Shown here in pieces: positions 1 through 64,000 of a DNA stretch of 64,000 nucleotides (positions within the stretch are counted from its first letter, which is position 1; each line of letters opens with the position of its first letter). Origin of the DNA: Bacteroidota bacterium (GTDB taxonomy: Bacteria > Bacteroidota > Bacteroidia > Bacteroidales > F082); the NCBI GenBank assembly GCA_009773165.1, contig WOUZ01000001.1, positions 558,001-622,000 of the forward strand, read 5' to 3'. The notes beneath the pieces were generated by a model. The model saw only the letters and a list, made by a program, of their open reading frames with translations. It was not told the DNA's origin and did no database searches. The position numbers and the translations under genes are program-made.

Positions 1-1
1 G

Positions 2-688
2 TTTGTTCTTCAAAAAGCAAGCCATGTCAAAGGAATTCTGGCTACCATAATCGGTAGCTTTGCTCAGATTATTGTCACCTTTGTAGCCGGATTTATTGGT
101 CTGATGGCTGTTGTTCCTTTCGTTTTTCCTTTGAATACCAATTATCAATTTTTACTCTATTTGGGATTGACAAGCATTGCCGTCCTCTTTTCATTACTCA
201 TGTTTGCTTTCTATTTTAATGTGAGGTTAGTAAAAGTAGTTGTTTCAACTTTTTTGAAAAAGCGACAAAAACAATTTATGGACTATGCCGCTGTTTTTGA
301 TTTATACTCACGTATTGATTTATTTAAAATTCTTTCATTCAGTATATTACGCTACTTGGTTTATACTTTCCAATTCTTTCTGATGCTCCTTATTTTCGGT
401 TTCGGGATCTCTTATCCTGAAGCATTAGCTCTGACTGCAATAATCTATCTGATCATTACAACCATTCCAACAATTGCCATCACCGAATTGGGTGTACGAG
501 GTTCGGTATCAATGGCTGTTTTTGGAATGTATTTCGAAAATAAAGAAATCTGGACCGCTGAATCGTCATTTGAAGTATTGGCCGCAAGCTCCTCTCTTTG
601 GCTACTCAACCTTGCTTTTCCTGCCATTTTGGGTGCATTTTTTACATATCGGTTAAAATTTTTCAGGAGGAATATCGACGATGTTTGA
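2..688 (+). CDS. Flippase-like integral membrane protein (LPG synthase TM / UPF0104 family), C-terminal part
   Basis: The frame is already open at the first bases of the window, so the N-terminus is missing. The visible part is very hydrophobic, with about five to six membrane segments separated by short basic loops (for example KKRQKQ near codon 86). A late segment containing TELGVRGS resembles the conserved last part of the lysylphosphatidylglycerol-synthase transmembrane family. In Bacteroidota these proteins often sit beside a glycosyltransferase and are thought to move or modify lipid-linked substrates; the actual substrate is unknown. The stop overlaps the start of the next gene by 8 bases, so the two are probably translationally coupled. 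The family call rests on topology and the late motif only, so it is moderate. Confidence 0.7.
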   Translation, partial: FVLQKASHVKGILATIIGSFAQIIVTFVAGFIGLMAVVPFVFPLNTNYQFLLYLGLTSIAVLFSLLMFAFYFNVRLVKVVVSTFLKKRQKQFMDYAAVFDLYSRIDLFKILSFSILRYLVYTFQFFLMLLIFGFGISYPEALALTAIIYLIITTIPTIAITELGVRGSVSMAVFGMYFENKEIWTAESSFEVLAASSSLWLLNLAFPAILGAFFTYRLKFFRRNIDDV

Positions 689-1820
689 GTACTATGTCTA
701 CCTGTTGCGTTTTGTTGAATTATCAGCCTTATGCTATTTGCTTTTGATAGCTGCCTATACTTTCGGATGGGTTAAAATTCGCAAAATAGCTTTCCCCGTT
801 GAAAAAACAAGCACCTCCATTACCATTATTGTGGCTCTCAGAAATGAAGCAGCAACCGTTGTCACATTAATGAAACACCTTGCAAATCAGCAGAAAATGT
901 CATTTGATGTAGAAATAATTCTGATAGATGATCATTCCGAGGATGAAACCATTTCGCTTATTACATCACAGCTGCCTTATTATCCTGATACAAATTTTAA
1001 ATTGATTCAAGCCGAAAAAAAGGGGAAGAAAGAAGCAATTGTTCAGGCTTTGAAAATGGCTTCAGGACAACTTGTTTTAGTCACTGACGCCGATTGCAGA
1101 CCTGGTCCGTTGTGGGCTGCAACAATGACGTCAACTTATGAAACAACACAAGCTAAACTCCTTTTGGGGCCGGTACAAATTGAAACCAATAACCGGCTTT
1201 TTGAAAAATTTCAGGCGCTGGAGTTTATAAGTCTGATGGGTTCAACAGCTGGTTCTGCTGCAATAAGCTGGCCATCAATGGCTAATGGAGCTAATATGGC
1301 TTTTGAGAAGCAAGCCTTTTTCACTGTTGAAAAGTTGCGCAGTGATGCCTCGCTGGCTTCTGGTGATGATGTTTTTTTAATGACGGCTATAAAACAGCAC
1401 TTCGGCTCAAAGGCAATTCAATTTGTTGCTGCCGAAACTGCCATTATACCTACCTTGGCATCACCAGATTTGAAGAGTTTTTTGCATCAGCGAACACGCT
1501 GGGTTTCGAAAAGCAGCGGTTACACCCAAGCTTCCATTCTTGTACCGGCATGGATTGTTCTTATTTTTAACCTGCTTTTGGTCATAATATCAATAATTTC
1601 CATTTTTATTCCATGGATGCTGTTGATTGCTATGTTGTTCTTCAGCCTGAAAGCGCTGATCGATCTTCCTTTGCTTCATTCGGTTACCACTTTTATGCGA
1701 CAACGCCATTTACTAAAGTACTTCATTCCACTTGCGATAGTTTATCCGTTTTATGTAGTGATTGTTTCAGTGGCAGGTGTTTTTGGCGTTGTACACTGGA
1801 AAGGCAGAAAAGTGCACTAA
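681..1820 (+). CDS. Membrane-anchored family 2 glycosyltransferase
   Basis: This 379-residue protein has an N-terminal membrane helix (about 8-28), a GT-A catalytic domain and three C-terminal helices (about 288-375). The catalytic signs are VALRNE near 51-56, LIDDHSEDE near 81-89, the metal-binding DAD triad at 136-138, GDD near 228-230 and QRTRW at 270-274, the QxxRW motif of processive or lipid-linked GT2 enzymes. It probably transfers a sugar from a nucleotide donor to a membrane lipid or growing polysaccharide. The start ATG lies inside the end of the flippase-like gene, which suggests that the two act in one pathway. Donor and acceptor cannot be read from the sequence. Confidence 0.88.
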   Translation: MFEYYVYLLRFVELSALCYLLLIAAYTFGWVKIRKIAFPVEKTSTSITIIVALRNEAATVVTLMKHLANQQKMSFDVEIILIDDHSEDETISLITSQLPYYPDTNFKLIQAEKKGKKEAIVQALKMASGQLVLVTDADCRPGPLWAATMTSTYETTQAKLLLGPVQIETNNRLFEKFQALEFISLMGSTAGSAAISWPSMANGANMAFEKQAFFTVEKLRSDASLASGDDVFLMTAIKQHFGSKAIQFVAAETAIIPTLASPDLKSFLHQRTRWVSKSSGYTQASILVPAWIVLIFNLLLVIISIISIFIPWMLLIAMLFFSLKALIDLPLLHSVTTFMRQRHLLKYFIPLAIVYPFYVVIVSVAGVFGVVHWKGRKVH

Positions 1821-1881
1821 GCGTTGTCAGAAATACTTCCTAATTCTCCAATCCTGTCTCTTTCATCTAAAAAGATTTAAA

Positions 1882-1889
1882 TACTTTTG
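1882..1889 (+). promoter_or_regulatory. Bacteroidota -7 element (TACTTTTG) before phoH
   Basis: TACTTTTG fits the TAnnTTTG -7 consensus and lies 41 bases before the phoH ATG. No clear TTG -33 box is seen at the usual spacing, so strength is uncertain. Confidence 0.5.
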
Positions 1890-1930
1890 CCGAAGCAAAA
1901 AACATGCTGACGATCGGATGATACCTGCCT

Positions 1931-2938
1931 ATGAGTGAACAAATCATACAAATAGAAAATGTTAGTCCACTGGATCTTTTTGGTGCTGGTGACAAACATC
2001 TCGAACACATTAAAACACTGTTTCCCAAGCTTAAAATCATTGCAAGAGGCAATCTCCTGAAAGTGATTGGAGAAAGTGAAACCCTTGATTTCTTTATTAC
2101 AAGGTTTGAACTTGTCATGCTTCATTTGGAGCGCTTCGGAACAATAAGTGAGAAAATAATTGATCAGTTAATGATTGGTGAAAATGACGATAATAATACC
2201 AATGTTCTGACTGACAAGGAAGTACTAGTTCATGGAAACAGAGGACTTCAGGTAAAAGCTATTACCGCCAATCAAAAGAAAATGGTTTCTGGAATAGCTG
2301 ACAATGACATGGTTTTTGCCATTGGTCCAGCCGGAACAGGGAAAACATATACGGCTGTTGCATTGGCTGTCAGAGCTTTAAAGAACAAAGAGGTAAGAAG
2401 GATAGTTCTCACACGACCTGCAGTAGAGGCAGGCGAAAATCTTGGATTCCTGCCAGGTGACATGAAAGAAAAGCTCGATCCGTATATGCAACCTTTGTAC
2501 GACGCTTTACGCGACATGCTGCCTACCCAAAAACTTCTCGGATATCTTGAAGACAGCACGATCGAAATTGCTCCGCTTGCTTTTATGCGCGGACGTACAC
2601 TCGATCATGCTTTTGTAATTCTCGACGAAGCTCAGAATGCTACGCGTAGTCAGCTAAAAATGTTTCTGACACGCATGGGTAAGTCCTCCAAATTTATAAT
2701 AACAGGTGATATCACCCAAATCGACCTACCTTACAAACAACCATCAGGCTTAATACAGGCATTGGAAATTCTGCAGGAAGTGAAAGGTATTGAGTTTATT
2801 ATGCTCGATGAAAAGGATGTCGTTCGTCATAAATTAGTGACTCGTATCATCAAAGCCTATGCACAAAATGATACTGCTTACGTTTGGAAACCCAAATCCA
2901 CATTAAATACTTCTGAACCTGCAAACGAAAACCTATGA
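1931..2938 (+). CDS. phoH: PhoH family ATPase
   Basis: This 335-residue protein has the PhoH/YbeZ arrangement. An N-terminal KH-like segment (about 30-80, including [16 protein letters not shown]) is followed by a RecA-like ATPase with Walker A GPAGTGKT at 132-139, the conserved TRPAVEAGE segment and Walker [11 protein letters not shown]. PhoH proteins of this type are associated with RNA metabolism, and in many bacteria they lie close to ybeY, which is not visible here. The exact reaction is unsettled. The gene ends with an ATGA overlap with purC, so the two are co-transcribed although functionally unrelated. Length and motifs are normal for the family. Confidence 0.95.
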
Positions 2939-3900
2939 AAAATCAGGCGCTTACCGAAACTCACTTCCATTTTCCAAGGCAAAAATCGTTTTATAAAGGA
3001 AAAGTCCGTGATGTGTATAATATCGAAGACACCTATTTGGTAATGATTGCATCCGACCGCATTTCGGCCTTTGATGTTGTTTTACCTAAAGGAATTCCTT
3101 ATAAAGGACAGGTGCTCAATCAGATAGCTTCTTACTTTTTAGATGCCACAGCAGATATCGTGCCTAATTGGAAAATCGCCAGTCCCGATCCTGTTGTCAC
3201 CATCGGAAAGCTGTGCAAACCATTCCCTGTCGAAATGGTGATCAGGGGCTATTTAACAGGAAGTTCATGGCGAACTTATAAAAAAGGCGAGCGGTTAGTA
3301 TGCGGTGTATCTGTTGCCGAAAACATGCGCGAACACCAGCGGTTTCCGTCACCTATCATAACCCCAAGTACCAAAGCTTCTGAAGGCCACGACGAAGATA
3401 TTTCAAAAGAGGATATTATTCGCAAAGGTCTCATTTCAGCCGAAGATTATGCTGTAATTGAGGCTTATACATACGCTTTGTTTAAACGAGGTACTGAAAT
3501 GGCGGCCAAACATGGTTTGATTTTAGTTGATACTAAATACGAATTTGGAAAGTTTGAAGATCAGATTTATCTCATCGACGAAATACATACACCCGATTCA
3601 TCACGTTATTTTATAGCTGAAAACTATCAGGAGCGTTTCGATAAAGGAGAAAACCAAAAGCAGCTTTCAAAAGAATTTGTTCGTGAATGGCTGATGCAAA
3701 ACGGTTTTCAGGGACAACATGGTCAAATGGTTCCCGAAATGTCAGAAGCTTATGTGCAAGAAGTTTCTGAGCGCTATATCGAACTTTTTGAAAAAGTTAC
3801 TGGTCAATCCTTCATCAAAGCAGATGAGGGCGATACGCTTAAACGTATTGAATCAAATATCTTAGGTTTTCTAAAAGAACAGGGTATTCAACCTGAATAA
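2935..3900 (+). CDS. purC: Phosphoribosylaminoimidazole-succinocarboxamide synthase (SAICAR synthetase)
   Basis: PurC joins CAIR and aspartate using ATP in purine biosynthesis. The 321-residue protein opens with the diagnostic KGKVRDVY block near residues 22-29, then [12 protein letters not shown] and KGQVLNQI, and later [11 protein letters not shown] and the [11 protein letters not shown] segment. The length matches the longer PurC form of Bacteroidota and eukaryotes rather than the 237-residue E. coli form. It overlaps phoH by 4 bases. No other purine gene is in the window, so purC is separated from the rest of the pathway here. Confidence 0.97.
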
Positions 3901-4219
3901 GCTGTTATAACCATATTATTTGTTTTCTTTTCACTACTGTATTGAAGCAGTTCATGTTCATTTGAACAGCTTTTAGTCAGCCTTTTGCTCCTACATTCTC
4001 ATTTTCAATACATTTCTTTCCTTCTTTAAAACTCTGTTCAATACAATTTCTGTTCATTGCCGAACAAAAGTGTGCGAATAATGAACAAGAATTTCCGATC
4101 AATCAATTCGAGTTATACATGTTATGTAATTGTATTTCTGTATGTTATAAACTTTGGCACGCAATTAGAATAAAGGATAGAAAATGAAATAAAATACAAA
4201 AAATTAAAAAAATACAACA
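3901..4219. other. Intergenic region before the repeat-protein gene
   Basis: This is 319 bases of AT-rich DNA with no supportable coding frame. It holds several GTTCA/GAACA words (for example near 3949-3975 and 4048-4087) and, at its right end, the TTTGGCACG box listed separately. No strong terminator for purC was recognised. Confidence 0.6.
4149..4170 (+). promoter_or_regulatory. Possible promoter with sigma-54-like -24 box, or degenerate -7 element
   Basis: TGGCACG at 4155-4161 exactly matches the -24 half of a sigma-54 promoter. At the expected -12 place (4166-4170) the sequence is TAGAA, three of five matches to TTGCA, and it lacks the C of the key GC. The overlapping AAACTTTG (4149-4156) is one mismatch from the Bacteroidota -7 box, with a TTG at 4130-4132. 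The two readings cannot be separated by eye. Either places a start of transcription 25-65 bases before the repeat-protein ATG. Confidence 0.35.
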
Positions 4220-4618
4220 ATGAAAACAAAAAGTATCCTCAGCGCAATTATCCTCAGCATTCTGATCGGAACCTCCGCAATTGCTGAAAATTTCAAAATG
4301 AAAGAAGAAGCTTATATTCCTGATATCCCGTTTAATACAACCGAGATTTTCAATGCTTACATGGCTTCTGATACCAATCTGTTCGTTCTTCAACTTGAAG
4401 AAGAAGCATATATCGACGACATCCCTTTTAACACACGTGCCATCGCTGCTCAACAATGCTGCGAAAAAGCTATGAAGCAAAATTTTGAAATGGAAGAAGA
4501 AGCTTATATCAACGACATTCCTTTCGATACCAAAAGTATTGCCTGGCAAGTACTTAGTCAGGAAAATCAGATGAGCTCCAAAACTACTTTCTATTATTTT
4601 GTAAGTACTACAAATTAA
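4220..4618 (+). CDS. Small secreted protein with three 32-residue EEAYI-DIPF repeats, unknown function
   Basis: The 132-residue protein starts with a signal peptide (about 1-22, ending in TSAIAE) and then carries three copies of a motif of the form FxMxEEAYIxDIPFxTxxI at residues 25-43, 55-75 and 89-107. The alanine of the motif falls at 31, 63 and 95, an exact 32-residue period. The linkers differ strongly while the motif is kept, which indicates selection on the motif. A CC pair occurs at 80-81. The C-terminus (about 112-132) is not repeated. The gene stands alone between a long promoter region and a strong terminator. I do not recognise a described family or function. The acidic motif and export signal suggest a periplasmic or surface role such as binding or assembly, which is inference only. 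Confidence 0.85.
   Translation: MKTKSILSAIILSILIGTSAIAENFKMKEEAYIPDIPFNTTEIFNAYMASDTNLFVLQLEEEAYIDDIPFNTRAIAAQQCCEKAMKQNFEMEEEAYINDIPFDTKSIAWQVLSQENQMSSKTTFYYFVSTTN
4292..4540 (+). repeat. Three in-frame 96-base coding repeats
   Basis: The motif core recurs at a 96-base interval; the codon for the invariant alanine begins at 4310, 4406 and 4502. Codons within the copies are not identical (GCT, GCA, GCT for that alanine), so the duplication is old and kept at the protein level. Confidence 0.85.
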
Positions 4619-4643
4619 ATCCCTTATCTACCATATATATCTC

Positions 4644-4673
4644 AAAAAACCGGCTCTTGGGCCGGTTTTTTTT
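4644..4673 (+). terminator. Rho-independent terminator of the repeat-protein gene
   Basis: An A-run, the stem CCGGC (4650-4654), a 6-base loop, GCCGG (4661-4665) and a run of eight Ts form a compact intrinsic terminator 26 bases after the stop codon. The flanking A and T runs extend the stem. Confidence 0.92.
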
Positions 4674-4844
4674 ATGAATGTTGTGAGCAAACATTTGGAA
4701 AAACATAATAATGCCTCATACAAACAATATGGGAATGACATGTAAATCTGCTGAAGCGTATCAGAATAAACGGCACATTTCATCAGGATCAACACATGAA
4801 AAAAGTGATTTCAGTTTTCACAATCAACTTTGCTAACTGTAATG

Positions 4845-4852
4845 TATCTTTG
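4845..4852 (+). promoter_or_regulatory. -7 element (TATCTTTG) before the cupin gene
   Basis: This is a perfect TAnnTTTG match ending 12 bases before the ATG at 4865. It lies inside the longer frame that begins at 4796, which argues that the downstream ATG is the true start. Confidence 0.5.
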
Positions 4853-4864
4853 AAGAAAAAAACC

Positions 4865-5227
4865 ATGTACGTCAAAGATTTAAACGATTGTCAGCCTTTT
4901 TTTGCAGGCGACAATACCTGGCTTCGGGAAATCCTTCACCCTGAAAAAGAACCACTTGAGCTGCGCTATAGTCTGGCACATGCAACTGTTGAACCTGGTT
5001 TAACTTCCTTTTTGCATAGTTTAAAAACTTCCGAGGTTTATTATATTCTTCAAGGACAAGGAATCATGCAAATTGATGATGAAAAAGTGGCTGTCTTTCA
5101 AGGGCAAACTATTTATATTCCTCCTCATGCCAAACAATGCATCACCAATAGTGGAAACGAAAATCTTGTTTTCCTGTGTATCGTTGACCCGGCCTGGAAA
5201 ATTGAAGACGAAGAAGTACTGGAATAA
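4865..5227 (+). CDS. Small cupin-domain protein
   Basis: From the ATG at 4865 this is a 120-residue single-domain cupin. The two beta-barrel motifs are visible as a TSEVYYILQGQG stretch with MQIDDE, and GQTIYIPPHAKQ with N-terminal HATVEPG. Such small cupins bind a metal and act as sugar-phosphate isomerases, dioxygenases or ligand sensors; the substrate is not identifiable. The motif 1 histidine pair of classical metal cupins is incomplete: an H occurs in FLHS and another in PPHA. An upstream frame extends to 4796 but would overlap the -7 element, so the shorter start is preferred. It stands alone on the plus strand. Confidence 0.8.
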   Translation: MYVKDLNDCQPFFAGDNTWLREILHPEKEPLELRYSLAHATVEPGLTSFLHSLKTSEVYYILQGQGIMQIDDEKVAVFQGQTIYIPPHAKQCITNSGNENLVFLCIVDPAWKIEDEEVLE

Positions 5228-5305
5228 CTTACCCATCTTTTACTCTTTTCTTTTTTGAAAAATTGAAAGCAAAGATTGTGATGCAGTTGGAAACGACTTG
5301 CTAAC

Positions 5306-6202
5306 TTAATGGATGTCAAGTGCTTTTATAAGTTGTTTCAGTTCTTCAACTTTTTCTTCATTGGATGACTGTTTGTAGGTATCAATCAGTCCGTTGATCA
5401 TACGTTGAAGAATAGTCCGGTTGGAACAGGGGGCATAAAAACTATCGTTATGCTCCAATTTTAATTGCCGGATATAAAGGCTTATTTCGTTACGCGTGAA
5501 AACAGCTCCCTTATTAAAAGGATTGAGATAAAAAGCCACATGGTCGTCTGAGCTAATATGCTCATTTCCAACAAATTCCTGCTCCACATACGCCAAAACA
5601 AAATGCCGGGGCAGATCCACCCCATAAATAGGTATCTTAAGACTTCGGGCCACAAGCAAATACAACATACCCAACGACAAAGGATTCCCTTTTTTCGTAT
5701 CTAGCAGTTGCTTTAGATAATAGTTATCGGGTGACTGAATATTGGTTGTATTTGCACTGAATTTATTGATATCGTAAATCACATGATTGATCACTTTCAC
5801 TTTTTCAAGCGGTGTAAGATGTGGATTAAGCTCAAGCCACACTTCCTGAACAATCATTCCAATGGCAGTTGTAATGGCATGCACATCGAGATCAGGATAT
5901 TGAAAACGCGTTACGATAAGGTAACCCCTGAGCAAATCGTCGTAACCAAATTTCGACCAATCGCTTAGCTCAGTAAACAGGTGTTGTTGTTGCAACTCAT
6001 GAATGATCGCTGCCAGACGGTCCTGTAATTTGTCATCAAAAGCTGATTCCCAGGCTTTCTCCAGCGAAGGTATTGCCTCATAGCCATAGTCATAAATCCT
6101 GTTGCGTACCTGTTCATACAGGCGCTCATCAGGTTCATCAACCAGGCTTATCAAAGCCAATAATTCCTTTTCGTCCTTCATTTCAAAAGCCACTTTTATC
6201 AT
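5306..6202 (-). CDS. SirB1-type transglutaminase-like protein
   Basis: The 298-residue protein matches the SirB1/transglutaminase-like family in its middle. A NxxSPDNYYLKQLL segment is followed by KKGNPLSLGMLYLLVARSL, then IYGVDLPRHFVLAY. The N-terminal part (about 1-110) is helical and repeat-like, as usual in this family. The catalytic cysteine of true transglutaminases is not evident at the GNPLSLG position, so catalysis should not be assumed. In other bacteria relatives lie near peptide-release or tetratricopeptide genes; the role is not settled. A near -7 match (GATTTTTG) lies just upstream on the minus strand. It diverges from the Nudix gene. Confidence 0.85.
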   Translation of the reverse strand: MIKVAFEMKDEKELLALISLVDEPDERLYEQVRNRIYDYGYEAIPSLEKAWESAFDDKLQDRLAAIIHELQQQHLFTELSDWSKFGYDDLLRGYLIVTRFQYPDLDVHAITTAIGMIVQEVWLELNPHLTPLEKVKVINHVIYDINKFSANTTNIQSPDNYYLKQLLDTKKGNPLSLGMLYLLVARSLKIPIYGVDLPRHFVLAYVEQEFVGNEHISSDDHVAFYLNPFNKGAVFTRNEISLYIRQLKLEHNDSFYAPCSNRTILQRMINGLIDTYKQSSNEEKVEELKQLIKALDIH

Positions 6203-6376
6203 TTACACATCAAAAATCTTGCCTTTTATTTTTGCAATAATGCAGTGTTTCCATGTAATGGTGAGCACAAGAATAACCTTTTACATTAACAAAAATAATC
6301 CATTTTGGTTGTTTTTTCCATGTGCGTAATCACTATTTTTACCTTTTGATGCTTTCTACATTTATCATTAACAAAC

Positions 6377-6826
6377 GTGAGCTTCACTTACACCTATCCA
6401 CGTCCTGCAGTTACAGTTGATTGTGTTGTTTTATTTCGAAACGACTCAACAATTCGTGTGCTGTTGATCAAAAGAAAGCATCCTCCTTTTGAGAATCATT
6501 GGGCTTTTCCGGGTGGATTTGTTGATATGGATGAAAGCCTTGAAGCCGCAGCAGCAAGAGAACTTGAAGAAGAAACCGGATTAAGTGGCCTGAAATTGAA
6601 ACAGTTTCATACCTATGGCGATCCCTTACGCGATCCGCGTCATCGAACAATAACAGTTGTTTATACTTCTTTTACTGATGATGAACTTTTGCCTAAGGCA
6701 GGTGATGATGCTGTTGAAGCTCAATGGTTTGATTGTGAACACCTTCCGGCTCTTGCCTTTGATCATCAAAAAATTTTACCAGCTATTTTAAATCACTTTT
6801 CAACGGATAAAAAACTTAACAGTTAA
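6377..6826 (+). CDS. Nudix hydrolase, GTG start
   Basis: The 149-residue protein has a perfect Nudix box: G-x5-E-x7-REL-EEETGL beginning GGFVDMDE near residues 47-54. The N-terminal TYPRPAVTVDCVV block resembles small Bacteroidota ADP-ribose or 8-oxo-dGTP type Nudix enzymes, which remove a nucleoside-diphosphate-linked group. The start is GTG at 6377, chosen because the family conserves the YPRPxVTVD block within the first 15 residues and no upstream in-frame ATG exists. The SRAP gene follows after 4 bases, so they form a two-gene operon with a plausible joint role in nucleotide or DNA damage control. Confidence 0.93.
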   Translation: MSFTYTYPRPAVTVDCVVLFRNDSTIRVLLIKRKHPPFENHWAFPGGFVDMDESLEAAAARELEEETGLSGLKLKQFHTYGDPLRDPRHRTITVVYTSFTDDELLPKAGDDAVEAQWFDCEHLPALAFDHQKILPAILNHFSTDKKLNS

Positions 6827-6830
6827 TGCT

Positions 6831-7544
6831 ATGTGTGGTCGTTTTCAACTTTCGGTGAAAGGAAAGGAAATTTCTGAACGTTTCAATGTGGAAGTGCATG
6901 ATGAGATTCACCGACCTAATAAACAATTACTTAATTCTTCAAAAGGATATAACTGTGCACCTTTGCAATGGTTGCCTGTTATACTCAACACCTCACCAGA
7001 AAAAATTCAATTTCTTCGCTGGGGATTGCTTCCTTCCTGGTCGTCCGACGAGCGCTCAGCAGCTAAAATGATTAATGCCAGAGCTGAAACTATTTCCGAA
7101 AAACCGGCTTTTAAAACTGCATTTGAGCGGCGCAGATGCCTCATTCCTGCCAACGGATTTTATGAATGGCAAAAAACTTCTGACAAACAGCCTTACCGTT
7201 TTTTTCTTAAGAATGAAGCAATTTTTGCAATGGCAGGTATTTGGGATCACTGGACAAAAACAGATGGTACACGTATTCACACCTTTGCTATTCTTACAAC
7301 ATCAGCCAATTCAATCCTTGAAGGAATTCACGACAGAATGCCGGTAATTCTCTCAGAAAATGATGAGATGAAATGGATTAGCACAGCAAATGACACGAAC
7401 TTTTCAGCTTTACTCAAACCCTATCCTGCTGAATTAATGGACTTTTACCCTGTTTCGCCTTTGGTAAACAGTGTTTCAAACGATGATGAAAGGTTGATAA
7501 AACCCTGGAATTTGCCTTTGAATCTTTTTGGTGATGCTTTTTAA
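6831..7544 (+). CDS. SOS response-associated peptidase (SRAP / YedK-HMCES family)
   Basis: SRAP proteins form a covalent thiazolidine link to abasic sites in single-stranded DNA through Cys2 after removal of Met1. This 237-residue protein starts MCGRF, giving the catalytic Cys2, and has the NARAET block, the RRCLIPANGFYEW block and the IHDRMPVIL histidine motif. All active-site positions that can be seen are kept. It directly follows the Nudix hydrolase and converges with the LutB-like gene, with three bases between the stops. Confidence 0.96.
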   Translation: MCGRFQLSVKGKEISERFNVEVHDEIHRPNKQLLNSSKGYNCAPLQWLPVILNTSPEKIQFLRWGLLPSWSSDERSAAKMINARAETISEKPAFKTAFERRRCLIPANGFYEWQKTSDKQPYRFFLKNEAIFAMAGIWDHWTKTDGTRIHTFAILTTSANSILEGIHDRMPVILSENDEMKWISTANDTNFSALLKPYPAELMDFYPVSPLVNSVSNDDERLIKPWNLPLNLFGDAF

Positions 7545-7547
7545 AAA

Positions 7548-8930
7548 TTACTCATCTCCCTTTTTTTGCTGCTCTTTCCACAGCTGAGCAAACGATTTCT
7601 TTGCAAGTTCGGGCATTTGACGGTGAGGTCCCCACGATTTTGATACAAAGTATTTCAAGACCATATTCTTTGTTCCTCCTTGTGTCATATCCAATAGTTT
7701 TCTGCTAAGCAGCAGCCTGCTCGATTGCTTTATAAGAAAACGATCGGATGAACTCACGACACCGGCTTCAACGGCTTCGTTGCGGTTCAGTAACAACATT
7801 TCATGTAAAGGAATTTTTACCGGACACACATCCGTGCAAGCACCACAAATAGTGGAAGCAAAGCTAAGATGGCTATAATCCCTCATACCTTTAAGGTGCG
7901 GAGTAATAACAGAACCTATTGGACCACTGTAGGTTGTATCGTATGTATAGCCGCCAATATTTTTATAAACCGGACAAACATTGAGACATGCTCCGCAACG
8001 AATACAGCTTAAAGCTGCCCTGTGTCTTGTTTTTGCCAGGAGGTTAGTCCGGCCGTTATCGAGTAGTATGACAACCATTTGAGAAGGACCTTTACCTTCG
8101 GGTGCAGGCCCTGAAATAATCGAATTGTAGGCTGTCATCACTTGACCTGTGCCATGAGTAGCAAGTAAGGGCCAAAAAAGATCCAGATCCTCAAGAGAAG
8201 GGATAATTTTTTCGATGCCGGCAATTACAATATGAAGTTTTGGGAAGGCCATGGTGAGAAGCCCGTTTCCTTCGTTTTCGGTCAACGCCACTGATCCACT
8301 ATCCGCGATCAAGAAATTTGCTCCGGTAATTCCAGCACCAGCCTGACGGTACTCATCACGTAAAAATTTCCTGGTAAAAGCTGTAATCTCTTCGGGAGTG
8401 CTGTTCTCTGGCATGCCGAACTGTTCGTGATACAAGGCAGAAACATCTTCTTTTGATTTATGCATTGCCGGAGTAACAATATGATAAGGTTTCTCACCGG
8501 CACGCTGAACAATAAACTCACCCAAATCTGTTTCGAAAACACTGATTTTCTTTTTTTCCAGAAAATGATTCAGGTCAATCTCTTCAGTTGTCATCGATTT
8601 CGACTTAACAACCTTATTAATACGTTCTTTTTGTAGTAAATTAACTATTTCGTTTACAGCACTTTCAGCGTCAGTAGCCCAAATTACTTTTCCACCATTA
8701 CGCTGAAAATTGGTTTCAAATTCAACCAAATATTTATCGAGTTGCGACAGTACTTTATGCTTAATACTTTGTGCCTTTTGTCGCGACATTTCCAAATGGA
8801 ACAGTCTTTCTTTTCCCTGTTTTACAGCTTTATCGTAACGACCGATATTGAAATTGATAATTTTCCGGTGATTGAGATCAAAAGCAACTTTCTCACTCAT
8901 CTTCAGGAAATTAGATTTATTGTCAGCCAT
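7548..8930 (-). CDS. LutB/LldF-like LUD-domain iron-sulfur protein
   Basis: The 460-residue protein has an N-terminal LUD (DUF162) domain and two ferredoxin-like cysteine clusters, CIRCGACLNVCP and CGACTDVCP, followed by a helical C-terminus. This is the architecture of LutB, part of the LutABC L-lactate oxidation complex, expected to bind two 4Fe-4S clusters in the cytoplasm. No lutA or lutC gene is next to it. The ATG at 8930 is chosen because it gives the usual MADNK-type start and an 8-base overlap with the rpiB stop, while the longer frame would run 71 bases into rpiB. Electron-transfer function is likely; lactate as substrate is inference. Confidence 0.88.
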   Translation of the reverse strand: MADNKSNFLKMSEKVAFDLNHRKIINFNIGRYDKAVKQGKERLFHLEMSRQKAQSIKHKVLSQLDKYLVEFETNFQRNGGKVIWATDAESAVNEIVNLLQKERINKVVKSKSMTTEEIDLNHFLEKKKISVFETDLGEFIVQRAGEKPYHIVTPAMHKSKEDVSALYHEQFGMPENSTPEEITAFTRKFLRDEYRQAGAGITGANFLIADSGSVALTENEGNGLLTMAFPKLHIVIAGIEKIIPSLEDLDLFWPLLATHGTGQVMTAYNSIISGPAPEGKGPSQMVVILLDNGRTNLLAKTRHRAALSCIRCGACLNVCPVYKNIGGYTYDTTYSGPIGSVITPHLKGMRDYSHLSFASTICGACTDVCPVKIPLHEMLLLNRNEAVEAGVVSSSDRFLIKQSSRLLLSRKLLDMTQGGTKNMVLKYFVSKSWGPHRQMPELAKKSFAQLWKEQQKKGDE

Positions 8931-9390
8931 GTGTATTGGTATTAAGGAGTTGAGTAATTTTATCAATACGTTGTTGATGTCTTCCTCCTTCAAACGAAGT
9001 ATTCAAAAAAGCATCAACCATTTCCCATGCAATTTCAAAGTCGATAAAGCGACCGGGTAAGGATAGAATATTTGCGTTGTTATGTTGTCGTGTGAGTACT
9101 GTTTGCTCCACATCCCAACACAAAGCAGCTCTTACGTTGGGGTATTTATTAGCTGTCATTTGAGCACCGTTGCCACTTCCGCATATAATCACACCTAAAG
9201 GATAGGTTCCTTCGTTGATGGCGCGTGCTAGTGGATGAATAAAATCGGGATAATCAACACTTTCTTCCGAAAAAGTACCATAATCCAACACTTCTATTCC
9301 TGATGCAGCTAAACGGCTTTTCAAAAATTCCTTTAAAGCAAATCCTCCATGATCACAGCTTATAGGAATAACTCTTTCACTTTGAACCAT
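8923..9390 (-). CDS. rpiB: Ribose-5-phosphate isomerase B
   Basis: The 155-residue protein fits RpiB over its whole length: CDHGGFALKEFL at the N-terminus, SVDYPDF, the active-site loop ICGSGNGAQMTANK with the catalytic cysteine, and the C-terminal RQHNNAN and GGRHQQRI. RpiB interconverts ribose-5-phosphate and ribulose-5-phosphate in the pentose phosphate pathway, the same pathway as the transaldolase at 52.9 kb. It is the first gene of a two-gene minus-strand unit with the LutB-like gene. Confidence 0.96.
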   Translation of the reverse strand: MVQSERVIPISCDHGGFALKEFLKSRLAASGIEVLDYGTFSEESVDYPDFIHPLARAINEGTYPLGVIICGSGNGAQMTANKYPNVRAALCWDVEQTVLTRQHNNANILSLPGRFIDFEIAWEMVDAFLNTSFEGGRHQQRIDKITQLLNTNTHG

Positions 9391-9921
9391 TGTTGATATT
9401 TATTTTGCAAAAATATCTTTTTTTCAACCGCAATTTTGTGTTTCTGCTTGTTTATGAACACTTTGTTGTGTTTCTACCAAACATCAATCAAGTATTTAAC
9501 TAATTATATTCTAATATGTTATGTAGTTATTAACAAGTTTCTAATTTTTTTGTTGATAGTTTGTTGATGAAAAATGATAAAACCACCCTGTATGATCAGA
9601 TTTTGATGCAGTCGAAATGATATGAACAATCTGTTGCATTTTATCAGCATTTTTCAACAATTTTTTCAACAACAATCAGCTTCACCAACCGAAAAAATAT
9701 TAACAATTCTCTGAAGTAGTCAAAACAACCAAAATTCTAATATATTTGAATTTCAATTTCTTAAATAATCGTCTTAGTTGATATGATGTTAATAAAAAAT
9801 GATAAGTCACAAAAGCAACTTTTTTAAACGAAAGTTATACAGCTATTAACAGCCCTATATATTATTAAATAACATTTTTAAAAATCATTATAATTATATC
9901 AGGCTGTGCCAACTTGATCGT
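9391..9921. other. AT-rich divergent intergenic region with TTGTTGA/TCAACAA words
   Basis: About 530 bases without a supportable gene lie between the divergent rpiB and nadA. The region is very AT-rich. It carries a tandem TTTGTTGAT pair at about 9549-9568 and an inverted counterpart, TTCAACAA twice, at about 9651-9672. Words such as TGTTGATA resemble but do not match the DnaA box TTATCCACA. It contains the rpiB promoter and ends at the nadA promoter. Confidence 0.6.
9408..9415 (-). promoter_or_regulatory. -7 element (TATTTTTG) of rpiB
   Basis: On the minus strand the sequence reads TATTTTTG, a perfect TAnnTTTG, 17 bases before the rpiB ATG. A TTG occurs about 15 bases further upstream, slightly closer than typical. 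Confidence 0.55.
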
Positions 9922-9951
9922 TTGCTGCTCTTTCGATTTGTAGTAGTTTTG
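9922..9951 (+). promoter_or_regulatory. nadA promoter (-33 TTG, N19, -7 TAGTTTTG)
   Basis: TTG at 9922-9924 and TAGTTTTG at 9944-9951 are separated by 19 bases, the ideal Bacteroidota primary-sigma spacing. The box sits 39 bases before the nadA ATG and shows that the longer reading frame starting at 9922 is not the gene start. Confidence 0.8.
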
Positions 9952-9990
9952 TACAAAGTTAAACGAAAGTTTTTAAAAAATTTGTTGTCA

Positions 9991-10929
9991 ATGGATTTTG
10001 TGAACGAAATAAATAAGTTAAGAAAAGAAAAGAATGCAATTATTCTTGCTCATTACTATCAAGTAGCTGAAATACAAGACATTGCTGACTATGTAGGTGA
10101 TAGTTTGGGACTGGCACAACAGGCTTCAACTACCAAAGCCGACATGATTGTGTTTGCCGGAGTACATTTTATGGCCGAAACAGCTAAACTTCTTAACCCT
10201 GAAAAACTGGTTGTTTTACCCGATTTGAATGCAGGTTGTTCGCTTGCTGATAGTTGCCCTCCTTTGCCTTTCAAACATTTTGTTGAGCAGTATCCCGATC
10301 ATATGGTCATTTCATATATCAATTGTTCGGCTGATATTAAAACAATGTCAGATTTAATCTGCACCTCAGGTAATGCCGTTCAGCTTGTTGAAGCATTGCC
10401 AAAAGATCAGAAAATTATCTTTGCACCCGATAAAAATTTGGGAGGATATATCAACCGGATAACAGGACGTGATATGATTTTGTGGGATGGTACCTGCGAG
10501 GTGCATGATATTTTATCGACCGAAGCTGTAATTCGGATGAAAATGGAACATCCTCATGCTAAACTGATTGCACATCCCGAATGCAAAGCAACCGTGCTCG
10601 AATTGGCTGATTTTATTGGATCGACAACGGCACTTTTAGCCTACACTCAAAAAAGTAAGGATGATACCTTTATTGTTGCTACAGAAACAGGTATTTTACA
10701 CCAAATGCAACGAAGTTCGCCTGATAAACGTTTTCTTATTGTTCCTTCTGATGAAACATGCAGTTGCAACGATTGCCCATACATGAAGATGAACACCATA
10801 GAAAAACTATATCTTGCGCTAAAAAATGGAAGTCCTTCAATAGAATTGACTCCCGATGTACTCGAGAAAGGTAGAAAACCTATCGAAAAAATGTTGGAAA
10901 TGTCGCTGAAACTTGGCTTGATCAAATAA
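9991..10929 (+). CDS. nadA: Quinolinate synthase A
   Basis: NadA condenses iminoaspartate with dihydroxyacetone phosphate to quinolinate in NAD biosynthesis using a 4Fe-4S cluster. The 312-residue protein has AHYYQ near residue 20, DSLGLAQ, GCSLADSCP, the ISYINCSADIK block, HPECKA and DETCSCNDCPYMKMN, supplying the conserved cluster cysteines. The start at 9991 (MDFVNEI) follows the promoter and agrees with the family length. NadB and NadC are not in the window. Two envelope protein genes follow in the same direction. Confidence 0.97.
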   Translation: MDFVNEINKLRKEKNAIILAHYYQVAEIQDIADYVGDSLGLAQQASTTKADMIVFAGVHFMAETAKLLNPEKLVVLPDLNAGCSLADSCPPLPFKHFVEQYPDHMVISYINCSADIKTMSDLICTSGNAVQLVEALPKDQKIIFAPDKNLGGYINRITGRDMILWDGTCEVHDILSTEAVIRMKMEHPHAKLIAHPECKATVLELADFIGSTTALLAYTQKSKDDTFIVATETGILHQMQRSSPDKRFLIVPSDETCSCNDCPYMKMNTIEKLYLALKNGSPSIELTPDVLEKGRKPIEKMLEMSLKLGLIK

Positions 10930-10940
10930 AAACTGAAACC

Positions 10941-11483
10941 ATGAAAGCAAACAAACTGTTTATTTTACCTCTTGTTTTAATGTTCTTTTTTTCGGGTTGT
11001 GCCTCAAAAAAATCAGTGTTTTTTAATCAGGAAATACGCGATAATGTTGAGTCATACGAAATAGAGATGACAGAAATTCAATTTTATAATTCTCATAAAA
11101 TTGTTTTGGAACGTAACCTTACATACGAAGAAACAAAGGTAGCTTCAGGGAAAATCAGGTTCGAAAACGGACAATTTATTGAACGAATCATCATCAAAAA
11201 AAATACACCCGGTGTTTGTGAAAGTTTCACTGAAGATATGATTGATGTGGCATTTGAACAAGGGGATAACAGAGTATTGAAATTTGTGCGCGATTCCGAA
11301 AGCAGGTTTCGTGTCTCGGCTTTGGAGTGGACCGATAAATATGGTAAGATTGCCTATGACACAACACATTTTTTTATCGCCCCGGGTGGCGAAAAGGCAG
11401 TTTTAAAAGTAAAACTAGAAGATATTTATAATTTCAAAAAACAGGAACGGGTAGCTCCGGGTCGTTCAGTAACCAGCAAATAA
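10941..11483 (+). CDS. Predicted lipoprotein of unknown function
   Basis: The 180-residue protein has a lipoprotein signal peptide ending in the lipobox FSGC (cysteine near residue 20), so it should be lipid-anchored in the envelope. The mature part is mostly beta-strand with charged turns and contains a single further cysteine (GVCESF). No family is recognised. It starts 11 bases after nadA and 15 bases before the YwqK-repeat gene, so it is probably transcribed with both; the next protein is also exported, which suggests that these two, rather than nadA, are functionally linked. Confidence 0.8.
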   Translation: MKANKLFILPLVLMFFFSGCASKKSVFFNQEIRDNVESYEIEMTEIQFYNSHKIVLERNLTYEETKVASGKIRFENGQFIERIIIKKNTPGVCESFTEDMIDVAFEQGDNRVLKFVRDSESRFRVSALEWTDKYGKIAYDTTHFFIAPGGEKAVLKVKLEDIYNFKKQERVAPGRSVTSK

Positions 11484-11498
11484 CTTTTTATCCAGGTC

Positions 11499-13019
11499 AT
11501 GAAGTTTTCCCTCCTTTCACTTCTTTTGTTTGTACCAATCATGTTTTTCGCGCAAAATGCTGTGAATGACACAACTGATGCAGTTTATTATTACCCCAAC
11601 GGACAAAAATCAAGTGAAGGCAAACTTGTTAACAATAAACCCGATGGCTATTGGAAAACCTACTACGAAACAGGAATTGTTAAGTCGGAAGGTAACCGGA
11701 AGAATTTTCAGTTGGACAGCACCTGGAAATTTTATGATGAATCGGGACAACTTACCCTTGAAATAAACTATCAACAGGCAAAAAAACAAGGAAATCGTAT
11801 TACCTATCAGCAAGATGAAACCGTTTATGAAAATTTTGAAAATGACATAAAAACAGGTTTTACAACTCATTACGATAAAAAAGAACGTCTTTTGAAACGT
11901 ATTCCTTTTACCAAAGGCCTTGAGGAAGGCATGGCTTTTCATTATGATACATTGGGTACAATCACCGAAATAATAAACTACAAGCGAGGATATATTATTG
12001 ATCGTGAACGTATTAATAGAAGAGATTCGGAAAATAATCCACACGGTGTCTGGAAATGGTTTTACGAAAATGGTGTCGTTAAACAGGAAGGCATTTATAA
12101 AAACGGACTGAAAAACGGTATTTTCAAATCGTTTGACACTAAAGGTAATCTGACAAAAATCGAAAAATTTGTTGACGACATTCGCCAGGAAAGTGCCGAG
12201 GAGGTTTCCCGACTGGAGTTGAAACGTGATTATTTTCCCGACGGAAAAGTGAAAGTTGAAGCAACCTATCGTCAGGGAATACCTGAAGGTATTCGCCGCG
12301 AATTTAACGAACAAGGTGAAGTAGTTCAGTCGTTTACATTCGTTAAAGGTGTTATGGTTGCTCAAGGCATTGTTAGTAACGAAGGGTTGAAACAGGGATT
12401 TTGGAAAGAGTATTTTCCAAATGGAAAGATAAAATCAGAAGGAGCTTATGAAAAAGGAAAACGGATAGGCCAATGGACGTTTTATTACCCACAGGGTGCA
12501 ATCGAACAAACCGGAAACTATAATAACAAAGGAAATCCTGAGGGGATTTGGAAATGGTTTTATTTAGGTGGACAGCTTTTGCGGGAAGAGTCGTACCGCA
12601 ATGGACTACTCGATGGAATTATGACAGAATATAGTTTGGAAGGTCTTATACTTGCTCAGGGTGAGTATATTGAAGGCAAAGAAGAAGGATTCTGGATCAT
12701 TCAAAATGGCTTTCAGCGCGAAGAAGGAAACTTTGTTGAGGGTTACCTTACAGGCCAATGGAAATACTACTATGAAAATGATGTTATTGCCTTTGAGGGC
12801 AATTTCGTTGATGATAACCCAAACGGGAAACATACCTTCTATTACCCCGAAGGAACAAAACGCGAAGAAGGAAATTATCTGATGGGACGACGCAACGGAG
12901 TTTGGAAAAAATGGAATGAAGATGGATCATTACTCATCGAAATAGAATACATCAACGGCGTGGAAAAGGCCTACGATGGATTAAATATTCCTGATGATGA
13001 AATAATTATAGCGGAATAG
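11499..13019 (+). CDS. Exported protein made of YwqK/MORN-like repeats
   Basis: After a signal peptide (about 1-19, ending MFFAQ), nearly the whole 506-residue protein consists of roughly 17-18 degenerate repeats of 20-25 residues with the pattern YYPNGxxxxEGxYxxGxxxGxWxxY, for example near residues 30-55 and through the C-terminus. This is the YwqK-type MORN-variant repeat, known in antitoxin-annotated proteins and in many large Bacteroidota surface proteins. The repeats form a long beta-sheet ribbon likely to bind a ligand or partner. With a signal peptide and no adjacent toxin, an envelope binding role is more plausible than antitoxin function. It is the last gene of the nadA unit. Confidence 0.88.
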   Translation: MKFSLLSLLLFVPIMFFAQNAVNDTTDAVYYYPNGQKSSEGKLVNNKPDGYWKTYYETGIVKSEGNRKNFQLDSTWKFYDESGQLTLEINYQQAKKQGNRITYQQDETVYENFENDIKTGFTTHYDKKERLLKRIPFTKGLEEGMAFHYDTLGTITEIINYKRGYIIDRERINRRDSENNPHGVWKWFYENGVVKQEGIYKNGLKNGIFKSFDTKGNLTKIEKFVDDIRQESAEEVSRLELKRDYFPDGKVKVEATYRQGIPEGIRREFNEQGEVVQSFTFVKGVMVAQGIVSNEGLKQGFWKEYFPNGKIKSEGAYEKGKRIGQWTFYYPQGAIEQTGNYNNKGNPEGIWKWFYLGGQLLREESYRNGLLDGIMTEYSLEGLILAQGEYIEGKEEGFWIIQNGFQREEGNFVEGYLTGQWKYYYENDVIAFEGNFVDDNPNGKHTFYYPEGTKREEGNYLMGRRNGVWKKWNEDGSLLIEIEYINGVEKAYDGLNIPDDEIIIAE

Positions 13020-13087
13020 AACAAATCTAAATTTAATATCTGATGTGAATTTCATCACAAATCAACTATCTCATTTACTGAAATATG

Positions 13088-13095
13088 TATCTTTG
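13088..13095 (+). promoter_or_regulatory. -7 element (TATCTTTG) before the OB-fold-like lipoprotein gene
   Basis: A perfect TAnnTTTG lies 28 bases before the ATG at 13124. It falls inside the longer frame from 13085, supporting the later start. No clear -33 TTG is present. Confidence 0.5.
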
Positions 13096-13123
13096 TCGTG
13101 AAATGTTAACCAAATTTAATCCG

Positions 13124-13702
13124 ATGAAAAAATTATTTGCACTTAGCAGCATTGCAGCATTATTATTTGCCTGCAGCAGTGGACCAAAACCTGAAGCTAC
13201 GGAAGAAACCACATCAACAGTGGAAACTCCAGTAGAAGTTACAGTTTCAAATTTTGAAGAAAAGGCTGGTGAACTGGTTGGTAAACTGGTAGTTATAAAA
13301 GGAACAGCTGATCATATCTGCAAACATGACGGTAAAAAATTGTTCCTTATTGATACCGTGTCCGAAGGTAGGGTGAAAGTAGTAACAAGTGAAGATATGG
13401 CTGCTTTCAACAGTGAGCTCGAAGGCTACGACTTTGTTGTCACTGGTTTAGTTGATGAAACAATTGTTGATGAGGCCTATCTTCAGGAATGGGAAGAAGA
13501 AATAAAAGCCGGTATCGAAGAAAAGAAACATCTTGGTGGTGGCGAACCTATGACAGAAGAAGAAAAAGCTGCCGGACAGCATCTTGATGACCCAGCCATA
13601 GAGCAAATAAAAAATTACCGTCAGATGATGACAGAAAAAGGTGTTACTAAACTTTCTTTTTATGCCGTTACTGCAGTTTCTTATGAAGTAATTAAAGATT
13701 AA
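13124..13702 (+). CDS. Lipoprotein with probable OB-fold domain
   Basis: From the ATG at 13124 this is a 192-residue protein with the signal peptide MKKLFALSSIAAL and lipobox LFAC. The mature protein has a Thr/Glu-rich linker and then a small domain with strands such as LVVIKGTADHICKHDGKK and GYDFVVTGLVDE, a pattern typical of OB-fold ligand-binding domains. The HICKHDGKK loop, with two histidines and a cysteine, could bind metal or heme, but this is not shown. The C-terminal third is helical and acidic. A strong terminator follows, so it is monocistronic. Confidence 0.75.
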   Translation: MKKLFALSSIAALLFACSSGPKPEATEETTSTVETPVEVTVSNFEEKAGELVGKLVVIKGTADHICKHDGKKLFLIDTVSEGRVKVVTSEDMAAFNSELEGYDFVVTGLVDETIVDEAYLQEWEEEIKAGIEEKKHLGGGEPMTEEEKAAGQHLDDPAIEQIKNYRQMMTEKGVTKLSFYAVTAVSYEVIKD

Positions 13703-13725
13703 ATTCACAGCTGTTGAATTTGAAG

Positions 13726-13752
13726 AACCAGACAATAACCAGTCTGGTTTTT
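13726..13752 (+). terminator. Rho-independent terminator
   Basis: AACCAGAC (13726-13733), an 8-base loop and GTCTGGTT (13742-13749) form a perfect 8-base stem followed by Ts, separating the OB-fold lipoprotein gene from the PepSY-type gene. Confidence 0.9.
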
Positions 13753-13780
13753 CCATTTTAATAACTTAAATATCGAAATA

Positions 13781-14335
13781 ATGCCTTTTAAATGGAGAAA
13801 ATGGAACAGAGCTGTTCATCGTGATTTTGGATACCTCTTTTTTGCTATGACAGTAATTTATGCTTTTTCGGGCATTGCACTCAATCATCGTAATGATTGG
13901 AATCCCAATTATGTGATCATTGAAAAAACAATTGACGAACCGCCATTTGCCAGCAAACCATCAAAAAACCAGGTGATGGATCTGATGAAAAAATACGGTG
14001 TGGAAGATGATTACCGCAAGCATTATTTCCCTTCAGAAAACAAGCTAAAAGCTTTTCTCACGGGTGGAGTCGCTGTTATTAACCTGGAGACAGGTGAAGG
14101 TTACATCGAAATGACAAAAAAACGCCTGTTTTTCAGAGATGCCAACTACCTGCATTATAATCCTTCAACCTATTGGACCTGGTTCTCTGATATTTTTAGC
14201 GGTTCACTGATTCTGTTGGCTATCAGTGGTATACTGATACCAAGAGGTACTGATGGCATCACAGCCCGGGGTGCCTGGCTTAGTTTGGTAGGTATTATTA
14301 TTCCTTTGGTATTTATCCTTTATTATCTCTATTAA
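13781..14335 (+). CDS. PepSY-associated transmembrane protein
   Basis: The 184-residue protein has an N-terminal RAVHRDFGYLFFAMTVIYAFSGIALNH-type helix (about 11-37), an extracytoplasmic middle domain (about 45-125) and two C-terminal helices (about 140-183). The R-x-x-H-R-D-x-G start and the SGIALNHR exit are typical of PepSY-associated TM proteins, which are often linked to metal or heme reduction and uptake. The conserved histidines H13 and H36 on either end of the first helix are kept. It is directly followed by a tiny membrane protein gene and a histidine kinase gene, so the three probably work together. Confidence 0.82.
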   Translation: MPFKWRKWNRAVHRDFGYLFFAMTVIYAFSGIALNHRNDWNPNYVIIEKTIDEPPFASKPSKNQVMDLMKKYGVEDDYRKHYFPSENKLKAFLTGGVAVINLETGEGYIEMTKKRLFFRDANYLHYNPSTYWTWFSDIFSGSLILLAISGILIPRGTDGITARGAWLSLVGIIIPLVFILYYLY

Positions 14336-14337
14336 TC

Positions 14338-14505
14338 ATGACAGGACTTTGGATAGCAATCGCATTTTTGGCGTGGTATGTGGCTTCGCTTGTTGTTTCA
14401 GAACGTTTTGCCGACCAAAAGCCTGGCCGGCAATGGATCTTTTTTGTTTCATTTCTTTTTAGTCCTCTTTCGGGCCTTTTGATCGTATATTTGTTGCGTA
14501 AGTAA
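14338..14505 (+). CDS. 55-residue membrane protein, unknown function
   Basis: A complete small frame starts with ATG at 14338, two bases after the PepSY gene stop, and ends with TAA at 14503-14505. It encodes MTGLWIAIAFLAWYVASLVV, then a charged loop SERFADQKPGRQW, then a second hydrophobic stretch ending in LLRK. Two membrane helices with a short polar turn are predicted. The tight packing (2 bases before, 14 after) and good hydrophobic pattern support a real gene. No family is recognised; a subunit or regulator of the PepSY protein or of the kinase is a reasonable inference. Confidence 0.7.
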   Translation: MTGLWIAIAFLAWYVASLVVSERFADQKPGRQWIFFVSFLFSPLSGLLIVYLLRK

Positions 14506-14519
14506 TAAATACTACGCAT

Positions 14520-15671
14520 ATGAATACACTCTTTGCGCCTGCTGAGCGTGCCGAATTATCGAAAATTCTGTATGATTTAGGGCTGTTTCAAAGCTTCGAA
14601 AATGTAAATGAACTGGTGAATGCCCTTCCATACATTGCTGCCGTTTTAAACAAAGAACGGCAAATTGTTTATGGAAATAATGCTTTGCTCGAGGCAATGG
14701 GTTTCAGCAGAATAGAACAGATTGTAGGCCTGCGACCCGGCGAATTGTTACATTGCGTAAATTCAGCAAAGAACGAAGGGGGTTGCGGAACATCCGAAAA
14801 TTGCAGGTATTGTGGTGCTGTAAATGCAATACTTGATTGCATGAAAAGCGACGAAAAAGTTACTTCTGAATGCCGTATTAATGCCATTTTGGATGGTAAA
14901 GAAGTGGCATACGATTTTTCAGTTACTGCCTCCCCATTCAGTTATAAAGAAGAGAAATATGTAGTGCTTTCATTTCATGATATCAGCGATGAAAAACGTC
15001 GCCTGGTACTCGAACGCATCTTTTTCCACGACATCATGAACACAGCAGGTGGTATTCGTGGTTTCCTCGATTTTGTGACAACAAGCACCGATCCTGCTGA
15101 AATGATGGAGTTTCTGGTAATAGCCAACAAGTTGAGCGAGAATCTTGTTGATGAAATAATGGCGCAACGGCAACTTTTAGCTGCTGAAAGAGGTGAGCTG
15201 AAAACAGACCTGAAATCTATTGAAGCCGGCAGCCTGCTGGAAGATGTAAAAAATCATCTGGAGCATCATTTCGTTGGCCAGAAAAAACAGATTATCATCA
15301 CGAAAAACGAAACAATCACGTTTATTTCTGATCCGGTATTGCTCAAAAGGGTATTGATTAACCTTTTAAAAAACGCCCTCGAAGCGAGTAGGGAGGGGCA
15401 AACCGTTCGTATGGGATATAACCTTGATTCAGCCGACACCATACGCTTTTGGATTCATAATCAAACATTTATCCACCGTAAAATTCAGTTACAGATTTTT
15501 CAGCGTTCATTTTCCACCAAAGATCAATCGCGTGGCCTTGGAACCTACAGCATCAAACTCTTAAGCGAACAATACCTGAAAGGCAAAGTTGATTTTAGCT
15601 CCGATCCTGAAGCCGGAACACAATTTAATGTGTATCTGTCATTAAAAGTAGAAGCGCTTACTGATCAATAA
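14520..15671 (+). CDS. PAS-domain histidine kinase with a four-cysteine PAS motif
   Basis: The 383-residue soluble kinase has an N-terminal PAS domain (about 30-155). Inside it are cysteines at 79, 89, 95 and 98 in the arrangement HC-x9-CG-x5-C-x2-CG, suited to a metal or iron-sulfur site. The dimerisation helix has a phosphoacceptor H170 in FFHDIMNTAGG, a variant H-box. The ATPase domain has the N-box NLLKNALEAS (N285) and the G-box RGLGTYS (about 338-344). No transmembrane segment is evident, so sensing is cytoplasmic, probably of redox state or a metal. No response regulator is adjacent. It is the last gene of the PepSY operon. Confidence 0.9.
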   Translation: MNTLFAPAERAELSKILYDLGLFQSFENVNELVNALPYIAAVLNKERQIVYGNNALLEAMGFSRIEQIVGLRPGELLHCVNSAKNEGGCGTSENCRYCGAVNAILDCMKSDEKVTSECRINAILDGKEVAYDFSVTASPFSYKEEKYVVLSFHDISDEKRRLVLERIFFHDIMNTAGGIRGFLDFVTTSTDPAEMMEFLVIANKLSENLVDEIMAQRQLLAAERGELKTDLKSIEAGSLLEDVKNHLEHHFVGQKKQIIITKNETITFISDPVLLKRVLINLLKNALEASREGQTVRMGYNLDSADTIRFWIHNQTFIHRKIQLQIFQRSFSTKDQSRGLGTYSIKLLSEQYLKGKVDFSSDPEAGTQFNVYLSLKVEALTDQ

Positions 15672-15802
15672 TGTTGGATGTGTTGGTGAAAATCACTTGA
15701 AAACAGTATTGGGATGTAGTGACAAAATCCCTAAAAATTTAAACTTGATAATGGCTTGAAGTCCGGATTGTTTGGAAAAAAACCAAATCAGATATAACCC
15801 GT

Positions 15803-16696
15803 TTAGTTTTCGATAAAACTAAAAATGCGACTGTAAATTTCCTGGAACTCCTCACCGGTGAAACCAAGATGCCTGCCTTCGGGAATGGTTACCAAATCGT
15901 TTCTAATGCGGTTCTTTTTAAGCAATTCATGCAATTGAACGGCTTGCTCATATGGAACAACCGAATCCTTTTGTCCATGAATACTGATGACAGGAGGACT
16001 GTTGGCTGTGATTTTTGCCATTGGGGAAAAATTTTCAGAAATTGAATCCATCGCTGATTTGTCGCCCACCCAAACACTGGCAAAGTTTTTTTCTTCGCCC
16101 CGCTTGGTATAAAATTGATCGATACCCTTTATGTCGGTAACACCAAACCAATTCACGATGGCATTAATTTTTAGTTTATCACCGGCATAATAGGGGTGGC
16201 TGCCGGGGATGCTGTTCAATAATCCTGTAATCAAAGCTAGGTGTCCTCCTGCTGATTCACCCGAAATGATGAGATGTTGCAAGTCGATATTATAGGATGT
16301 TCCTTCTTTTGTCAACCAAAACAAGGCCTTCATGCAATCATCCACGGCTGCCGGAGCGCTGGATTCTCCCACGCGGTAATCAAGGGTCACAACATTATAC
16401 CCACACTCGAGATACGCCAGAATAAACGGCATGATGCCATCTTTTGAACCACCCATCCAGCCTCCGCCATGAATGTAAATCAGCGTTGGATGAAGTTTAG
16501 TATCTGATTTAAAGTAGTTTGGTTCACCAATCCATTGGCCCTGAAACCAGATATCCATCTTTTGTTGCGACTCATCGCCATAGGCTATGTCTTTAGCAAA
16601 AGCATAATGATGGCCCCAGAAGACTTCAGGTATTGTTGTGGTTTGGGTGTTACACGCTACCAAAGCTACCAACAAAAGCAGATATGAGATTTTCAT
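15803..16696 (-). CDS. Alpha/beta-hydrolase esterase, predicted lipoprotein
   Basis: The 297-residue protein begins with a lipoprotein signal (lipobox LVAC, cysteine near 15). The body is a hormone-sensitive-lipase-type alpha/beta hydrolase: oxyanion motif HGGGW, nucleophile motif GESAGG, catalytic Asp in GQKDSVVP and His in EGRHLGF. It probably hydrolyses short acyl or acetyl esters, perhaps on polysaccharides, in the periplasm or outer membrane; the substrate is not readable. The upstream deoxyhypusine-synthase-like gene is separated by a terminator, so it has its own transcript. Confidence 0.9.
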   Translation of the reverse strand: MKISYLLLLVALVACNTQTTTIPEVFWGHHYAFAKDIAYGDESQQKMDIWFQGQWIGEPNYFKSDTKLHPTLIYIHGGGWMGGSKDGIMPFILAYLECGYNVVTLDYRVGESSAPAAVDDCMKALFWLTKEGTSYNIDLQHLIISGESAGGHLALITGLLNSIPGSHPYYAGDKLKINAIVNWFGVTDIKGIDQFYTKRGEEKNFASVWVGDKSAMDSISENFSPMAKITANSPPVISIHGQKDSVVPYEQAVQLHELLKKNRIRNDLVTIPEGRHLGFTGEEFQEIYSRIFSFIEN

Positions 16697-16711
16697 TTTA
16701 GGTGTGAGGTT

Positions 16712-16747
16712 AAAAAAATGCCCTTTCTTCCAAACGGAGAAAAGGGC
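16712..16747 (-). terminator. Terminator after the deoxyhypusine-synthase-like gene
   Basis: On the minus strand GCCCTTTTCT pairs with AGAAAGGGC (one bulge) around a short loop, followed by ATTTTTTT. It lies 24 bases after the stop at 16771. Confidence 0.8.
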
Positions 16748-16770
16748 AAATTTATGATAAAATCAAGTAG

Positions 16771-17751
16771 TTAATAACCTAAAATCCAGGCAAAAATAAG
16801 TGGAGCAACAATTGTTGCATCTGACTCAACAATGAATTTAGGGGTGTTAATATCAAGCTTTCCCCAGGTTATTTTTTCATTTGGCACAGCGCCTGAATAC
16901 GAGCCATAACTTGTGGTGGAATCGGAAATCTGACAGAAATACGACCAGAAAGGAACATCAGTCCATTCAAGATCCTGATACATCATTGGGACAACACAAA
17001 TAGGAAAATCGCCAGCAATGCCTCCTCCAATCTGGAAGAATCCCACGCCTTTTCCACCCGAATTTTTGCGATACCAATCGGATAACCAAACCATATAGTC
17101 GATACCACTCTTCATGGTAGTGGATTTAAGTTCGCCCTTGATACAGTATGAGGCAAAAATATTTCCCATCGTACTGTCTTCCCATCCTGGTACAATTATG
17201 GGCAGGTTTTTTTCAGCTGCAGCCAGCATCCATGAGTGTTTTGGGTCTATTTCATAGTATTGTTCCAAAACACCTGAAAGCAGCATTTTATACATATATT
17301 CATGCGGAAAATATCGTTCGCCTTTGCTTTCGGCTTCTTCCCATAATTTAAAGATATGCTTTTGCAAACGACGGAAGGCTTCTTCCTCAGGGATACAGGT
17401 GTCGGTAACACGGTTAAAACCATTCTCAAGCAGATCCCACTCATCACTTGGACTAAGGTCGCGGTAATGCGAAACGCGTTTATAATGGCTGTGAGCTACC
17501 AAATTCATCAAATCTTCTTCCAGATTTGCTCCCGTGCAGGAAATGATTTGCACTTTATCCTGACGGATCATATCGGCCAGTGAAATACCTAATTCGGCGG
17601 TACTCATGGCACCGGCAAGGGTAATCATCATTTTGCCTCCGGCATCAAGATGAGCTTCATAGCCTTTTGCGGCATCTATCAAAGCTGCAGCGTTGAAGTG
17701 ACGGTAATGGTGCTCAATGAATTGTGAAACAGGTCCTTTGTTGTTCATCAT
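16771..17751 (-). CDS. Deoxyhypusine synthase-like protein
   Basis: The 326-residue protein aligns with the deoxyhypusine synthase family: AGAMSTAELG, SCTGANLEEDLMNL, the PGWEDSTMGN block, GGGIAGDFP and, near the C-terminus, NEKITWGK, which keeps the lysine that carries the covalent aminobutyl intermediate in eukaryotic DHS. Bacteria have no eIF5A, so the substrate must differ; bacterial homologues have been connected to polyamine formation. ATG 17751 is used because the longer frame begins at a TTG lying inside the promoter -7 box. No polyamine genes lie beside it. Confidence 0.9.
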   Translation of the reverse strand: MMNNKGPVSQFIEHHYRHFNAAALIDAAKGYEAHLDAGGKMMITLAGAMSTAELGISLADMIRQDKVQIISCTGANLEEDLMNLVAHSHYKRVSHYRDLSPSDEWDLLENGFNRVTDTCIPEEEAFRRLQKHIFKLWEEAESKGERYFPHEYMYKMLLSGVLEQYYEIDPKHSWMLAAAEKNLPIIVPGWEDSTMGNIFASYCIKGELKSTTMKSGIDYMVWLSDWYRKNSGGKGVGFFQIGGGIAGDFPICVVPMMYQDLEWTDVPFWSYFCQISDSTTSYGSYSGAVPNEKITWGKLDINTPKFIVESDATIVAPLIFAWILGY

Positions 17752-17763
17752 GTTAATTTTTTG

Positions 17764-17797
17764 CAAAAGTACTGGTTTTCTAAAAAATGTAGTGCAA
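17764..17797 (-). promoter_or_regulatory. Promoter of the deoxyhypusine-synthase-like gene
   Basis: On the minus strand TTG (17795-17797) and TACTTTTG (17764-17771) are separated by 23 bases; the -7 box ends 12 bases before the ATG at 17751. Confidence 0.6.
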
Positions 17798-17884
17798 AAA
17801 AAACATACATCAAGCTTTAATGTCTTGAAGGAGTTTTTAATGCCCGTTTAAATAGGTTAAATTAAGTGTTTCCCGATTTCGTTA

Positions 17885-19804
17885 TTAATCAATTGGAAAA
17901 ATCTTGTTTTGATGCAGGTAATTCATCGTTTCTTCAATAGTTGTACTCAAATTTCCTGGCTTAAAATGAAGTTTTGGTTGCAAAGGAACATCAAACACTT
18001 CATCCACACCAGGCAAGAATGACAACAGTCCATTGTCAGCCTTATCATACAACTCGGGTTTATTTTTCCGGCAATATTCCAGATCAGCGTCCATATAAAC
18101 TAAATGAAAGCGTTCATTACCAATTATTTCGCTCAATTGATCTCGAATATCTTCTTTAGGAGAAATGAAAGAACATATTGCAATAATCCCCTGATCGTTC
18201 AAAATCCGGCACACATGGGCCACACGCCGCATTTGTTCGGCACGATCGGCTGGTGAATGATCAAGTTCACGTGCAAGGCCTGAACGGATGGTACTTCCAT
18301 CCAATAATACAACCGTTGCACCCTGATCGAAAAGTCGCCGCTCAAGGGTGTAAGCAAACAGATTCTTACCACTTCCATGAAGTCCTGTGATCCATACAGT
18401 GACTCCTTTCTGATGGTATCTTTTTTCAAGTTCCTGTGAACTGATGAGACTGTTGCCACAATCAATCAACCGTTTCGATTCGGGGTCGATGATGCGCGAC
18501 TGAAGATCGCCGGCATTGAGTTTGTCAATGATCATTCCCGCTGCACAGGTATTATGCGATATGGGATCAATCAGGATGAAGGATCCTGTGTTATGGTTTT
18601 TGTGATAGGGATCAAAAAAAAGCGGTTTATTAGTTGTTATCACCACACGACCTATTTCATTCAGCGAAAGGGCCTCGCAATTGCTGTGCTCCAACGTATT
18701 AACATCAACCCTATAGCGTATGTGATCGATTCGGGCACGTGTGGTATTGGTTGTGTGTTTGATAAAAAACTGTGTAAATGGATCCATTTTTGTTTCATCC
18801 ATCCAAACAAGCATGGCTTCAAACTGACGTTCGGCCCGCGGTTGGTTTTCGACATGAACGAGCATATCGCCCCGCGAAATATCGATTTCATCTGCCAGCG
18901 TAAGTGTGATAGCCTGGGGTGGAAAAGCATAATCTGTTTCTCCATCGGTTGCAATAACAGAGGTTACCCTGCTCGTTTTACGCGAAGGTAAAACCATGAT
19001 CTGTTCACCTTTCCGAATAATGCCAGAAGCTACTTTGCCTGAGAACCCCCTGAAATCAAGGGTAGGACGTAAAACATGCTGAACGGGGAAACGAAAATCT
19101 TCAAAATTCCGGTCTGATACAACATGTACATCTTCAAGATATTGAAGTAAATTTTGTCCATGATACCAAGGCATAAATTTTGAGTCGTCAACAACATTAT
19201 CGCCATTAAGGGCAGAAAGCGGGATGAAATAAATATCAGGAATACTTAAACGTGTAACGAAAGCTTTGTAATTTTCGCAAATGCTGTTGAAAACTTCCTC
19301 GCTATAGTCAACCAAATCCATTTTGTTGACAGCCACCACAATATGTTTTATACCCAGCAGCGAAACAAGAAATGTATGACGACGGGTTTGGGTGATAACA
19401 CCCTTTCGTGCATCAATAAGGATGATGGCAAGGTTGGCAGTACTTGCTCCTGTGACCATATTACGTGTATATTGCTCATGACCGGGGGTGTCGGCTATAA
19501 TGAACTTACGCTTATTGGTTGAAAAATAACGATAAGCAACATCAATAGTTATGCCTTGCTCACGTTCGGCTTTCAAACCGTCGAGCAACAATGCGTAATC
19601 TATCTGGTCGCCGGCATGGCCAATACGTTTACTGTCGCGTTCAAGTGCAGACAGTTGATCTTCGTATATTTTTTTACTATCGAATAGTAAGCGCCCAATA
19701 AGCGTTGATTTTCCATCATCGACTGAGCCTGCCGTGAGCAAACGCAGAAGATCTTTCTTTTGATCCTGATCAAGAAAAGCTTGTATGTCAGTGTGTTGAT
19801 TCAT
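17885..19804 (-). CDS. cysNC: Sulfate adenylyltransferase large subunit fused to a divergent APS kinase domain
   Basis: The 639-residue protein is a CysN-CysC fusion. The CysN GTPase has G1 GSVDDGKST (26-34), DTPGHEQY near 105-112 and NKMD, followed by two beta-barrel domains. The CysC domain (about 468-639) is unusual. The P-loop reads GLHGSGKN (474-481), so the usual Ser/Thr after the lysine is Asn, and the substrate motif DGDN reads DGST (502-505), while the FISP motif is kept. CysN with CysD makes APS from sulfate and ATP; CysC would make PAPS. It ends the wlbA-cysQ-cysD-cysNC operon. The kinase half may have altered or lost activity. Confidence 0.95.
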
Positions 19805-19882
19805 ATCAATTTCGAAAATAAATGTGGATGTAATGTTTTTTAATGGTCAAAATTTGTTGGGTTGCAGGTTGGTATAGCCGGC

Positions 19883-20791
19883 TTAAAAATACCCTTCCCG
19901 TTTTTTCTGTTCCATGCTGCCGTCCTGATCGAAATCAATGACACGTGTAGTTCGTTCACTTTTTGTAACAGTCATCATCTCTTCGACGATTTTTTCAATT
20001 GTATCTGCTTCCGAATCAATAGCGCCTGTCAGCGGGTAGCAACCTAAAGTGCGAAACCTAACCATTCTCATTTTTGCTTTTTGAGCCAGTTCAGCAGGCA
20101 TTCTTTCGTCATCAACCATGATAAGATTTCCGTCTATTTCGACAATGGGGCGCTCTTTTGCAAAGTAGAGTGGCACGATGGGTATTTTTTCAATACGTAT
20201 GTATTGCCAAATGTCGAGCTCGGTCCAGTTGCTGATAGGAAATACCCTGATCGACTCACCTTTATGTACCCTTGCGTTGTAAATATCCCACAGCTCAGGA
20301 CGTTGATTTTTGGGATCCCACTGATGAAAACGATCACGAAAACTAAAAATACGTTCTTTTGCGCGTGATTTTTCCTCATCGCGACGGGCTCCGCCAAAAG
20401 CAGCATCAAAACGATGTTTATCGAGTGATTGCAAAAGGGCTTGTGTTTTCATAACATCCGTATGCACTTTGCTGCCATGACTAAATGGTCCGATACCAGC
20501 CTCAAAACCTTCACGGTTGTATTCCACAATAAGGTCCCAACCATTTTCGGCTGCATAACGATCACGAAACTCAACCATTTCTTTAAATTTCCACTTACTG
20601 TCGATGTGCATCAAAGGAAAGGGTACTTTGCCCGGAAAGAAAGCTTTTTCGGCAAGCCGTACCATCACCGAGGAATCTTTTCCAATAGAATAAAGCATCA
20701 CAGGTTTTTCAAAGGAGGAAGCAACTTCACGGATGATATGAATGGCTTCTGCTTCTAATTCACGTAAATTATTGATGGTAAGTGTATTCAT
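19883..20791 (-). CDS. cysD: Sulfate adenylyltransferase small subunit
   Basis: CysD, an ATP pyrophosphatase-fold enzyme, adenylates sulfate with CysN acting as the GTP-driven partner. The 302-residue protein has the PP-loop SIGKDSSVM near residues 35-43, MHIDSKWKF, the [18 protein letters not shown] block and ELDIWQYI. Length and motifs are normal. It is 78 bases upstream of cysNC and 40 bases downstream of cysQ on the same strand. Confidence 0.97.
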
Positions 20792-20831
20792 GAAATAAAT
20801 TGATCTAAAATGATTTCACCGTTCGTATTGT

Positions 20832-21647
20832 TTAATCTTGAGCAGGTAAGGCTAAAAATGCGGGATTTTGTAAATCAACACTATTATAACTAAGTTCAAT
20901 TTCAGGATGTTCGAATTGCACAACTTTTCCACCGGCGGCTCTTACAATGGCATGACCTGCTGCTGTGTCCCATTCCGATGTTAATCCAAAACGTGGATAA
21001 ACATCGGCATGTCCTTCGGCTATCATACACATTTTCAACGAACTGCCTCTCGAAACAATGCGAATGCTGTCGTGTTCACGTTTTGTTTTGTTAATAAACT
21101 CTGTTGTTTCAGGGTTTAAGTGCGAACGGCTGGCTACAATTGTAAAATCTTTCGTGATACGGGGAAGAGGAAGTTTCAACCCATTGCGTTTCAGGTGAGC
21201 CAGGTTGTTATTTGCATTAACAATGCCTTTGGCATGTTCCACTTTCCATGCGCCACTTTCATCGCTAAAATACAAGGTATCAGTTACCGGGGCATAAATC
21301 ACACCTGCAACAGGAACTTTATTTTCAACAAGAGCAATATTTACACTGAACTCACCATTGCGGTTGACAAATTCTTTCGTTCCATCCAAAGGATCGACAA
21401 GCCAGAACTTAGACCAATTTTCACGAATATGATATGGCGATTGATGTCCTTCTTCGCTTATTATTGGTATTGAAGTAGAGTTTAAAACATTGATAATGAT
21501 ATCATTGGCTTGCATATCAGCCGTCGTTAGCGGGCTGTTATCTTTTTTTATATCAACGTTAAAGTCAGTAGCATAAACCTCCATGATGGCATCTCCGGCA
21601 TCTATTGAGGATTGAATTACCTTTTCAAGTAATGAGGCTAAATTCAT
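20832..21647 (-). CDS. cysQ: 3'(2'),5'-bisphosphate nucleotidase
   Basis: CysQ removes the 3'-phosphate of PAP, the by-product of PAPS-dependent sulfation or reduction. The 271-residue protein has the metal-binding motifs of the inositol-monophosphatase fold: SEEGH, WLVDPLDGTKEF and EWDTAAGHAI. It lies between wlbA (15-base gap) and cysD. Its presence indicates that PAPS is made and used by the cell, though no PAPS reductase or sulfotransferase is in the window. Confidence 0.95.
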   Translation of the reverse strand: MNLASLLEKVIQSSIDAGDAIMEVYATDFNVDIKKDNSPLTTADMQANDIIINVLNSTSIPIISEEGHQSPYHIRENWSKFWLVDPLDGTKEFVNRNGEFSVNIALVENKVPVAGVIYAPVTDTLYFSDESGAWKVEHAKGIVNANNNLAHLKRNGLKLPLPRITKDFTIVASRSHLNPETTEFINKTKREHDSIRIVSRGSSLKMCMIAEGHADVYPRFGLTSEWDTAAGHAIVRAAGGKVVQFEHPEIELSYNSVDLQNPAFLALPAQD

Positions 21648-21662
21648 AAATGATGTGTTTAG

Positions 21663-22580
21663 TTAAATAGTTTGTTTACGAATATCATGAACAATTTGAA
21701 CCGAAGCACGTGCATCCTCTAGTCCAAATCCATTCCCGTTAAGGATGTTCTGATAACTTACAGTGTGAAGATCTGTGAACCCATCGCTGAATTCAATTTC
21801 TTCACCATCAACACTTAACGTACGATAGGTACGTTTATTTTGTTGTTTAATTTCGTTGGGTAAAGTTTCGGCATTGATGGATAAAAACCATTCAACGTCT
21901 GCCTTTTCGAGTGTTAGTTTGCCCGAAGCCCGGTCGTTTTGATAATGTGTGACAACATTTTGCGAAGCTGCTCCGAATATCCAGGTAAGCATATCAAAAA
22001 AATGAACACCAATATTGGTAGCAATGCCACCCGATTTTTCGGTATTCCCTTTCCATGAACGGAAATACCAGTTACCCCGCGAGGTAATATATTCAAGCTG
22101 AATGCTGTAACGTTTTTTTGTGTCGGCAGCAGAATCAATCTTTGCTTTTAATTGCTGAATGGCTGGATGATGCCTAAGTTGCAAAATGGTATAGATACGT
22201 TTTCCTGACTCTTTTTCGATTTCGGCAAGGGCATCCAGGTTCCAGGGATTCAGTACGAGTGGTTTTTCGCAAATGGCATGAGCGCCATTCCGCAAAGCCA
22301 TGCGTATGTGTGCATCGTGCAGGTAGTTGGGCGAACAAATACTCACATAATCAACTTTGGAAGTGATCGTCCGGCGAAGTTTGTCTAAGTGCCTGTCGAA
22401 GCGCTCTGGTTCTGTAAAAAAATGAGCTTCAGGAAAATAGCTATCGATAACACCAACACTGTCGAAAAGATCCAAAGCGGCAACCAATTGATTTCCGGTT
22501 TCTTTTATGGCCTTCATATGACGTGGTGCAATAAAACCAGCTGCACCAATTAAAGCAAATGTATGTGAGTTATTCATCAT
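21663..22580 (-). CDS. wlbA: UDP-N-acetyl-2-amino-2-deoxyglucuronate dehydrogenase (WbpB/WlbA)
   Basis: This is a Gfo/Idh/MocA-type NAD oxidoreductase of 305 residues that closely resembles WbpB/WlbA: N-terminal FALIGAAGFIAPRHMKAIK Rossmann motif, DSVGVIDSYFP, YVSICSPNYLHDAHI, CEKPLVLNPWN, the catalytic LQLRHH segment, ITSRGNWYFRSWKG and ATNIGVHFFDML. The enzyme oxidises the 3-position of UDP-GlcNAc uronic acid, a step to di-acetamido uronic acids of surface polysaccharides. ATG 22580 is used; the longer frame starts with TTG over a near -7 box. It heads the sulfate-activation operon. Partner wbp genes are not in the window. Confidence 0.92.
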   Translation of the reverse strand: MMNNSHTFALIGAAGFIAPRHMKAIKETGNQLVAALDLFDSVGVIDSYFPEAHFFTEPERFDRHLDKLRRTITSKVDYVSICSPNYLHDAHIRMALRNGAHAICEKPLVLNPWNLDALAEIEKESGKRIYTILQLRHHPAIQQLKAKIDSAADTKKRYSIQLEYITSRGNWYFRSWKGNTEKSGGIATNIGVHFFDMLTWIFGAASQNVVTHYQNDRASGKLTLEKADVEWFLSINAETLPNEIKQQNKRTYRTLSVDGEEIEFSDGFTDLHTVSYQNILNGNGFGLEDARASVQIVHDIRKQTI

Positions 22581-22735
22581 TGATTGCAATTTTACACGTG
22601 AAACAATTTTAGGACAAACATCGACAGGTTCTTAATGAAAATTCTGTTTTTACCCGGCTAAACGCTTGACAGTTTCCGACTGCAAAGCTACAAAAACAGG
22701 CCGTATGAATATCTTAAATGTTAATAAATTGATTA

Positions 22736-23179
22736 TCAAACGCCTAATCCATCAACCAGGCGCCCAAGATAGGGGGTATAATCTTTTTTCGCTGGTTTGT
22801 AAGTGTCGTCGGTGAATAGGGGAGAAGTGATTAAAAAATCGGCACTCGAACGGTTGCATGCGGTTGGTACGTTATAGAGTACAGTCATTCGCAGCAACGC
22901 CTTCACATCCACGTCGTGAGGCTGACTGGCCATTGGGTCCCAAAAGAAAATCATGAAATCGATTTTTTCCTCAGCAATGAGAGCACCTAATTGTTGATCG
23001 CCACCAAGAGGCCCCGATTTAAGTAGTGTAACATCATCAAGAACCTGCAAGATGAGCCGGCCGGTAGTTCCGGTAGCAAAAAACCGATGACCCTGAAGCT
23101 GTAACCTGTTGTGCTTCACCCACTCAACAAGATCCTTCTTACGATTGTCATGGGCAACTAATGCAATGGATTTTTTCAT
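22736..23179 (-). CDS. mgsA: Methylglyoxal synthase
   Basis: MgsA turns dihydroxyacetone phosphate into methylglyoxal and phosphate, a bypass of lower glycolysis. From ATG 23179 the protein has 147 residues: KSIALVAHDNRKKDL, ATGTTG, the active-site block SGPLGGDQQLG with the catalytic aspartate, FFWDPMASQPHDVDVKALLR and PTACNRSSAD. The start was set at MKKSIALV by family alignment; eight extra upstream codons are not conserved. It stands alone on the minus strand. Confidence 0.95.
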   Translation of the reverse strand: MKKSIALVAHDNRKKDLVEWVKHNRLQLQGHRFFATGTTGRLILQVLDDVTLLKSGPLGGDQQLGALIAEEKIDFMIFFWDPMASQPHDVDVKALLRMTVLYNVPTACNRSSADFLITSPLFTDDTYKPAKKDYTPYLGRLVDGLGV

Positions 23180-23260
23180 AGCAAGGAAAATATTTCCATG
23201 CAAATATCCATAAATTAACCAAGAACCAGTTGAAAACAGTGTAAAGAAAAGTTCATTTTT

Positions 23261-24070
23261 CTATTGAAGAATCAGTTTGCCACTGACTGAACGATAGTTT
23301 TCTGCTTCGATGTGATACAGATAAGTCCCTCTAGGATAGGAGGCAGTTGGAATACGCAAGGAACTGTTTTTACCATCAAGAGGCCAGCTATTGATATTTT
23401 TTCCGTTGATATCAAATAATACTAACCTGCCACTTTGTGTTTGCTCCGGCAAAACATAGGGTATCATAACTTCAACATTTGCCGGATTGGGAAATGCAGA
23501 AGGTAAATAATCAGCGCCATTATTAACAGGTACTTCAGGGTTTGATACATAGGTACCGGCCAAATCAAAAACTCCTGTTTCTATCGTGCTTGGAAAAATG
23601 GAGTAGTTAAAACTATAACTAACCATTTTTGTCGATCCATCTGCTAAACTATGCACATATAAGTATTGACATCCGGTGATACTTCGCAGGATCGTGCCAT
23701 TTTCTTTAATGATTTTTGCGTTATAGGTATAATATTGCCCTGTTTCGTTATAGGAATAGTAAATATAAGCAAGGCAAAGGCTGTTATCAGTTGTAAACAA
23801 ATTCTCTGAAACATATTTTATGTCGTAGAGGAAATTATTAGCAGGTACAGAAAGGTTGATAGTTTTCCACAAGGTGTGATTTTGATTATAAATCTTGCAT
23901 TGGCTGTTAACAACATCCATGATGTAAAATTTCGTTCCGGAAATGGGTAGTGTTGTATAAGTTCCGGAAGATGGGTAAGTTGTTTCAAGGGTAATTTGCG
24001 CAGAAACGTTGATGTTGTGAAAAATAAACAGGAAAATAAATCCTGCTGTGATAGCAAAAATTCGGTTCAT
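23261..24070 (-). CDS. Secreted protein with T9SS C-terminal sorting domain
   Basis: From ATG 24070 the 269-residue protein has a signal peptide (about 1-24, ending VSAQ), a beta-rich, Tyr/Asn-rich middle with no recognised domain, and a type A T9SS sorting domain over the last about 75 residues: SAFPNPANVEVMIPY, LVLFDINGK and YPRGTYLYHIEAEN, ending SGKLILQ. Such proteins cross the outer membrane by the T9SS and are anchored or released after CTD removal. The function of the middle part is unknown. Confidence 0.85.
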   Translation of the reverse strand: MNRIFAITAGFIFLFIFHNINVSAQITLETTYPSSGTYTTLPISGTKFYIMDVVNSQCKIYNQNHTLWKTINLSVPANNFLYDIKYVSENLFTTDNSLCLAYIYYSYNETGQYYTYNAKIIKENGTILRSITGCQYLYVHSLADGSTKMVSYSFNYSIFPSTIETGVFDLAGTYVSNPEVPVNNGADYLPSAFPNPANVEVMIPYVLPEQTQSGRLVLFDINGKNINSWPLDGKNSSLRIPTASYPRGTYLYHIEAENYRSVSGKLILQ

Positions 24071-24219
24071 AATCGTAATGGTTAAATGTGGCTGCAAATG
24101 TAGGTATTCATTATACGCTGTGAACGTATAGTATTTTGATAAAAACGTATAAGATTTTAAGAAAAGGGTTTCAGAAACAAGATTTACAATAAGTTTGCCT
24201 TGCTAAATATAAGGACGAT

Positions 24220-25308
24220 ATGAATCCATCAGTACAAACTTTACCAGCTTCTCTGTATTCGGGCAGAGTTCTTTTACCCGATATTGCAAAGGGACTTGCT
24301 GTTGTTTTGATGATACAAGTGCATCTTAATGAACTATTTGCTGTACCTGTATGGTTCAACGGATGGGGTGGAAACATCAGTCTTTTCCTTGGAGGTCCGC
24401 CGGCAGCTCCTGTTTTTATGGTGCTTATGGGTTTTTTTGCGGCAAAGGCAAAAAGCGCAATGAAAACAAAAATCTTCAGAGGGTTGAAGCTGATTTTATG
24501 GGGACTGTTGTTAAATATCGGTTTGAACCTGCATCTTTTCATTCGTATCGCAAAAGGACAAATAGTTGCTGATGTCTTCCCTTATCTTTTTGGAATTGAT
24601 ATTTTTATCCTTGCAGGCCTTAGCCTTATTGTAGTAGCAATTTTCAAACAATTAGCCGGGAAACGCCTTATTTTGTGGTTAATACTCATGATTATTTTTG
24701 GTTTTCTGAATCAGTATTTGCCTGTTTATGAAGGTGGTTTTGTCTGGTTAACTTATTTACAGGCAGCATTTAATGGCTACTACCACTGGTCCTATTTTCC
24801 TCTTTTTCCCTGGGGAGCGTATCCTGTTGCCGGAGCATTCGCTTATTTTCTAATTGAAAAGTTGGGATACGAATTTTTTAACGAGAAACGTCTTCTCATA
24901 ATTTCCGTTGTTCTTACGGTAGTTTTAGCAACAACATTCAGTTATGGGTTTCAACGGACGGTATTACTACAGGTTTATTATCATCACGATGGCTTGCAGC
25001 TGTTGTGGAATCTAGCCTTTGTATTGTGGCTGATGATTCTGTTAAATTTTCTATGTCTGCCGGGTCGTAAGAGCATGATCCAAAATGGACTTGCCTGGAT
25101 TGGTCAAAATGTTACATCTCTTTATGTGTTTCAGTGGTTGTTAATTGGAAACTTAGCAACCTCGTTGTATCAAACACAATACCCTTTACAACTTCTCTTT
25201 TATTTTATTACAATCACCTTGATAAGTGCTTTACTTGTAATGTTTTGGAAAAAAGTAAAGAATAAATTTTTTGTCAACCTGGTGCACAGGCAGCCGCAGC
25301 AACACTGA
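24220..25308 (+). CDS. Acyltransferase-like multi-pass membrane protein
   Basis: The 362-residue protein has about ten membrane helices. The first block, RVLLPDIAKGLAVVLMIQVH, has the R-x4-D-x-x-K-G pattern and helix-embedded histidine of the heparan-alpha-glucosaminide N-acetyltransferase/acyltransferase-3-like families, which move acyl groups across a membrane onto sugars. GGPPAAPVFMVLMGFF fits the second conserved helix. Assignment to a precise family is uncertain. Its 3' end overlaps the 3' end of comF by 35 bases, so the two converge. Confidence 0.72.
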   Translation: MNPSVQTLPASLYSGRVLLPDIAKGLAVVLMIQVHLNELFAVPVWFNGWGGNISLFLGGPPAAPVFMVLMGFFAAKAKSAMKTKIFRGLKLILWGLLLNIGLNLHLFIRIAKGQIVADVFPYLFGIDIFILAGLSLIVVAIFKQLAGKRLILWLILMIIFGFLNQYLPVYEGGFVWLTYLQAAFNGYYHWSYFPLFPWGAYPVAGAFAYFLIEKLGYEFFNEKRLLIISVVLTVVLATTFSYGFQRTVLLQVYYHHDGLQLLWNLAFVLWLMILLNFLCLPGRKSMIQNGLAWIGQNVTSLYVFQWLLIGNLATSLYQTQYPLQLLFYFITITLISALLVMFWKKVKNKFFVNLVHRQPQQH

Positions 25309-25966
25309 TTTTTATTCCGGGGGCAGCAGCCAGCACATTGGCACAGGCCTCAATAGTACTTCCGGTTGTTATTACATCGTCAATCAGCAATATATGTTTG
25401 TTGGCAAATTGCTCAGGATTTTTCATCATAAAAATATCTTTTACATTTCTCCAGCGTGCCTCGCGCGACTTTTTTGTTTGGGTGTCGGTTGCAATAGCCC
25501 TCACCAAATTGTCTGTGCTTAAAGGCGCAGGTAAAATTTCACGCATCCCAAGGGCAAGAATTTCACTTTGATTGTAGCCTCTGATACGGATCTTTTTGGG
25601 ATGTAACGGGACCGGAACTATAAAGTCGATTTCTGAATATAAGGCAGATCGTTTTATCTCTTCTGCCATTTCCTTTCCAAGAAATAACCCGGCATCGCGA
25701 TTGCTTTTGTATTTGAGATCGTGAATAAGGTGTTGAACACGACCCTTTTTTGCGAAAAAGTAGCAGGCGCTTACCGCATGAAGGTGCGTTCGACCCCAAA
25801 ACATGCGAGCCATCGGATTGTCAGTAACAGTTTCGTAACCTGTCTTTGGCATGAGGAAACGGCAGCTCAGACATATTGTTTTCTCGTCCTTACTCAAAAG
25901 AGTTCCACAAGCCGGGCACACTTCCGGGTAAAAAATGGCAAGTAAGTCGGTGAAAAAGTTGATCAT
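25274..25966 (-). CDS. comF: ComF family phosphoribosyltransferase-like protein
   Basis: The 230-residue protein has an N-terminal zinc finger (C17, C20, C32, C35), the LKYKSNRDAG helix and a PRTase domain with PVPLHPKKIRIRGYNQSE and the PRPP-binding loop HILLIDDVITTGST. ComF is needed for natural DNA uptake in several bacteria, probably on the cytoplasmic side of the DNA import machinery. No other competence genes are adjacent, but two short ssb genes lie just upstream on the same strand, separated by a terminator. Confidence 0.94.
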   Translation of the reverse strand: MINFFTDLLAIFYPEVCPACGTLLSKDEKTICLSCRFLMPKTGYETVTDNPMARMFWGRTHLHAVSACYFFAKKGRVQHLIHDLKYKSNRDAGLFLGKEMAEEIKRSALYSEIDFIVPVPLHPKKIRIRGYNQSEILALGMREILPAPLSTDNLVRAIATDTQTKKSREARWRNVKDIFMMKNPEQFANKHILLIDDVITTGSTIEACANVLAAAPGIKISVAAAACAPG

Positions 25967-26108
25967 CAGACTGCTGATTGGGATACGACAGGCAAATGTA
26001 GTAATTGATTTTGTTCAACACAATGATAATCAAAACTTTCATTTGGAATTTTGATGAGAATTTATAATTGATCCTTTAAATGGTCGTGGAATCTCAAAAA
26101 TTAATACA

Positions 26109-26136
26109 CAAAAAAAAGCCACCATTTCTGGCGGCT
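26109..26136 (-). terminator. Terminator of the ssb pair
   Basis: On the minus strand AGCCGCC, loop AGAAAT and GGTGGCT (with one G-T pair) are followed by a run of Ts. It lies 25 bases after the stop of the second ssb gene. Confidence 0.88.
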
Positions 26137-26161
26137 CTTTCTTTGATGAAGAAGTTAGCGC

Positions 26162-26503
26162 TTATGCCATTTCAGTTTCCCAGACAGCAAGGTTAAAAAG
26201 CACCACTTCGTTGGCTTGTTTTGCAACACCATCCTTGTCGGCATAGGTGCGACTGACAATTTTGCCCACGATGCTCATTTTAACGCCTTTTTTCACTTTC
26301 TGCTGAACCAAAGCAGCATTTTTACCCCAGGCCACCACCTGATGCCATTGCGTGACCCACTCTTTTTCACCGGCCTCATTTGTTATTTGCTCGTTGACAG
26401 CAAAAGAAAACCGCGCCATTAATCCATTCTTATCAAATTGTTTTACAATAGGTTCCATTCCCGGGCGACCGATTAGTTTTACAGAGTCATTAGAAGTTTT
26501 CAT
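26162..26503 (-). CDS. ssb: Single-stranded DNA-binding protein, short paralogue 2
   Basis: This 113-residue OB-fold protein has SVKLIGRPGMEPIVK, RFSFAVNE, WVTQWHQVVAWGKNA and KKGVKMSIVGKI, the standard SSB core. The protein ends with a WETEMA tail and lacks the long linker and acidic DxDxPF tip used by replicative SSBs to recruit partners. It follows the other ssb gene by 38 bases in one transcript. The two differ enough to be old paralogues. A special role such as recombination, uptake or replication backup is possible. Confidence 0.92.
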   Translation of the reverse strand: MKTSNDSVKLIGRPGMEPIVKQFDKNGLMARFSFAVNEQITNEAGEKEWVTQWHQVVAWGKNAALVQQKVKKGVKMSIVGKIVSRTYADKDGVAKQANEVVLFNLAVWETEMA

Positions 26504-26541
26504 AGTATTATAGTATTAAGAGTACAAACTTTAAGATAAGA

Positions 26542-26868
26542 TTACATCATTGAAATTTCATTCACCACCACTTCAACCGACTGGCGCTTGTTGCCGTCTT
26601 TGTCTTCCCAGTTATTGGTAACGAGCTTCCCGTTGAGGATCATGCGTTTTCCTTTTTTAACTTCTTTTTCGATGATTTCGGCCGTTTTACCCCAGGCGAG
26701 TATACGATGCCACTGTGTTTCTTCCACGCGCTCCCCTTTTTGATTGGTGTAGTACTCGTTGGTTGCGATTGTAAACCGAGCCATTTTGTTTTCGTTAGCG
26801 AGTGTTTTTACTTCAGGATCGCTACCTGCGTTTCCGATCAGTTGTACGGAGTTTCTCATTGTTGTCAT
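26542..26868 (-). CDS. ssb: Single-stranded DNA-binding protein, short paralogue 1
   Basis: From ATG 26868 the protein has 108 residues: SVQLIGNAGSDPEVK, RFTIATNE, EETQWHRILAWGKTAE and KKGKRMILNGKL. Like the next gene it is a bare OB fold with a short NEISMM end and no acidic interaction tail. ATG 26859 is an alternative start. A good promoter lies 41 bases upstream. It is the first gene of the ssb pair. Confidence 0.93.
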   Translation of the reverse strand: MTTMRNSVQLIGNAGSDPEVKTLANENKMARFTIATNEYYTNQKGERVEETQWHRILAWGKTAEIIEKEVKKGKRMILNGKLVTNNWEDKDGNKRQSVEVVVNEISMM

Positions 26869-26908
26869 GATTTCAAGTATTAAGTTAGACAATGAACGAA
26901 TGATGGAG

Positions 26909-26935
26909 CAAAATTACATCGGCCCAATGCGCCAA
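26909..26935 (-). promoter_or_regulatory. Promoter of the ssb pair (TTG, N16, TAATTTTG)
   Basis: On the minus strand TTG (26933-26935) and TAATTTTG (26909-26916) are spaced by 16 bases. The -7 box is a perfect TAnnTTTG. Confidence 0.65.
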
Positions 26936-27118
26936 GTCGTATACTAAACAGATAGATACGTAAGTAGGTGTTGTTAAACGTTTGTCAACGAATAAACATC
27001 TATTAATCAATTAAATAAAAAAGTGGATTTCCTGACTCTTTTATATGGAATTTTAAATTGCCAGGGTTTTTGTGTCAGAAAAGAGGAATAACAGCGAAGT
27101 GAAAGATGTGTAAAACGA

Positions 27119-27808
27119 TCAATAAGCAGGTGGGTTCACATCATCTTCATCAAAATACAGGTTCACATTCAGCACCTGAGCATAAGTACTTAGTTCGGTG
27201 ATTAGAAGTGTGTTTTTCTTTTCCTGCATAAGGGAGATATGGTAAAAAGCTTCAATAACATTTTCAGAACCAACATTTTTCAGGTTTACCAACTTAACTT
27301 TTTTGCAATGTCGCCGGATGATTTTGTCAATGTTCTGATCACTTTCCGGGCTGCTGTAATAGGTAAGCTGAAGCATAAACTCTCTTTTGCGTGCCGATCC
27401 AAAGTTGGAAAGCGAGAGCATGATGATGGCTAAACTAATCAGCAGAGTTCCGGTTATTGCAACAGAATAGAGGCCTACACCAGTTGCCATTCCAATGCTC
27501 AGAGCGAAGAAAATAAAAACAATGTCCTGCACATCCCTTACTGCAGTGCGAAACCGTATGATGGACATAGCGCCTACCAATCCAAACGCTCTTGCCAGAT
27601 TGTTTCCAATTACAAGGATGACCACCGAAGTAATCATTGAAAGAATTACAAGTGAATTGACAAATGTTACTGAATAGCTGGGGCCTTTGTATACAAATCG
27701 GTAAACCAATGAGATAACTATACCACAAAGAAATGAAACCACCAGATTTCCAATCACGGTATAAATAGTTATAGGGAACAAGTCCAACTGTTGAAATTCT
27801 TCAAACAT
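27119..27808 (-). CDS. DUF4956 membrane protein
   Basis: The protein of 229 residues has four N-terminal membrane helices and a cytosolic alpha/beta domain of about 90 residues. The block LVGAMSIIRFRTAVRDVQDIVFIFFAL between helices two and three is the signature of DUF4956. The family is known mainly from clusters with a VTC-type polyphosphate polymerase domain, and its activity is unknown. ATG 27808 is chosen since the longer frame starts at a TTG directly after the stop of the VTC gene. It is the last gene of the HlyD/VTC/DUF4956 operon, six bases after the VTC stop. Confidence 0.9.
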   Translation of the reverse strand: MFEEFQQLDLFPITIYTVIGNLVVSFLCGIVISLVYRFVYKGPSYSVTFVNSLVILSMITSVVILVIGNNLARAFGLVGAMSIIRFRTAVRDVQDIVFIFFALSIGMATGVGLYSVAITGTLLISLAIIMLSLSNFGSARKREFMLQLTYYSSPESDQNIDKIIRRHCKKVKLVNLKNVGSENVIEAFYHISLMQEKKNTLLITELSTYAQVLNVNLYFDEDDVNPPAY

Positions 27809-27814
27809 AACCAA

Positions 27815-28594
27815 TCAAAAATTAAAGCTTCTGCGGCTTCTTGAATAAACCGACGGAAGTTTTTTAGGTTTAATAAAATTGTGGGTATCTAATGAGATAA
27901 CATATTTTGATGCTGACTTTCGTACCAATCCAAGTGTGGCAATGATGGGCTTCATCCAGGCAGGGAAGTGGTCGTTGAATTTCACTTCAAGTATAAATTG
28001 ACCGGTTAATGAGTGTCTGATTTTTTCCTCATTGTACAAATTACTGATTTCGGGAAAGGCAACGCTTCTCAGGTTTTTGTCGAAAGTAAGGCGGATGTTT
28101 TCGTCGTGAATTCCAAGAAAAGCTTCTCTTTCATAGACGATAAGTATGACTGGATGTAATCGACTGTTGTGGTAATGGTAAAAAAACCGCTTCAAATCAT
28201 CAACAGCCTGAGGAAACTTTTTCGTGTCGGGCTGGTACTCATTAAAACCTAATCCCGAAATGAAATCAAGCGCTGTATTAAAAGTTGCCGGAGCCCGATT
28301 TTTTAAAATAGGATCTTCATACTTTCTTTTGATCTCAAAAAATACGGAAGCATTATCAGCTTCATTTGTTCCGTAACCCCTCAGCCTAAATTTCTTGCGG
28401 TGCTTTATTCCTTCCACTTTTTCAAAATAGCAGGCAAAATCGGAGGTGTCGAAATAAATACTTCTGACAGTATATTGATGATTATCAGCATTCATACAAT
28501 ACTTATCGTGCTTCACAAAAGAGCTGATCATTTGCCGCAGCAGGTCCATTTTGCTGTTTGGAACAAAGTATTTGTATTCGTACCGGAGCGCCAT
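27815..28594 (-). CDS. VTC-domain (polyphosphate polymerase-like) protein
   Basis: The 259-residue protein is a triphosphate-tunnel-fold VTC domain: LRYEYKYFVP at the start, VRSIYFDTSDFACYFEK, the tunnel motif KKFRLRGYG, EIKRKYEDPILKNR and near the end FILEVKFN and SASKYV. The basic and acidic residues lining the tunnel in yeast Vtc4 have evident counterparts, so polymerising activity is possible but unproven for bacterial members. ATG 28594 is two bases after the HlyD-like stop. The lack of membrane segments suggests that it works with the DUF4956 membrane protein. Confidence 0.9.
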   Translation of the reverse strand: MALRYEYKYFVPNSKMDLLRQMISSFVKHDKYCMNADNHQYTVRSIYFDTSDFACYFEKVEGIKHRKKFRLRGYGTNEADNASVFFEIKRKYEDPILKNRAPATFNTALDFISGLGFNEYQPDTKKFPQAVDDLKRFFYHYHNSRLHPVILIVYEREAFLGIHDENIRLTFDKNLRSVAFPEISNLYNEEKIRHSLTGQFILEVKFNDHFPAWMKPIIATLGLVRKSASKYVISLDTHNFIKPKKLPSVYSRSRRSFNF

Positions 28595-28596
28595 GG

Positions 28597-29679
28597 TTAT
28601 TGCAGATAAAGTTTCAGGGTTCGGGTAATATATTCCCTGATGCTGATATTTTCTCCGGAGAACTGACATTGTACTGAAAGGCCATTCAATGCAATCTGAT
28701 TAGGATCTTCGACCAAAGCTTTCACAAACACAAGTTGCTGACCATTAAGTGTTTCTGTGTTATTTCCTATAGAATATATTCGGGCTTTGCAAGCAACATC
28801 CGTTCCCTGAATAAAGATTTCCAAATGGGTTTCATTGCTAATATAGGGCAAAAACTGAAGTTTCACAGGAGCATATAAAATGAAGGTTGCGGTATCAATG
28901 ATTGACAGATATTCCCCACCTTCGCCCGTCATTGCAAACATTTGAAGTTTGCCTCCGATTGGAGCAGTGAGCGTGTATGCATTATTGGTTTGCTCCACGA
29001 ATTCAAGTTCTTTTTTAAGGCTGTTAATTTTCTCCTCGAGCAGTCGGGCTTCGTCGGGTTTTACACCCGAAAGCGCTGACTGATAATTGCTTTTGGCTAT
29101 TTCATTTTCAGCCAAAGCTCTTAAATAATTTGTTTTTTCTGTCTCAAATGTGGTTGCTGGTACAAGACTGTCGAGAAATAATTGGTTGATTCGATCAAAT
29201 TGTGCCTTAGCAAAATCAAGCTGAACCACTGTTGAGTTTATTTGCTGTTGCAACTGTTCCAGCACTTCGGCTTTTTCAGGTGAAATCCCTGCCTGTAATT
29301 CTTTTATAGCAACAGAAACCATATTTTCTTTTTGCTGTAACAGTTCAATGGTGCGCGTAGAACGTATCGAACCTAAGGTGTCCCCAGCCTGAATAATGCT
29401 GTTTTCGCCTTTTAATCCACTCAATTCAAGTGTTGCAATATCACCGCGTTCAAAACGGTAACTAACAACGGATTCAACACCTCCAAGCCGGAAGTTGCGG
29501 GTTTCACCAACATAGTTTCCATCAAAATCCGTTTTCAGATTCCACTGACGCTCAGGATGAATTATGCCCATAGAGCGAAAACTGAAGGGTACACTGAATG
29601 GGATGAAAAGCAAAGCAATAATAATGCCCAACAAGGACATAAGCGGAATATATCTTTTTAAAGGGAAGCCCATCATCAT
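28597..29679 (-). CDS. HlyD/membrane-fusion-like protein
   Basis: The 360-residue protein has one N-terminal membrane helix (about 10-32), then a beta-barrel/lipoyl region split by a coiled coil (about 105-235, with LEQLQQQINSTVVQLDFAKA and EEKINSLKKELEFV) and a C-terminal beta domain. APIGGKLQMF resembles the second lipoyl half of HlyD adaptors. It probably spans the periplasm as an adaptor, yet no ABC or RND pump partner is adjacent; the genes after it are the VTC-like and DUF4956 proteins. Three ATGs in a row begin the gene; the first is used. Confidence 0.82.
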   Translation of the reverse strand: MMMGFPLKRYIPLMSLLGIIIALLFIPFSVPFSFRSMGIIHPERQWNLKTDFDGNYVGETRNFRLGGVESVVSYRFERGDIATLELSGLKGENSIIQAGDTLGSIRSTRTIELLQQKENMVSVAIKELQAGISPEKAEVLEQLQQQINSTVVQLDFAKAQFDRINQLFLDSLVPATTFETEKTNYLRALAENEIAKSNYQSALSGVKPDEARLLEEKINSLKKELEFVEQTNNAYTLTAPIGGKLQMFAMTGEGGEYLSIIDTATFILYAPVKLQFLPYISNETHLEIFIQGTDVACKARIYSIGNNTETLNGQQLVFVKALVEDPNQIALNGLSVQCQFSGENISIREYITRTLKLYLQ

Positions 29680-29841
29680 ATGTTATTACAAGCGCATGTG
29701 GAAAGCAAATACGCTGTTACAAACGGCCAAATTTAACTGAAAGTTGCATGTACTGACGTTAAAACCGATAAAAGGTCGAAAAATACCGATTAACGGTTGT
29801 AGAATAGAGATTGAGAAAATTATATATAAAGTTGAAACCCT

Positions 29842-29849
29842 TACATTTG
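29842..29849 (+). promoter_or_regulatory. -7 element (TACATTTG) before the ABC ATPase gene
   Basis: A perfect TAnnTTTG lies 25 bases before ATG 29874 and inside the longer TTG-started frame, supporting the later start. Confidence 0.55.
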
Positions 29850-29873
29850 CTCTTTCAACAAAAAGTTTATCCA

Positions 29874-31589
29874 ATGTCATTGCTTCAGGTCAACAATCTC
29901 ATTATTAGCTTCAGGCACGAAGGCCAGTGGCATGAAGCAGTGCAGGGAGTGAGCTTCGGACTTGAAAAAGGAGAAACACTTGGTATTGTTGGCGAATCGG
30001 GTTCGGGAAAATCGGTAAGCTCTCTTGCAGTGATGCGTTTACTACCTCATAAACAATCTAAAGTAGCTGTTGAATCCATTCTTTTCAACGGTGAAAAATT
30101 ACATCAATGGAACGAAGATCAGATGCGTCAGGCGCGAGGTAGCCGTATAGCAATGATTTTTCAGGAGCCCATGACTTCGTTAAATCCTGTTTTACGTTGT
30201 GGTTATCAGGTGGCTGAAGCTATTCTCACTCACCGGAATATCAGTAAATCTGAAGCGAAAGAACGTGTGCTTGAGCTATTTCGTAAGGTCAAACTGCCTC
30301 GACCCGAACAGCAATATGATGCATATCCTCATCAGCTTTCTGGCGGACAAAAACAGCGGGTAATGATAGCCATGGCCATTGCCAATAAGCCTGAACTTCT
30401 TATTGCTGATGAACCAACAACAGCGCTTGATGTTACTGTTCAAAAAGAAATACTATTACTGCTCAAAGAGTTACAGCATGAAACAGGAATGGGGATGATC
30501 TTTATCAGTCACGACCTTGCTGTTATCAGTGAAATTGCTGACAACGTAGTAGTGATGCATAAAGGACATATTGTGGAATCCGGAAAAGTATCCGATGTTC
30601 TTGGTAATCCGCAACATCCTTACACGCGAGGCTTGTTGGCATGTCGCCCTCCACTTGATAAACGTCTTCAGCGCCTGCCCGTCGTAAAAGAGTTTCTGGA
30701 GAACAAATGGCCGGGTGGAATAGCAGAAATGCAAGCCGAACTAACAGTTGAATCCCATGCCAGAACGAAAGCTCATCAGCTTTTGTATTCACAGCAACCC
30801 ATTTTAAAAGTGGAAAACCTCGCGACATGGTTTCCTGTGCAAGGCAGTTTTTTCAGCAAACAAAAAAGCAGTGTTAAAGCTGTAGATGATATCAGTTTTG
30901 AGGTTTTTCCGGGAGAAACACTGGGTTTGGTGGGCGAATCAGGCTGTGGAAAAACAACCTTAGGGAGAAGTATTTTGCGATTGCAAGAACCAACTGCCGG
31001 AATCGTTAAATACAAAGAAGTAATTGTAAATCAATTAGATAAATTTGAACTGCGGGCTTTTCGCAAGCAGCTTCAGATTATTTTTCAAGATCCTTATTCT
31101 TCGCTCAATCCCCGTATGGCAGTGGGGGAGGCAATTTTTGAGCCTATGAAGGTTCATGGATTGCATGAGAATGATCGTCGCCGGCGTGAAAAAGTATATG
31201 AGTTATTGGAACAGGTTGGACTGGAACCGGCACATTTCAGACGATATCCCCATGAGTTTTCGGGCGGTCAGCGACAGCGCGTTTGTATTGCCCGTGCGCT
31301 TGCAGTGAATCCCGAACTGGTGATCTGCGACGAGCCGGTTTCGGCCCTTGATGTCTCCGTTCAGGCGCAGGTGCTCAACCTGTTAAACCGGCTGAAACAG
31401 GATTATGGATTCACCTATATCTTTATCTCACACGACCTCAGCGTTGTACGTTATATGTCGGACCGTGTGCTGGTTATGAACAATGGTAAAATGGAAGAAT
31501 TGGCCGAAGCTGATGAACTTTACCGAAATCCGCAGACAGCTTACACCAAAAAACTCATTGAAGCGATTCCCGGGAGGAGAAACGTTTGA
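29874..31589 (+). CDS. Fused double-ATPase of an oligopeptide-type ABC transporter
   Basis: The 571-residue protein contains two complete DppD/DppF-type ABC ATPase domains. The first has Walker A GESGSGKS, signature LSGGQKQR and LLIADEPTTALD; the second has GESGCGKT, FSGGQRQR and LVICDEPVSALD. Both have the C-terminal oligopeptide-transporter segment, with PHPYTRGL-like and NPQTAYTKKL repeats. This is the GsiA/YejF arrangement for dipeptide, glutathione or microcin-type peptide import. No permease or binding protein genes are adjacent, so its partners are elsewhere. Start at ATG 29874 by alignment to MSLLQVNNL. Confidence 0.95.
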   Translation: MSLLQVNNLIISFRHEGQWHEAVQGVSFGLEKGETLGIVGESGSGKSVSSLAVMRLLPHKQSKVAVESILFNGEKLHQWNEDQMRQARGSRIAMIFQEPMTSLNPVLRCGYQVAEAILTHRNISKSEAKERVLELFRKVKLPRPEQQYDAYPHQLSGGQKQRVMIAMAIANKPELLIADEPTTALDVTVQKEILLLLKELQHETGMGMIFISHDLAVISEIADNVVVMHKGHIVESGKVSDVLGNPQHPYTRGLLACRPPLDKRLQRLPVVKEFLENKWPGGIAEMQAELTVESHARTKAHQLLYSQQPILKVENLATWFPVQGSFFSKQKSSVKAVDDISFEVFPGETLGLVGESGCGKTTLGRSILRLQEPTAGIVKYKEVIVNQLDKFELRAFRKQLQIIFQDPYSSLNPRMAVGEAIFEPMKVHGLHENDRRRREKVYELLEQVGLEPAHFRRYPHEFSGGQRQRVCIARALAVNPELVICDEPVSALDVSVQAQVLNLLNRLKQDYGFTYIFISHDLSVVRYMSDRVLVMNNGKMEELAEADELYRNPQTAYTKKLIEAIPGRRNV

Positions 31590-31650
31590 CTTTAGACCTG
31601 CTTTGCTTTGCCAGTAAACAGATTTATTGAAAATGTCAGCGAGATTTACT

Positions 31651-31713
31651 TGATTTCCGTCAACAAACTGACGCAATTTATATGATTTCCGTCAGTAACA
31701 TGACGGAAATTCA
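31651..31713. repeat. Two palindromic copies of TGATTTCCGTCA spaced by 32 bases
   Basis: TGATTTCCGTCA begins at 31651 and again at 31683. The second copy is one arm of a strong palindrome, TTTCCGTCA-gtaaca-TGACGGAAA. The first copy is an imperfect palindrome with ACAAAC as the centre and TGACGCAA as the right arm. The 32-base spacing is three helical turns. A T-run follows the second hairpin, so it may also terminate the ABC gene. Confidence 0.75.
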
Positions 31714-31806
31714 TATTTTTTGTAGGCAATCAGGTATTTAGCTACATAAAACAAGGTATCGGACTTGCAGCCCCGGCTTTTGTGTTTTGTTCCCGAAAAC
31801 TTTCGT

Positions 31807-32232
31807 TTATTTTCTGATGGTATAATCGTCCAGGTATTCGGAGTTGCATTTCATGTATTTCAACACAACAACCTTGCAGGTGCAACGCTGTGTTTTGTTG
31901 CATTCATAATCATGTAAGATTTCGAGGGTGTCGGTTTGTGATACATCCAATCCGGTATATTTTATCAGGATCGTGGCCGGCTTGAAACTCATCATTTCCA
32001 GCTCGCTGCTTTGGTTGATGGAATAGCTGCTTCCGCTTGTCATTAATCCGTTGCTCGTCAAGCTGGTTTCGTTGTTGTTTTCATCCACATACACAAAGTA
32101 AGGATAAATATTCGCCTCTGACAAAGGTTTGTCGTCTTTAAGGATATTGAACCACACCACTGCAAACCGATAGTCATCATCGCAACAACTATTCAGCGAG
32201 AGAAGTAGTAAGATTATGAATAATTTTTTCAT
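31807..32232 (-). CDS. Small predicted lipoprotein, unknown function
   Basis: The 141-residue protein has a short signal peptide with lipobox LNSC near residue 16, followed directly by another Cys and an Asp triplet. The mature part is beta-rich with four further cysteines near the C-terminus (YECNKTQRCTCK and KCN), which could form disulfides in the periplasm. The Asp residues after the lipid cysteine could affect sorting. No family is recognised. It lies 29 bases upstream of sdaA on the same strand, transcribed away from it as the second gene. Confidence 0.75.
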   Translation of the reverse strand: MKKLFIILLLLSLNSCCDDDYRFAVVWFNILKDDKPLSEANIYPYFVYVDENNNETSLTSNGLMTSGSSYSINQSSELEMMSFKPATILIKYTGLDVSQTDTLEILHDYECNKTQRCTCKVVVLKYMKCNSEYLDDYTIRK

Positions 32233-32261
32233 GTTCTAGAGCTTGATAGCAACAACAATTT

Positions 32262-33473
32262 TCAGCAGGGATGGTCTTTCACGGCAGCAAAAATAGCCAG
32301 CCCTCCTTCGGCTGTTTCCTTATAAAGACTTGGGAGGTCGCGGCCGGTGGCTTTCATAGTTTGTACAATTTTATCAAATGAAACAAAGTGCTTTCCGTCG
32401 GAGAGCAATGCATACATATTACAATCGAGGGCGCGCGCTGCAGCATGGGCATTGCGCTCAATGCAAGGCACTTGCACCAAACCGGCAATGGGGTCGCAGG
32501 TGAGACCAAGGTGGTGTTCCAAACCCATTTCAGCCGCATATTCCACCTGTTGAGTCGTGCCACCAAAAAGTTGGTTCACGGCTGCCGAAGCCATGGCGCA
32601 AGCCGTACCAATCTCACCCTGACAACCCACTTCAGCACCGCTGATGCTGGCGTTTTCTTTCACGATGTTTCCAATCAATCCCGCGGTAGCCAGGGCTTTG
32701 ATGATTTTCTGGTCGGAGAAGCCGTGGGCATGTTTGGCATGATACAAAACAGCCGGCAACACACCGCTCGAACCACATGTAGGCGCTGTTGACACCTTGC
32801 CACCGGAAGCATTTTCCTCAGAAACTGCCAATGCATAGGAGAATACAAGACTACGGCTTTTGAGGGAATCCTTCAGGCTTTGGGCACGGATAAAATACGA
32901 TGAGGCTTTACGTGGCAGTTTCAGTATTCCAGGCAAAACGCCTTCATTTTCGATGCCTCTTTGAACGGATTCCTGCATCACCTTCCACACTTCGGCCAGG
33001 TGGTCTTGGTAGTCAAGAGACTCGTGAAGGTGCACATATTCCCAGAAATGCCTGCCGTTTTCCTCGCACCATTTCAAAATATCTTTCATATGTGTGAGCG
33101 GATAAACCCTTTCAACTGACTCAGCTTCAGTTCCGTCGGTGATTGCGCCTCCTCCTGTGCTGTAAATAGTCCATTCGTCAAAAGTGTTTTGTTCTGCATC
33201 GAGGGCTTCGAGTTTCATGGCGTTGGGGTGTCGTGGCAGAAAAGTCTGGGACTCCCAAATAAAAGTAACCGGTTTTGGCAATAACAATTGCTCCACTGCC
33301 AGATCGGTGAGATGTCCTTTTCCGGTTGCAGCAAGACTTCCGTAAAGCGTCACCCGGTAAGCTATTGCTGATGAGGTTCGTTGTTTGAATATTTCCGTTG
33401 CACGGGAAGGTCCCATTGTGTGACTGCTCGACGGGCCGTAGCCTATTCTAAAAATATGTTTAATAGTTTCCAT
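32262..33473 (-). CDS. sdaA: L-serine ammonia-lyase (iron-sulfur serine dehydratase)
   Basis: The 403-residue single-chain enzyme deaminates serine to pyruvate. It has the N-terminal beta-domain motif GPSSSHTMGPSRA near residues 13-25 and the C-terminal alpha domain with ASGGKVSTAPTCGSSG, GCQGEIGTACAM and LTCDPIAGLVQVPC, whose cysteines hold the 4Fe-4S cluster. Length is slightly shorter than E. coli SdaA (454), as usual in Bacteroidota. It is first in a two-gene unit with the small lipoprotein gene. Confidence 0.97.
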   Translation of the reverse strand: METIKHIFRIGYGPSSSHTMGPSRATEIFKQRTSSAIAYRVTLYGSLAATGKGHLTDLAVEQLLLPKPVTFIWESQTFLPRHPNAMKLEALDAEQNTFDEWTIYSTGGGAITDGTEAESVERVYPLTHMKDILKWCEENGRHFWEYVHLHESLDYQDHLAEVWKVMQESVQRGIENEGVLPGILKLPRKASSYFIRAQSLKDSLKSRSLVFSYALAVSEENASGGKVSTAPTCGSSGVLPAVLYHAKHAHGFSDQKIIKALATAGLIGNIVKENASISGAEVGCQGEIGTACAMASAAVNQLFGGTTQQVEYAAEMGLEHHLGLTCDPIAGLVQVPCIERNAHAAARALDCNMYALLSDGKHFVSFDKIVQTMKATGRDLPSLYKETAEGGLAIFAAVKDHPC

Positions 33474-33554
33474 ACCAGTTGTTTGATTTTACAAAATAAC
33501 AAAGAATAGTTGAGGTGCTGTTTTGTTCGTTTTCTTAATGCTGATCCAATTGTC

Positions 33555-33562
33555 TATTTTTG
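33555..33562 (+). promoter_or_regulatory. -7 element (TATTTTTG) before the hydrolase gene
   Basis: A perfect TAnnTTTG lies 20 bases before ATG 33583 and overlaps the longer frame from 33523, favouring the later start. Confidence 0.5.
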
Positions 33563-33582
33563 CTTTTCAAAACTTAGCTACA

Positions 33583-34389
33583 ATGAAAAAGATCGCGTTT
33601 CGGCAAAAGCAGCTGGCTTATCGGATAAATGGACAAGGACCTGCAATGGTATTTCTGCATGGCTTCCCTATGGATCATAGGGTTTGGGAGACTTTTACAT
33701 CTGATTTTTCAAAACAGTTCACAGTAATTTGTCCCGATCTTCCTGGCTTTGGTCAATCTGAAATGATTCAGGATGAGCATCATATGTGGCTGATGGCAGA
33801 AGCTGTAAATGCCATCCTTGCTCATGAAGAAATTTCCAAAGCACTATTTGTTGGTCACTCAATGGGGGGTTATGTTGCATTAGCCCTTGCGAAACAATAT
33901 CCTGAACGTGTTTCCGGTCTTGTGCTATTCCATTCACATGCTGCTGAGGATGAGGCAACTGCACGAGCCAACCGCGCGAATGCAATTGTGGATGCAACAT
34001 CGGATATTCATGGTTTTATACACCGGTTTATTGATGGCTTATTCGATGCGTCCTTTAAACAAAAGCATCCTGAGCGTGTCGATCGAATACAGAAAATAGC
34101 TGAAAGCCAAAGGAAAGAGGCTGTTACAGCAGCCATTGCAGGCCTGCGTGATCGCGAAAGTCACCTTCAACTTCTGAGTGAGTTAAACTGCCCTGTATTG
34201 TTTATTTTGGGCAAAAATGATTCGCGTATGCCTTTTGCCCGAATTTTGGCTCAGGTGGCATTGCCGTCACATGCCGAGTTAATGCTGCTCTCAGGGGTTG
34301 CACATATGGGATTTGAAGAAACGCCTGATATTACAAAGCAAGCAATTCTTCATTTTGCTTTGCGTTGTCAAAATCGTGCTGAGGGTTAA
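33583..34389 (+). CDS. Alpha/beta-fold hydrolase
   Basis: The 268-residue cytosolic protein has the alpha/beta hydrolase pattern: oxyanion HGFPMD near 29-34, DLPGFGQS, the nucleophile elbow GHSMGG, an acid in GKNDSRMP and a catalytic His in VAHMGFEE. Relatives are esterases, haloperoxidase-like enzymes or MenH/BioH-type hydrolases; the sequence does not single out one. ATG 33583 was taken because the protein family starts close to the first strand. It stands alone, convergent with the LytTR regulator gene. Confidence 0.9.
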   Translation: MKKIAFRQKQLAYRINGQGPAMVFLHGFPMDHRVWETFTSDFSKQFTVICPDLPGFGQSEMIQDEHHMWLMAEAVNAILAHEEISKALFVGHSMGGYVALALAKQYPERVSGLVLFHSHAAEDEATARANRANAIVDATSDIHGFIHRFIDGLFDASFKQKHPERVDRIQKIAESQRKEAVTAAIAGLRDRESHLQLLSELNCPVLFILGKNDSRMPFARILAQVALPSHAELMLLSGVAHMGFEETPDITKQAILHFALRCQNRAEG

Positions 34390-34450
34390 AACACATGCTT
34401 TTAAACATTTATCAGGTATAAAGGAATTCTGTGATTAAATCCGGCAGGTT

Positions 34451-35218
34451 TTAAGCTTCTTTTCCACTTAGCCAGGCCCTGAAAAGTGGAGAGCGTTCAG
34501 TGCTCGAAATCGCTTCTTCTTCGCAAGCAGGCTTCAAAATAACCTTGATCCGTGACTTACTATAAGTATGTAGTTTATCAATGGAATTAAAAGAAATGAT
34601 GAATCCCCGGTTGATACGAAAAAACTCTTCCGGGTTAAGTTCGAGCTCGAGTTGATCCAGACTTTGATCGATGGGATAGCGCTCACCGCTGTTGAGTTTT
34701 GCAAAAACGATTTTTTCAAAAATATAGAAATATGCCACTTCTTTTGTAAGAAACACTTTGATCTGCTGACCAACTTTTACCATAATCCGATGAAGATACT
34801 TTACTTGTTTTGACTGCAGTAAATGAGCAAGTTGCAAATAATCGATAGCTGCCGCGGGCTTATTTAACCGGCTGAATTTCTGCCAGGCAGCTTCCAACTC
34901 ATTTTTCCGCAAGGGTTTGAGCAAATAATCGATGCTGTTTACTTTAAAGGCCTGTAGAGCAAAAGTATCATAAGCAGTTGTAAAGATGACCGGACAACTG
35001 ACGAGGACTTGTTTAAAAATCTCAAAACTACTTCCATCGGCCAGTTGAATATCCATCAATATCAGATCGGGATGCGGATTGGAATTCAGCCAGATAACAG
35101 AAGACTCGATGCTGTCAGTCATGCCGGCAATTTGAACAGATGGTTCAATTTCTTGTATTAAACGTGCAGTACGCTGTGCTGTAGCTTCTTCATCTTCAAC
35201 TATTAGTACCCGATTCAT
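34451..35218 (-). CDS. LytTR-family response regulator
   Basis: The 255-residue protein has a receiver domain (1-120) with acidic pocket VEDEE and phosphoacceptor D56 in LILMDIQL, the conserved Lys in YLLKPL, and a LytTR DNA-binding domain (about 145-250) with RINRGFIISFNSID. LytTR regulators usually pair with a 5TM or histidine kinase family sensor in the same operon; none is adjacent here. Targets are unknown. Confidence 0.94.
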   Translation of the reverse strand: MNRVLIVEDEEATAQRTARLIQEIEPSVQIAGMTDSIESSVIWLNSNPHPDLILMDIQLADGSSFEIFKQVLVSCPVIFTTAYDTFALQAFKVNSIDYLLKPLRKNELEAAWQKFSRLNKPAAAIDYLQLAHLLQSKQVKYLHRIMVKVGQQIKVFLTKEVAYFYIFEKIVFAKLNSGERYPIDQSLDQLELELNPEEFFRINRGFIISFNSIDKLHTYSKSRIKVILKPACEEEAISSTERSPLFRAWLSGKEA

Positions 35219-35304
35219 TCGTTATAATTATTAATAATCCTACGAAAATCGGTAAAAAACGGTTTGTGACAGCTTTTTTCTTCCAAAAATAAAACCATAA
35301 ACCT

Positions 35305-35312
35305 TATCTTTG
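35305..35312 (+). promoter_or_regulatory. -7 element (TATCTTTG) before the DUF2007 gene
   Basis: A perfect TAnnTTTG lies 55 bases before the ATG at 35368. The -33 region is T-rich without a clear TTG. Confidence 0.5.
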
Positions 35313-35367
35313 TTGTCAGAGTATTCCATTCTTCATATTTAGAATTTCAAACTTAATCACTGATAAT

Positions 35368-35604
35368 ATGACTTTAGAACCAGATCTCACTAAAATTTTT
35401 ACAGGTCGCGATGTGCTAGTTCATATCTTAAAGGATGAACTGGAAACAGTTGGAATAGGAGCAATGATACGCGATGATTTTTATTCCGGTGCTCTTGCAG
35501 GTTTTGGTGGAACACCCAATATTGTTGATTTATTTGTTCTTACCGAAGACCATTCAAAAGCTGAAGAAATTGTTAATGATTTTATAGAACGTAACCTGGA
35601 ATAA
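35368..35604 (+). CDS. DUF2007 small protein
   Basis: The 78-residue protein fits DUF2007 (putative signal transducing protein): an N-terminal strand KIFTGRDVLV, a helix with LKDELETVGIGA, a GTPNIVDLFV strand and a helical C-terminus. The fold is a small ferredoxin-like alpha/beta domain; the role is unknown, though relatives look like PII-like or regulatory domains. It has its own promoter and is not packed with other genes. Confidence 0.85.
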   Translation: MTLEPDLTKIFTGRDVLVHILKDELETVGIGAMIRDDFYSGALAGFGGTPNIVDLFVLTEDHSKAEEIVNDFIERNLE

Positions 35605-35735
35605 GGTTCAGGAATTTTTTTTGAAAGATCATCCGAAAATTTTTCATTTCGTTTCAAACAACTTCTTCATCCGGAAGTTTAAATATTTTTAAGGAAGGCC
35701 ATTTGAATGGTAATAAAGCTTCATGCTTAAAGTTT

Positions 35736-35743
35736 TACCTTTG
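35736..35743 (+). promoter_or_regulatory. -7 element (TACCTTTG) before the TolC-like gene
   Basis: A perfect TAnnTTTG lies 40 bases before the ATG at 35784. Confidence 0.55.
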
Positions 35744-35783
35744 CAACGCCTTTTTAAGGCACTGTCCCTTTATCTAAAAGAAC

Positions 35784-37289
35784 ATGAAACATAGCAATCA
35801 TCCTCGTTTTTGGGTTTTTATGACCCTTTTGGCCTCTGTTTTTTTTCAAACACCTTCGCTTTACAGTCAATCGCAGCCCACTTTTCTTTCACTGACCGAA
35901 GTTATAAAAATTGCACAGGATCGCTCACCCGATGCAATGATTGCGCGTCACCGGTTCAAACGCAGTTATTGGGAATACAGAAGTTTTAAAGCAGGCTATC
36001 TACCCAACCTTAGTCTTGATGCTACACTTCCTAATTTCAACCGAACCATTGATGCCATCACGCAATCAGACGGAAGTGAAACCTATCGCGAACGTACTCT
36101 GGCGCGGTATTCGGCAAACCTTTCCCTTACGCAAAAAGTTGGTCTTACCGGTGGTGAGGTATACTTGCAGTCGGGCTTGCAACGTCTCGACAACTTTTAT
36201 ACAGATACCTCAACCCGTCAATATCTTTCAAGTCCGGTTGTAATCGGCTTCCGTCAGCCAATTTTTGGTTACAATTCATACAAATGGGACAAGCGGATTG
36301 AGCCCATTCGGTATGAAGAGGCCCGGCGGCAATACCTTGAAACACATGAACAGGTGGCATCAACGGCTATCAATCATTTCTTCAACCTGTTGATGGCACA
36401 AGTAGAAAAAGGGATTGCACTCAAAAATCTATCTAATTATGATACCCTTTTTAATATTGCAAGGGGTCGTTTTGTTCTGGGTAAGATAGCCGAAAATGAA
36501 TTATTACAACTTGAGTTAAATCTCTTAAGGGCAGAGGCTTCAGTTGAAACAGCCGACCTCAACTACCAAAATATGCTCTTTACGTTTAAGTCGTATCTAC
36601 GGTTGAAAACTAATGAAGCCATTGAGCTTATTCCACCCGCTCAAACAGAATTTTACACAGTAAAAGTTGAAGAGGCAATCAGCGAAGCGCGAACAAACAC
36701 CTCATCGGGTTTGAATTTCGACAGACAGGTTTTGGAAGCAGAAAGCAACCTGAACATGGCGCGTACACAAGGCCGTTTCGATGCCGAAATTAACGCCAGT
36801 TTCGGATTGACACAAACTTCTGATCAGTTTAACAAAGCCTACCTCAACCCTTTGGATGAAGAACGCATTACAGTGGGCCTCACTATTCCCATCCTCGATT
36901 GGGGACAGGCAAAAGGCCGTATTAAAATGGCTGAGTCGAATCTGGAACTGGTGCGAACCTCCGTGGAACAGAGCCGTATGGATTTTGAACAGAATATTTT
37001 TCTGAAGGTCATGCAGTTTAATATGCAGAAAAACCAGCTTAAGATTGCTGCTAAAGCCGATACGGTTGCTCAAAAGCGCTTTGATGTAACCCAAAAAAGG
37101 TATATGATCGGAAAAGTAAATGATATTTTGGAACTCAATAACGCTCAGATTGACAACGACAATGCGCGCATGGGCTATTATAGCGCGCTAAAAACCTATT
37201 GGAGTAGCTACTTTGAGGTTCGCCGCTTGACTCTTTTTGATTTCAGAGACAACCGAAAAATTCATGTAAATCCCGAAAGTGTTTTGTAA
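35784..37289 (+). CDS. TolC family outer-membrane channel protein
   Basis: The 501-residue protein has a signal peptide (about 1-31, ending LYSQS) and two TolC-type repeats of long helices and beta segments, such as LTEVIKIAQDRSPDAMIARHRFKRS near the start and LNMARTQGRFDAEINASFGLTQ and ILDWGQAKGRIKMAES later. TolC proteins form trimeric export tunnels for efflux or type I secretion. No inner-membrane pump or adaptor gene is adjacent; the HlyD-like protein at 28.6 kb is the nearest candidate partner but is not linked. Confidence 0.9.
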   Translation: MKHSNHPRFWVFMTLLASVFFQTPSLYSQSQPTFLSLTEVIKIAQDRSPDAMIARHRFKRSYWEYRSFKAGYLPNLSLDATLPNFNRTIDAITQSDGSETYRERTLARYSANLSLTQKVGLTGGEVYLQSGLQRLDNFYTDTSTRQYLSSPVVIGFRQPIFGYNSYKWDKRIEPIRYEEARRQYLETHEQVASTAINHFFNLLMAQVEKGIALKNLSNYDTLFNIARGRFVLGKIAENELLQLELNLLRAEASVETADLNYQNMLFTFKSYLRLKTNEAIELIPPAQTEFYTVKVEEAISEARTNTSSGLNFDRQVLEAESNLNMARTQGRFDAEINASFGLTQTSDQFNKAYLNPLDEERITVGLTIPILDWGQAKGRIKMAESNLELVRTSVEQSRMDFEQNIFLKVMQFNMQKNQLKIAAKADTVAQKRFDVTQKRYMIGKVNDILELNNAQIDNDNARMGYYSALKTYWSSYFEVRRLTLFDFRDNRKIHVNPESVL

Positions 37290-37411
37290 ACAAGATGCTT
37301 GTTTTAGCACCGAGGATTTAATTAACTGATCATCAGTATTTTACGCAAAATGTTCTGTTTCCGTGTTTGAATCAGTTCACAAAACTAACTACTTCACCAG
37401 TCTAAAAAACG

Positions 37412-37419
37412 TATTTTTG
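37412..37419 (+). promoter_or_regulatory. -7 element (TATTTTTG) of lipA-lipB
   Basis: A perfect TAnnTTTG lies 19 bases before the lipA ATG. Confidence 0.6.
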
Positions 37420-37438
37420 CCACTCAAATATTAACTCC

Positions 37439-38302
37439 ATGGACGAAGTTCGTACCAATTTACTTTTACGCAAACCCGAATGGTTAAAGACAAAAGTACC
37501 TGCCGGAAAAACATATCTCTCTGTACGTGAAATTGTTGAAACACATAAACTACATACCATCTGTACCAGCGGGCATTGCCCCAACATGCATGAATGCTGG
37601 GGACGAGGCACAGCCACATTGATGATTCTGGGAAATATCTGCACCCGCTCCTGTGGTTTTTGTAATGTTAAAACCGGACGTCCTTTGCCTGCCGATTGGG
37701 ATGAACCGGAGCGTGTAGCCGATTCAGTGAAGAAGATGAATCTCAAGCATGTTGTTCTCACCTCTGTGGATCGTGATGACATGAAAGATGGAGGAGCAGA
37801 AATATGGGCACTTACAATTAAAGCTATAAAACGCGAAAGTCCCGGAACAACAATGGAGACGCTTATTCCCGATTTTGACGGCAAAGAGGATCTTATTTTT
37901 AGGGTTGTTGAAGCAGGCCCTGAAGTGATATCACACAACCTTGAAACGGTTCGGCGAATTACACCATGGGTGCGTAGTCGAGCCAAATATGACCTTAGTC
38001 TCAAGGTACTCGAAATCATTGCCCGTTCGGGAATTGTAGTCAAGTCGGGCATTATGCTTGGGTTGGGCGAAACCGAACAAGAGGTGCTTGAAACAATGGA
38101 TGATCTGCGTCTTGCCGGTGTTAAGGTGATGACCATAGGCCAATACCTTCAACCAACAAGAAATCATTTACCCGTAAAGGAGTTTATCAGGCCCGAACAG
38201 TTTAAGTTTTATGAAGAAGAAGGACTTAAAAGGGGTTTTCGTCATGTCGAGAGCGGACCAATGGTAAGAAGTTCATATCATGCTGAAAAACATATCCTCT
38301 GA
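37439..38302 (+). CDS. lipA: Lipoyl synthase
   Basis: LipA inserts two sulfurs into octanoyl chains using two 4Fe-4S clusters and SAM. The 287-residue protein has the auxiliary cluster motif CTSGHCPNMHEC, the radical-SAM motif CTRSCGFCNV, and the C-terminal RSSYHAEK serine motif. All expected cysteines are visible. It is immediately followed by lipB, giving a complete endogenous lipoylation pair; the lipoylated enzymes are not in the window. Confidence 0.98.
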   Translation: MDEVRTNLLLRKPEWLKTKVPAGKTYLSVREIVETHKLHTICTSGHCPNMHECWGRGTATLMILGNICTRSCGFCNVKTGRPLPADWDEPERVADSVKKMNLKHVVLTSVDRDDMKDGGAEIWALTIKAIKRESPGTTMETLIPDFDGKEDLIFRVVEAGPEVISHNLETVRRITPWVRSRAKYDLSLKVLEIIARSGIVVKSGIMLGLGETEQEVLETMDDLRLAGVKVMTIGQYLQPTRNHLPVKEFIRPEQFKFYEEEGLKRGFRHVESGPMVRSSYHAEKHIL

Positions 38303-38303
38303 A

Positions 38304-38984
38304 ATGGGCACATTACTTTTTGAAGACCTTGGCACAATGGATTATAAGAAAGCCTGGGACTATCAGGAACAGCTTTTCAGCGATTTGATCAAAATTAAAA
38401 CAGAGGAAGAAGAAAAAGCGCCTTTTGGAACCTTACTTTTTGTTGAACACCCGCATGTTTTTACACTTGGAAAAAGCGGAACGCCTGAGAACTTACTCGT
38501 AAATGAAGAGGTATTACGCACTAAAGGAGCTTCTTTTTATCGCATAAATCGTGGTGGCGACATCACCTATCACGGACCAGGGCAATTAGTAGGTTATCCT
38601 ATTCTTAATCTCGATGCTTTCCATATTGGAGTTCGTGAATATGTTTTCCGCCTCGAAGAATCTGTCATTCAGTGTTTATTGAACTATAATATTAAAGCTG
38701 AACGACTTGAAGGTGCTTCAGGAGTGTGGCTTGATGCTGGCATACGTGAAAAATCGCGCAAGATTTGTGCTATAGGTGTGAGGGCAAGCAAAGGCGTTAC
38801 CATGCATGGATTTGCTTTTAATGTGAACACCGACTTATCCTTTTATCAGCTCATAAACCCTTGTGGTTTTACGGATCGGGGCGTAACGTCTTTAAAGAAA
38901 GAACTAGGTTCGGAAATTGATATGGATAGGTTAAAACAACACTTGCTTCAGTCGTTTAAGGAAGTTTTCGAACTAATGGCTTAG
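38304..38984 (+). CDS. lipB: Octanoyl-[acyl-carrier-protein]:protein octanoyltransferase
   Basis: LipB moves octanoate from ACP to lipoyl domains, the step before LipA. The protein, 226 residues from ATG 38304, has FEDLGTMDYKKAWDYQE, RGGDITYHGPGQLVGYP, the catalytic lysine in KICAIGVR and cysteine in NPCG. An in-frame ATG at 38280 would overlap lipA by 23 bases; the later start fits the family N-terminus and begins one base after the lipA stop. Its stop overlaps the convergent recO stop. Confidence 0.96.
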   Translation: MGTLLFEDLGTMDYKKAWDYQEQLFSDLIKIKTEEEEKAPFGTLLFVEHPHVFTLGKSGTPENLLVNEEVLRTKGASFYRINRGGDITYHGPGQLVGYPILNLDAFHIGVREYVFRLEESVIQCLLNYNIKAERLEGASGVWLDAGIREKSRKICAIGVRASKGVTMHGFAFNVNTDLSFYQLINPCGFTDRGVTSLKKELGSEIDMDRLKQHLLQSFKEVFELMA

Positions 38985-39706
38985 CCCAACACCACCCCAA
39001 GAACTTCGTGCGATTGCAGCCCTTTGAAACCGGGGAAATGAAGTCTGTAATAAACAATTATCAAATCCAGTATTTCGCGTCGTTGCTCACGGGTCAATTG
39101 AACCTGATATAGATTTTCGAGACTTGTCAAACAAAGTTGATGAAAAGCAGCACTCTGTTTATCATTCATAAAATGAACCACTGACGGATGATTAAACTTG
39201 AAAACACCTTCCATCAAATCAAACACCTGTCCATTTTGAAAACGGTCGCTTTTAGGATAAAAACCCAGATGCCTGCTCAGTTCTATCATGAAATACAGAT
39301 GAAAATCGGCAAAGCGCTGATCCTGCAGATCAAGCCACTGAATGGCCTGATGTATAAAATCAAACAAAGGTTTGTTGTGACTTCTTTCGATGATTGTTTT
39401 ACTCAGCAACTCACTGATAAATATTACGATAGAATTTTTCTGAATATCAGAATGCAAGCTGTGAAATGCAGTTTCAACAGAAATTTCCGACATAAAATGT
39501 AAATCACGACCGGGTTTGATACGGCTGACAAATTCGATGAGCGATAAGGGTTGAAAAAAAGCAGGCTTAAATCTGGAGTGTTTGCCATAAGCCCCTTTGA
39601 TCAGGAAAGAAATCAAACCAAATTCTTCGGTAAAAATTTTCACGATCAGACTACTTTCACTGTATCTGATGTGTTGTAAAACGATGCCGCGGCTTTGATC
39701 GCTCAT
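38981..39706 (-). CDS. recO: DNA repair protein RecO
   Basis: The 241-residue protein has an N-terminal OB fold (GIVLQHIRYSESSLIVKIFTEEFGLISF and IKGAYGKHSRFKPA) and a helical C-terminal domain. RecO anneals single strands and helps load RecA with RecR, acting on SSB-coated DNA. The zinc-binding cysteines of some RecO proteins are absent here. It overlaps porZ by four bases (ATGA), a pairing seen widely in Bacteroidota. Confidence 0.95.
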   Translation of the reverse strand: MSDQSRGIVLQHIRYSESSLIVKIFTEEFGLISFLIKGAYGKHSRFKPAFFQPLSLIEFVSRIKPGRDLHFMSEISVETAFHSLHSDIQKNSIVIFISELLSKTIIERSHNKPLFDFIHQAIQWLDLQDQRFADFHLYFMIELSRHLGFYPKSDRFQNGQVFDLMEGVFKFNHPSVVHFMNDKQSAAFHQLCLTSLENLYQVQLTREQRREILDLIIVYYRLHFPGFKGLQSHEVLGVVLG

Positions 39707-42042
39707 TGTTTGCGCATGACCATAATTTTGGTTGCCAATGTTTCAACGCCCAGGTTATCACTGATAAATACCATGTAAATACCCGGGTTAACATGTTTTC
39801 CATTGAGTATTTTTCCATCCCATATTGCCTGTCCACCTTCGGAGCGTGTTTGATAAACAAGGTTTCCGCTAAGATCTGTTATTTTAACAATAGCGTCCTG
39901 AACCATGCCTTTGATGGCAATTGGACCGCTATGCTCGGCACGAACAGGGTTGGGATAAGCATAAACATCTGTATTTATGGGCGTAGGGGTAGTTGCATTT
40001 CCTTTGAATGAAATGATACCGTTGGGTGTTCCAAAGAAAACTTCGCCATCTTCGGTTATGGCTATGCTGTTGATGGTATTCGACAGAAGCGGACTGTTAT
40101 CGGTATTGAAATAAAAGATCTGTTCGAGCCCATCCTTCGACATGAGGAAAGCACCATTTTCAGTTCCAAACCACTTTTTGTTAGATCCGTCGATGGCCAT
40201 CGAAAGAATTTTTTCACTTCCCAAAAGGAAGTCGGCCTGTCCTGTTCCATCATTTCTTGGTACTAAAATCTGTTGTGCATCATAATTAGCACCTGTTTCG
40301 AAAATCCTTTCAGGGCTGTAGATGATGGCGGGGCCTTTATCTGTTCCAATCCACACAGCACCATCATGATCCACCGCCAGTGATAAAACCGAATTTCCGG
40401 GAATATTTCCTGTATTTGGGCTGTTGGTGAGTATTTTCAACCGATCATCACTGCTGTCATCGAGGGTGTTATTATCATTAAAAACCATCACCGGACCTTC
40501 GGACCTGCGCAGAACCCATTTATAATTATTGTTGTCGATAATCATATTTCCAATATCAGTTCCACTTGCGCTTGAACCCAGATAGAACGATTTCCAGCTT
40601 CCATCAGTTTTTCGTACTGAAAGCAAATTGGTTGTTCCAGTGTTGGCAACCCAAAGATTGTTGTAAGAATCAAAATCGAGTCCGCTCACATTTACAAGAC
40701 TTGGGTCGGCAAGCCATGGACGTAAGCTGCTGTTGTGGCTGGAATAGATATTGGTTAATTCCTGATCGGTAAATTCCAGAACACCCTCTTGCCAGGTTCC
40801 AATATAGGCTTTGTTGGGGTTTAAAGGATCAACAGCAACGCTTACAAAATCGCTGATAGTATCGAATCCATTGGTATTGGATGAGTTATGAGTTTTCCAG
40901 TTTGTGCCGTCAAACGAAAAAACGCCATCAATCATATATCTTTTGCCCCAGTCGTTACGTCTGCCTCCTGAAGCAACCCAAACATTACCGGCAGCGGCTT
41001 TGAGTTCATACACGCTTGTAGTTCCGGGTCCGTTGGGTAAAAATTGTTCTGCACTGAAACCGCTGTTGTGAACCCTTAGCATCCCGCGCTTACGGTCACC
41101 GATCCAAAGCGACTCATCATTTTCAAAAACAGCCGATAGTGGTTCGATGAATGCGCCTTCAGGCTGATAAATGGTCGAAATCAACTGCATTTGAGCATTA
41201 TACAAATAGGCATTGAAATGGTTTACAATCACAAAATGATCGTTATTAGCCCTGAACTGACGGTGAAGTGAGGTATTTGTTTTTTCAAAATAATCCCAGG
41301 CACTACCGTCAAACACAAACATGGTATCGGCATCATATGCGCCTCTGGAATAATTGAGGTACAGTTTATCGTTAAAGGCTTCAATCTGATTGTAGTTAAA
41401 GCTTTGATGCCTTAGGCGACTGTCTTTTGTCCATTGGTTAAAATCAGCCAGATTAGGACTATCGAGTGAAGCATAATAAACACCTGATTCTGTTGCGGCA
41501 TAAAGCGTATTTGCATGTACTGCCAGATCATTCACATTGATATATCCTCCTTGAGGTCCAATCAAATACGTATCAAACACTTCCTCACGTTCGGTATCAA
41601 TCACCACAATACCAAAGCCACATGAGAGGTAAGCATATTTTCCAATGAAAAGAATATTGTTAATTGTTTTATTTCCAACAAGTTCTTTGTTTTTTATATC
41701 GCTAAGGTTAATAATTTCGCCTTCTCTTATCAGATCGATATTGGTGTTGGTGTAAGCCACAAGTAAGGTTTTGTTCTGCTGGTTGTAGCTGATTTTTCGA
41801 ATTCCGATATCACTCAACCCATTTACTTTGTTCAATAAACTGAGGCTGTTATCGGTTCTGTCGTAAATAAATAAATCATAGGGAGTAGCAGCATACACTT
41901 TTTTTTCGGCAAGTTCAACATCAATCACCCGCTGATAGGGCAGATGGGTTCGCCATTCGCCAATACCGATGCCTTGAGAATAAACGGCTAAAGTGTTGAA
42001 TACCAGTAAACAAACTATAACTAAGTAACGATTGAATTTCAT
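39703..42042 (-). CDS. porZ: PorZ-type T9SS beta-propeller protein
   Basis: The 779-residue protein has a signal peptide (about 1-22), begins its mature part with GIGIGEWRTHLPYQRV, and contains two seven-bladed propeller-like halves with blades such as NNIYAATESGVYY and WIGTDKGPAI. The C-terminus is a T9SS sorting-like domain (PNPVRAEHSGPIAIKGM and NPGIYMVFISDN). PorZ is part of the surface complex with PorU, PorV and PorQ in Porphyromonas, delivering anionic lipopolysaccharide to the sortase PorU. The length, start motif and coupling to recO support PorZ over a generic two-component propeller protein. Confidence 0.92.
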   Translation of the reverse strand: MKFNRYLVIVCLLVFNTLAVYSQGIGIGEWRTHLPYQRVIDVELAEKKVYAATPYDLFIYDRTDNSLSLLNKVNGLSDIGIRKISYNQQNKTLLVAYTNTNIDLIREGEIINLSDIKNKELVGNKTINNILFIGKYAYLSCGFGIVVIDTEREEVFDTYLIGPQGGYINVNDLAVHANTLYAATESGVYYASLDSPNLADFNQWTKDSRLRHQSFNYNQIEAFNDKLYLNYSRGAYDADTMFVFDGSAWDYFEKTNTSLHRQFRANNDHFVIVNHFNAYLYNAQMQLISTIYQPEGAFIEPLSAVFENDESLWIGDRKRGMLRVHNSGFSAEQFLPNGPGTTSVYELKAAAGNVWVASGGRRNDWGKRYMIDGVFSFDGTNWKTHNSSNTNGFDTISDFVSVAVDPLNPNKAYIGTWQEGVLEFTDQELTNIYSSHNSSLRPWLADPSLVNVSGLDFDSYNNLWVANTGTTNLLSVRKTDGSWKSFYLGSSASGTDIGNMIIDNNNYKWVLRRSEGPVMVFNDNNTLDDSSDDRLKILTNSPNTGNIPGNSVLSLAVDHDGAVWIGTDKGPAIIYSPERIFETGANYDAQQILVPRNDGTGQADFLLGSEKILSMAIDGSNKKWFGTENGAFLMSKDGLEQIFYFNTDNSPLLSNTINSIAITEDGEVFFGTPNGIISFKGNATTPTPINTDVYAYPNPVRAEHSGPIAIKGMVQDAIVKITDLSGNLVYQTRSEGGQAIWDGKILNGKHVNPGIYMVFISDNLGVETLATKIMVMRKQ

Positions 42043-42192
42043 AATTTCAAGCTTGGGTTTTCAATACGATTGTTTTTGATTTGTGTTTAAAAAGCATTTA
42101 GCTGCCAAAAACATTAACATGACTTTATTCTATTTACTTCGTTTTGAGAGGCATAAGTCACTTTTCGATTTAATAACTAAAAAAAAGGTGAT

Positions 42193-42903
42193 TTATTGTG
42201 CTGAATTTGTGTGCCATGAAGGGAGTTTTAGCATTAAAGAAAGCGCAATATTAACCATGCTGATTTGACGTGTATCAGTTCGGATAGTACCTGTACCAGT
42301 TAAAAACTGGAATTCAGCTTTGGAGCGAAGTAATTCAGCATCAAGAGCCAGCTCGTAGCAGGGAGTTATTTCGTAACTCAAACTTGCCGAAGCGCCATAG
42401 CCAAAGCTTCGGTCAAGAGAGGTTGTGATTTCATAAAATTCAGGCCCTGTAAGAAAATATACAGGTTTATAAACCTGATGAGGCGTTCGGCTGGCAAAAT
42501 AGCCTGCCAAAACAGCAAGCTGAAGGTGAAATCCCTTAAATGGTTTAATGTGATACATCGGACCTCCTGTAAAAGTCAATATCCGGTAGGGTTCACTGCG
42601 AATTGTCACATCAAGCAAAAATGGATCTGCCTGTACTTTTTCATATCCAAGGTAGGAAACATCTAAGGGATGGGTATGAAATCCGGCTTCTGCAACCAGC
42701 CCCCAGGAGCCTATTAGCGTGCCACTTGCAGCTACCGAGGCCGAAAAGCCTGTTTTTGTGAAACAACCATTATCCAGATCGGGTGAGGCATATTCAAAAA
42801 GGGGAATTGAAGCACCAGAGCGTAAATGAACATGAAAACGATCACTTTGAGCTAAGAGCCCTCCGCTGATAAAAAGAAAACAAAAGAAGAAAAACGTCCG
42901 CAT
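42193..42903 (-). CDS. Predicted outer-membrane beta-barrel protein
   Basis: The 236-residue protein has a signal peptide (about 1-18, ending LLAQ) and then alternating hydrophobic/aromatic strands: GFSASVAASGTLIGSWGLVAEAGFH, FHLQLAVLAGYFAS and YGASASLSYEIT, which fits an eight-stranded porin-like barrel. There is no motif for a specific family. Two cysteines (GCF and PCY) are far apart. It is upstream of porZ on the same strand with a 150-base gap and may be co-transcribed. Confidence 0.72.
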   Translation of the reverse strand: MRTFFFFCFLFISGGLLAQSDRFHVHLRSGASIPLFEYASPDLDNGCFTKTGFSASVAASGTLIGSWGLVAEAGFHTHPLDVSYLGYEKVQADPFLLDVTIRSEPYRILTFTGGPMYHIKPFKGFHLQLAVLAGYFASRTPHQVYKPVYFLTGPEFYEITTSLDRSFGYGASASLSYEITPCYELALDAELLRSKAEFQFLTGTGTIRTDTRQISMVNIALSLMLKLPSWHTNSAQ

Positions 42904-43030
42904 GAAACTATTTTTATCCGGCGAAAGTACAAAAAAGCATGAGAAAAATGCCTGTTCAGGCTATTCTTGCTTTCAGAATATTGATCCGTAATGCCCGAAT
43001 CCATTCAAATGTTTAATTTGGTATTGAGCA

Positions 43031-43059
43031 TTGTCAGAATGTAGGTTATCGTATTTTTG
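43031..43059 (+). promoter_or_regulatory. Promoter of the receiver/PPDK-like fusion (TTG, N18, TATTTTTG)
   Basis: TTG at 43031-43033 and TATTTTTG at 43052-43059 lie 18 bases apart, close to the Bacteroidota ideal, and 22 bases before the ATG. Confidence 0.75.
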
Positions 43060-43080
43060 TTAGGTAAAAAATAGCATATC

Positions 43081-46000
43081 ATGGTTTCTGAACACGACCT
43101 CGGCGGACAGTTTGAACGGTTGAAGGCACAAAATCTGGAGCGACTAAAAGAGCTTGCCATCATGAATCGGACCTCACATATTATCCGTGAGAATCGTCCG
43201 CCCGAAGAAACACTTAAACATATTGCCATGATTCTACCTGACGGGTGGCAATATCCTGCTTCGACAGGTGCGCGCATCATGTACGACGGGCATTTTTATC
43301 TGTCACCTAATTTTAATTTGACAGAATGGAAACAAATACAGGAATTCAGTACGATTGACGATAAAAAAGGGTTTATTGAAATCAGCTATGCAAAAGAGTT
43401 TCCTACAGCTGACGAAGGTCCGTTTCTGGCAGAGGAACGCGACCTGATTTTCAACCTTTCCAACATGATATGTGGGTATATCAATTCCTACAAAGGACTG
43501 AGAATCATTGAAAAAATAAGCCCTAAAGACAAAAATAGAAAACAGGAAGAACCTGTAAAAGAGGCACTTCCGGGGCGTAAGCTTCTTCAGCTTTTTCTCA
43601 ATAAGAATAACGCAGACAGAGATATATACCATGATCTGATGACTTTTAAAGTGAAGGAAATCATGTTGATATCTAACCTTTATGATGCATATTCTATTGA
43701 AAGGGAAGGTCGCTTTTCGGAGCATGTGCTGGGGCACTATCATCAGTTGAACCTTACCTCTGTACCACGTATCACAGGTGTCACAACAGCTTCGGAAGCC
43801 TTTGAGATGCTTCAGTCGAAATATTACGATCTTATCATTTTTATGGTCAGCGTGGATAAAAAAACTCCTGTGGAGCTAAGCCGTAAAATCAAAAAAGATT
43901 TCCCAAACCTGCCGATTTTCTTTCTCTTAAACAGCAATGCCGACATTGCGTACTTCAGCAAAGTGAGTCGTGAAACGCTTTCTATTGATCGTCTTTATAC
44001 CTGGAACGGTGATTCGAGTGTGTTTTTCAGCATGATAAAAATGGTGGAAGATCGAATCAATGTAGTGAATGATACCCGCATAGGTCTTGTACGTGTGATT
44101 CTGCTTGTTGAGGATTCTCCCATTTATTACTCACGTTATCTGCCAATGCTCTATAAAATTGTGATGGAGCAAACCCGCAGAATCATTGATGACGTGAGTA
44201 CTGACGAACTATATAAAGTGCTAAGAATGAGGGCTCGACCCAAAATACTCTTAGCCAGTAATTATGAAGAAGCCTGCAAAATACTCATGAAATATAAGGA
44301 GTATATGCTGTGCCTGATTACCGATATCCGCTTCGATCGTGATGATATTAAAGATGATCAGGCAGGAATTGATTTGGTTGAATTTGCCAAAAACCTGATT
44401 CCTGATTTGCCTGTTATTATTCAGTCTTCGGATACAGAAAACGTAAAAATTGCCTATCGGTATAAATCAACGTTTATTGATAAAAACAGCGAGACACTCT
44501 CACAGGATTTTCAGAGTTTCATCACCCATTTTTTGGGTTTTGGAAACTTTGTGTATCGCGACCAGTATGGAAATCCGATCACACAAGCGCGCACACTCAA
44601 AGAGTTTGAACAGAAACTTCGAACGATACCTGACGAATCGTTGATTTATCACGCACAACGCAATCACTTCAGCCTTTGGCTGATGGCTCGGGGTGAGATT
44701 CGGGTTGCTAAAATACTTAACCCTAAAAAAGTTGCCGATTACGATAACCCTTCTGAACTTCGGAATGAATTGTTGCAAATGATTCAACGGTTTAGAAATG
44801 AGCAGGATACAGGAAAAATTGTGCCATATGATGAAGATGCCCTAAACAATGAAAAAAATATAGTAAGTCTTGCTGAAGGCTCTTTGGGTGGGAAAGGCCG
44901 TGGACTTGCCTTTATCAACAGCCTGATTCATAATTATGATTTTAGCCAACATGTTCCTGATATAACGATACGCACACCTAAAACTTCGCTCATCGGAACA
45001 GAGGAGTTTAGCCTTTTTATGGAACGCAACAACCTTCATGACTATGTGTTGGGCGAAACAGATTATGAAAAGATAAAAAGAACGTTTATTCAGGGAAAGC
45101 TGACTCCAACACTCATTCGCAGATTAAGAACCCTTCTTAAAATAATTCGTAAACCATTAGCAGTCAGGTCATCAGGTTTATTTGAAGATAGTCTTGCACA
45201 GCCCTTTGCCGGAATTTTCGAAACGTATATTCTTCCTAACAGCCATCAGGATCTTGAATTTCGTCTTCAACAGCTCACCGATGCAATTAAACTTGTTTTC
45301 GCATCTGTGTTTTCTGACATTGCCCGAGGCTATGTGAATGCCATCAACTACAGCATCGATCAGGAAAAAATGGCGGTTGTTATTCAGGAGCTGGTAGGAA
45401 AACAATTTGAATCATACTACTATCCGCATGTGAGCGGTGTTGCCCAATCGTATAACTATTATCCATTCGGACATATGAAACCTGAGGAAGGATTTGCTAT
45501 AGCTGCTATCGGGTTGGGAAAATATGTTGTTGAGGGGGATAAAGCTTACCGATTTTCACCCCGATATCCTACGCTTGACATCAACTCATCTAAAGACCAG
45601 GTGAAAAATTCTCAGGTGAATTTTCTGGCAGTCGACCTTGAATGTACCGATCCAAAATTGCTCGAAGGTGATATGGCAGGTTTGGTAACGCTGGATTTGA
45701 GTGATGCTGAACAGCATGGCTCATTAAGGCATTGTGCCTCTGTTTTTAATTTTGATAACAATACCATTTATCCGGGCTTAAGTAAGCAGGGAACCCGTAT
45801 TGTAAATTTTGCCAATATCTTAAAATACAACTACACCCCCTTAGCCCAAACACTTGAAATAGTATTGGATGTGGTGAAGGAAGCATTGGGAACAGCTGTA
45901 GAAATTGAATGGGCTCTCGACCTAGACAGGGATGAAAAGGGAAATTGCTCGTTTTACTTGCTGCAAATCAAGCCATTGTTAGGCAGTGCCGATGACTACG

Positions 46001-46539
46001 TGGTGAATATGGACGAGATTAAGCAGGAGGATATATTGTTGCATTCTGTAAAAGGAATGGGCAATGGTGTTATTCGTGATATAAAAGATGTAATTTATGT
46101 TGATCGCTTAGCTTTTGATAAACGCTATACGGAGGAAATGGCCCGCGAGATAAGTCAGTTAAATGAGCAGATGGTTGCACAACAAAGGCCATATATTTTG
46201 ATTGGTCCGGGTCGCTGGGGAACACGTGACCGCTGGATCGGAATCCCAGTAAACTGGCCACAGATCAGTCAGGCAAAAGTGATTGTGGAAACAAGTCTTG
46301 AGGACTTTCCTTTGGATGCCTCATCAGGATCGCATTTCTTCCACAACGTGACATCAATGAATGTGGGGTATTTCACCATTCAGCCGGAGCTATCAAAAAG
46401 TTATGTGAATTACGACATGCTCAACGAACAGCGAATCATTCGTCAGACACGTTTTTTCAAACATGTGCGTTTCGAGGATTACCTTACTGTACGTATGGAT
46501 GGAAAAAAACGCATTTCCGTTATTACTATAAAATCCTGA
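43081..46539 (+). CDS. Sensor-receiver-PEP synthase-like ATP-grasp fusion protein
   Basis: The 1152-residue protein reads as four parts. Residues 1-140 resemble a GAF-type sensor (ILPDGWQYPASTGARI and DEGPFLAEERDLI). Residues 192-320 look like a degenerate receiver. Residues 337-487 form a fuller receiver with VEDSP, D415 in LITDIRF and K468. Residues 600 to about 1000 are the PEP-synthase/pyruvate-phosphate-dikinase ATP-grasp domain (GGKGRGLA, LAVRSSGLFEDS, FAGIFET, YLLQIKPLL). A conserved C-terminal domain (YILIGPGRWGTRDRW, GSHFFHNVTS) follows. The swivelling phosphohistidine domain and PEP barrel of true PPDK are missing, so it is not a standard PEP synthase. It may be a signalling phosphotransferase. 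It has its own promoter. Confidence 0.85.
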   Translation: MVSEHDLGGQFERLKAQNLERLKELAIMNRTSHIIRENRPPEETLKHIAMILPDGWQYPASTGARIMYDGHFYLSPNFNLTEWKQIQEFSTIDDKKGFIEISYAKEFPTADEGPFLAEERDLIFNLSNMICGYINSYKGLRIIEKISPKDKNRKQEEPVKEALPGRKLLQLFLNKNNADRDIYHDLMTFKVKEIMLISNLYDAYSIEREGRFSEHVLGHYHQLNLTSVPRITGVTTASEAFEMLQSKYYDLIIFMVSVDKKTPVELSRKIKKDFPNLPIFFLLNSNADIAYFSKVSRETLSIDRLYTWNGDSSVFFSMIKMVEDRINVVNDTRIGLVRVILLVEDSPIYYSRYLPMLYKIVMEQTRRIIDDVSTDELYKVLRMRARPKILLASNYEEACKILMKYKEYMLCLITDIRFDRDDIKDDQAGIDLVEFAKNLIPDLPVIIQSSDTENVKIAYRYKSTFIDKNSETLSQDFQSFITHFLGFGNFVYRDQYGNPITQARTLKEFEQKLRTIPDESLIYHAQRNHFSLWLMARGEIRVAKILNPKKVADYDNPSELRNELLQMIQRFRNEQDTGKIVPYDEDALNNEKNIVSLAEGSLGGKGRGLAFINSLIHNYDFSQHVPDITIRTPKTSLIGTEEFSLFMERNNLHDYVLGETDYEKIKRTFIQGKLTPTLIRRLRTLLKIIRKPLAVRSSGLFEDSLAQPFAGIFETYILPNSHQDLEFRLQQLTDAIKLVFASVFSDIARGYVNAINYSIDQEKMAVVIQELVGKQFESYYYPHVSGVAQSYNYYPFGHMKPEEGFAIAAIGLGKYVVEGDKAYRFSPRYPTLDINSSKDQVKNSQVNFLAVDLECTDPKLLEGDMAGLVTLDLSDAEQHGSLRHCASVFNFDNNTIYPGLSKQGTRIVNFANILKYNYTPLAQTLEIVLDVVKEALGTAVEIEWALDLDRDEKGNCSFYLLQIKPLLGSADDYVVNMDEIKQEDILLHSVKGMGNGVIRDIKDVIYVDRLAFDKRYTEEMAREISQLNEQMVAQQRPYILIGPGRWGTRDRWIGIPVNWPQISQAKVIVETSLEDFPLDASSGSHFFHNVTSMNVGYFTIQPELSKSYVNYDMLNEQRIIRQTRFFKHVRFEDYLTVRMDGKKRISVITIKS

Positions 46540-46633
46540 AAATCAATCATTAAATCCGAAAATCATTCGAACGCTAGTCCAAAACAAGGATAGATTGTAA
46601 AAAGATTCCTGAATAGGTTTAATACAAAAGCAA

Positions 46634-47812
46634 TTACATCAGCTTTTGAAAGAACTGCCACCATCGGTCAGGAATTTCGTCCTGAAGCGCCAGGTCGTAG
46701 TCTTCTTTAGAGCAAGGAACAAAGTGATGTTTTTCATATTTCTTACGGTCGGTTCTGCCGAAGCTGAGGTCAATCCACCAGCGGTCGGTTTTCTTACTGC
46801 GAAGAAAAATAACATCTTCATCCTGTCCTTCGATACGGACAATATATTTTGCGAAGTCGGCGCTGTCTTTCAAAGGTAGGTCGTTGGTTCTGCTTGCCAC
46901 ACCGTCAAGGAAATACCAAATCATCTGAGCGATGAGTTCGGCAGTGATGCGGTTTTGATCAAGTAAAGGGTTGAACTCGAAAAATCCAATGGAAGAAAGT
47001 TTGTCGCTCAGACCTGCGTAACGGGCAACACGACACGCCTCTTCGCCTGTGAAACCATTTGGACCAGCGTTACCATTTCCGGGTGCATCAGCAGCACGAA
47101 TTGCTGAAATATCAAAGCTAAGAATATCGGCATTTCTTACAATTGGTTCCGATTCTTCCATATGCGCTTTGATGAGCCCCAAACGGTAGACATCGAAAAG
47201 CAAATTCTTCATCAGGTCAACAGCCAGATAATCAACATAATACGTTTGATAACCAAGATTGGTGTAATTGAATAGATAATTCGGTTGATGTAAAATTATT
47301 CGGCTGAGGTAAGATTGAGCGTTAAACTCTTCTTCTTCCTGGCCAAGATCAAACAATGGGTCAACAGAAACGATATTCACCAGTTGTCCGATATTTTCGT
47401 ACGCCTGATACATGGCAAAAGTTAAATCCTGACTTCCGCCCAGGACAATGGGGATGATTTTTTTTCGAAGCAGTACTGCAATGACCTGATTTAATGCAAA
47501 ATAAGTGTCCTCAACGCTGTGACCAGCCCGAATATTACCTAAGTCGGCTATATCGAGCGAGGGCCAGTGATGAAACAACTGGTAGAACGCCGATCGTATG
47601 TGGTCAGGAGCTGTGCTGCAACCTGTATTATTTACCGCATTCCGTTCTTCAATTACTCCGATAAGAGCCACACGAACCCCATCGAGATCAGGAAAGTGTG
47701 CTTTTTCAGCGTGAATACGGATTTTTTCGCCCATGCGTTGCTGACCGGGTCTGGCATTGCCTGCGGGAATGGAATTTAGGTCAACAGGATCAAGAAACAG
47801 ATTGATTTCCAT
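46634..47812 (-). CDS. Arginase/formimidoylglutamase-fold protein with lost metal ligands
   Basis: The 392-residue protein has the ureohydrolase fold but degraded metal motifs. The GGDHS site reads GGSQD, the DAHxD site reads DPLFD, and the DxD site reads SFDISAIRAAD. Of the six usual manganese ligands, both histidines and one aspartate are changed, so catalysis as a ureohydrolase is unlikely. The C-terminal 80 residues (DEDVIFLRSKKTDRWWIDL) extend beyond typical arginases. Related proteins are generally annotated formimidoylglutamase and sit next to topA in Bacteroidota. It follows topA with a 58-base gap on the minus strand and is probably co-transcribed. Confidence 0.88.
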   Translation of the reverse strand: MEINLFLDPVDLNSIPAGNARPGQQRMGEKIRIHAEKAHFPDLDGVRVALIGVIEERNAVNNTGCSTAPDHIRSAFYQLFHHWPSLDIADLGNIRAGHSVEDTYFALNQVIAVLLRKKIIPIVLGGSQDLTFAMYQAYENIGQLVNIVSVDPLFDLGQEEEEFNAQSYLSRIILHQPNYLFNYTNLGYQTYYVDYLAVDLMKNLLFDVYRLGLIKAHMEESEPIVRNADILSFDISAIRAADAPGNGNAGPNGFTGEEACRVARYAGLSDKLSSIGFFEFNPLLDQNRITAELIAQMIWYFLDGVASRTNDLPLKDSADFAKYIVRIEGQDEDVIFLRSKKTDRWWIDLSFGRTDRKKYEKHHFVPCSKEDYDLALQDEIPDRWWQFFQKLM

Positions 47813-47870
47813 TATTTTGCGATTATTATTTCAGTCGTTGAGGGGATTATTAACCACAATTTGGAGTAGA

Positions 47871-50195
47871 TTATGCTTTGCGTTTAACAAAACGTTTCTT
47901 AGGCGTATTGTCAGGATTATCAATGATTTTCTTACAATCCTCAAAGGTAAGTGTTGCGGCATCAGTTTCTTTAGGAATTTTAAAATTATTCTTTTTGAAA
48001 CTGATATAAGGACCATAACGGCCATTGAGAACTTTCAGCTCAGGCTCATTTTCAAATTCCCTGATGACGCTTTGAGCAGCTTTGTCGCGTTTTGCTTCGA
48101 TAAGTTCGATAGCGCGTTCGATGCCAACCGTCACAGGGTCATCGGTTTTTTGAAGACTGTAAAAAGCATTGTTGTGCTTCACATATGGGCCAAAACGACC
48201 TATAGCTACTGTAACTTCTTTGGATTCAAAGTTTCCGATCGATCGGGGGAAATCAAAGAGTTTCAATGCTTCCTCAAGCGTTATGCCTTCCATGCTTTGA
48301 TCTTTGCGCAGACCGGCGAAGCGAGGTTTATCTTCCGATTCGGTATCGCCGATCTGAACCATTGGACCGAAACGGCCAACCTTTACAAACACATTTTTAC
48401 CACTTGCTGGATCAACACCTAATTTTTTCTCTCCCGAAAATTTTCCGGCATTGTCAGTAGTATCGGTAATCTGCTGATGAAAAGGACGGTAAAATTCCTT
48501 AATCATTTGATTCCATACCGTTCTTCCTTCCGCGATTTCATCGAATTCTTTCTCCACATTAGCTGTGAAATTGTAGTCGATGATATTTTCGAAATGCTGT
48601 ACCAAAAACTTATTTACCAGAATACCTATATCGGTTGGGAACAGCTTTGCTTTTTCCTGACCTGTATTTTCCGACTCTATCTTTTCTTTAATCTGGTCGT
48701 TCACCATCTTAATTACCTGATAGGATCTTTTTTCGCCCGGACGGTCTTGTTTCACCACATACTCACGTTTCTGAATGGTGGAAATCGTTGGAGCATAGGT
48801 TGATGGACGACCAATCCCAAGCTCTTCCATTTTTTTAACCAGACTGGCCTCTGTGTAGCGGGCAGCATGACGTGTAAATTTCTCTGTTGCCAACATTTCG
48901 CGCATCCCGAGTAACTGTCCTTTTACCAATGGAGGGAGCAATCCTTCAGCAGCATCGCCATTATCATCGTCGGTACTTTCAAGATAAACTTTCAGGAAAC
49001 CTTCGAATAAAATAACTTCACCTTGCGCAACAAACTGGTATTTATTGGTCGAGATGTTGATGTTTATCAAGGTGCGTTCGAGTTCAGCATCAGCCATTTG
49101 TGATGCGATGGTACGTTTCCAGATCAGCTCGTAAAGTTTCTTTTCCTCTGCTGTTCCGCTTACAGTAGGTTTATCAAGATAGGTAGGCCTGATAGCTTCG
49201 TGTGCTTCCTGGGCACCTTTAGATTTTGTAGTATAACGACGTGTTTTTACGAATTCAGCACCATAGCGTTCGGTCACTTCTTTTTTTGCCATGTTGATAG
49301 CCAAATCAGAGAGATTCACAGAGTCGGTACGCATATAAGTAATTTTTCCCGACTCATACAGGTGTTGTGCAACACGCATGGTGTTTGCAACGGAGAAACC
49401 AAGTTTGCGACTGGCTTCCTGTTGCAGCGTTGAGGTGGTGAAAGGAGGCGCAGGTGATTTTTTACCTGGTTTTTTCTCAACACTGTCAACCGTATAATGA
49501 GCTCCTACACATGATTTAACAAAAGCAAAAGCTTTGTCATGTGTGTCGAAACGTTCGGGCAATTCGGCCGAAATCACATGTTGCTGATCATTGATCGTTG
49601 CAACAAAAACTGCCGTTACTCTATAAGCTGAAACGCTTTGGAAATTTCTTATTTCCTCTTCCCGCTCCACAATGAGCCTCACAGCTACCGACTGAACCCT
49701 TCCGGCTGATAATGCAGGTTTTACTTTTTTCCAAAGCAAGGGCGAAAGTTCGTATCCAACCAAACGATCGAGTACACGGCGTGCCTGCTGTGCAGCCACA
49801 AGATGTGTATCGATGTTTCGTGGATTTTCGATGGCTTTAACGATTGCCTGTTTGGTGATTTCATGAAAAACAATGCGTTTTGTTTTTTCTTCTTTCAGGC
49901 CAAGTGCTTTAAAAAGATGCCATGATATAGCTTCTCCTTCGCGGTCTTCATCCGATGCAAGCCACACCATTTCAGCTTCTTTTGCTGCTTTTTTTAATTC
50001 TGTGACAAGTTTTTTCTTATCAGGAGATATTTCATATTGTGGTTCAAATCCATTTTCAATATCAACACCAATTTGAGTTTTACTCAGATCCATCACATGA
50101 CCATAACTCGACTTCACCAAATAATCCTTGCCCAAAAAACCTTCGATGGTTTTGGCTTTGGCAGGTGACTCAACAATAACAAGATTTTTCGACAT
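47871..50195 (-). CDS. topA: DNA topoisomerase I
   Basis: TopA relaxes negative supercoils through a transient covalent DNA bond. The 774-residue protein has the Toprim start KNLVIVESPAKAKTIEGFLG, SDEDREGEA, GRVQSVAVRLIVERE, the active-site tyrosine in ITYMRTDS, GRPSTYAPTIS and three C-terminal GRxGPYV-type repeats ending in a basic tail KKRFVKRKA. ATG 50195 is chosen from the universal MSKNLVIVESPAKA start; the longer frame begins upstream of the -7 element. Confidence 0.98.
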   Translation of the reverse strand: MSKNLVIVESPAKAKTIEGFLGKDYLVKSSYGHVMDLSKTQIGVDIENGFEPQYEISPDKKKLVTELKKAAKEAEMVWLASDEDREGEAISWHLFKALGLKEEKTKRIVFHEITKQAIVKAIENPRNIDTHLVAAQQARRVLDRLVGYELSPLLWKKVKPALSAGRVQSVAVRLIVEREEEIRNFQSVSAYRVTAVFVATINDQQHVISAELPERFDTHDKAFAFVKSCVGAHYTVDSVEKKPGKKSPAPPFTTSTLQQEASRKLGFSVANTMRVAQHLYESGKITYMRTDSVNLSDLAINMAKKEVTERYGAEFVKTRRYTTKSKGAQEAHEAIRPTYLDKPTVSGTAEEKKLYELIWKRTIASQMADAELERTLININISTNKYQFVAQGEVILFEGFLKVYLESTDDDNGDAAEGLLPPLVKGQLLGMREMLATEKFTRHAARYTEASLVKKMEELGIGRPSTYAPTISTIQKREYVVKQDRPGEKRSYQVIKMVNDQIKEKIESENTGQEKAKLFPTDIGILVNKFLVQHFENIIDYNFTANVEKEFDEIAEGRTVWNQMIKEFYRPFHQQITDTTDNAGKFSGEKKLGVDPASGKNVFVKVGRFGPMVQIGDTESEDKPRFAGLRKDQSMEGITLEEALKLFDFPRSIGNFESKEVTVAIGRFGPYVKHNNAFYSLQKTDDPVTVGIERAIELIEAKRDKAAQSVIREFENEPELKVLNGRYGPYISFKKNNFKIPKETDAATLTFEDCKKIIDNPDNTPKKRFVKRKA

Positions 50196-50244
50196 CAGGG
50201 GTTTGTTTAGCTGATTGGAAATCATTTTAGGGGTAAAAACGTTG

Positions 50245-50252
50245 CAAAAGTA
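50245..50252 (-). promoter_or_regulatory. -7 element (TACTTTTG) of topA
   Basis: On the minus strand TACTTTTG is a perfect TAnnTTTG 49 bases before the topA ATG at 50195. Confidence 0.55.
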
Positions 50253-50391
50253 AGACTTTAAGTATATAAACCGAAAATTGTTGTCGGTTTGACTGACGAA
50301 AAGCAAAATGAACCGTCAATTAACAGGTGCTTCGGGCTTCATTTTTGATGCATTTAGTACCTCAAAATTGGTCTCCGGTGGCAGCTAAGAA

Positions 50392-50712
50392 TTAAAAATC
50401 AGTCTGTAAAAGTTCCATCATTTCATTGATGCTAAGTTTCGCAGGAGCTTCATTTCCAAGCAGAATACGCTCAGCCATTTCACGTTTGGTCTGATGTAGC
50501 TTCATTATTTTTTCTTCTATGGTGTTTTTGGCAACGATACGATAAACAGCAACAGGTCTGTTTTGTCCAATCCGGTGAGCGCGGTCGGTAGACTGATCCT
50601 CAACAGCCGGATTCCACCAGGGATCGAGATGAATTACAAAATCTGCAGCCGTGAGGTTCGATGGTAAGACAAATTTGAAAACCAAAATCCTTACCTGCTT
50701 TCTTTTCATCAA
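50392..50712 (-). pseudogene. C-terminal remnant of a SNF2-family helicase
   Basis: About 88 residues match the last helicase motif of SNF2/Swi2 proteins: NLTAADFVIHLDPWWNPAVEDQ, DRAHRIGQ and an EEKIMKLHQTK tail, ending with a normal stop. The region just before this (about 17 residues) does not match the expected SLKAGGxG strand and no N-terminal two-thirds exists in the window. The frame begins at a TTG immediately next to an inverted repeat. The best reading is a deletion remnant of a full helicase of about 1000 residues. It is unlikely to be functional. Confidence 0.82.
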
Positions 50713-50725
50713 AAGGAAGATATTA

Positions 50726-50749
50726 GGTGTATTACTCCCTTAATACACC
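50726..50749. repeat. Perfect 9-base inverted repeat at the helicase remnant boundary
   Basis: GGTGTATTA (50726-50734) and TAATACACC (50741-50749) are separated by six bases and overlap the stop codon of the BamA-like gene on the minus strand. It could act as a terminator-like hairpin, although no T-run follows, or mark a recombination joint. Confidence 0.7.
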
Positions 50750-52539
50750 ACCAATCCCGGCTTTGATAATTCAAAATCGATGACTCCAAAATCGCTTGTT
50801 TCGTAGGATGATACCTTAAAAATATTATTGCCCGATCCGGGAAGATAAGGAAAATAGGACAGCGAAATCTGAAAATTTTGAATGATAAGGTATTCGTTTT
50901 TAATGAGTAAGCCTGCTCCTAATACAGGTAAAAGACGGCTGTGCCGGAATCCGGACCGATCGTTTCCCAACATACCAAAAGTGGCAAACATAAATGGCCC
51001 GAACCGGAATCCTACAACGTTATAAGGAGCATAAGTCTGAAGCTGCAAGGTGAAAGCCATCATATGGTTTCCTTTGTAATCGAAGGCTTTAAACGCTTTC
51101 ATACCTTCGGTAAATGTTAAAATATCGGTAGGCAGGCGATCGATCCCAATGATAAACTCTGATTTAAAAAAGGGCCTGAATTTCCATTTTCCGCGCTCCA
51201 GTAGGGGAGTAAAATAGCTTATTCCTGCCCTGATGGTCCCTTGTTCGGTTGCGCTTGAAGTAAAAAAAGTGCCATATTCAATTGAAGTACTGAAATATCC
51301 AAAAGGAGCATAGTTTCCCCAGCCCATTTTTACTCCCGCATAGGCTCGTTTGGTTTGCTGAACATCCATTCCAACGGTGATTCCGAAAGCTCTGCCAATT
51401 GGAATATCTTCGATTTTTCCATAATCGAAAACAAAACGATCTTTAACAAACTTGCGTGAAGTAATACCTAAACCCACTAAAAATGTGGTTTGGTTATTAA
51501 AAACATGAGCAAGCTCAGCCTCTGCCGTCCGCTCCGGATAGGCAGTTTTTTGCAGACGTGAAGAAAGGATAAGGTTGGTTGTTCGGGCGTTTACTGTGTT
51601 ACCGCTCAACAACTTCCAGGATTTTGCTCCCCAGTAATCCTGCAGATGTATGCGCGATTCCAATTCCTTAATCGTATCAACAACAAGAGCTCTTTGAGTT
51701 ATATAGGTGCGGCCAAGATAGATACCACCGGCCCATTTTGCAAGGGGTGAATACAGCTGACGCGAAATATCAATGCTCTGTTGCAAATTACGGCTGCCTT
51801 CGAAGGAATAATGCAGTTTTGCTGTAATATATGAATTACTAATCGATGGCACAAAATATTCGAACTGCGTCCGGTTAGGCTTTCCGGATAAGTTCCAGTT
51901 AAAATCAGTCTTGAATTGATGACCCGTGCCCACGAAGTTGTTGTCTTTTAGTTGTATACGAACATTAGATGTCGATAGATCAAGTTGTGGGATAAGCGAC
52001 CAATTATCCCAAACCCTGATGATTACATCTACAGCATTGGGTTCGTCAGCAACAGGAACAGAAGTGAAAAGAACTTGTCTTAAATATTTCTGTGATCTCA
52101 CCAGGCGCTCCGACTCTTCAAAGCGCAGCGAATCAAACGACTCATTCGACTCAAAAAGCAACAGGTTTTTTATTGTTGATTTTAACGTGCGGATATGTAG
52201 ACTGTTTCCTGCTTTCAAAAGCAAATTTTCAGGATTTATTGTATTATCACCGCTGTGATATTCAAAAGGGTCATGAACAATGACATGAATCTCCCGAATG
52301 GTTTTACCCTCAAACGATTCAAACGATTCCTTTTCCTTTTTTACTATTGACGGTGATTTAGTTGGTTGAATTTCAGTATCAATAAAAATTAGCTTATACA
52401 TCAATTCTGTTAGCTTTCTTTTTTCTGAATATTCTTCAATTTTTCTGTAGTTCACCGAATCATGTACTGGTACTTTTTCCTGAGCAAAAAGGTATGAAGC
52501 TGAGCACAAAATCAAAAGAAATAACAGCAAGTGTTTCAT
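50740..52539 (-). CDS. Omp85/BamA-like outer-membrane protein with one POTRA-like domain
   Basis: From ATG 52539 the 599-residue protein has a signal peptide (about 1-20, ending LFAQ), a polar linker, a POTRA-like region (about 75-190, IREIHVIVHDPFEY and VIIRVWDNWSLIPQ) and a C-terminal beta-barrel of about 400 residues with VGTGHQFKTDFNW, AYAGVKMGWGNYAPF and FRFGPFMFATFG. TTG 52551 is a possible upstream start four codons earlier. Family members insert or translocate outer-membrane proteins or lipids. It lies upstream of the helicase remnant. Confidence 0.85.
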   Translation of the reverse strand: MKHLLLFLLILCSASYLFAQEKVPVHDSVNYRKIEEYSEKRKLTELMYKLIFIDTEIQPTKSPSIVKKEKESFESFEGKTIREIHVIVHDPFEYHSGDNTINPENLLLKAGNSLHIRTLKSTIKNLLLFESNESFDSLRFEESERLVRSQKYLRQVLFTSVPVADEPNAVDVIIRVWDNWSLIPQLDLSTSNVRIQLKDNNFVGTGHQFKTDFNWNLSGKPNRTQFEYFVPSISNSYITAKLHYSFEGSRNLQQSIDISRQLYSPLAKWAGGIYLGRTYITQRALVVDTIKELESRIHLQDYWGAKSWKLLSGNTVNARTTNLILSSRLQKTAYPERTAEAELAHVFNNQTTFLVGLGITSRKFVKDRFVFDYGKIEDIPIGRAFGITVGMDVQQTKRAYAGVKMGWGNYAPFGYFSTSIEYGTFFTSSATEQGTIRAGISYFTPLLERGKWKFRPFFKSEFIIGIDRLPTDILTFTEGMKAFKAFDYKGNHMMAFTLQLQTYAPYNVVGFRFGPFMFATFGMLGNDRSGFRHSRLLPVLGAGLLIKNEYLIIQNFQISLSYFPYLPGSGNNIFKVSSYETSDFGVIDFELSKPGLVVY

Positions 52540-52708
52540 TTTTGTACTCAATTTGATCGCTTATCTCTTATAATTAACCTGTTATAGGTTTTGTTATTTT
52601 TTTGAAACTCCACAAGCAAATTAACATATAAAACAACAAATTTATTGCCACAAGGTGAATGACAGGAATCATTGCTATTATCAAATGAAGCAGAAAACTA
52701 CATGTCAC

Positions 52709-52735
52709 AAAAAAAGCGTTGATATTCAACGCTTT
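52709..52735 (-). terminator. Terminator downstream of tRNA-Arg
   Basis: On the minus strand AAAGCGTTGA, loop ATA and TCAACGCTTT form a 10-base stem followed by a T-run, starting 14 bases after the tRNA 3' end. Confidence 0.88.
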
Positions 52736-52748
52736 AATCAAAATTTTG

Positions 52749-52820
52749 TAGCCTCAACAGGACTCGAACCTGTATCTAAAGTTTAGGAAACTTCCATTCT
52801 ATCCCTTGAACTATGAGGCC
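52749..52820 (-). tRNA. tRNA-Arg (anticodon CCT)
   Basis: On the minus strand the 72-base sequence folds into a cloverleaf. The acceptor stem is GGCCTCA/TGAGGCT with a G1-T72 wobble and a single A as discriminator. The D arm is GTTC/GAAT. The anticodon stem is GAAGT/ACTTT with loop TTCCTAA, so the anticodon is CCT (arginine, codon AGG). The variable loop is AGAT. The T arm is ACAGG/CCTGT with loop TTCGAGT. The CCA end is not encoded. A terminator follows and transaldolase lies upstream. Confidence 0.95.
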
Positions 52821-52886
52821 AATAACAACTTTTTTTCAGGCGGCAAAGGTAAGCGTTTTCAGGAAATCAATCAATGGTTAAAATGC

Positions 52887-53846
52887 TTAAAGCTTTGTGC
52901 TGACCAATCGTTCGAGTTTCACCAAATCGGCAGCAAACTTTCGGATGCCGTCAGCCAGCTTCTCTGTTGCCATGGCATCTTCGTTGAGCAGCCACCTGAA
53001 CATTTGTTCATCCGTTGAGATTTTTTCCAACTGCATGTTTTTTGCTCCTTCGGCATTGAGTTTAAGGTCGATCTTATGGTTCATACTTTCCAACTCCGAA
53101 AGTAACTGAGGTGCAATGGTGAGTAAATCGCAGCCTGCCAATTCGATAATTTCGCCTGTGTTTCTGAAACTGGCACCCATTACCTCCGTTGAATAGCCAA
53201 AATGCTTGTAATAGTTGAAGATTTCTGTCACTGAAAGAACGCCCGGATCTTCTTCTGCGGCGATATGATCAACTTTGCGGTTTGTTTTGTGCCAGTCGAA
53301 GATGCGGCCCACAAAGGGTGAGATGAGTTGAACGCCAGCCTCAGCACAGGCGATGGCCTGCACTTTACTAAAAAGTAAGGTGAGATTGGTACGAATGCCT
53401 TCACGCTCGAGTGTTGCGGCTGCCTGAATGCCTTCCCATGTGGCAGCAATCTTGATGAGAATCCTTTCACGGCTTATACCTTGCAATTCATACATCTCGA
53501 TGAGCAGCCGGGCTTTGTTAATCGTTCCAACCACATCGAACGACAATCGCGCATCAACTTCAGTTGACACCCTTCCGGGTACAATACGCAGGATCTCCAT
53601 GCCGAAGTTAACCGAAAGACGATCAAGACATGCACTAAGCCTGTTTTGGTGGGAATGCATGCGTGTACGGGCATAATCAAGTGCTTCTTCAACAAGATGA
53701 CTGTATTTCTCATCCTTTGCTGACGCGTAAATAAGTGATGGATTGGTGGTAGCATCCACGGGCTTGTATTGCTGTATCGACTCAAAATCGCCGGTATCAG
53801 CCACCACACGGGTGTATTTCTTAAGTTGTTCGAGTGTATTCTCCAT
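52887..53846 (-). CDS. tal: Transaldolase
   Basis: The 319-residue protein is a TalB-type transaldolase: [14 protein letters not shown] near residues 31-44, [24 protein letters not shown] with the Schiff-base lysine, [17 protein letters not shown] and [10 protein letters not shown]. It moves a three-carbon unit between sugar phosphates in the non-oxidative pentose phosphate pathway. It follows metG by 14 bases on the minus strand and is the last gene of that unit before the tRNA. Confidence 0.97.
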
Positions 53847-53860
53847 AGGGATTTGTATGA

Positions 53861-55924
53861 TTATTTTACTTCGCAGCCTGAATGAAAAGGTTCATCAGCT
53901 GAAACAAAACAAAGTTTTCCTTCATTGTTTTCTGCCATGAGGATCATTCCCTGCGACACCACTCCGCGTAATTCGCGGGGAGCAAGGTTCACAAGCATCA
54001 ATACACGCCTGCCGATAATTGCCTCCGGCTGATAGTGCTCAGCAATTCCACTCACCACGGTGCGTTTGTCGATACCGGTATCAACTGTAAGCTTGAGAAG
54101 TTTTTTTGCTTTTGGAATGGCTTCAGCCGCAATGATTGTTGCAGTGCGTATGTCAATTTTCGCAAAATCTTCGTATGAAATGGTTTCCTTTTGAGGCTGT
54201 AGCTTTGGTCCTGCAGCCTGTTCGTTGGACTTTTTGGTATCGAGAAGTTTTTGAATTTGAGCCTCTATTGCAGCATCTTCAATTTTCTCGAAGAGATAAC
54301 CCGCTTCTCCCATTTGATGGCCAGGTTTTAGAAGCACTGTTTCAGCCGCTTCGTGCCAGTTAAGTTTATTAATCCGTAGCATTTCGGCCAGACGTGAAGC
54401 GCTGAAAGGTAAAAACGGCTCTGATAATACCATGAGTTTTGCTACAATTTGTAACGAAACGCCCAAAATAGTTTTTACCCTTTCAACATCTGTTTTAAAC
54501 AGTTTCCATGGTTCATTTTCGGTGAGGTATTTATTTCCTAAACGGGCAAGGTTCATCAACTCCGACAAGGCTTCACGAAAACGGTACAACTCAATACTAC
54601 CGGCAATTTTATCAGGAAACGCATTCATCATACTCAGCACTTCCTGATCTTTTTCGGTCAGGTTGTCCACTGTAGGCACAACACCATCAAAATATTTTTG
54701 TGTAAGTACCAGTGTCCTGTTCACAAAATTGCCATAAACAGCAAGAAGTTCGTTGTTATTGCGTGCCTGAAAATCTTTCCAGGTGAAGTCGTTATCTTTC
54801 GTCTCAGGAGCGTTAGCTGTCAAAACATAGCGTAAAACATCCTGCTTTCCCGGAAAATCTTCGAGGTATTCATGTAACCAAACAGCCCAGTTTCGGGAGG
54901 TAGAAATTTTATCGTTTTCGAGATTCAGGAACTCGTTTGCAGGCACATTTTCCGGAAGTATGTAACTTCCTTCGCTTTTTAGCATGGCAGGAAAAATGAT
55001 GCAGTGAAATACAATATTGTCTTTTCCAATGAAATGAACCAGTTTTGAATCATCGCTTTTCCAGTATGGAACCCAGTCTTTCCCTGTTTTTTCCGACCAT
55101 TCCTTGGTAGCTGAAATATACCCGATAGGTGCATCAAACCAAACATAAAGAACTTTTCCTTCAGCGCCTTCAACAGGCACTTTTACTCCCCACTCAAGAT
55201 CGCGGGTTACGGCACGAGGTTGTAAACCCTGGTCAATCCATGATTTGCATTGCCCGTAAACATTTGTTTTCCAGTCATCTTTATGCCCTTCTATGATCCA
55301 TTCCCTGAGCCAGCCTTCTGCTTGATCGAGGGGCAGGTACCAATGTTTTGTTTCTTTTAAAACGGGTACATTACCGCTAAGTGCTGATCTGGGATTTTTC
55401 AGATCGAGCGGACTCAGTGAAGTTCCACAACTTTCACATTGATCGCCATAAGCCCTTTCGTTGCCACAGTGCGGACATGTTCCGGTAATATAACGGTCGG
55501 CTAAAAACTGATTTGCCTCAGCATCATAATATTGCATGGAAGTTTTTTCAGCAAACACCCCTTTATCATAAAGTGTTTTGAAAAATTCGGAAGCTGTTGC
55601 ATGATGAATAGCCGCTGATGTGCGTGAATACACATCGAAAGAAATACCAAAAGTTTCGAAAGAATCCTTGATAATTGTATGATATCTATCAACAACCTCC
55701 TGTGGTTGAATGCCTTGCTGACGGGCTTTGATGGTAATTGGCACGCCATGCTCATCCGATCCTCCAATGAATACAACGTCTTCTCCAATCATTCGGAGGT
55801 ATCTGACATAAATATCGGCCGGAACATAAACACCGGCTAAATGACCAATATGGATAGGTCCATTGGCATAAGGCAAGGCCGAAGTGACGGTATAACGTTT
55901 GAATTGTTTACTTTTGGTTTCCAT
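53861..55924 (-). CDS. metG: Methionyl-tRNA synthetase
   Basis: The 687-residue enzyme has the class I HIGH-type motif PIHIGHLAG near residues 18-26, a zinc knuckle [17 protein letters not shown], the KMSKS-like KISTSR, the helical anticodon-binding domain with [12 protein letters not shown], and a C-terminal EMAP-II/Trbp111 tRNA-binding domain ([11 protein letters not shown] and GIAEHYQPE). The domain order is that of the large bacterial MetRS. It heads the metG-tal pair. Confidence 0.98.
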
Positions 55925-55983
55925 TTTAATAATGCATCATAAGGGATAAAAAAATCCCAGCAAAGGTAACCAATAGTTTACAC

Positions 55984-56892
55984 ATGATTACACCTCAACC
56001 ACTTCAAAAGGGCGATACGATCGCGTTTGCTTCACCTGCCCGAAGCACAACACCCGAAATGATACAGTTTTCAGTGCGTTTTTTTGAAGAAAATGGTTTT
56101 AAGGTACGCATCGATCCTGAAGTTTTTGCTGTTGATAATCAATATGGGGGTAGCGATGCCGTTAGAGCTGCCCATTTGAATACACTGATATCCGATCCTG
56201 ATGTGAATGCAATTATCTGTTCACGAGGTGGTTATGGTGGTATGAGGATTTTGGATCGTATCAATTTTATGCCACTGATTGATCATCCAAAGTGGCTTGC
56301 CGGCTATTCTGATTTCACTGTTTTTCATGCTCAGCTTTTGCGCCAATACCACATAGAGAGTCTTCATGCACCTATGCTATTTGAATTTGAAAAGACAACT
56401 TCAACCGCTTTGGACAGCTTACTCGGATGCCTGACGGGAGCAGCGCCTGAATATCATTTTCCTTCACATGCCTGCAATAGGTCAGGCAAAGTATCAGGAC
56501 AACTTGTTGGAGGAAACTTATCTATCCTTTATAGCCTTGTTGGTTCTGCTTCTTTTCCGGAAACAAACGGGTCAATTCTGTTTCTTGAAGATGTGGATGA
56601 ATACCTGTATCATATTGACCGCATGATGCTAAGCCTGAAACGTGGCGGATTATTGAGAAATCTTTCCGGTTTAGTCGTTGGAGGTCTTACATCAATGCGT
56701 GATAATACTGTTCCTTTTGGTCTTTCAGCCGAAGAAATAATCCTTGAGCACGTATACGAATACAATTTTCCTGTGTGTTTTGGTTTCCCGGCAGGCCATC
56801 TTGCCGATAACAGAGCGTTGATAATAGGCAGACAAACACAGCTGAACATTACCTCAGGCAAGGAAACAACTTTCATTCAAATGACAGAATAA
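55984..56892 (+). CDS. ldcA: LD-carboxypeptidase (S66 family)
   Basis: The 302-residue protein has the S66 pattern: GDTIAFASPAR at the start, CSRGGYGGMRIL, the nucleophile region AGYSDFT, the glutamate in LEDVDEYLYHIDRM and the histidine in PAGHLADN. The enzyme removes the terminal D-alanine from the tetrapeptide of cell-wall muropeptides in recycling. It diverges from metG and is followed by yraN after 32 bases. Confidence 0.94.
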   Translation: MITPQPLQKGDTIAFASPARSTTPEMIQFSVRFFEENGFKVRIDPEVFAVDNQYGGSDAVRAAHLNTLISDPDVNAIICSRGGYGGMRILDRINFMPLIDHPKWLAGYSDFTVFHAQLLRQYHIESLHAPMLFEFEKTTSTALDSLLGCLTGAAPEYHFPSHACNRSGKVSGQLVGGNLSILYSLVGSASFPETNGSILFLEDVDEYLYHIDRMMLSLKRGGLLRNLSGLVVGGLTSMRDNTVPFGLSAEEIILEHVYEYNFPVCFGFPAGHLADNRALIIGRQTQLNITSGKETTFIQMTE

Positions 56893-56924
56893 CCTATCAA
56901 TAAACATAAAAACAAATTCTACCT

Positions 56925-57287
56925 ATGGCTGATCACAACGAATTGGGAAAATTGGGAGAAGAACTGGCGTTGAAGCACTTAAGATCGAAGGATTATAAAA
57001 TACTTGAACTTAACTGGCATTTTGGACGTGAAGAAATCGACATCATTGCCATGGATGGCGAAACCCTGGTAATTATAGAGGTGAAAACCCGTGCCACGTC
57101 CTGGTTTGGCGAACCCGAATTTGCTGTAACACGTTCAAAACAAAAAGCCTTAGTTCGAGCTGCCGAGGGTTATATCATAAAGAACAACCTCAATGTGGAT
57201 ACACGATTCGATATTATTTCGATCATAATAACTCCGCATGAACGAAAAGTTGATCACATAGAAGATGCCTTTTATCCGACATTATAA
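56925..57287 (+). CDS. yraN: YraN (UPF0102) nuclease-fold protein
   Basis: The 120-residue protein has the restriction-endonuclease-like core of YraN: GKLGEELALKHL, IDIIAMDGETLVIIEVKTR with the E-x-K metal motif, and the YIIKNNL helix. Proteins of this family are predicted nucleases of uncertain function, often in the neighbourhood of rRNA or replication genes. It is probably co-transcribed with ldcA. Confidence 0.93.
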   Translation: MADHNELGKLGEELALKHLRSKDYKILELNWHFGREEIDIIAMDGETLVIIEVKTRATSWFGEPEFAVTRSKQKALVRAAEGYIIKNNLNVDTRFDIISIIITPHERKVDHIEDAFYPTL

Positions 57288-57445
57288 CTCAAAAAGACTT
57301 TTTTAACGCTACATGATATAAATTATGGACTTAATTGGTCTTGTTTTTAACCAGAACTGGTAAAAATATTTAGTCTTGTAGGCCATTTCAATCCTTACGA
57401 TTGTAATAAATACAGTCTTTTAGGCGTCAAACATTTTTTTAGATA

Positions 57446-57477
57446 TTGACTCCAACAATAAACTTTGTATACATTTG
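57446..57477 (+). promoter_or_regulatory. Promoter of the hybrid kinase gene (TTG, N21, TACATTTG)
   Basis: TTG at 57446-57448 and TACATTTG at 57470-57477 lie 21 bases apart. The -7 box ends 26 bases before ATG 57504 and overlaps the longer frame from 57465. Confidence 0.72.
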
Positions 57478-57503
57478 TATTGTGCTTAAGAAATTTTGCA
57501 TCT

Positions 57504-59138
57504 ATGGAAGACAAAAGAACAAAACAAGAATTGCTCGAACAAATAGAGCAGCAAAATTTAATTATACAAAAGCTGGAGCAGCAGTTACATCAGGTGAGTC
57601 AATCATCTGAGAAAGATCTTGAGCACAGGCTGGCTATCACTATTAACAATATCCCACTTGCAATCCTCAATACCGACAGGCATGGATATATCACTGCTGC
57701 AAACCCTGCTTTTCTCAAGATTTTTGACAAACAATCGAACGAGCTTATTGACCGTCAGAATATAAAATTTTTTGAGCCATTCCAAAAAACCGAACTTCAT
57801 CATAGAATTATCCAGCTCATCGATCATCTTACAGATTTTGATATTGAACTCCCCTTCCCTGAAACAAAAAAAGACGCTTATTTCCGCTGCCGCGGATTGA
57901 GTATTAAAAGCCGAATCAGCGAAGGTTTAAGTTTTTTAATCATTATTGGGGATGTATCCAAACGTAAATTGACAGAACATGAGTTGATCAAAGCGCTCCA
58001 AAAAGCTGAAGAGTCGGATAAGCTAAAAACAGCTTTTCTGGCAAGCATGTCGCATGAAATTCGTACCCCGATGAACCATATCATCGGTTTTACCGAGTTC
58101 ATGAAAGACCTGAGTCTGCCTGCTTATGAGCGTGAGGAATATGCTGATATTATTTTCGATAGCGGTCAGATTTTATTGCGTCTGATTGATGATATCATCG
58201 ATATTGCTAAAATAGAATCGGGTCAGATGCAGCTGCATATCAGTGTTTTTGCTTTGAATGAAGTGCTTTTTTCTGTGTTTAAATCCTTTAATGAAATGCG
58301 CGGACGAAAAGGAAAGGAACACATTAATTTCTTGCTTTCGCTGCCGGAAACGGAAGCCTCCATGTTTATGAAGACGGACGCTGTAAGACTACAGCAGATT
58401 TTTTATAATCTGATCGATAATGCATTCAAATTCACGGAATCAGGAAGTATTTCAATTGGATATACCATAGAAGATGATAATGTTACATTTTTCATTCAGG
58501 ATAGCGGGCCAGGAATAACTGTTGAGCAACAGGAACATATTTTCAAACGTTTCAGGCAATTGGATTATGGACTGACAAAAAAATATGGAGGCACAGGACT
58601 TGGTCTGGCAATTGTAAAAGGCCTTATCGATCTTCTCGAAGGCCAAATTCAGGTGTGGTCAGAACCTGAAAAAGGGACCCGTTTTACTTTTCAGATTCCC
58701 GGCTTGATCGTGCAAAGTACTGCCCGTCAATCAAAAGCTATTCCGGTAACGTCCTTATCAAACTGGTCGAACTACACCATTTTGATTGTTGAAGATGAAC
58801 GCACCAACTACAACTTGTTGATGATTATGCTTCGACCTTCAAAAGTGAAAATTATCTGGGCGAAAAACGGCAAAGAAGCTATCGATCTGATGGAAGAAAA
58901 TAAGGCAGTTATCGATCTCGTTTTAATGGATATCCGACTACCACTCATCAACGGATATGATGCAACCAAAGCAATTAAACGCATCAAGACTGCTGTTCCG
59001 GTCATAGCACAAACAGCTTATGCCATGGACGTAGAAATACAAACTGCCATGGAAGCGGGTTGTGATGGATATATTACAAAACCCATCGAACGCAATCTGC
59101 TTATTGATACAATTGCTTCACATCTTCCTCCAAAATAA
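57504..59138 (+). CDS. Hybrid histidine kinase with PAS and receiver domains
   Basis: The 544-residue protein starts with a short coiled coil (about 5-45), a PAS domain (about 45-160), a HisKA domain with H184 in ASMSHEIRTPMN, an ATPase domain (NLIDNAF, GTGLGLAIVKGL) and a C-terminal receiver with D476 in LVLMDIRL and the conserved lysine in YITKP. No membrane segments are found, so sensing is cytoplasmic. There is no adjacent regulator with a DNA-binding domain; the attached receiver may pass phosphate to a separate phosphotransfer protein. Confidence 0.95.
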   Translation: MEDKRTKQELLEQIEQQNLIIQKLEQQLHQVSQSSEKDLEHRLAITINNIPLAILNTDRHGYITAANPAFLKIFDKQSNELIDRQNIKFFEPFQKTELHHRIIQLIDHLTDFDIELPFPETKKDAYFRCRGLSIKSRISEGLSFLIIIGDVSKRKLTEHELIKALQKAEESDKLKTAFLASMSHEIRTPMNHIIGFTEFMKDLSLPAYEREEYADIIFDSGQILLRLIDDIIDIAKIESGQMQLHISVFALNEVLFSVFKSFNEMRGRKGKEHINFLLSLPETEASMFMKTDAVRLQQIFYNLIDNAFKFTESGSISIGYTIEDDNVTFFIQDSGPGITVEQQEHIFKRFRQLDYGLTKKYGGTGLGLAIVKGLIDLLEGQIQVWSEPEKGTRFTFQIPGLIVQSTARQSKAIPVTSLSNWSNYTILIVEDERTNYNLLMIMLRPSKVKIIWAKNGKEAIDLMEENKAVIDLVLMDIRLPLINGYDATKAIKRIKTAVPVIAQTAYAMDVEIQTAMEAGCDGYITKPIERNLLIDTIASHLPPK

Positions 59139-59271
59139 ACGGCTTTTTCCTTTTTTTGTAAATGTTTCTTCGCAAATTGTAACTGCTTTATTCTCAAAAG
59201 ATCACTGCCTGATAAAAAAATTGGTAGCCTCATTTTTATTTTGTTTATTTGTTCACCAAACACAAACTATT

Positions 59272-60618
59272 ATGATGCTGAAAAGAAACATTTTAATGGT
59301 GGCGCTACTTTTAAGTATGGTATGCACCCTCCACGCGCAGGACGAACAAGCTCCTGAACCTAAACGTATTAAAACTGGCTGGACCTTCGGAGCGTTGCCG
59401 GCTGTTTCGTACAACACCGACCTGGGATTTCAGTACGGAGCGCTTGTCAATTTCTTTTATTACGGTGATGGTAAAACCTATCCGAAATACCTTCACTCTT
59501 TGTATGCCGAAGTATCCCGCTATACCAAAGGAAGCGGAGTAAATCGGTTTTTTTACGATTCCGAACACCTGATTCCTGGAGTCCGTGTCACTTCCGATTT
59601 AAGTTACCTAACTGAAAAGGCACTTGATTTTTATGGATTTAACGGGTATGATGCTGTTTTTAACGCTAATTGGTCCGATGATTCTGACAGCCTCAATTAT
59701 GTCTCAAGGATGTTCTATCGTCATGAACGGAAAATGTTTCGTTTCATGACTGATTTTCAAGGGAAATTTGGTTATAAACCCCTGCGTTGGGTTGCTGGCT
59801 TTGGCATCATGAAAAATACCATTGCCCCTGTTGACATTGAGAGTCTTAATAAAGGCAAGGACGACGAGGACAAGCTACCCAATGTTCCTGGGTTGTATGA
59901 TAAGTATGTTTCGTGGGGTGTCATTGAGGAAGGTGAAAAAGATGGAGGATGGTCGAACTACCTTAAATTTGGACTGGTATTCGATACGCGCGACTTTGAA
60001 CCCAACCCTATGAAAGGTATCTGGAGTGAAGTCGTTTTGTTTGCCGCTCCCGGATTCCTTGGCAATGGCGATTATGGGTTTGCTAAAATTTCGGCAACAC
60101 ATCGTCAATATTTTACCTTGGTAAAGGATAAACTATCCTTTGTTTACCGACTAAACTATCAAGGAACAATTGGCGGAAACGTTCCTTTTTACATGCAGCC
60201 ATATATGATTAATTCATTCAGCAATTCATCCAATACCGATGGCTTGGGAGGATCAAAAACCTTACGTGGTGTTATGCGTAACAGGGTTGTCGGCGATGGA
60301 TTTGCTTTTGGAAATGCAGAATTTCGCTGGAAATTTTATAAGACAGTACTCTGGAAACAAAACATTTACCTCGGACTGAATACGTTTGTTGACGCTGGTA
60401 TGGTGCTTCAAAAAGTTGATCTCGACGAAACCAAGTTTCCTGTAATTGGCAGAGAGGATTATTTTCTCGCTGATGAAGAGAGCTTACACAGCACCTATGG
60501 AGCTGGCTTACGTATCGTAATGAATGAGAACTTTATTGTAGCTGTTGACTATGGTCGTCCTTTTGATAAACGTGACGGTGGAGGCGGTATTTACATAGGT
60601 CTGAACTACTTGTTTTAA
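59272..60618 (+). CDS. Omp85-type outer-membrane barrel protein without POTRA domains
   Basis: From ATG 59272 the 448-residue protein has a signal peptide (about 1-22, ending LHAQ), then immediately a beta-barrel: TFGALPAVSYNTDLGFQYGA, FGLVFDTRDFEPNPMKGIWSE, GGSKTLRGVMRNRVVGD and a C-terminal VDYGRPFDKRDGGGGIYIGLNYLF. The RG(Y/V) and terminal aromatic strand patterns fit the BamA/TamA surface-antigen barrel, while the POTRA domains are absent. ATG 59275 is an alternative. The long upstream extension overlaps the kinase stop and has no signal peptide. Confidence 0.85.
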   Translation: MMLKRNILMVALLLSMVCTLHAQDEQAPEPKRIKTGWTFGALPAVSYNTDLGFQYGALVNFFYYGDGKTYPKYLHSLYAEVSRYTKGSGVNRFFYDSEHLIPGVRVTSDLSYLTEKALDFYGFNGYDAVFNANWSDDSDSLNYVSRMFYRHERKMFRFMTDFQGKFGYKPLRWVAGFGIMKNTIAPVDIESLNKGKDDEDKLPNVPGLYDKYVSWGVIEEGEKDGGWSNYLKFGLVFDTRDFEPNPMKGIWSEVVLFAAPGFLGNGDYGFAKISATHRQYFTLVKDKLSFVYRLNYQGTIGGNVPFYMQPYMINSFSNSSNTDGLGGSKTLRGVMRNRVVGDGFAFGNAEFRWKFYKTVLWKQNIYLGLNTFVDAGMVLQKVDLDETKFPVIGREDYFLADEESLHSTYGAGLRIVMNENFIVAVDYGRPFDKRDGGGGIYIGLNYLF

Positions 60619-60683
60619 AAGACTAAAGAATTTACTTGCAGAAAAGTAAAACTAATTATCTAATCAACTAAAATCACTCACTT

Positions 60684-61298
60684 ATGGAGCGACGTAATTT
60701 TTTAATGACCACAAGCCTGTTTGCAGCATTCAGTGCCTTGTCTCCTCTGGCTATTGGAGCGACTCATGAAACACCAGATTCAGACCCCTTGAAACCGGTT
60801 CTTTTGCCAGGCACAACCCCTCTGGATCACAAAGGAGGCATGGATATCCGTGTCTGGATGCGAAGTTCAATGACTAACGGATTGTTTTCGAGTGTTGAGT
60901 GTGCAGTTGCACCAAAACGGATGGGACCTGCTCCGCATCATCATCTTGAACTTGACGAGATCATGTATGTCGTAGAAGGCACTGCCAGTGTGTTGGTTGG
61001 TGATGAAATAGTGGAAGTAAATGCTGGTGGATGGCACTTGCGTCCAAGACTAATAACACATACCTTTTGGAATGCTTCTGAAAAACCACTGCGGTTTATT
61101 GATATGTATTTTAATCAACCCTTTGAGGAATACCTGGAGGCTGTTTTTCATGAATTAACTCCAGAAAACGGATATGCCAATGGGTCTGAGAAAAAAAATA
61201 AGGAAATAAGTGCGCTAGCCGAGAGATTTGGACTTGTTCATTTACCCGATGCCTGGGAAAAGCGTAATGAAATTGCTGCTAAATATGGCTTGAAGTAA
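60684..61298 (+). CDS. Cupin protein with twin-arginine-like signal
   Basis: The 204-residue protein begins MERRNFLMTTS followed by a hydrophobic stretch, a twin-arginine-type export signal. The cupin core has APHHHLELDEIMYVVEGTA and GGWHLRPRLITHTFWNAS, with the metal-binding histidines HHH and H of motif 2. Export through Tat suggests a folded, metal-bearing periplasmic protein. The C-terminal helix (about 170-204) is unmatched. The substrate is unknown. A bidirectional terminator follows. Confidence 0.82.
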   Translation: MERRNFLMTTSLFAAFSALSPLAIGATHETPDSDPLKPVLLPGTTPLDHKGGMDIRVWMRSSMTNGLFSSVECAVAPKRMGPAPHHHLELDEIMYVVEGTASVLVGDEIVEVNAGGWHLRPRLITHTFWNASEKPLRFIDMYFNQPFEEYLEAVFHELTPENGYANGSEKKNKEISALAERFGLVHLPDAWEKRNEIAAKYGLK

Positions 61299-61409
61299 CT
61301 ATAAATTGGTTTAATAATGTGTATTTGTTAAATATTTTGCTTCTTACCTTTCTTGCCTTCGGGCGAAATCACTTTCCCGGATGGTTCTAATATAGGTAAG
61401 TAAAATTTG

Positions 61410-61451
61410 AAAAAAGCCGCGAAACATCCTGAGAGTTTTCGCGGCTTTTTT
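61410..61451. terminator. Bidirectional terminator between the cupin and queD genes
   Basis: GCCGCGAAA (61416-61424) pairs with TTTCGCGGC (61437-61445), flanked by A- and T-runs, so it can end transcription from both convergent genes. Confidence 0.92.
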
Positions 61452-61484
61452 AATTTTGTAATAGCCGTTTAAACGAAATGGGGA

Positions 61485-61943
61485 TTAGTTTTCCTTACCC
61501 TGATCAGAAGCAAGCCATTCGGCATAAGAAGTTGCCGTTTCGCGTAGTAAAACACTAATCAACTCGATTCCAGCGGGTAGGTTAGCCTTTATTTTTCGTG
61601 CAAAATCTATCACCATTAATTCGCTGGTAGGCTGGTAATCAAGAAGCAACACTTTTTCAAAACTGTTATGCAGATGACTGGTAATTTCTTTGGGCATGGC
61701 CGCATTCAACACGAGCGCATGATCAAACACATCAATAATCTGAACTTTTACAATGCGTTTCAGGTCGCCGAAATCCATCACCATCCCAAGTTTTACATGA
61801 CCCTGACTGGTGATAGGCTCTCCCATTACAGTTACTTTTAACTCATAGGAGTGACCATGAACATTGCGACACGGACCATCATAACCCAAAAGGGCATGTG
61901 CCATTTCAAATTTAAATTCTTTGGTAATACGTATTTTCGACAT
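61485..61943 (-). CDS. queD: 6-carboxy-5,6,7,8-tetrahydropterin synthase
   Basis: QueD acts early in queuosine and 7-deazaguanine synthesis. The 152-residue protein has the zinc histidines in FEMAH and VHGHSY, the catalytic cysteine in PCRNVHGH, VMDFGDLK, FDHALVLN, the PTSE motif and the C-terminal RETATSYAEW glutamate. Length is at the long end of the family. The other queuosine genes are not in the window. It is eight bases downstream of the endonuclease gene on the minus strand. Confidence 0.93.
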   Translation of the reverse strand: MSKIRITKEFKFEMAHALLGYDGPCRNVHGHSYELKVTVMGEPITSQGHVKLGMVMDFGDLKRIVKVQIIDVFDHALVLNAAMPKEITSHLHNSFEKVLLLDYQPTSELMVIDFARKIKANLPAGIELISVLLRETATSYAEWLASDQGKEN

Positions 61944-61951
61944 CAGCAGGT

Positions 61952-63028
61952 TTATTTTTTAATCAATTTGACTGTTGATACATGATATCCCTGTGCGTTA
62001 AGGCTTACAAAATAAAACCCGGGGGCAAGAGGATCAACAGAAAGCGTATGAGAAGTTTCACCTTCATTGAGAGCCTGTGTTAATATCAGCTTACCTGTCA
62101 TATCTGTTACATATAAAATGCGCTGAGATGCTGAGGTGTTACCAAAAAATTCGATACTAACAGATTGATTAGCAGGATTAGGCCACAGTTTGAAAGCGGA
62201 TATTTTGTTGTCGGAGATTGATGCAGTGGGATCCCATATCAGCCCTGCAAATTCGGGATGATCAATAAATGGATTTCTATTGAGTTGAATTTGAAAAATG
62301 GCGTTGTTTCGTGCTATTTCTTTATCACTTACAGGGTCTTGTTCATGCCACTGAAGTAAAAGTGCACGTGCCCAGAGTTTTAAGTCAGCGCCCAATGTCA
62401 TATCACTACCCGGCCAATTCGAATCTTCCTGATAATATCTGGCCGACATATACATCAGTCCACGTGCCAAATCGCCTTTATAGGCATCAATGGGTTCAAA
62501 AACAGTACCTCCGTATCCGGCAGTAACACTACCTCCAACACGGGACCCATTGGTGGAAGTCCAGCTTGCCTGCCCAACTTCACCAAAAGGAAAATTTCCA
62601 CGCCTGTTGTTCACATAGCCATCGGCAGGAACAATATGAAACAAATCGGTGTACATCGGGGGTTGATCGTCAAACCAACTGGCCGGCCACGAGTGCTCGC
62701 GGTTGTAACAACTTCCTTCGCCACTGTAATTTCCACATTGATCACTCACAAAAGTATATTCGTAAGCTGGAGTTCCTCCCGGCACATCAGAATACATATC
62801 CCAAACTTTTCCGTTTGGTTTTTGATCAGTGACGATGAAATCTTGCCAAAGCTGTGAATAGGTGTGTGGCTGATGATTTTTTATTATTGTATGCAGTGCC
62901 GCTTTTAACGCTTCTCCATTCAATTGTGCTGTACCATCATAATATCCTGATGGAATCTGAGCCTTCAGATGAAGGGACAGGGTTAAAATGATACTTCCAG
63001 TGAGAAAGTAAAGCAGACTTTTTTGCAT
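61952..63028 (-). CDS. Secreted endonuclease I with T9SS sorting domain
   Basis: The 358-residue protein has a signal peptide (about 1-23), an endonuclease I domain with NREHSWPASWF, DLFHIVPADGYVNNRRGN and CYNREH, and a C-terminal T9SS type A domain (LWPNPANQSVSIEFF, LYVTDMTGKLI, PGFYFVSLNAQG). It should degrade extracellular DNA for nutrients or biofilm control. The start codon overlaps the upstream mntP-like stop by one base (TAATG). Confidence 0.93.
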   Translation of the reverse strand: MQKSLLYFLTGSIILTLSLHLKAQIPSGYYDGTAQLNGEALKAALHTIIKNHQPHTYSQLWQDFIVTDQKPNGKVWDMYSDVPGGTPAYEYTFVSDQCGNYSGEGSCYNREHSWPASWFDDQPPMYTDLFHIVPADGYVNNRRGNFPFGEVGQASWTSTNGSRVGGSVTAGYGGTVFEPIDAYKGDLARGLMYMSARYYQEDSNWPGSDMTLGADLKLWARALLLQWHEQDPVSDKEIARNNAIFQIQLNRNPFIDHPEFAGLIWDPTASISDNKISAFKLWPNPANQSVSIEFFGNTSASQRILYVTDMTGKLILTQALNEGETSHTLSVDPLAPGFYFVSLNAQGYHVSTVKLIKK

Positions 63029-63588
63029 TAAAACCAGTTGTTGGTAAGTAGATAAACGAGCGCTACAACAAAAATGACTGCAGCAGCTACAAGGTGCATT
63101 AAACTTGACAAAAGAATGTTGGTTCGGGAAAGGTTCATGCTGATACCTGCAATCGACCAGCAGAAACCGGCAATCACCAATAAAATTGGCATTAATCCAT
63201 TGAAGGGTGAAAAATGACCGGCTGTCATTCCGATAATCAATGCGTTTATACCTGCAGCAACAGCCATTATGACAAATTTTACATAATTATCAAATGAAAA
63301 CAATCGTTCTCCTCTTCTTATACGTAAAGCTTCCAAAATCATACGGATGCTTACTGCACCCAATATACCGAAGATGACCCATTTGTAACGAATTACAAAT
63401 ACGTGCATAAATGTGTCGCCAAGCAATGCTCCCATATGATACATAAGCCCTTGTAATAAACCAAAAACAGTGGCTAACAAAAGATTGGTAAGGTGGGAAT
63501 TACGGTGATCACGATTAAGACCTAATGCCAGTGGAAACGTATTATAAGCCACTGATGCAATGAATAATATGTAAAGAGTTTCTTTCAA
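63028..63588 (-). CDS. MntP-like membrane protein with Asp-to-Asn changes, TTG start
   Basis: The 186-residue protein has six membrane helices in two similar halves, with FGLLQGLMYHMGALLGD in the first half, the hallmark of the MntP/LysE-like manganese exporter family, and a matching length. At the two positions where MntP keeps a transport aspartate (SxDA in each half) this protein has N: VAYNTFPLA and GINALIIG. Transport of manganese is therefore doubtful. The start is TTG at 63588, since a -7 element lies 21 bases upstream and the next Met is after two helices. Confidence 0.72.
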   Translation of the reverse strand: MKETLYILFIASVAYNTFPLALGLNRDHRNSHLTNLLLATVFGLLQGLMYHMGALLGDTFMHVFVIRYKWVIFGILGAVSIRMILEALRIRRGERLFSFDNYVKFVIMAVAAGINALIIGMTAGHFSPFNGLMPILLVIAGFCWSIAGISMNLSRTNILLSSLMHLVAAAVIFVVALVYLLTNNWF

Positions 63589-63608
63589 GGATTGTTTGTA
63601 ATTGCGTG

Positions 63609-63616
63609 CAAAAATA
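63609..63616 (-). promoter_or_regulatory. -7 element (TATTTTTG) of the mntP-like/endonuclease/queD operon
   Basis: On the minus strand a perfect TAnnTTTG ends 20 bases before the TTG start codon at 63588. Confidence 0.55.
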
Positions 63617-63694
63617 ACACAAATTGAATGACTGTTACATATTGGTGAAAAAGGTGATTCAGAATATTAAACAGTATGCCTGAAAACGTAAATG

Positions 63695-64000
63695 TTATAA
63701 AGAGCCGTAAACTAAACCAACAATTTTTTCCAGCCAAAAAGCGTCTGTTTCATCAAATGATGAGAATTCGCTGCTATCGACATCCAAAACTCCAATCAGC
63801 CTTTCTTCTTTATCGCATAAAGGCACAACAATTTCTGATTTAGAGCGGCTGTCGCAAGCAATGTGCCCCGGAAAAGCATGCACATTAGCTACTATCTGAG
63901 TTTTGCTGGTAGTGACTCCCGCCCAGCAAACGCCTGTTTCTTTTGCCAGATTGATACAAGCCAATGAACCCTGATAAGGCCCCACCTGAAGTTTCCCATC
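63695..64000 (-). CDS. msrC: GAF-domain free methionine-(R)-sulfoxide reductase, C-terminal part
   Basis: The frame is open to the window end and lacks its N-terminus. The last 101 residues have GPYQGSLAC, GVCWAG and FPGHIACDSRSKSEIVVP, with the three cysteines used in catalysis and recycling of fRMsr (MsrC). The enzyme reduces free methionine-R-sulfoxide. The visible sequence closely follows the family; the missing N-terminus is outside the window. Confidence 0.9.
   Translation of the reverse strand, partial: DGKLQVGPYQGSLACINLAKETGVCWAGVTTSKTQIVANVHAFPGHIACDSRSKSEIVVPLCDKEERLIGVLDVDSSEFSSFDETDAFWLEKIVGLVYGSL

Follow-up and report, generated by a model that had tools for sequence, protein, structure and literature searches.

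A family of acidic, secreted repeat proteins in Bacteroidales and its probable link to a sigma54-type pump and envelope-stress regulon

The 64,000-nucleotide stretch of DNA analyzed here (the window) carries at positions 4220–4618 of the + strand a gene of 132 codons and a stop that, by sequence comparison, is under selection and is a member of an unnamed family of small exported proteins, called "DIPF" in this work. Judged from sequence, the upstream region is the most informative feature of the locus, as a palindromic enhancer and a sigma54-type promoter appear to tie the gene to the regulon of an ABC pump. Taken as a whole, the reading that DIPF proteins are effectors of a pump and envelope-stress regulon is one that we consider moderately probable. 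All evidence comes from comparison of related genomes, those named being MAGs.

The open reading frame, found through the ORF list and its translation, lies exactly where the initial annotation had placed it, and the description given there, a small ORF with a signal peptide and three motifs 32 residues apart, was borne out. The N-terminus, read by eye, resembles a Sec signal peptide (MKTKSILSAIILSILIGTSAIA followed by EN); the likely leader covers residues 1–22 (4220–4285), ending between AIA and EN. The motif EEAYIxDIPFxT then occurs, by translation and family alignment, as EEAYIPDIPFNT (residues 29–40, 4304–4339), EEAYIDDIPFNT (residues 61–72, 4400–4435) and EEAYINDIPFDT (residues 93–104, 4496–4531), all on the + strand, with a spacing of exactly 32 + 32 residues that places the motif aspartates at residues 35, 67 and 99. 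Without its first 22 residues the protein has a pI of 4.10 and a charge of about −12. Over the 11 motif codons compared, the three repeat pairs within the gene show 5, 6 and 4 synonymous versus 1, 2 and 2 non-synonymous codon differences. The dN/dS ratio (NG86) is ~0.08 and ~0.11 in two close pairs of DIPF relatives, and 0.15 between the window gene and its nearest relative, where dS is saturated; dS was not computable in one pair and more distant pairs were saturated. Downstream, folding against shuffles revealed a terminator-like hairpin with a T run (4644–4671, + strand; −15.9 kcal/mol, z −3.6) that none of 200 shuffles equals, in agreement with the strong terminator claimed earlier; a simple consensus terminator scan detected none at the window gene. 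The hairpin precedes the next ORF, which is cupin-like by eye, and the neighbors of the gene, also named by eye, are housekeeping-like. The proposal that the gene is monocistronic finds support in a promoter and a terminator of its own, features of the sequence rather than of transcripts.

Homologues sharing both motif and period do exist. An 18-member profile, whose members were selected for at least three DIPF-like matches so that the invariance of those letters is partly by choice, gave matches at E≤0.001 in 62 of 173 genomes of the same taxonomic family, distributed over 13 of its 16 genera. The same profile matched 30 of 393 genomes sampled from the order and, among 395 sampled from the phylum, the source genome only. 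A scan of named genomes yielded 165 relatives, with 79 loci returned, from MAGs labeled Bacteroidales, Bacteroidetes, Marinilabiliales, Lentimicrobiaceae and Chlorobiota. The source genome contains a second copy, likewise with three repeats; several copies per genome occur elsewhere, and G020 has DIPF genes at six separate places. Conservation was read from 97 units of 35 proteins; the search pattern for these units was D[IVLM]P[FV], so that D and P are fixed by construction. Outside the pattern, E at −5 is kept in 95/97 units, T at +5 in 96/97, I or V at −2 in 97/97 and Y at −3 in 75/97. The earlier view that the linkers vary holds insofar as the motif is more conserved than the linker, but the linker retains I or V at +8 (90/97), A as the commonest residue at +9 (43/97) and F or Y at −10 (70/97). 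Motifs in the family are mostly 31–33 residues apart, with spacings of 25–30 in eleven cases, and repeat number is variable. After removal of 22 residues, 118 of 119 DIPF proteins have a pI of 5 or less, with a median charge of about −17.

DIPF loci cluster at two conserved chromosomal positions, the purC side (9 loci) and the rsmI/NUDIX side (15 loci each). An operon with neighbors was rejected as a clue to function, as these two positions and their housekeeping-like genes indicate none. In three genomes (L035:2059-7042, L036:9158-14144 and L046:1-3047) a DIPF gene is followed at 163–177 bp by an ABC ATPase gene and by a large downstream protein, which in L035 has a peptidase M1 domain. An origin in phages, plasmids or other mobile elements was rejected, as no relative was confirmed among 62 viral candidates and the plasmid search gave no match at E≤1e-3. 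A structured RNA was rejected in the same way, with no Rfam match across 3800–5000 of the window.

The initial annotation had stated that no described domain explains the protein, and this stands: no Pfam or NCBIfam model attains its cut-off for the window protein or for the DIPF members searched. Plant-type [2Fe-2S] ferredoxins need four cluster cysteines. The corresponding model, TIGR02008, scored 18.9 bits versus a cut-off of 81.15, with two cysteines available and one of 39 members matching, and the ferredoxin match through solved chains was weak and involved the wrong cysteines; both were rejected. Also rejected were a weak match to DUF7391 (Pfam) and other weak Pfam, PHROGs and NCBIfam matches, which fall under cut-offs where one exists and are scattered over members. 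AlphaFold gave weak models, with pTM 0.21 for the window protein (39 sequences, an alignment of chosen members rather than all) and 0.22 for a five-repeat relative (24 sequences). Both predict that a helix follows each DIPFxT and that the intervening segments are extended, and neither shows tertiary packing, a result with which folding on a partner may remain compatible. The initial reading is borne out in part, namely for the leader, the promoter and terminator, the lack of a domain above its cut-off, the stronger conservation of the motif and the homologues of like motif and period; the binding or self-assembly role suggested there is conjectural, and the unpacked models lend self-assembly no support.

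The long promoter region noted, but not read further, in the initial annotation contains a palindromic enhancer followed by a sigma54-type promoter. The promoter, TTGGCACGCAATTAG (4154–4168, + strand), lies at −65 from the ATG and has GG-N10-G spacing, with the −24 GG and the −12 G 10 bp apart; the C expected next to that G is not conserved, the base being A in the window gene and T, A or C in the family. Upstream activator site 1, the palindrome TGTTCATTGCCGAACA (4051–4066, + strand), agrees with the enhancer consensus at all 12 core positions and is a putative NtrC-type regulator site; from its start to the −24 TGG the distance is 104 bp. Site 2 (4071–4087, + strand), recognized by reading, is an imperfect palindrome, TGTGC-N7-GAACA; the family logo, too, has a second half-palindrome.

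The same architecture recurs in the family. The promoter set comprised 119 distinct proteins with at least two motifs, an ORF of at most 420 aa and an acceptable start; since DIPF members are related, all counts are of non-independent events. Upstream regions shorter than 120 nt were excluded from the 118-member box scan, those shorter than 200 nt or containing N from the enhancer scan, and those shorter than 250 nt or containing N from the matched comparison. TGGCA[CT] was present at −130 to −35 in 75 of 118 family upstream regions, and 71 of these 75 also have the G expected at −12. Against matched controls the count was 73/114 for DIPF versus 13/446 for neighboring genes, and the stricter TTGGCA[CT] at −90 to −35 was found in 56/114 versus 4/446. 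Compared with 200 shuffles, the latter box occurred in 56/115 regions, the shuffle mean being 0.6 and the maximum 4. Upstream of the sigma54 boxes lies an enhancer with the consensus TGTWCR-N4-YGWACA, usually with a second palindrome 21–22 bp on. At a score of at least 11/12 it was detected in 58/73 sigma54-type upstream regions versus 1/41 of the other class and 8/730 shuffles; lowering the threshold to 10/12 raised this to 71/73, but also admitted 81/730 shuffles. Box and enhancer occur together in 58/114 DIPF upstream regions versus 1/446 controls. The distance between them is nearly fixed: among the 71 scoring at least 10, the enhancer starts exactly 104 bp before the TGG in 38 and 101 to 105 bp before it in 61, the remaining starts being at 80, 91–94 and 114 bp apart from two far off that are probably chance. 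The DIPF paralogue of the source genome also has a sigma54 box and an enhancer, the latter with one mismatch.

Most of the 43 DIPF upstream regions without a sigma54 box carry two CCATTCACCGA-like copies, nearly always 21 bp apart. A direct repeat scoring at least 16 was found in 38/43 of these regions versus 1/75 of the sigma54 class and 10/2360 shuffles, and the 21-bp-period repeat in 37/114 DIPF upstream regions (one also with a sigma54 box) versus 1/446 controls. In the part of PMC6193735 drawn on here, LytTR sites lie immediately 5' of the −35 and consist of direct repeats whose spacers are mostly 12 bp long, and 9-bp repeats are tabulated; the 21-bp-period repeats fit this layout and are of LytTR type. 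The window gene does not belong to this class, as its upstream region has no direct repeat scoring at least 16. Three genomes (G017, G020 and G024) have DIPF paralogues of both promoter classes. The direct repeat is also found ahead of a LiaF-like/kinase/LytTR operon in the source genome. Among relatives, LiaF-LytTR operons have a repeat scoring at least 16 at 23 of 26 loci with an ORF (L191–L220 minus L216, L218 and two without an ORF), L204, whose start was mis-picked, being scored as a miss and L200 having its best repeat at 22 bp. Five of 114 DIPF upstream regions fail both promoter tests (L012, L069, L070, L109 and L147). The region of L012 shows a degenerate direct repeat by eye.

The source genome encodes one rpoN and seven strong activator genes, so that both the sigma factor and AAA+ activators are present. 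The exact enhancer palindrome occurs six times in its 4.38 Mb, the backwards control twice. Three of the six lie ahead of functional candidates: the window gene, a TolC-like gene, and a divergent promoter with an NtrC-type response regulator and kinase (G000:C13) on one side and HlyD-type adaptor, ABC ATPase and FtsX-type permease genes on the other. By its domains this operon, which adjoins its own kinase-regulator pair, encodes a HlyD-type adaptor, an ABC ATPase and a MacB_PCD/FtsX permease. The other three palindromes (C12:136663, C12:199288 and C15:153089), in or beside genes and with no sigma54 box on the fitting side, were rejected as enhancers and taken as chance. At both pump promoters of the source genome the −24/−12 box lies 101–102 bp from the enhancer start, and this spacing recurs in 13 of 14 ABC operons in other genomes, the last having 92; the adaptor gene heads seven of these 14 operons and the ATPase gene seven. 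The genome-wide search covered exact palindromes only and therefore missed the one-mismatch site of the paralogue, so the regulon may be larger.

Conservation of the enhancer at the regulator is consistent with this arrangement. It was present upstream of 28 of 30 regulator orthologues read, L251 and L258 being the exceptions (17/19 by text pattern, and 11/11 by direct reading of the loci that failed the pattern); the remaining six of the 36 orthologues lie in clusters where an enhancer separates the regulator gene from that of the adaptor. A regulator orthologue of at least 70% identity was found in 36 of 42 DIPF-bearing and none of six DIPF-lacking genomes (Fisher p 7.5e-5), in a set hand-chosen mostly for holding DIPF; six DIPF-bearing genomes have no such close orthologue. 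In G020, G017, G023, G009 and G036 a single cluster contains the LiaF-LytTR operon, the NtrC-type pair and an ABC operon encoding an ATPase and an FtsX-type permease, and therefore the two regulators apparently driving DIPF genes are linked. The pairing of regulator and enhancer, for which position and conservation argue, is presumptive; control of DIPF genes by these regulators is, on the sequence evidence, highly probable. As far as the excerpt of PMC12316311 goes, the sigma54 targets of Bacteroidia are enriched in antimicrobial-peptide-type ABC permeases and HSP90, a survey that agrees with the predicted pump regulon. DIPF is the part of this system without precedent among the literature matches listed: none of these concerns the motif, and four motif strings returned 0 papers.

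Other sigma54-like boxes were also observed. One at G000:C3:56354 (L166:1501-1552) precedes by 51 bp a gene that by eye is htpG-like (HSP90), which agrees with the HSP90 report in the excerpt of PMC12316311. At L178:1-6093 (G000:C1:60000-66500) a kinase and an NtrC-type regulator are followed by a sigma54-like box and, after it, by genes for a lipoprotein-like product and two L,D-transpeptidases of the YkuD type. This may be a second sigma54 regulon, concerned with the cell wall; a search at a score of at least 11 detected no DIPF enhancer in it. Nor was the enhancer found at that score at the lipoprotein-like genes of L179:1374-1736 and L180:1081-3126, which have sigma54-like boxes 43–45 bp upstream.

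These data have led us to propose a model that runs from occupancy of the sites and sensing of envelope stress to ligand and mechanism. The NtrC-type response regulator and its partner kinase (G000:C13) would bind the palindromes at 4051–4087, and the bound regulator would switch on sigma54 polymerase at 4154–4168. DIPF would then be made along with the ABC pump operon (HlyD-type adaptor, ATPase and MacB/FtsX-type permease) and the TolC-like outer-membrane factor, while in sister genera a LiaF/kinase/LytTR system would drive other paralogues through the 21-bp-period direct repeat. The Sec-exported, strongly acidic and flexible protein would be a non-pump target of a small envelope-stress and efflux regulon. 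Pump genes, regulator, outer-membrane factor and DIPF share one enhancer, which suggests the handling of periplasmic peptides or envelope-active compounds. In the periplasm each unit, an extended FxFEEAYIDDIPF segment and a helix starting at the Thr, might dock either the pump itself or one of its ligands, for which misfolded proteins and peptides of cationic or amphipathic character are candidates; we put this docking role forward tentatively. A more specific possibility, and a somewhat more doubtful one, is that this exported, multi-copy and repeat-based family, whose paralogues would have moved between sigma54/NtrC-type and LiaF/LytTR control, serves a MacAB-TolC-like system of Bacteroidales as its dedicated substrates or as carriers of substrate.

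Three alternatives concern the docking step only. DIPF could be cargo of the tripartite ABC pump, delivered by Sec to the periplasm and expelled, with the repeats serving as decoys, signals or peptide precursors. The enhancer is the same as that of the pump operons and its spacing nearly so, what is common being promoter architecture only; the multiplicity of DIPF genes, as at the six places in G020, fits as well, and the adaptor scores 213.7 bits against a darobactin-export adaptor model, under its cut-off of 450. According to the portion of PMC5985334 drawn on, MacAB-TolC exports Sec-delivered STII from the periplasm. However, the 31–33-residue spacing of most neighboring motif pairs and the helix pattern suit a structural repeat better than a precursor that is cleaved, inspection by eye showed no conserved processing site, and half of the 14 ABC operons lack the adaptor gene at their head; we consider this reading unlikely. 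Less likely still is a sensor or feedback subunit that binds peptide and releases or activates the kinase, like enterococcal LiaX, which according to the excerpt of PMC10269926 activates LiaFSR by binding daptomycin; apparent control of DIPF by a LiaF-kinase-LytTR system or an NtrC-type pair would suit such a role, but several paralogues of varied repeat number would be unusual for a stoichiometric sensor. We give equally little weight to a general chaperone of the periplasm that would resemble Spy, CpxP or ZraP in role though not in sequence. DIPF is small and secreted, with a stress-type promoter, and ZraP is controlled by sigma54 and ZraSR, but Pfam gave no match to the Spy/CpxP/ZraP families at E≤10 for the window protein or E≤0.1 for 18 members, AlphaFold predicts little fold, and the exact-match regulon of the source genome includes pump genes, not folding factors. 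Finally, a chance repeat in a non-coding or decaying ORF, in favor of which nothing was found, is negligible given the low dN/dS in close pairs, a motif conserved over many genomes and a conserved promoter.

An effector of the pump and envelope-stress regulon thus remains the preferred reading of DIPF. It would give an unnamed family of many uncultured Bacteroidales a testable role, with regulator, enhancer, promoter and pump all proposed from sequence, and one effector family shared out between two regulators that are not related, its enhancer at an almost constant distance, would offer a clean natural case of regulatory rewiring. If DIPF proteins were indeed substrates or carriers, Gram-negative bacteria would have in them a novel type of periplasmic effector or peptide trap.

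Parts of this system resemble known ones. In the sigma54 regulon of Bacteroidia (PMC12316311) antimicrobial-peptide-type ABC permeases and HSP90 are likewise under sigma54, and the portion of that source drawn on does not mention a DIPF-like family. MacAB-TolC and BceAB-type ABC systems, as excerpted from PMC5985334, have a comparable operon of adaptor, ATPase and MacB_PCD/FtsX permease beside a kinase-regulator pair; DIPF, in contrast, is not a pump part, and such a repeat-protein companion is not mentioned in that excerpt. In the LiaFSR-LiaX system of enterococci, from what the excerpt of PMC10269926 covers, a LiaF-type three-component system similarly governs a protein at the cell surface that has a link to antimicrobial peptides, whereas here the response regulator is of LytTR type, the window gene has a sigma54-type promoter, and the DIPF protein, small, acidic and built of repeats, matches no domain. 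The LytTR systems in the excerpted part of PMC6193735 share direct repeats of period 21 (9-bp units, most spacers being 12 bp), a position just upstream of the promoter, and autoregulation; here such repeats are absent before the window gene, a kinase and a response regulator come together with LiaF, and DIPF genes appear as further targets.
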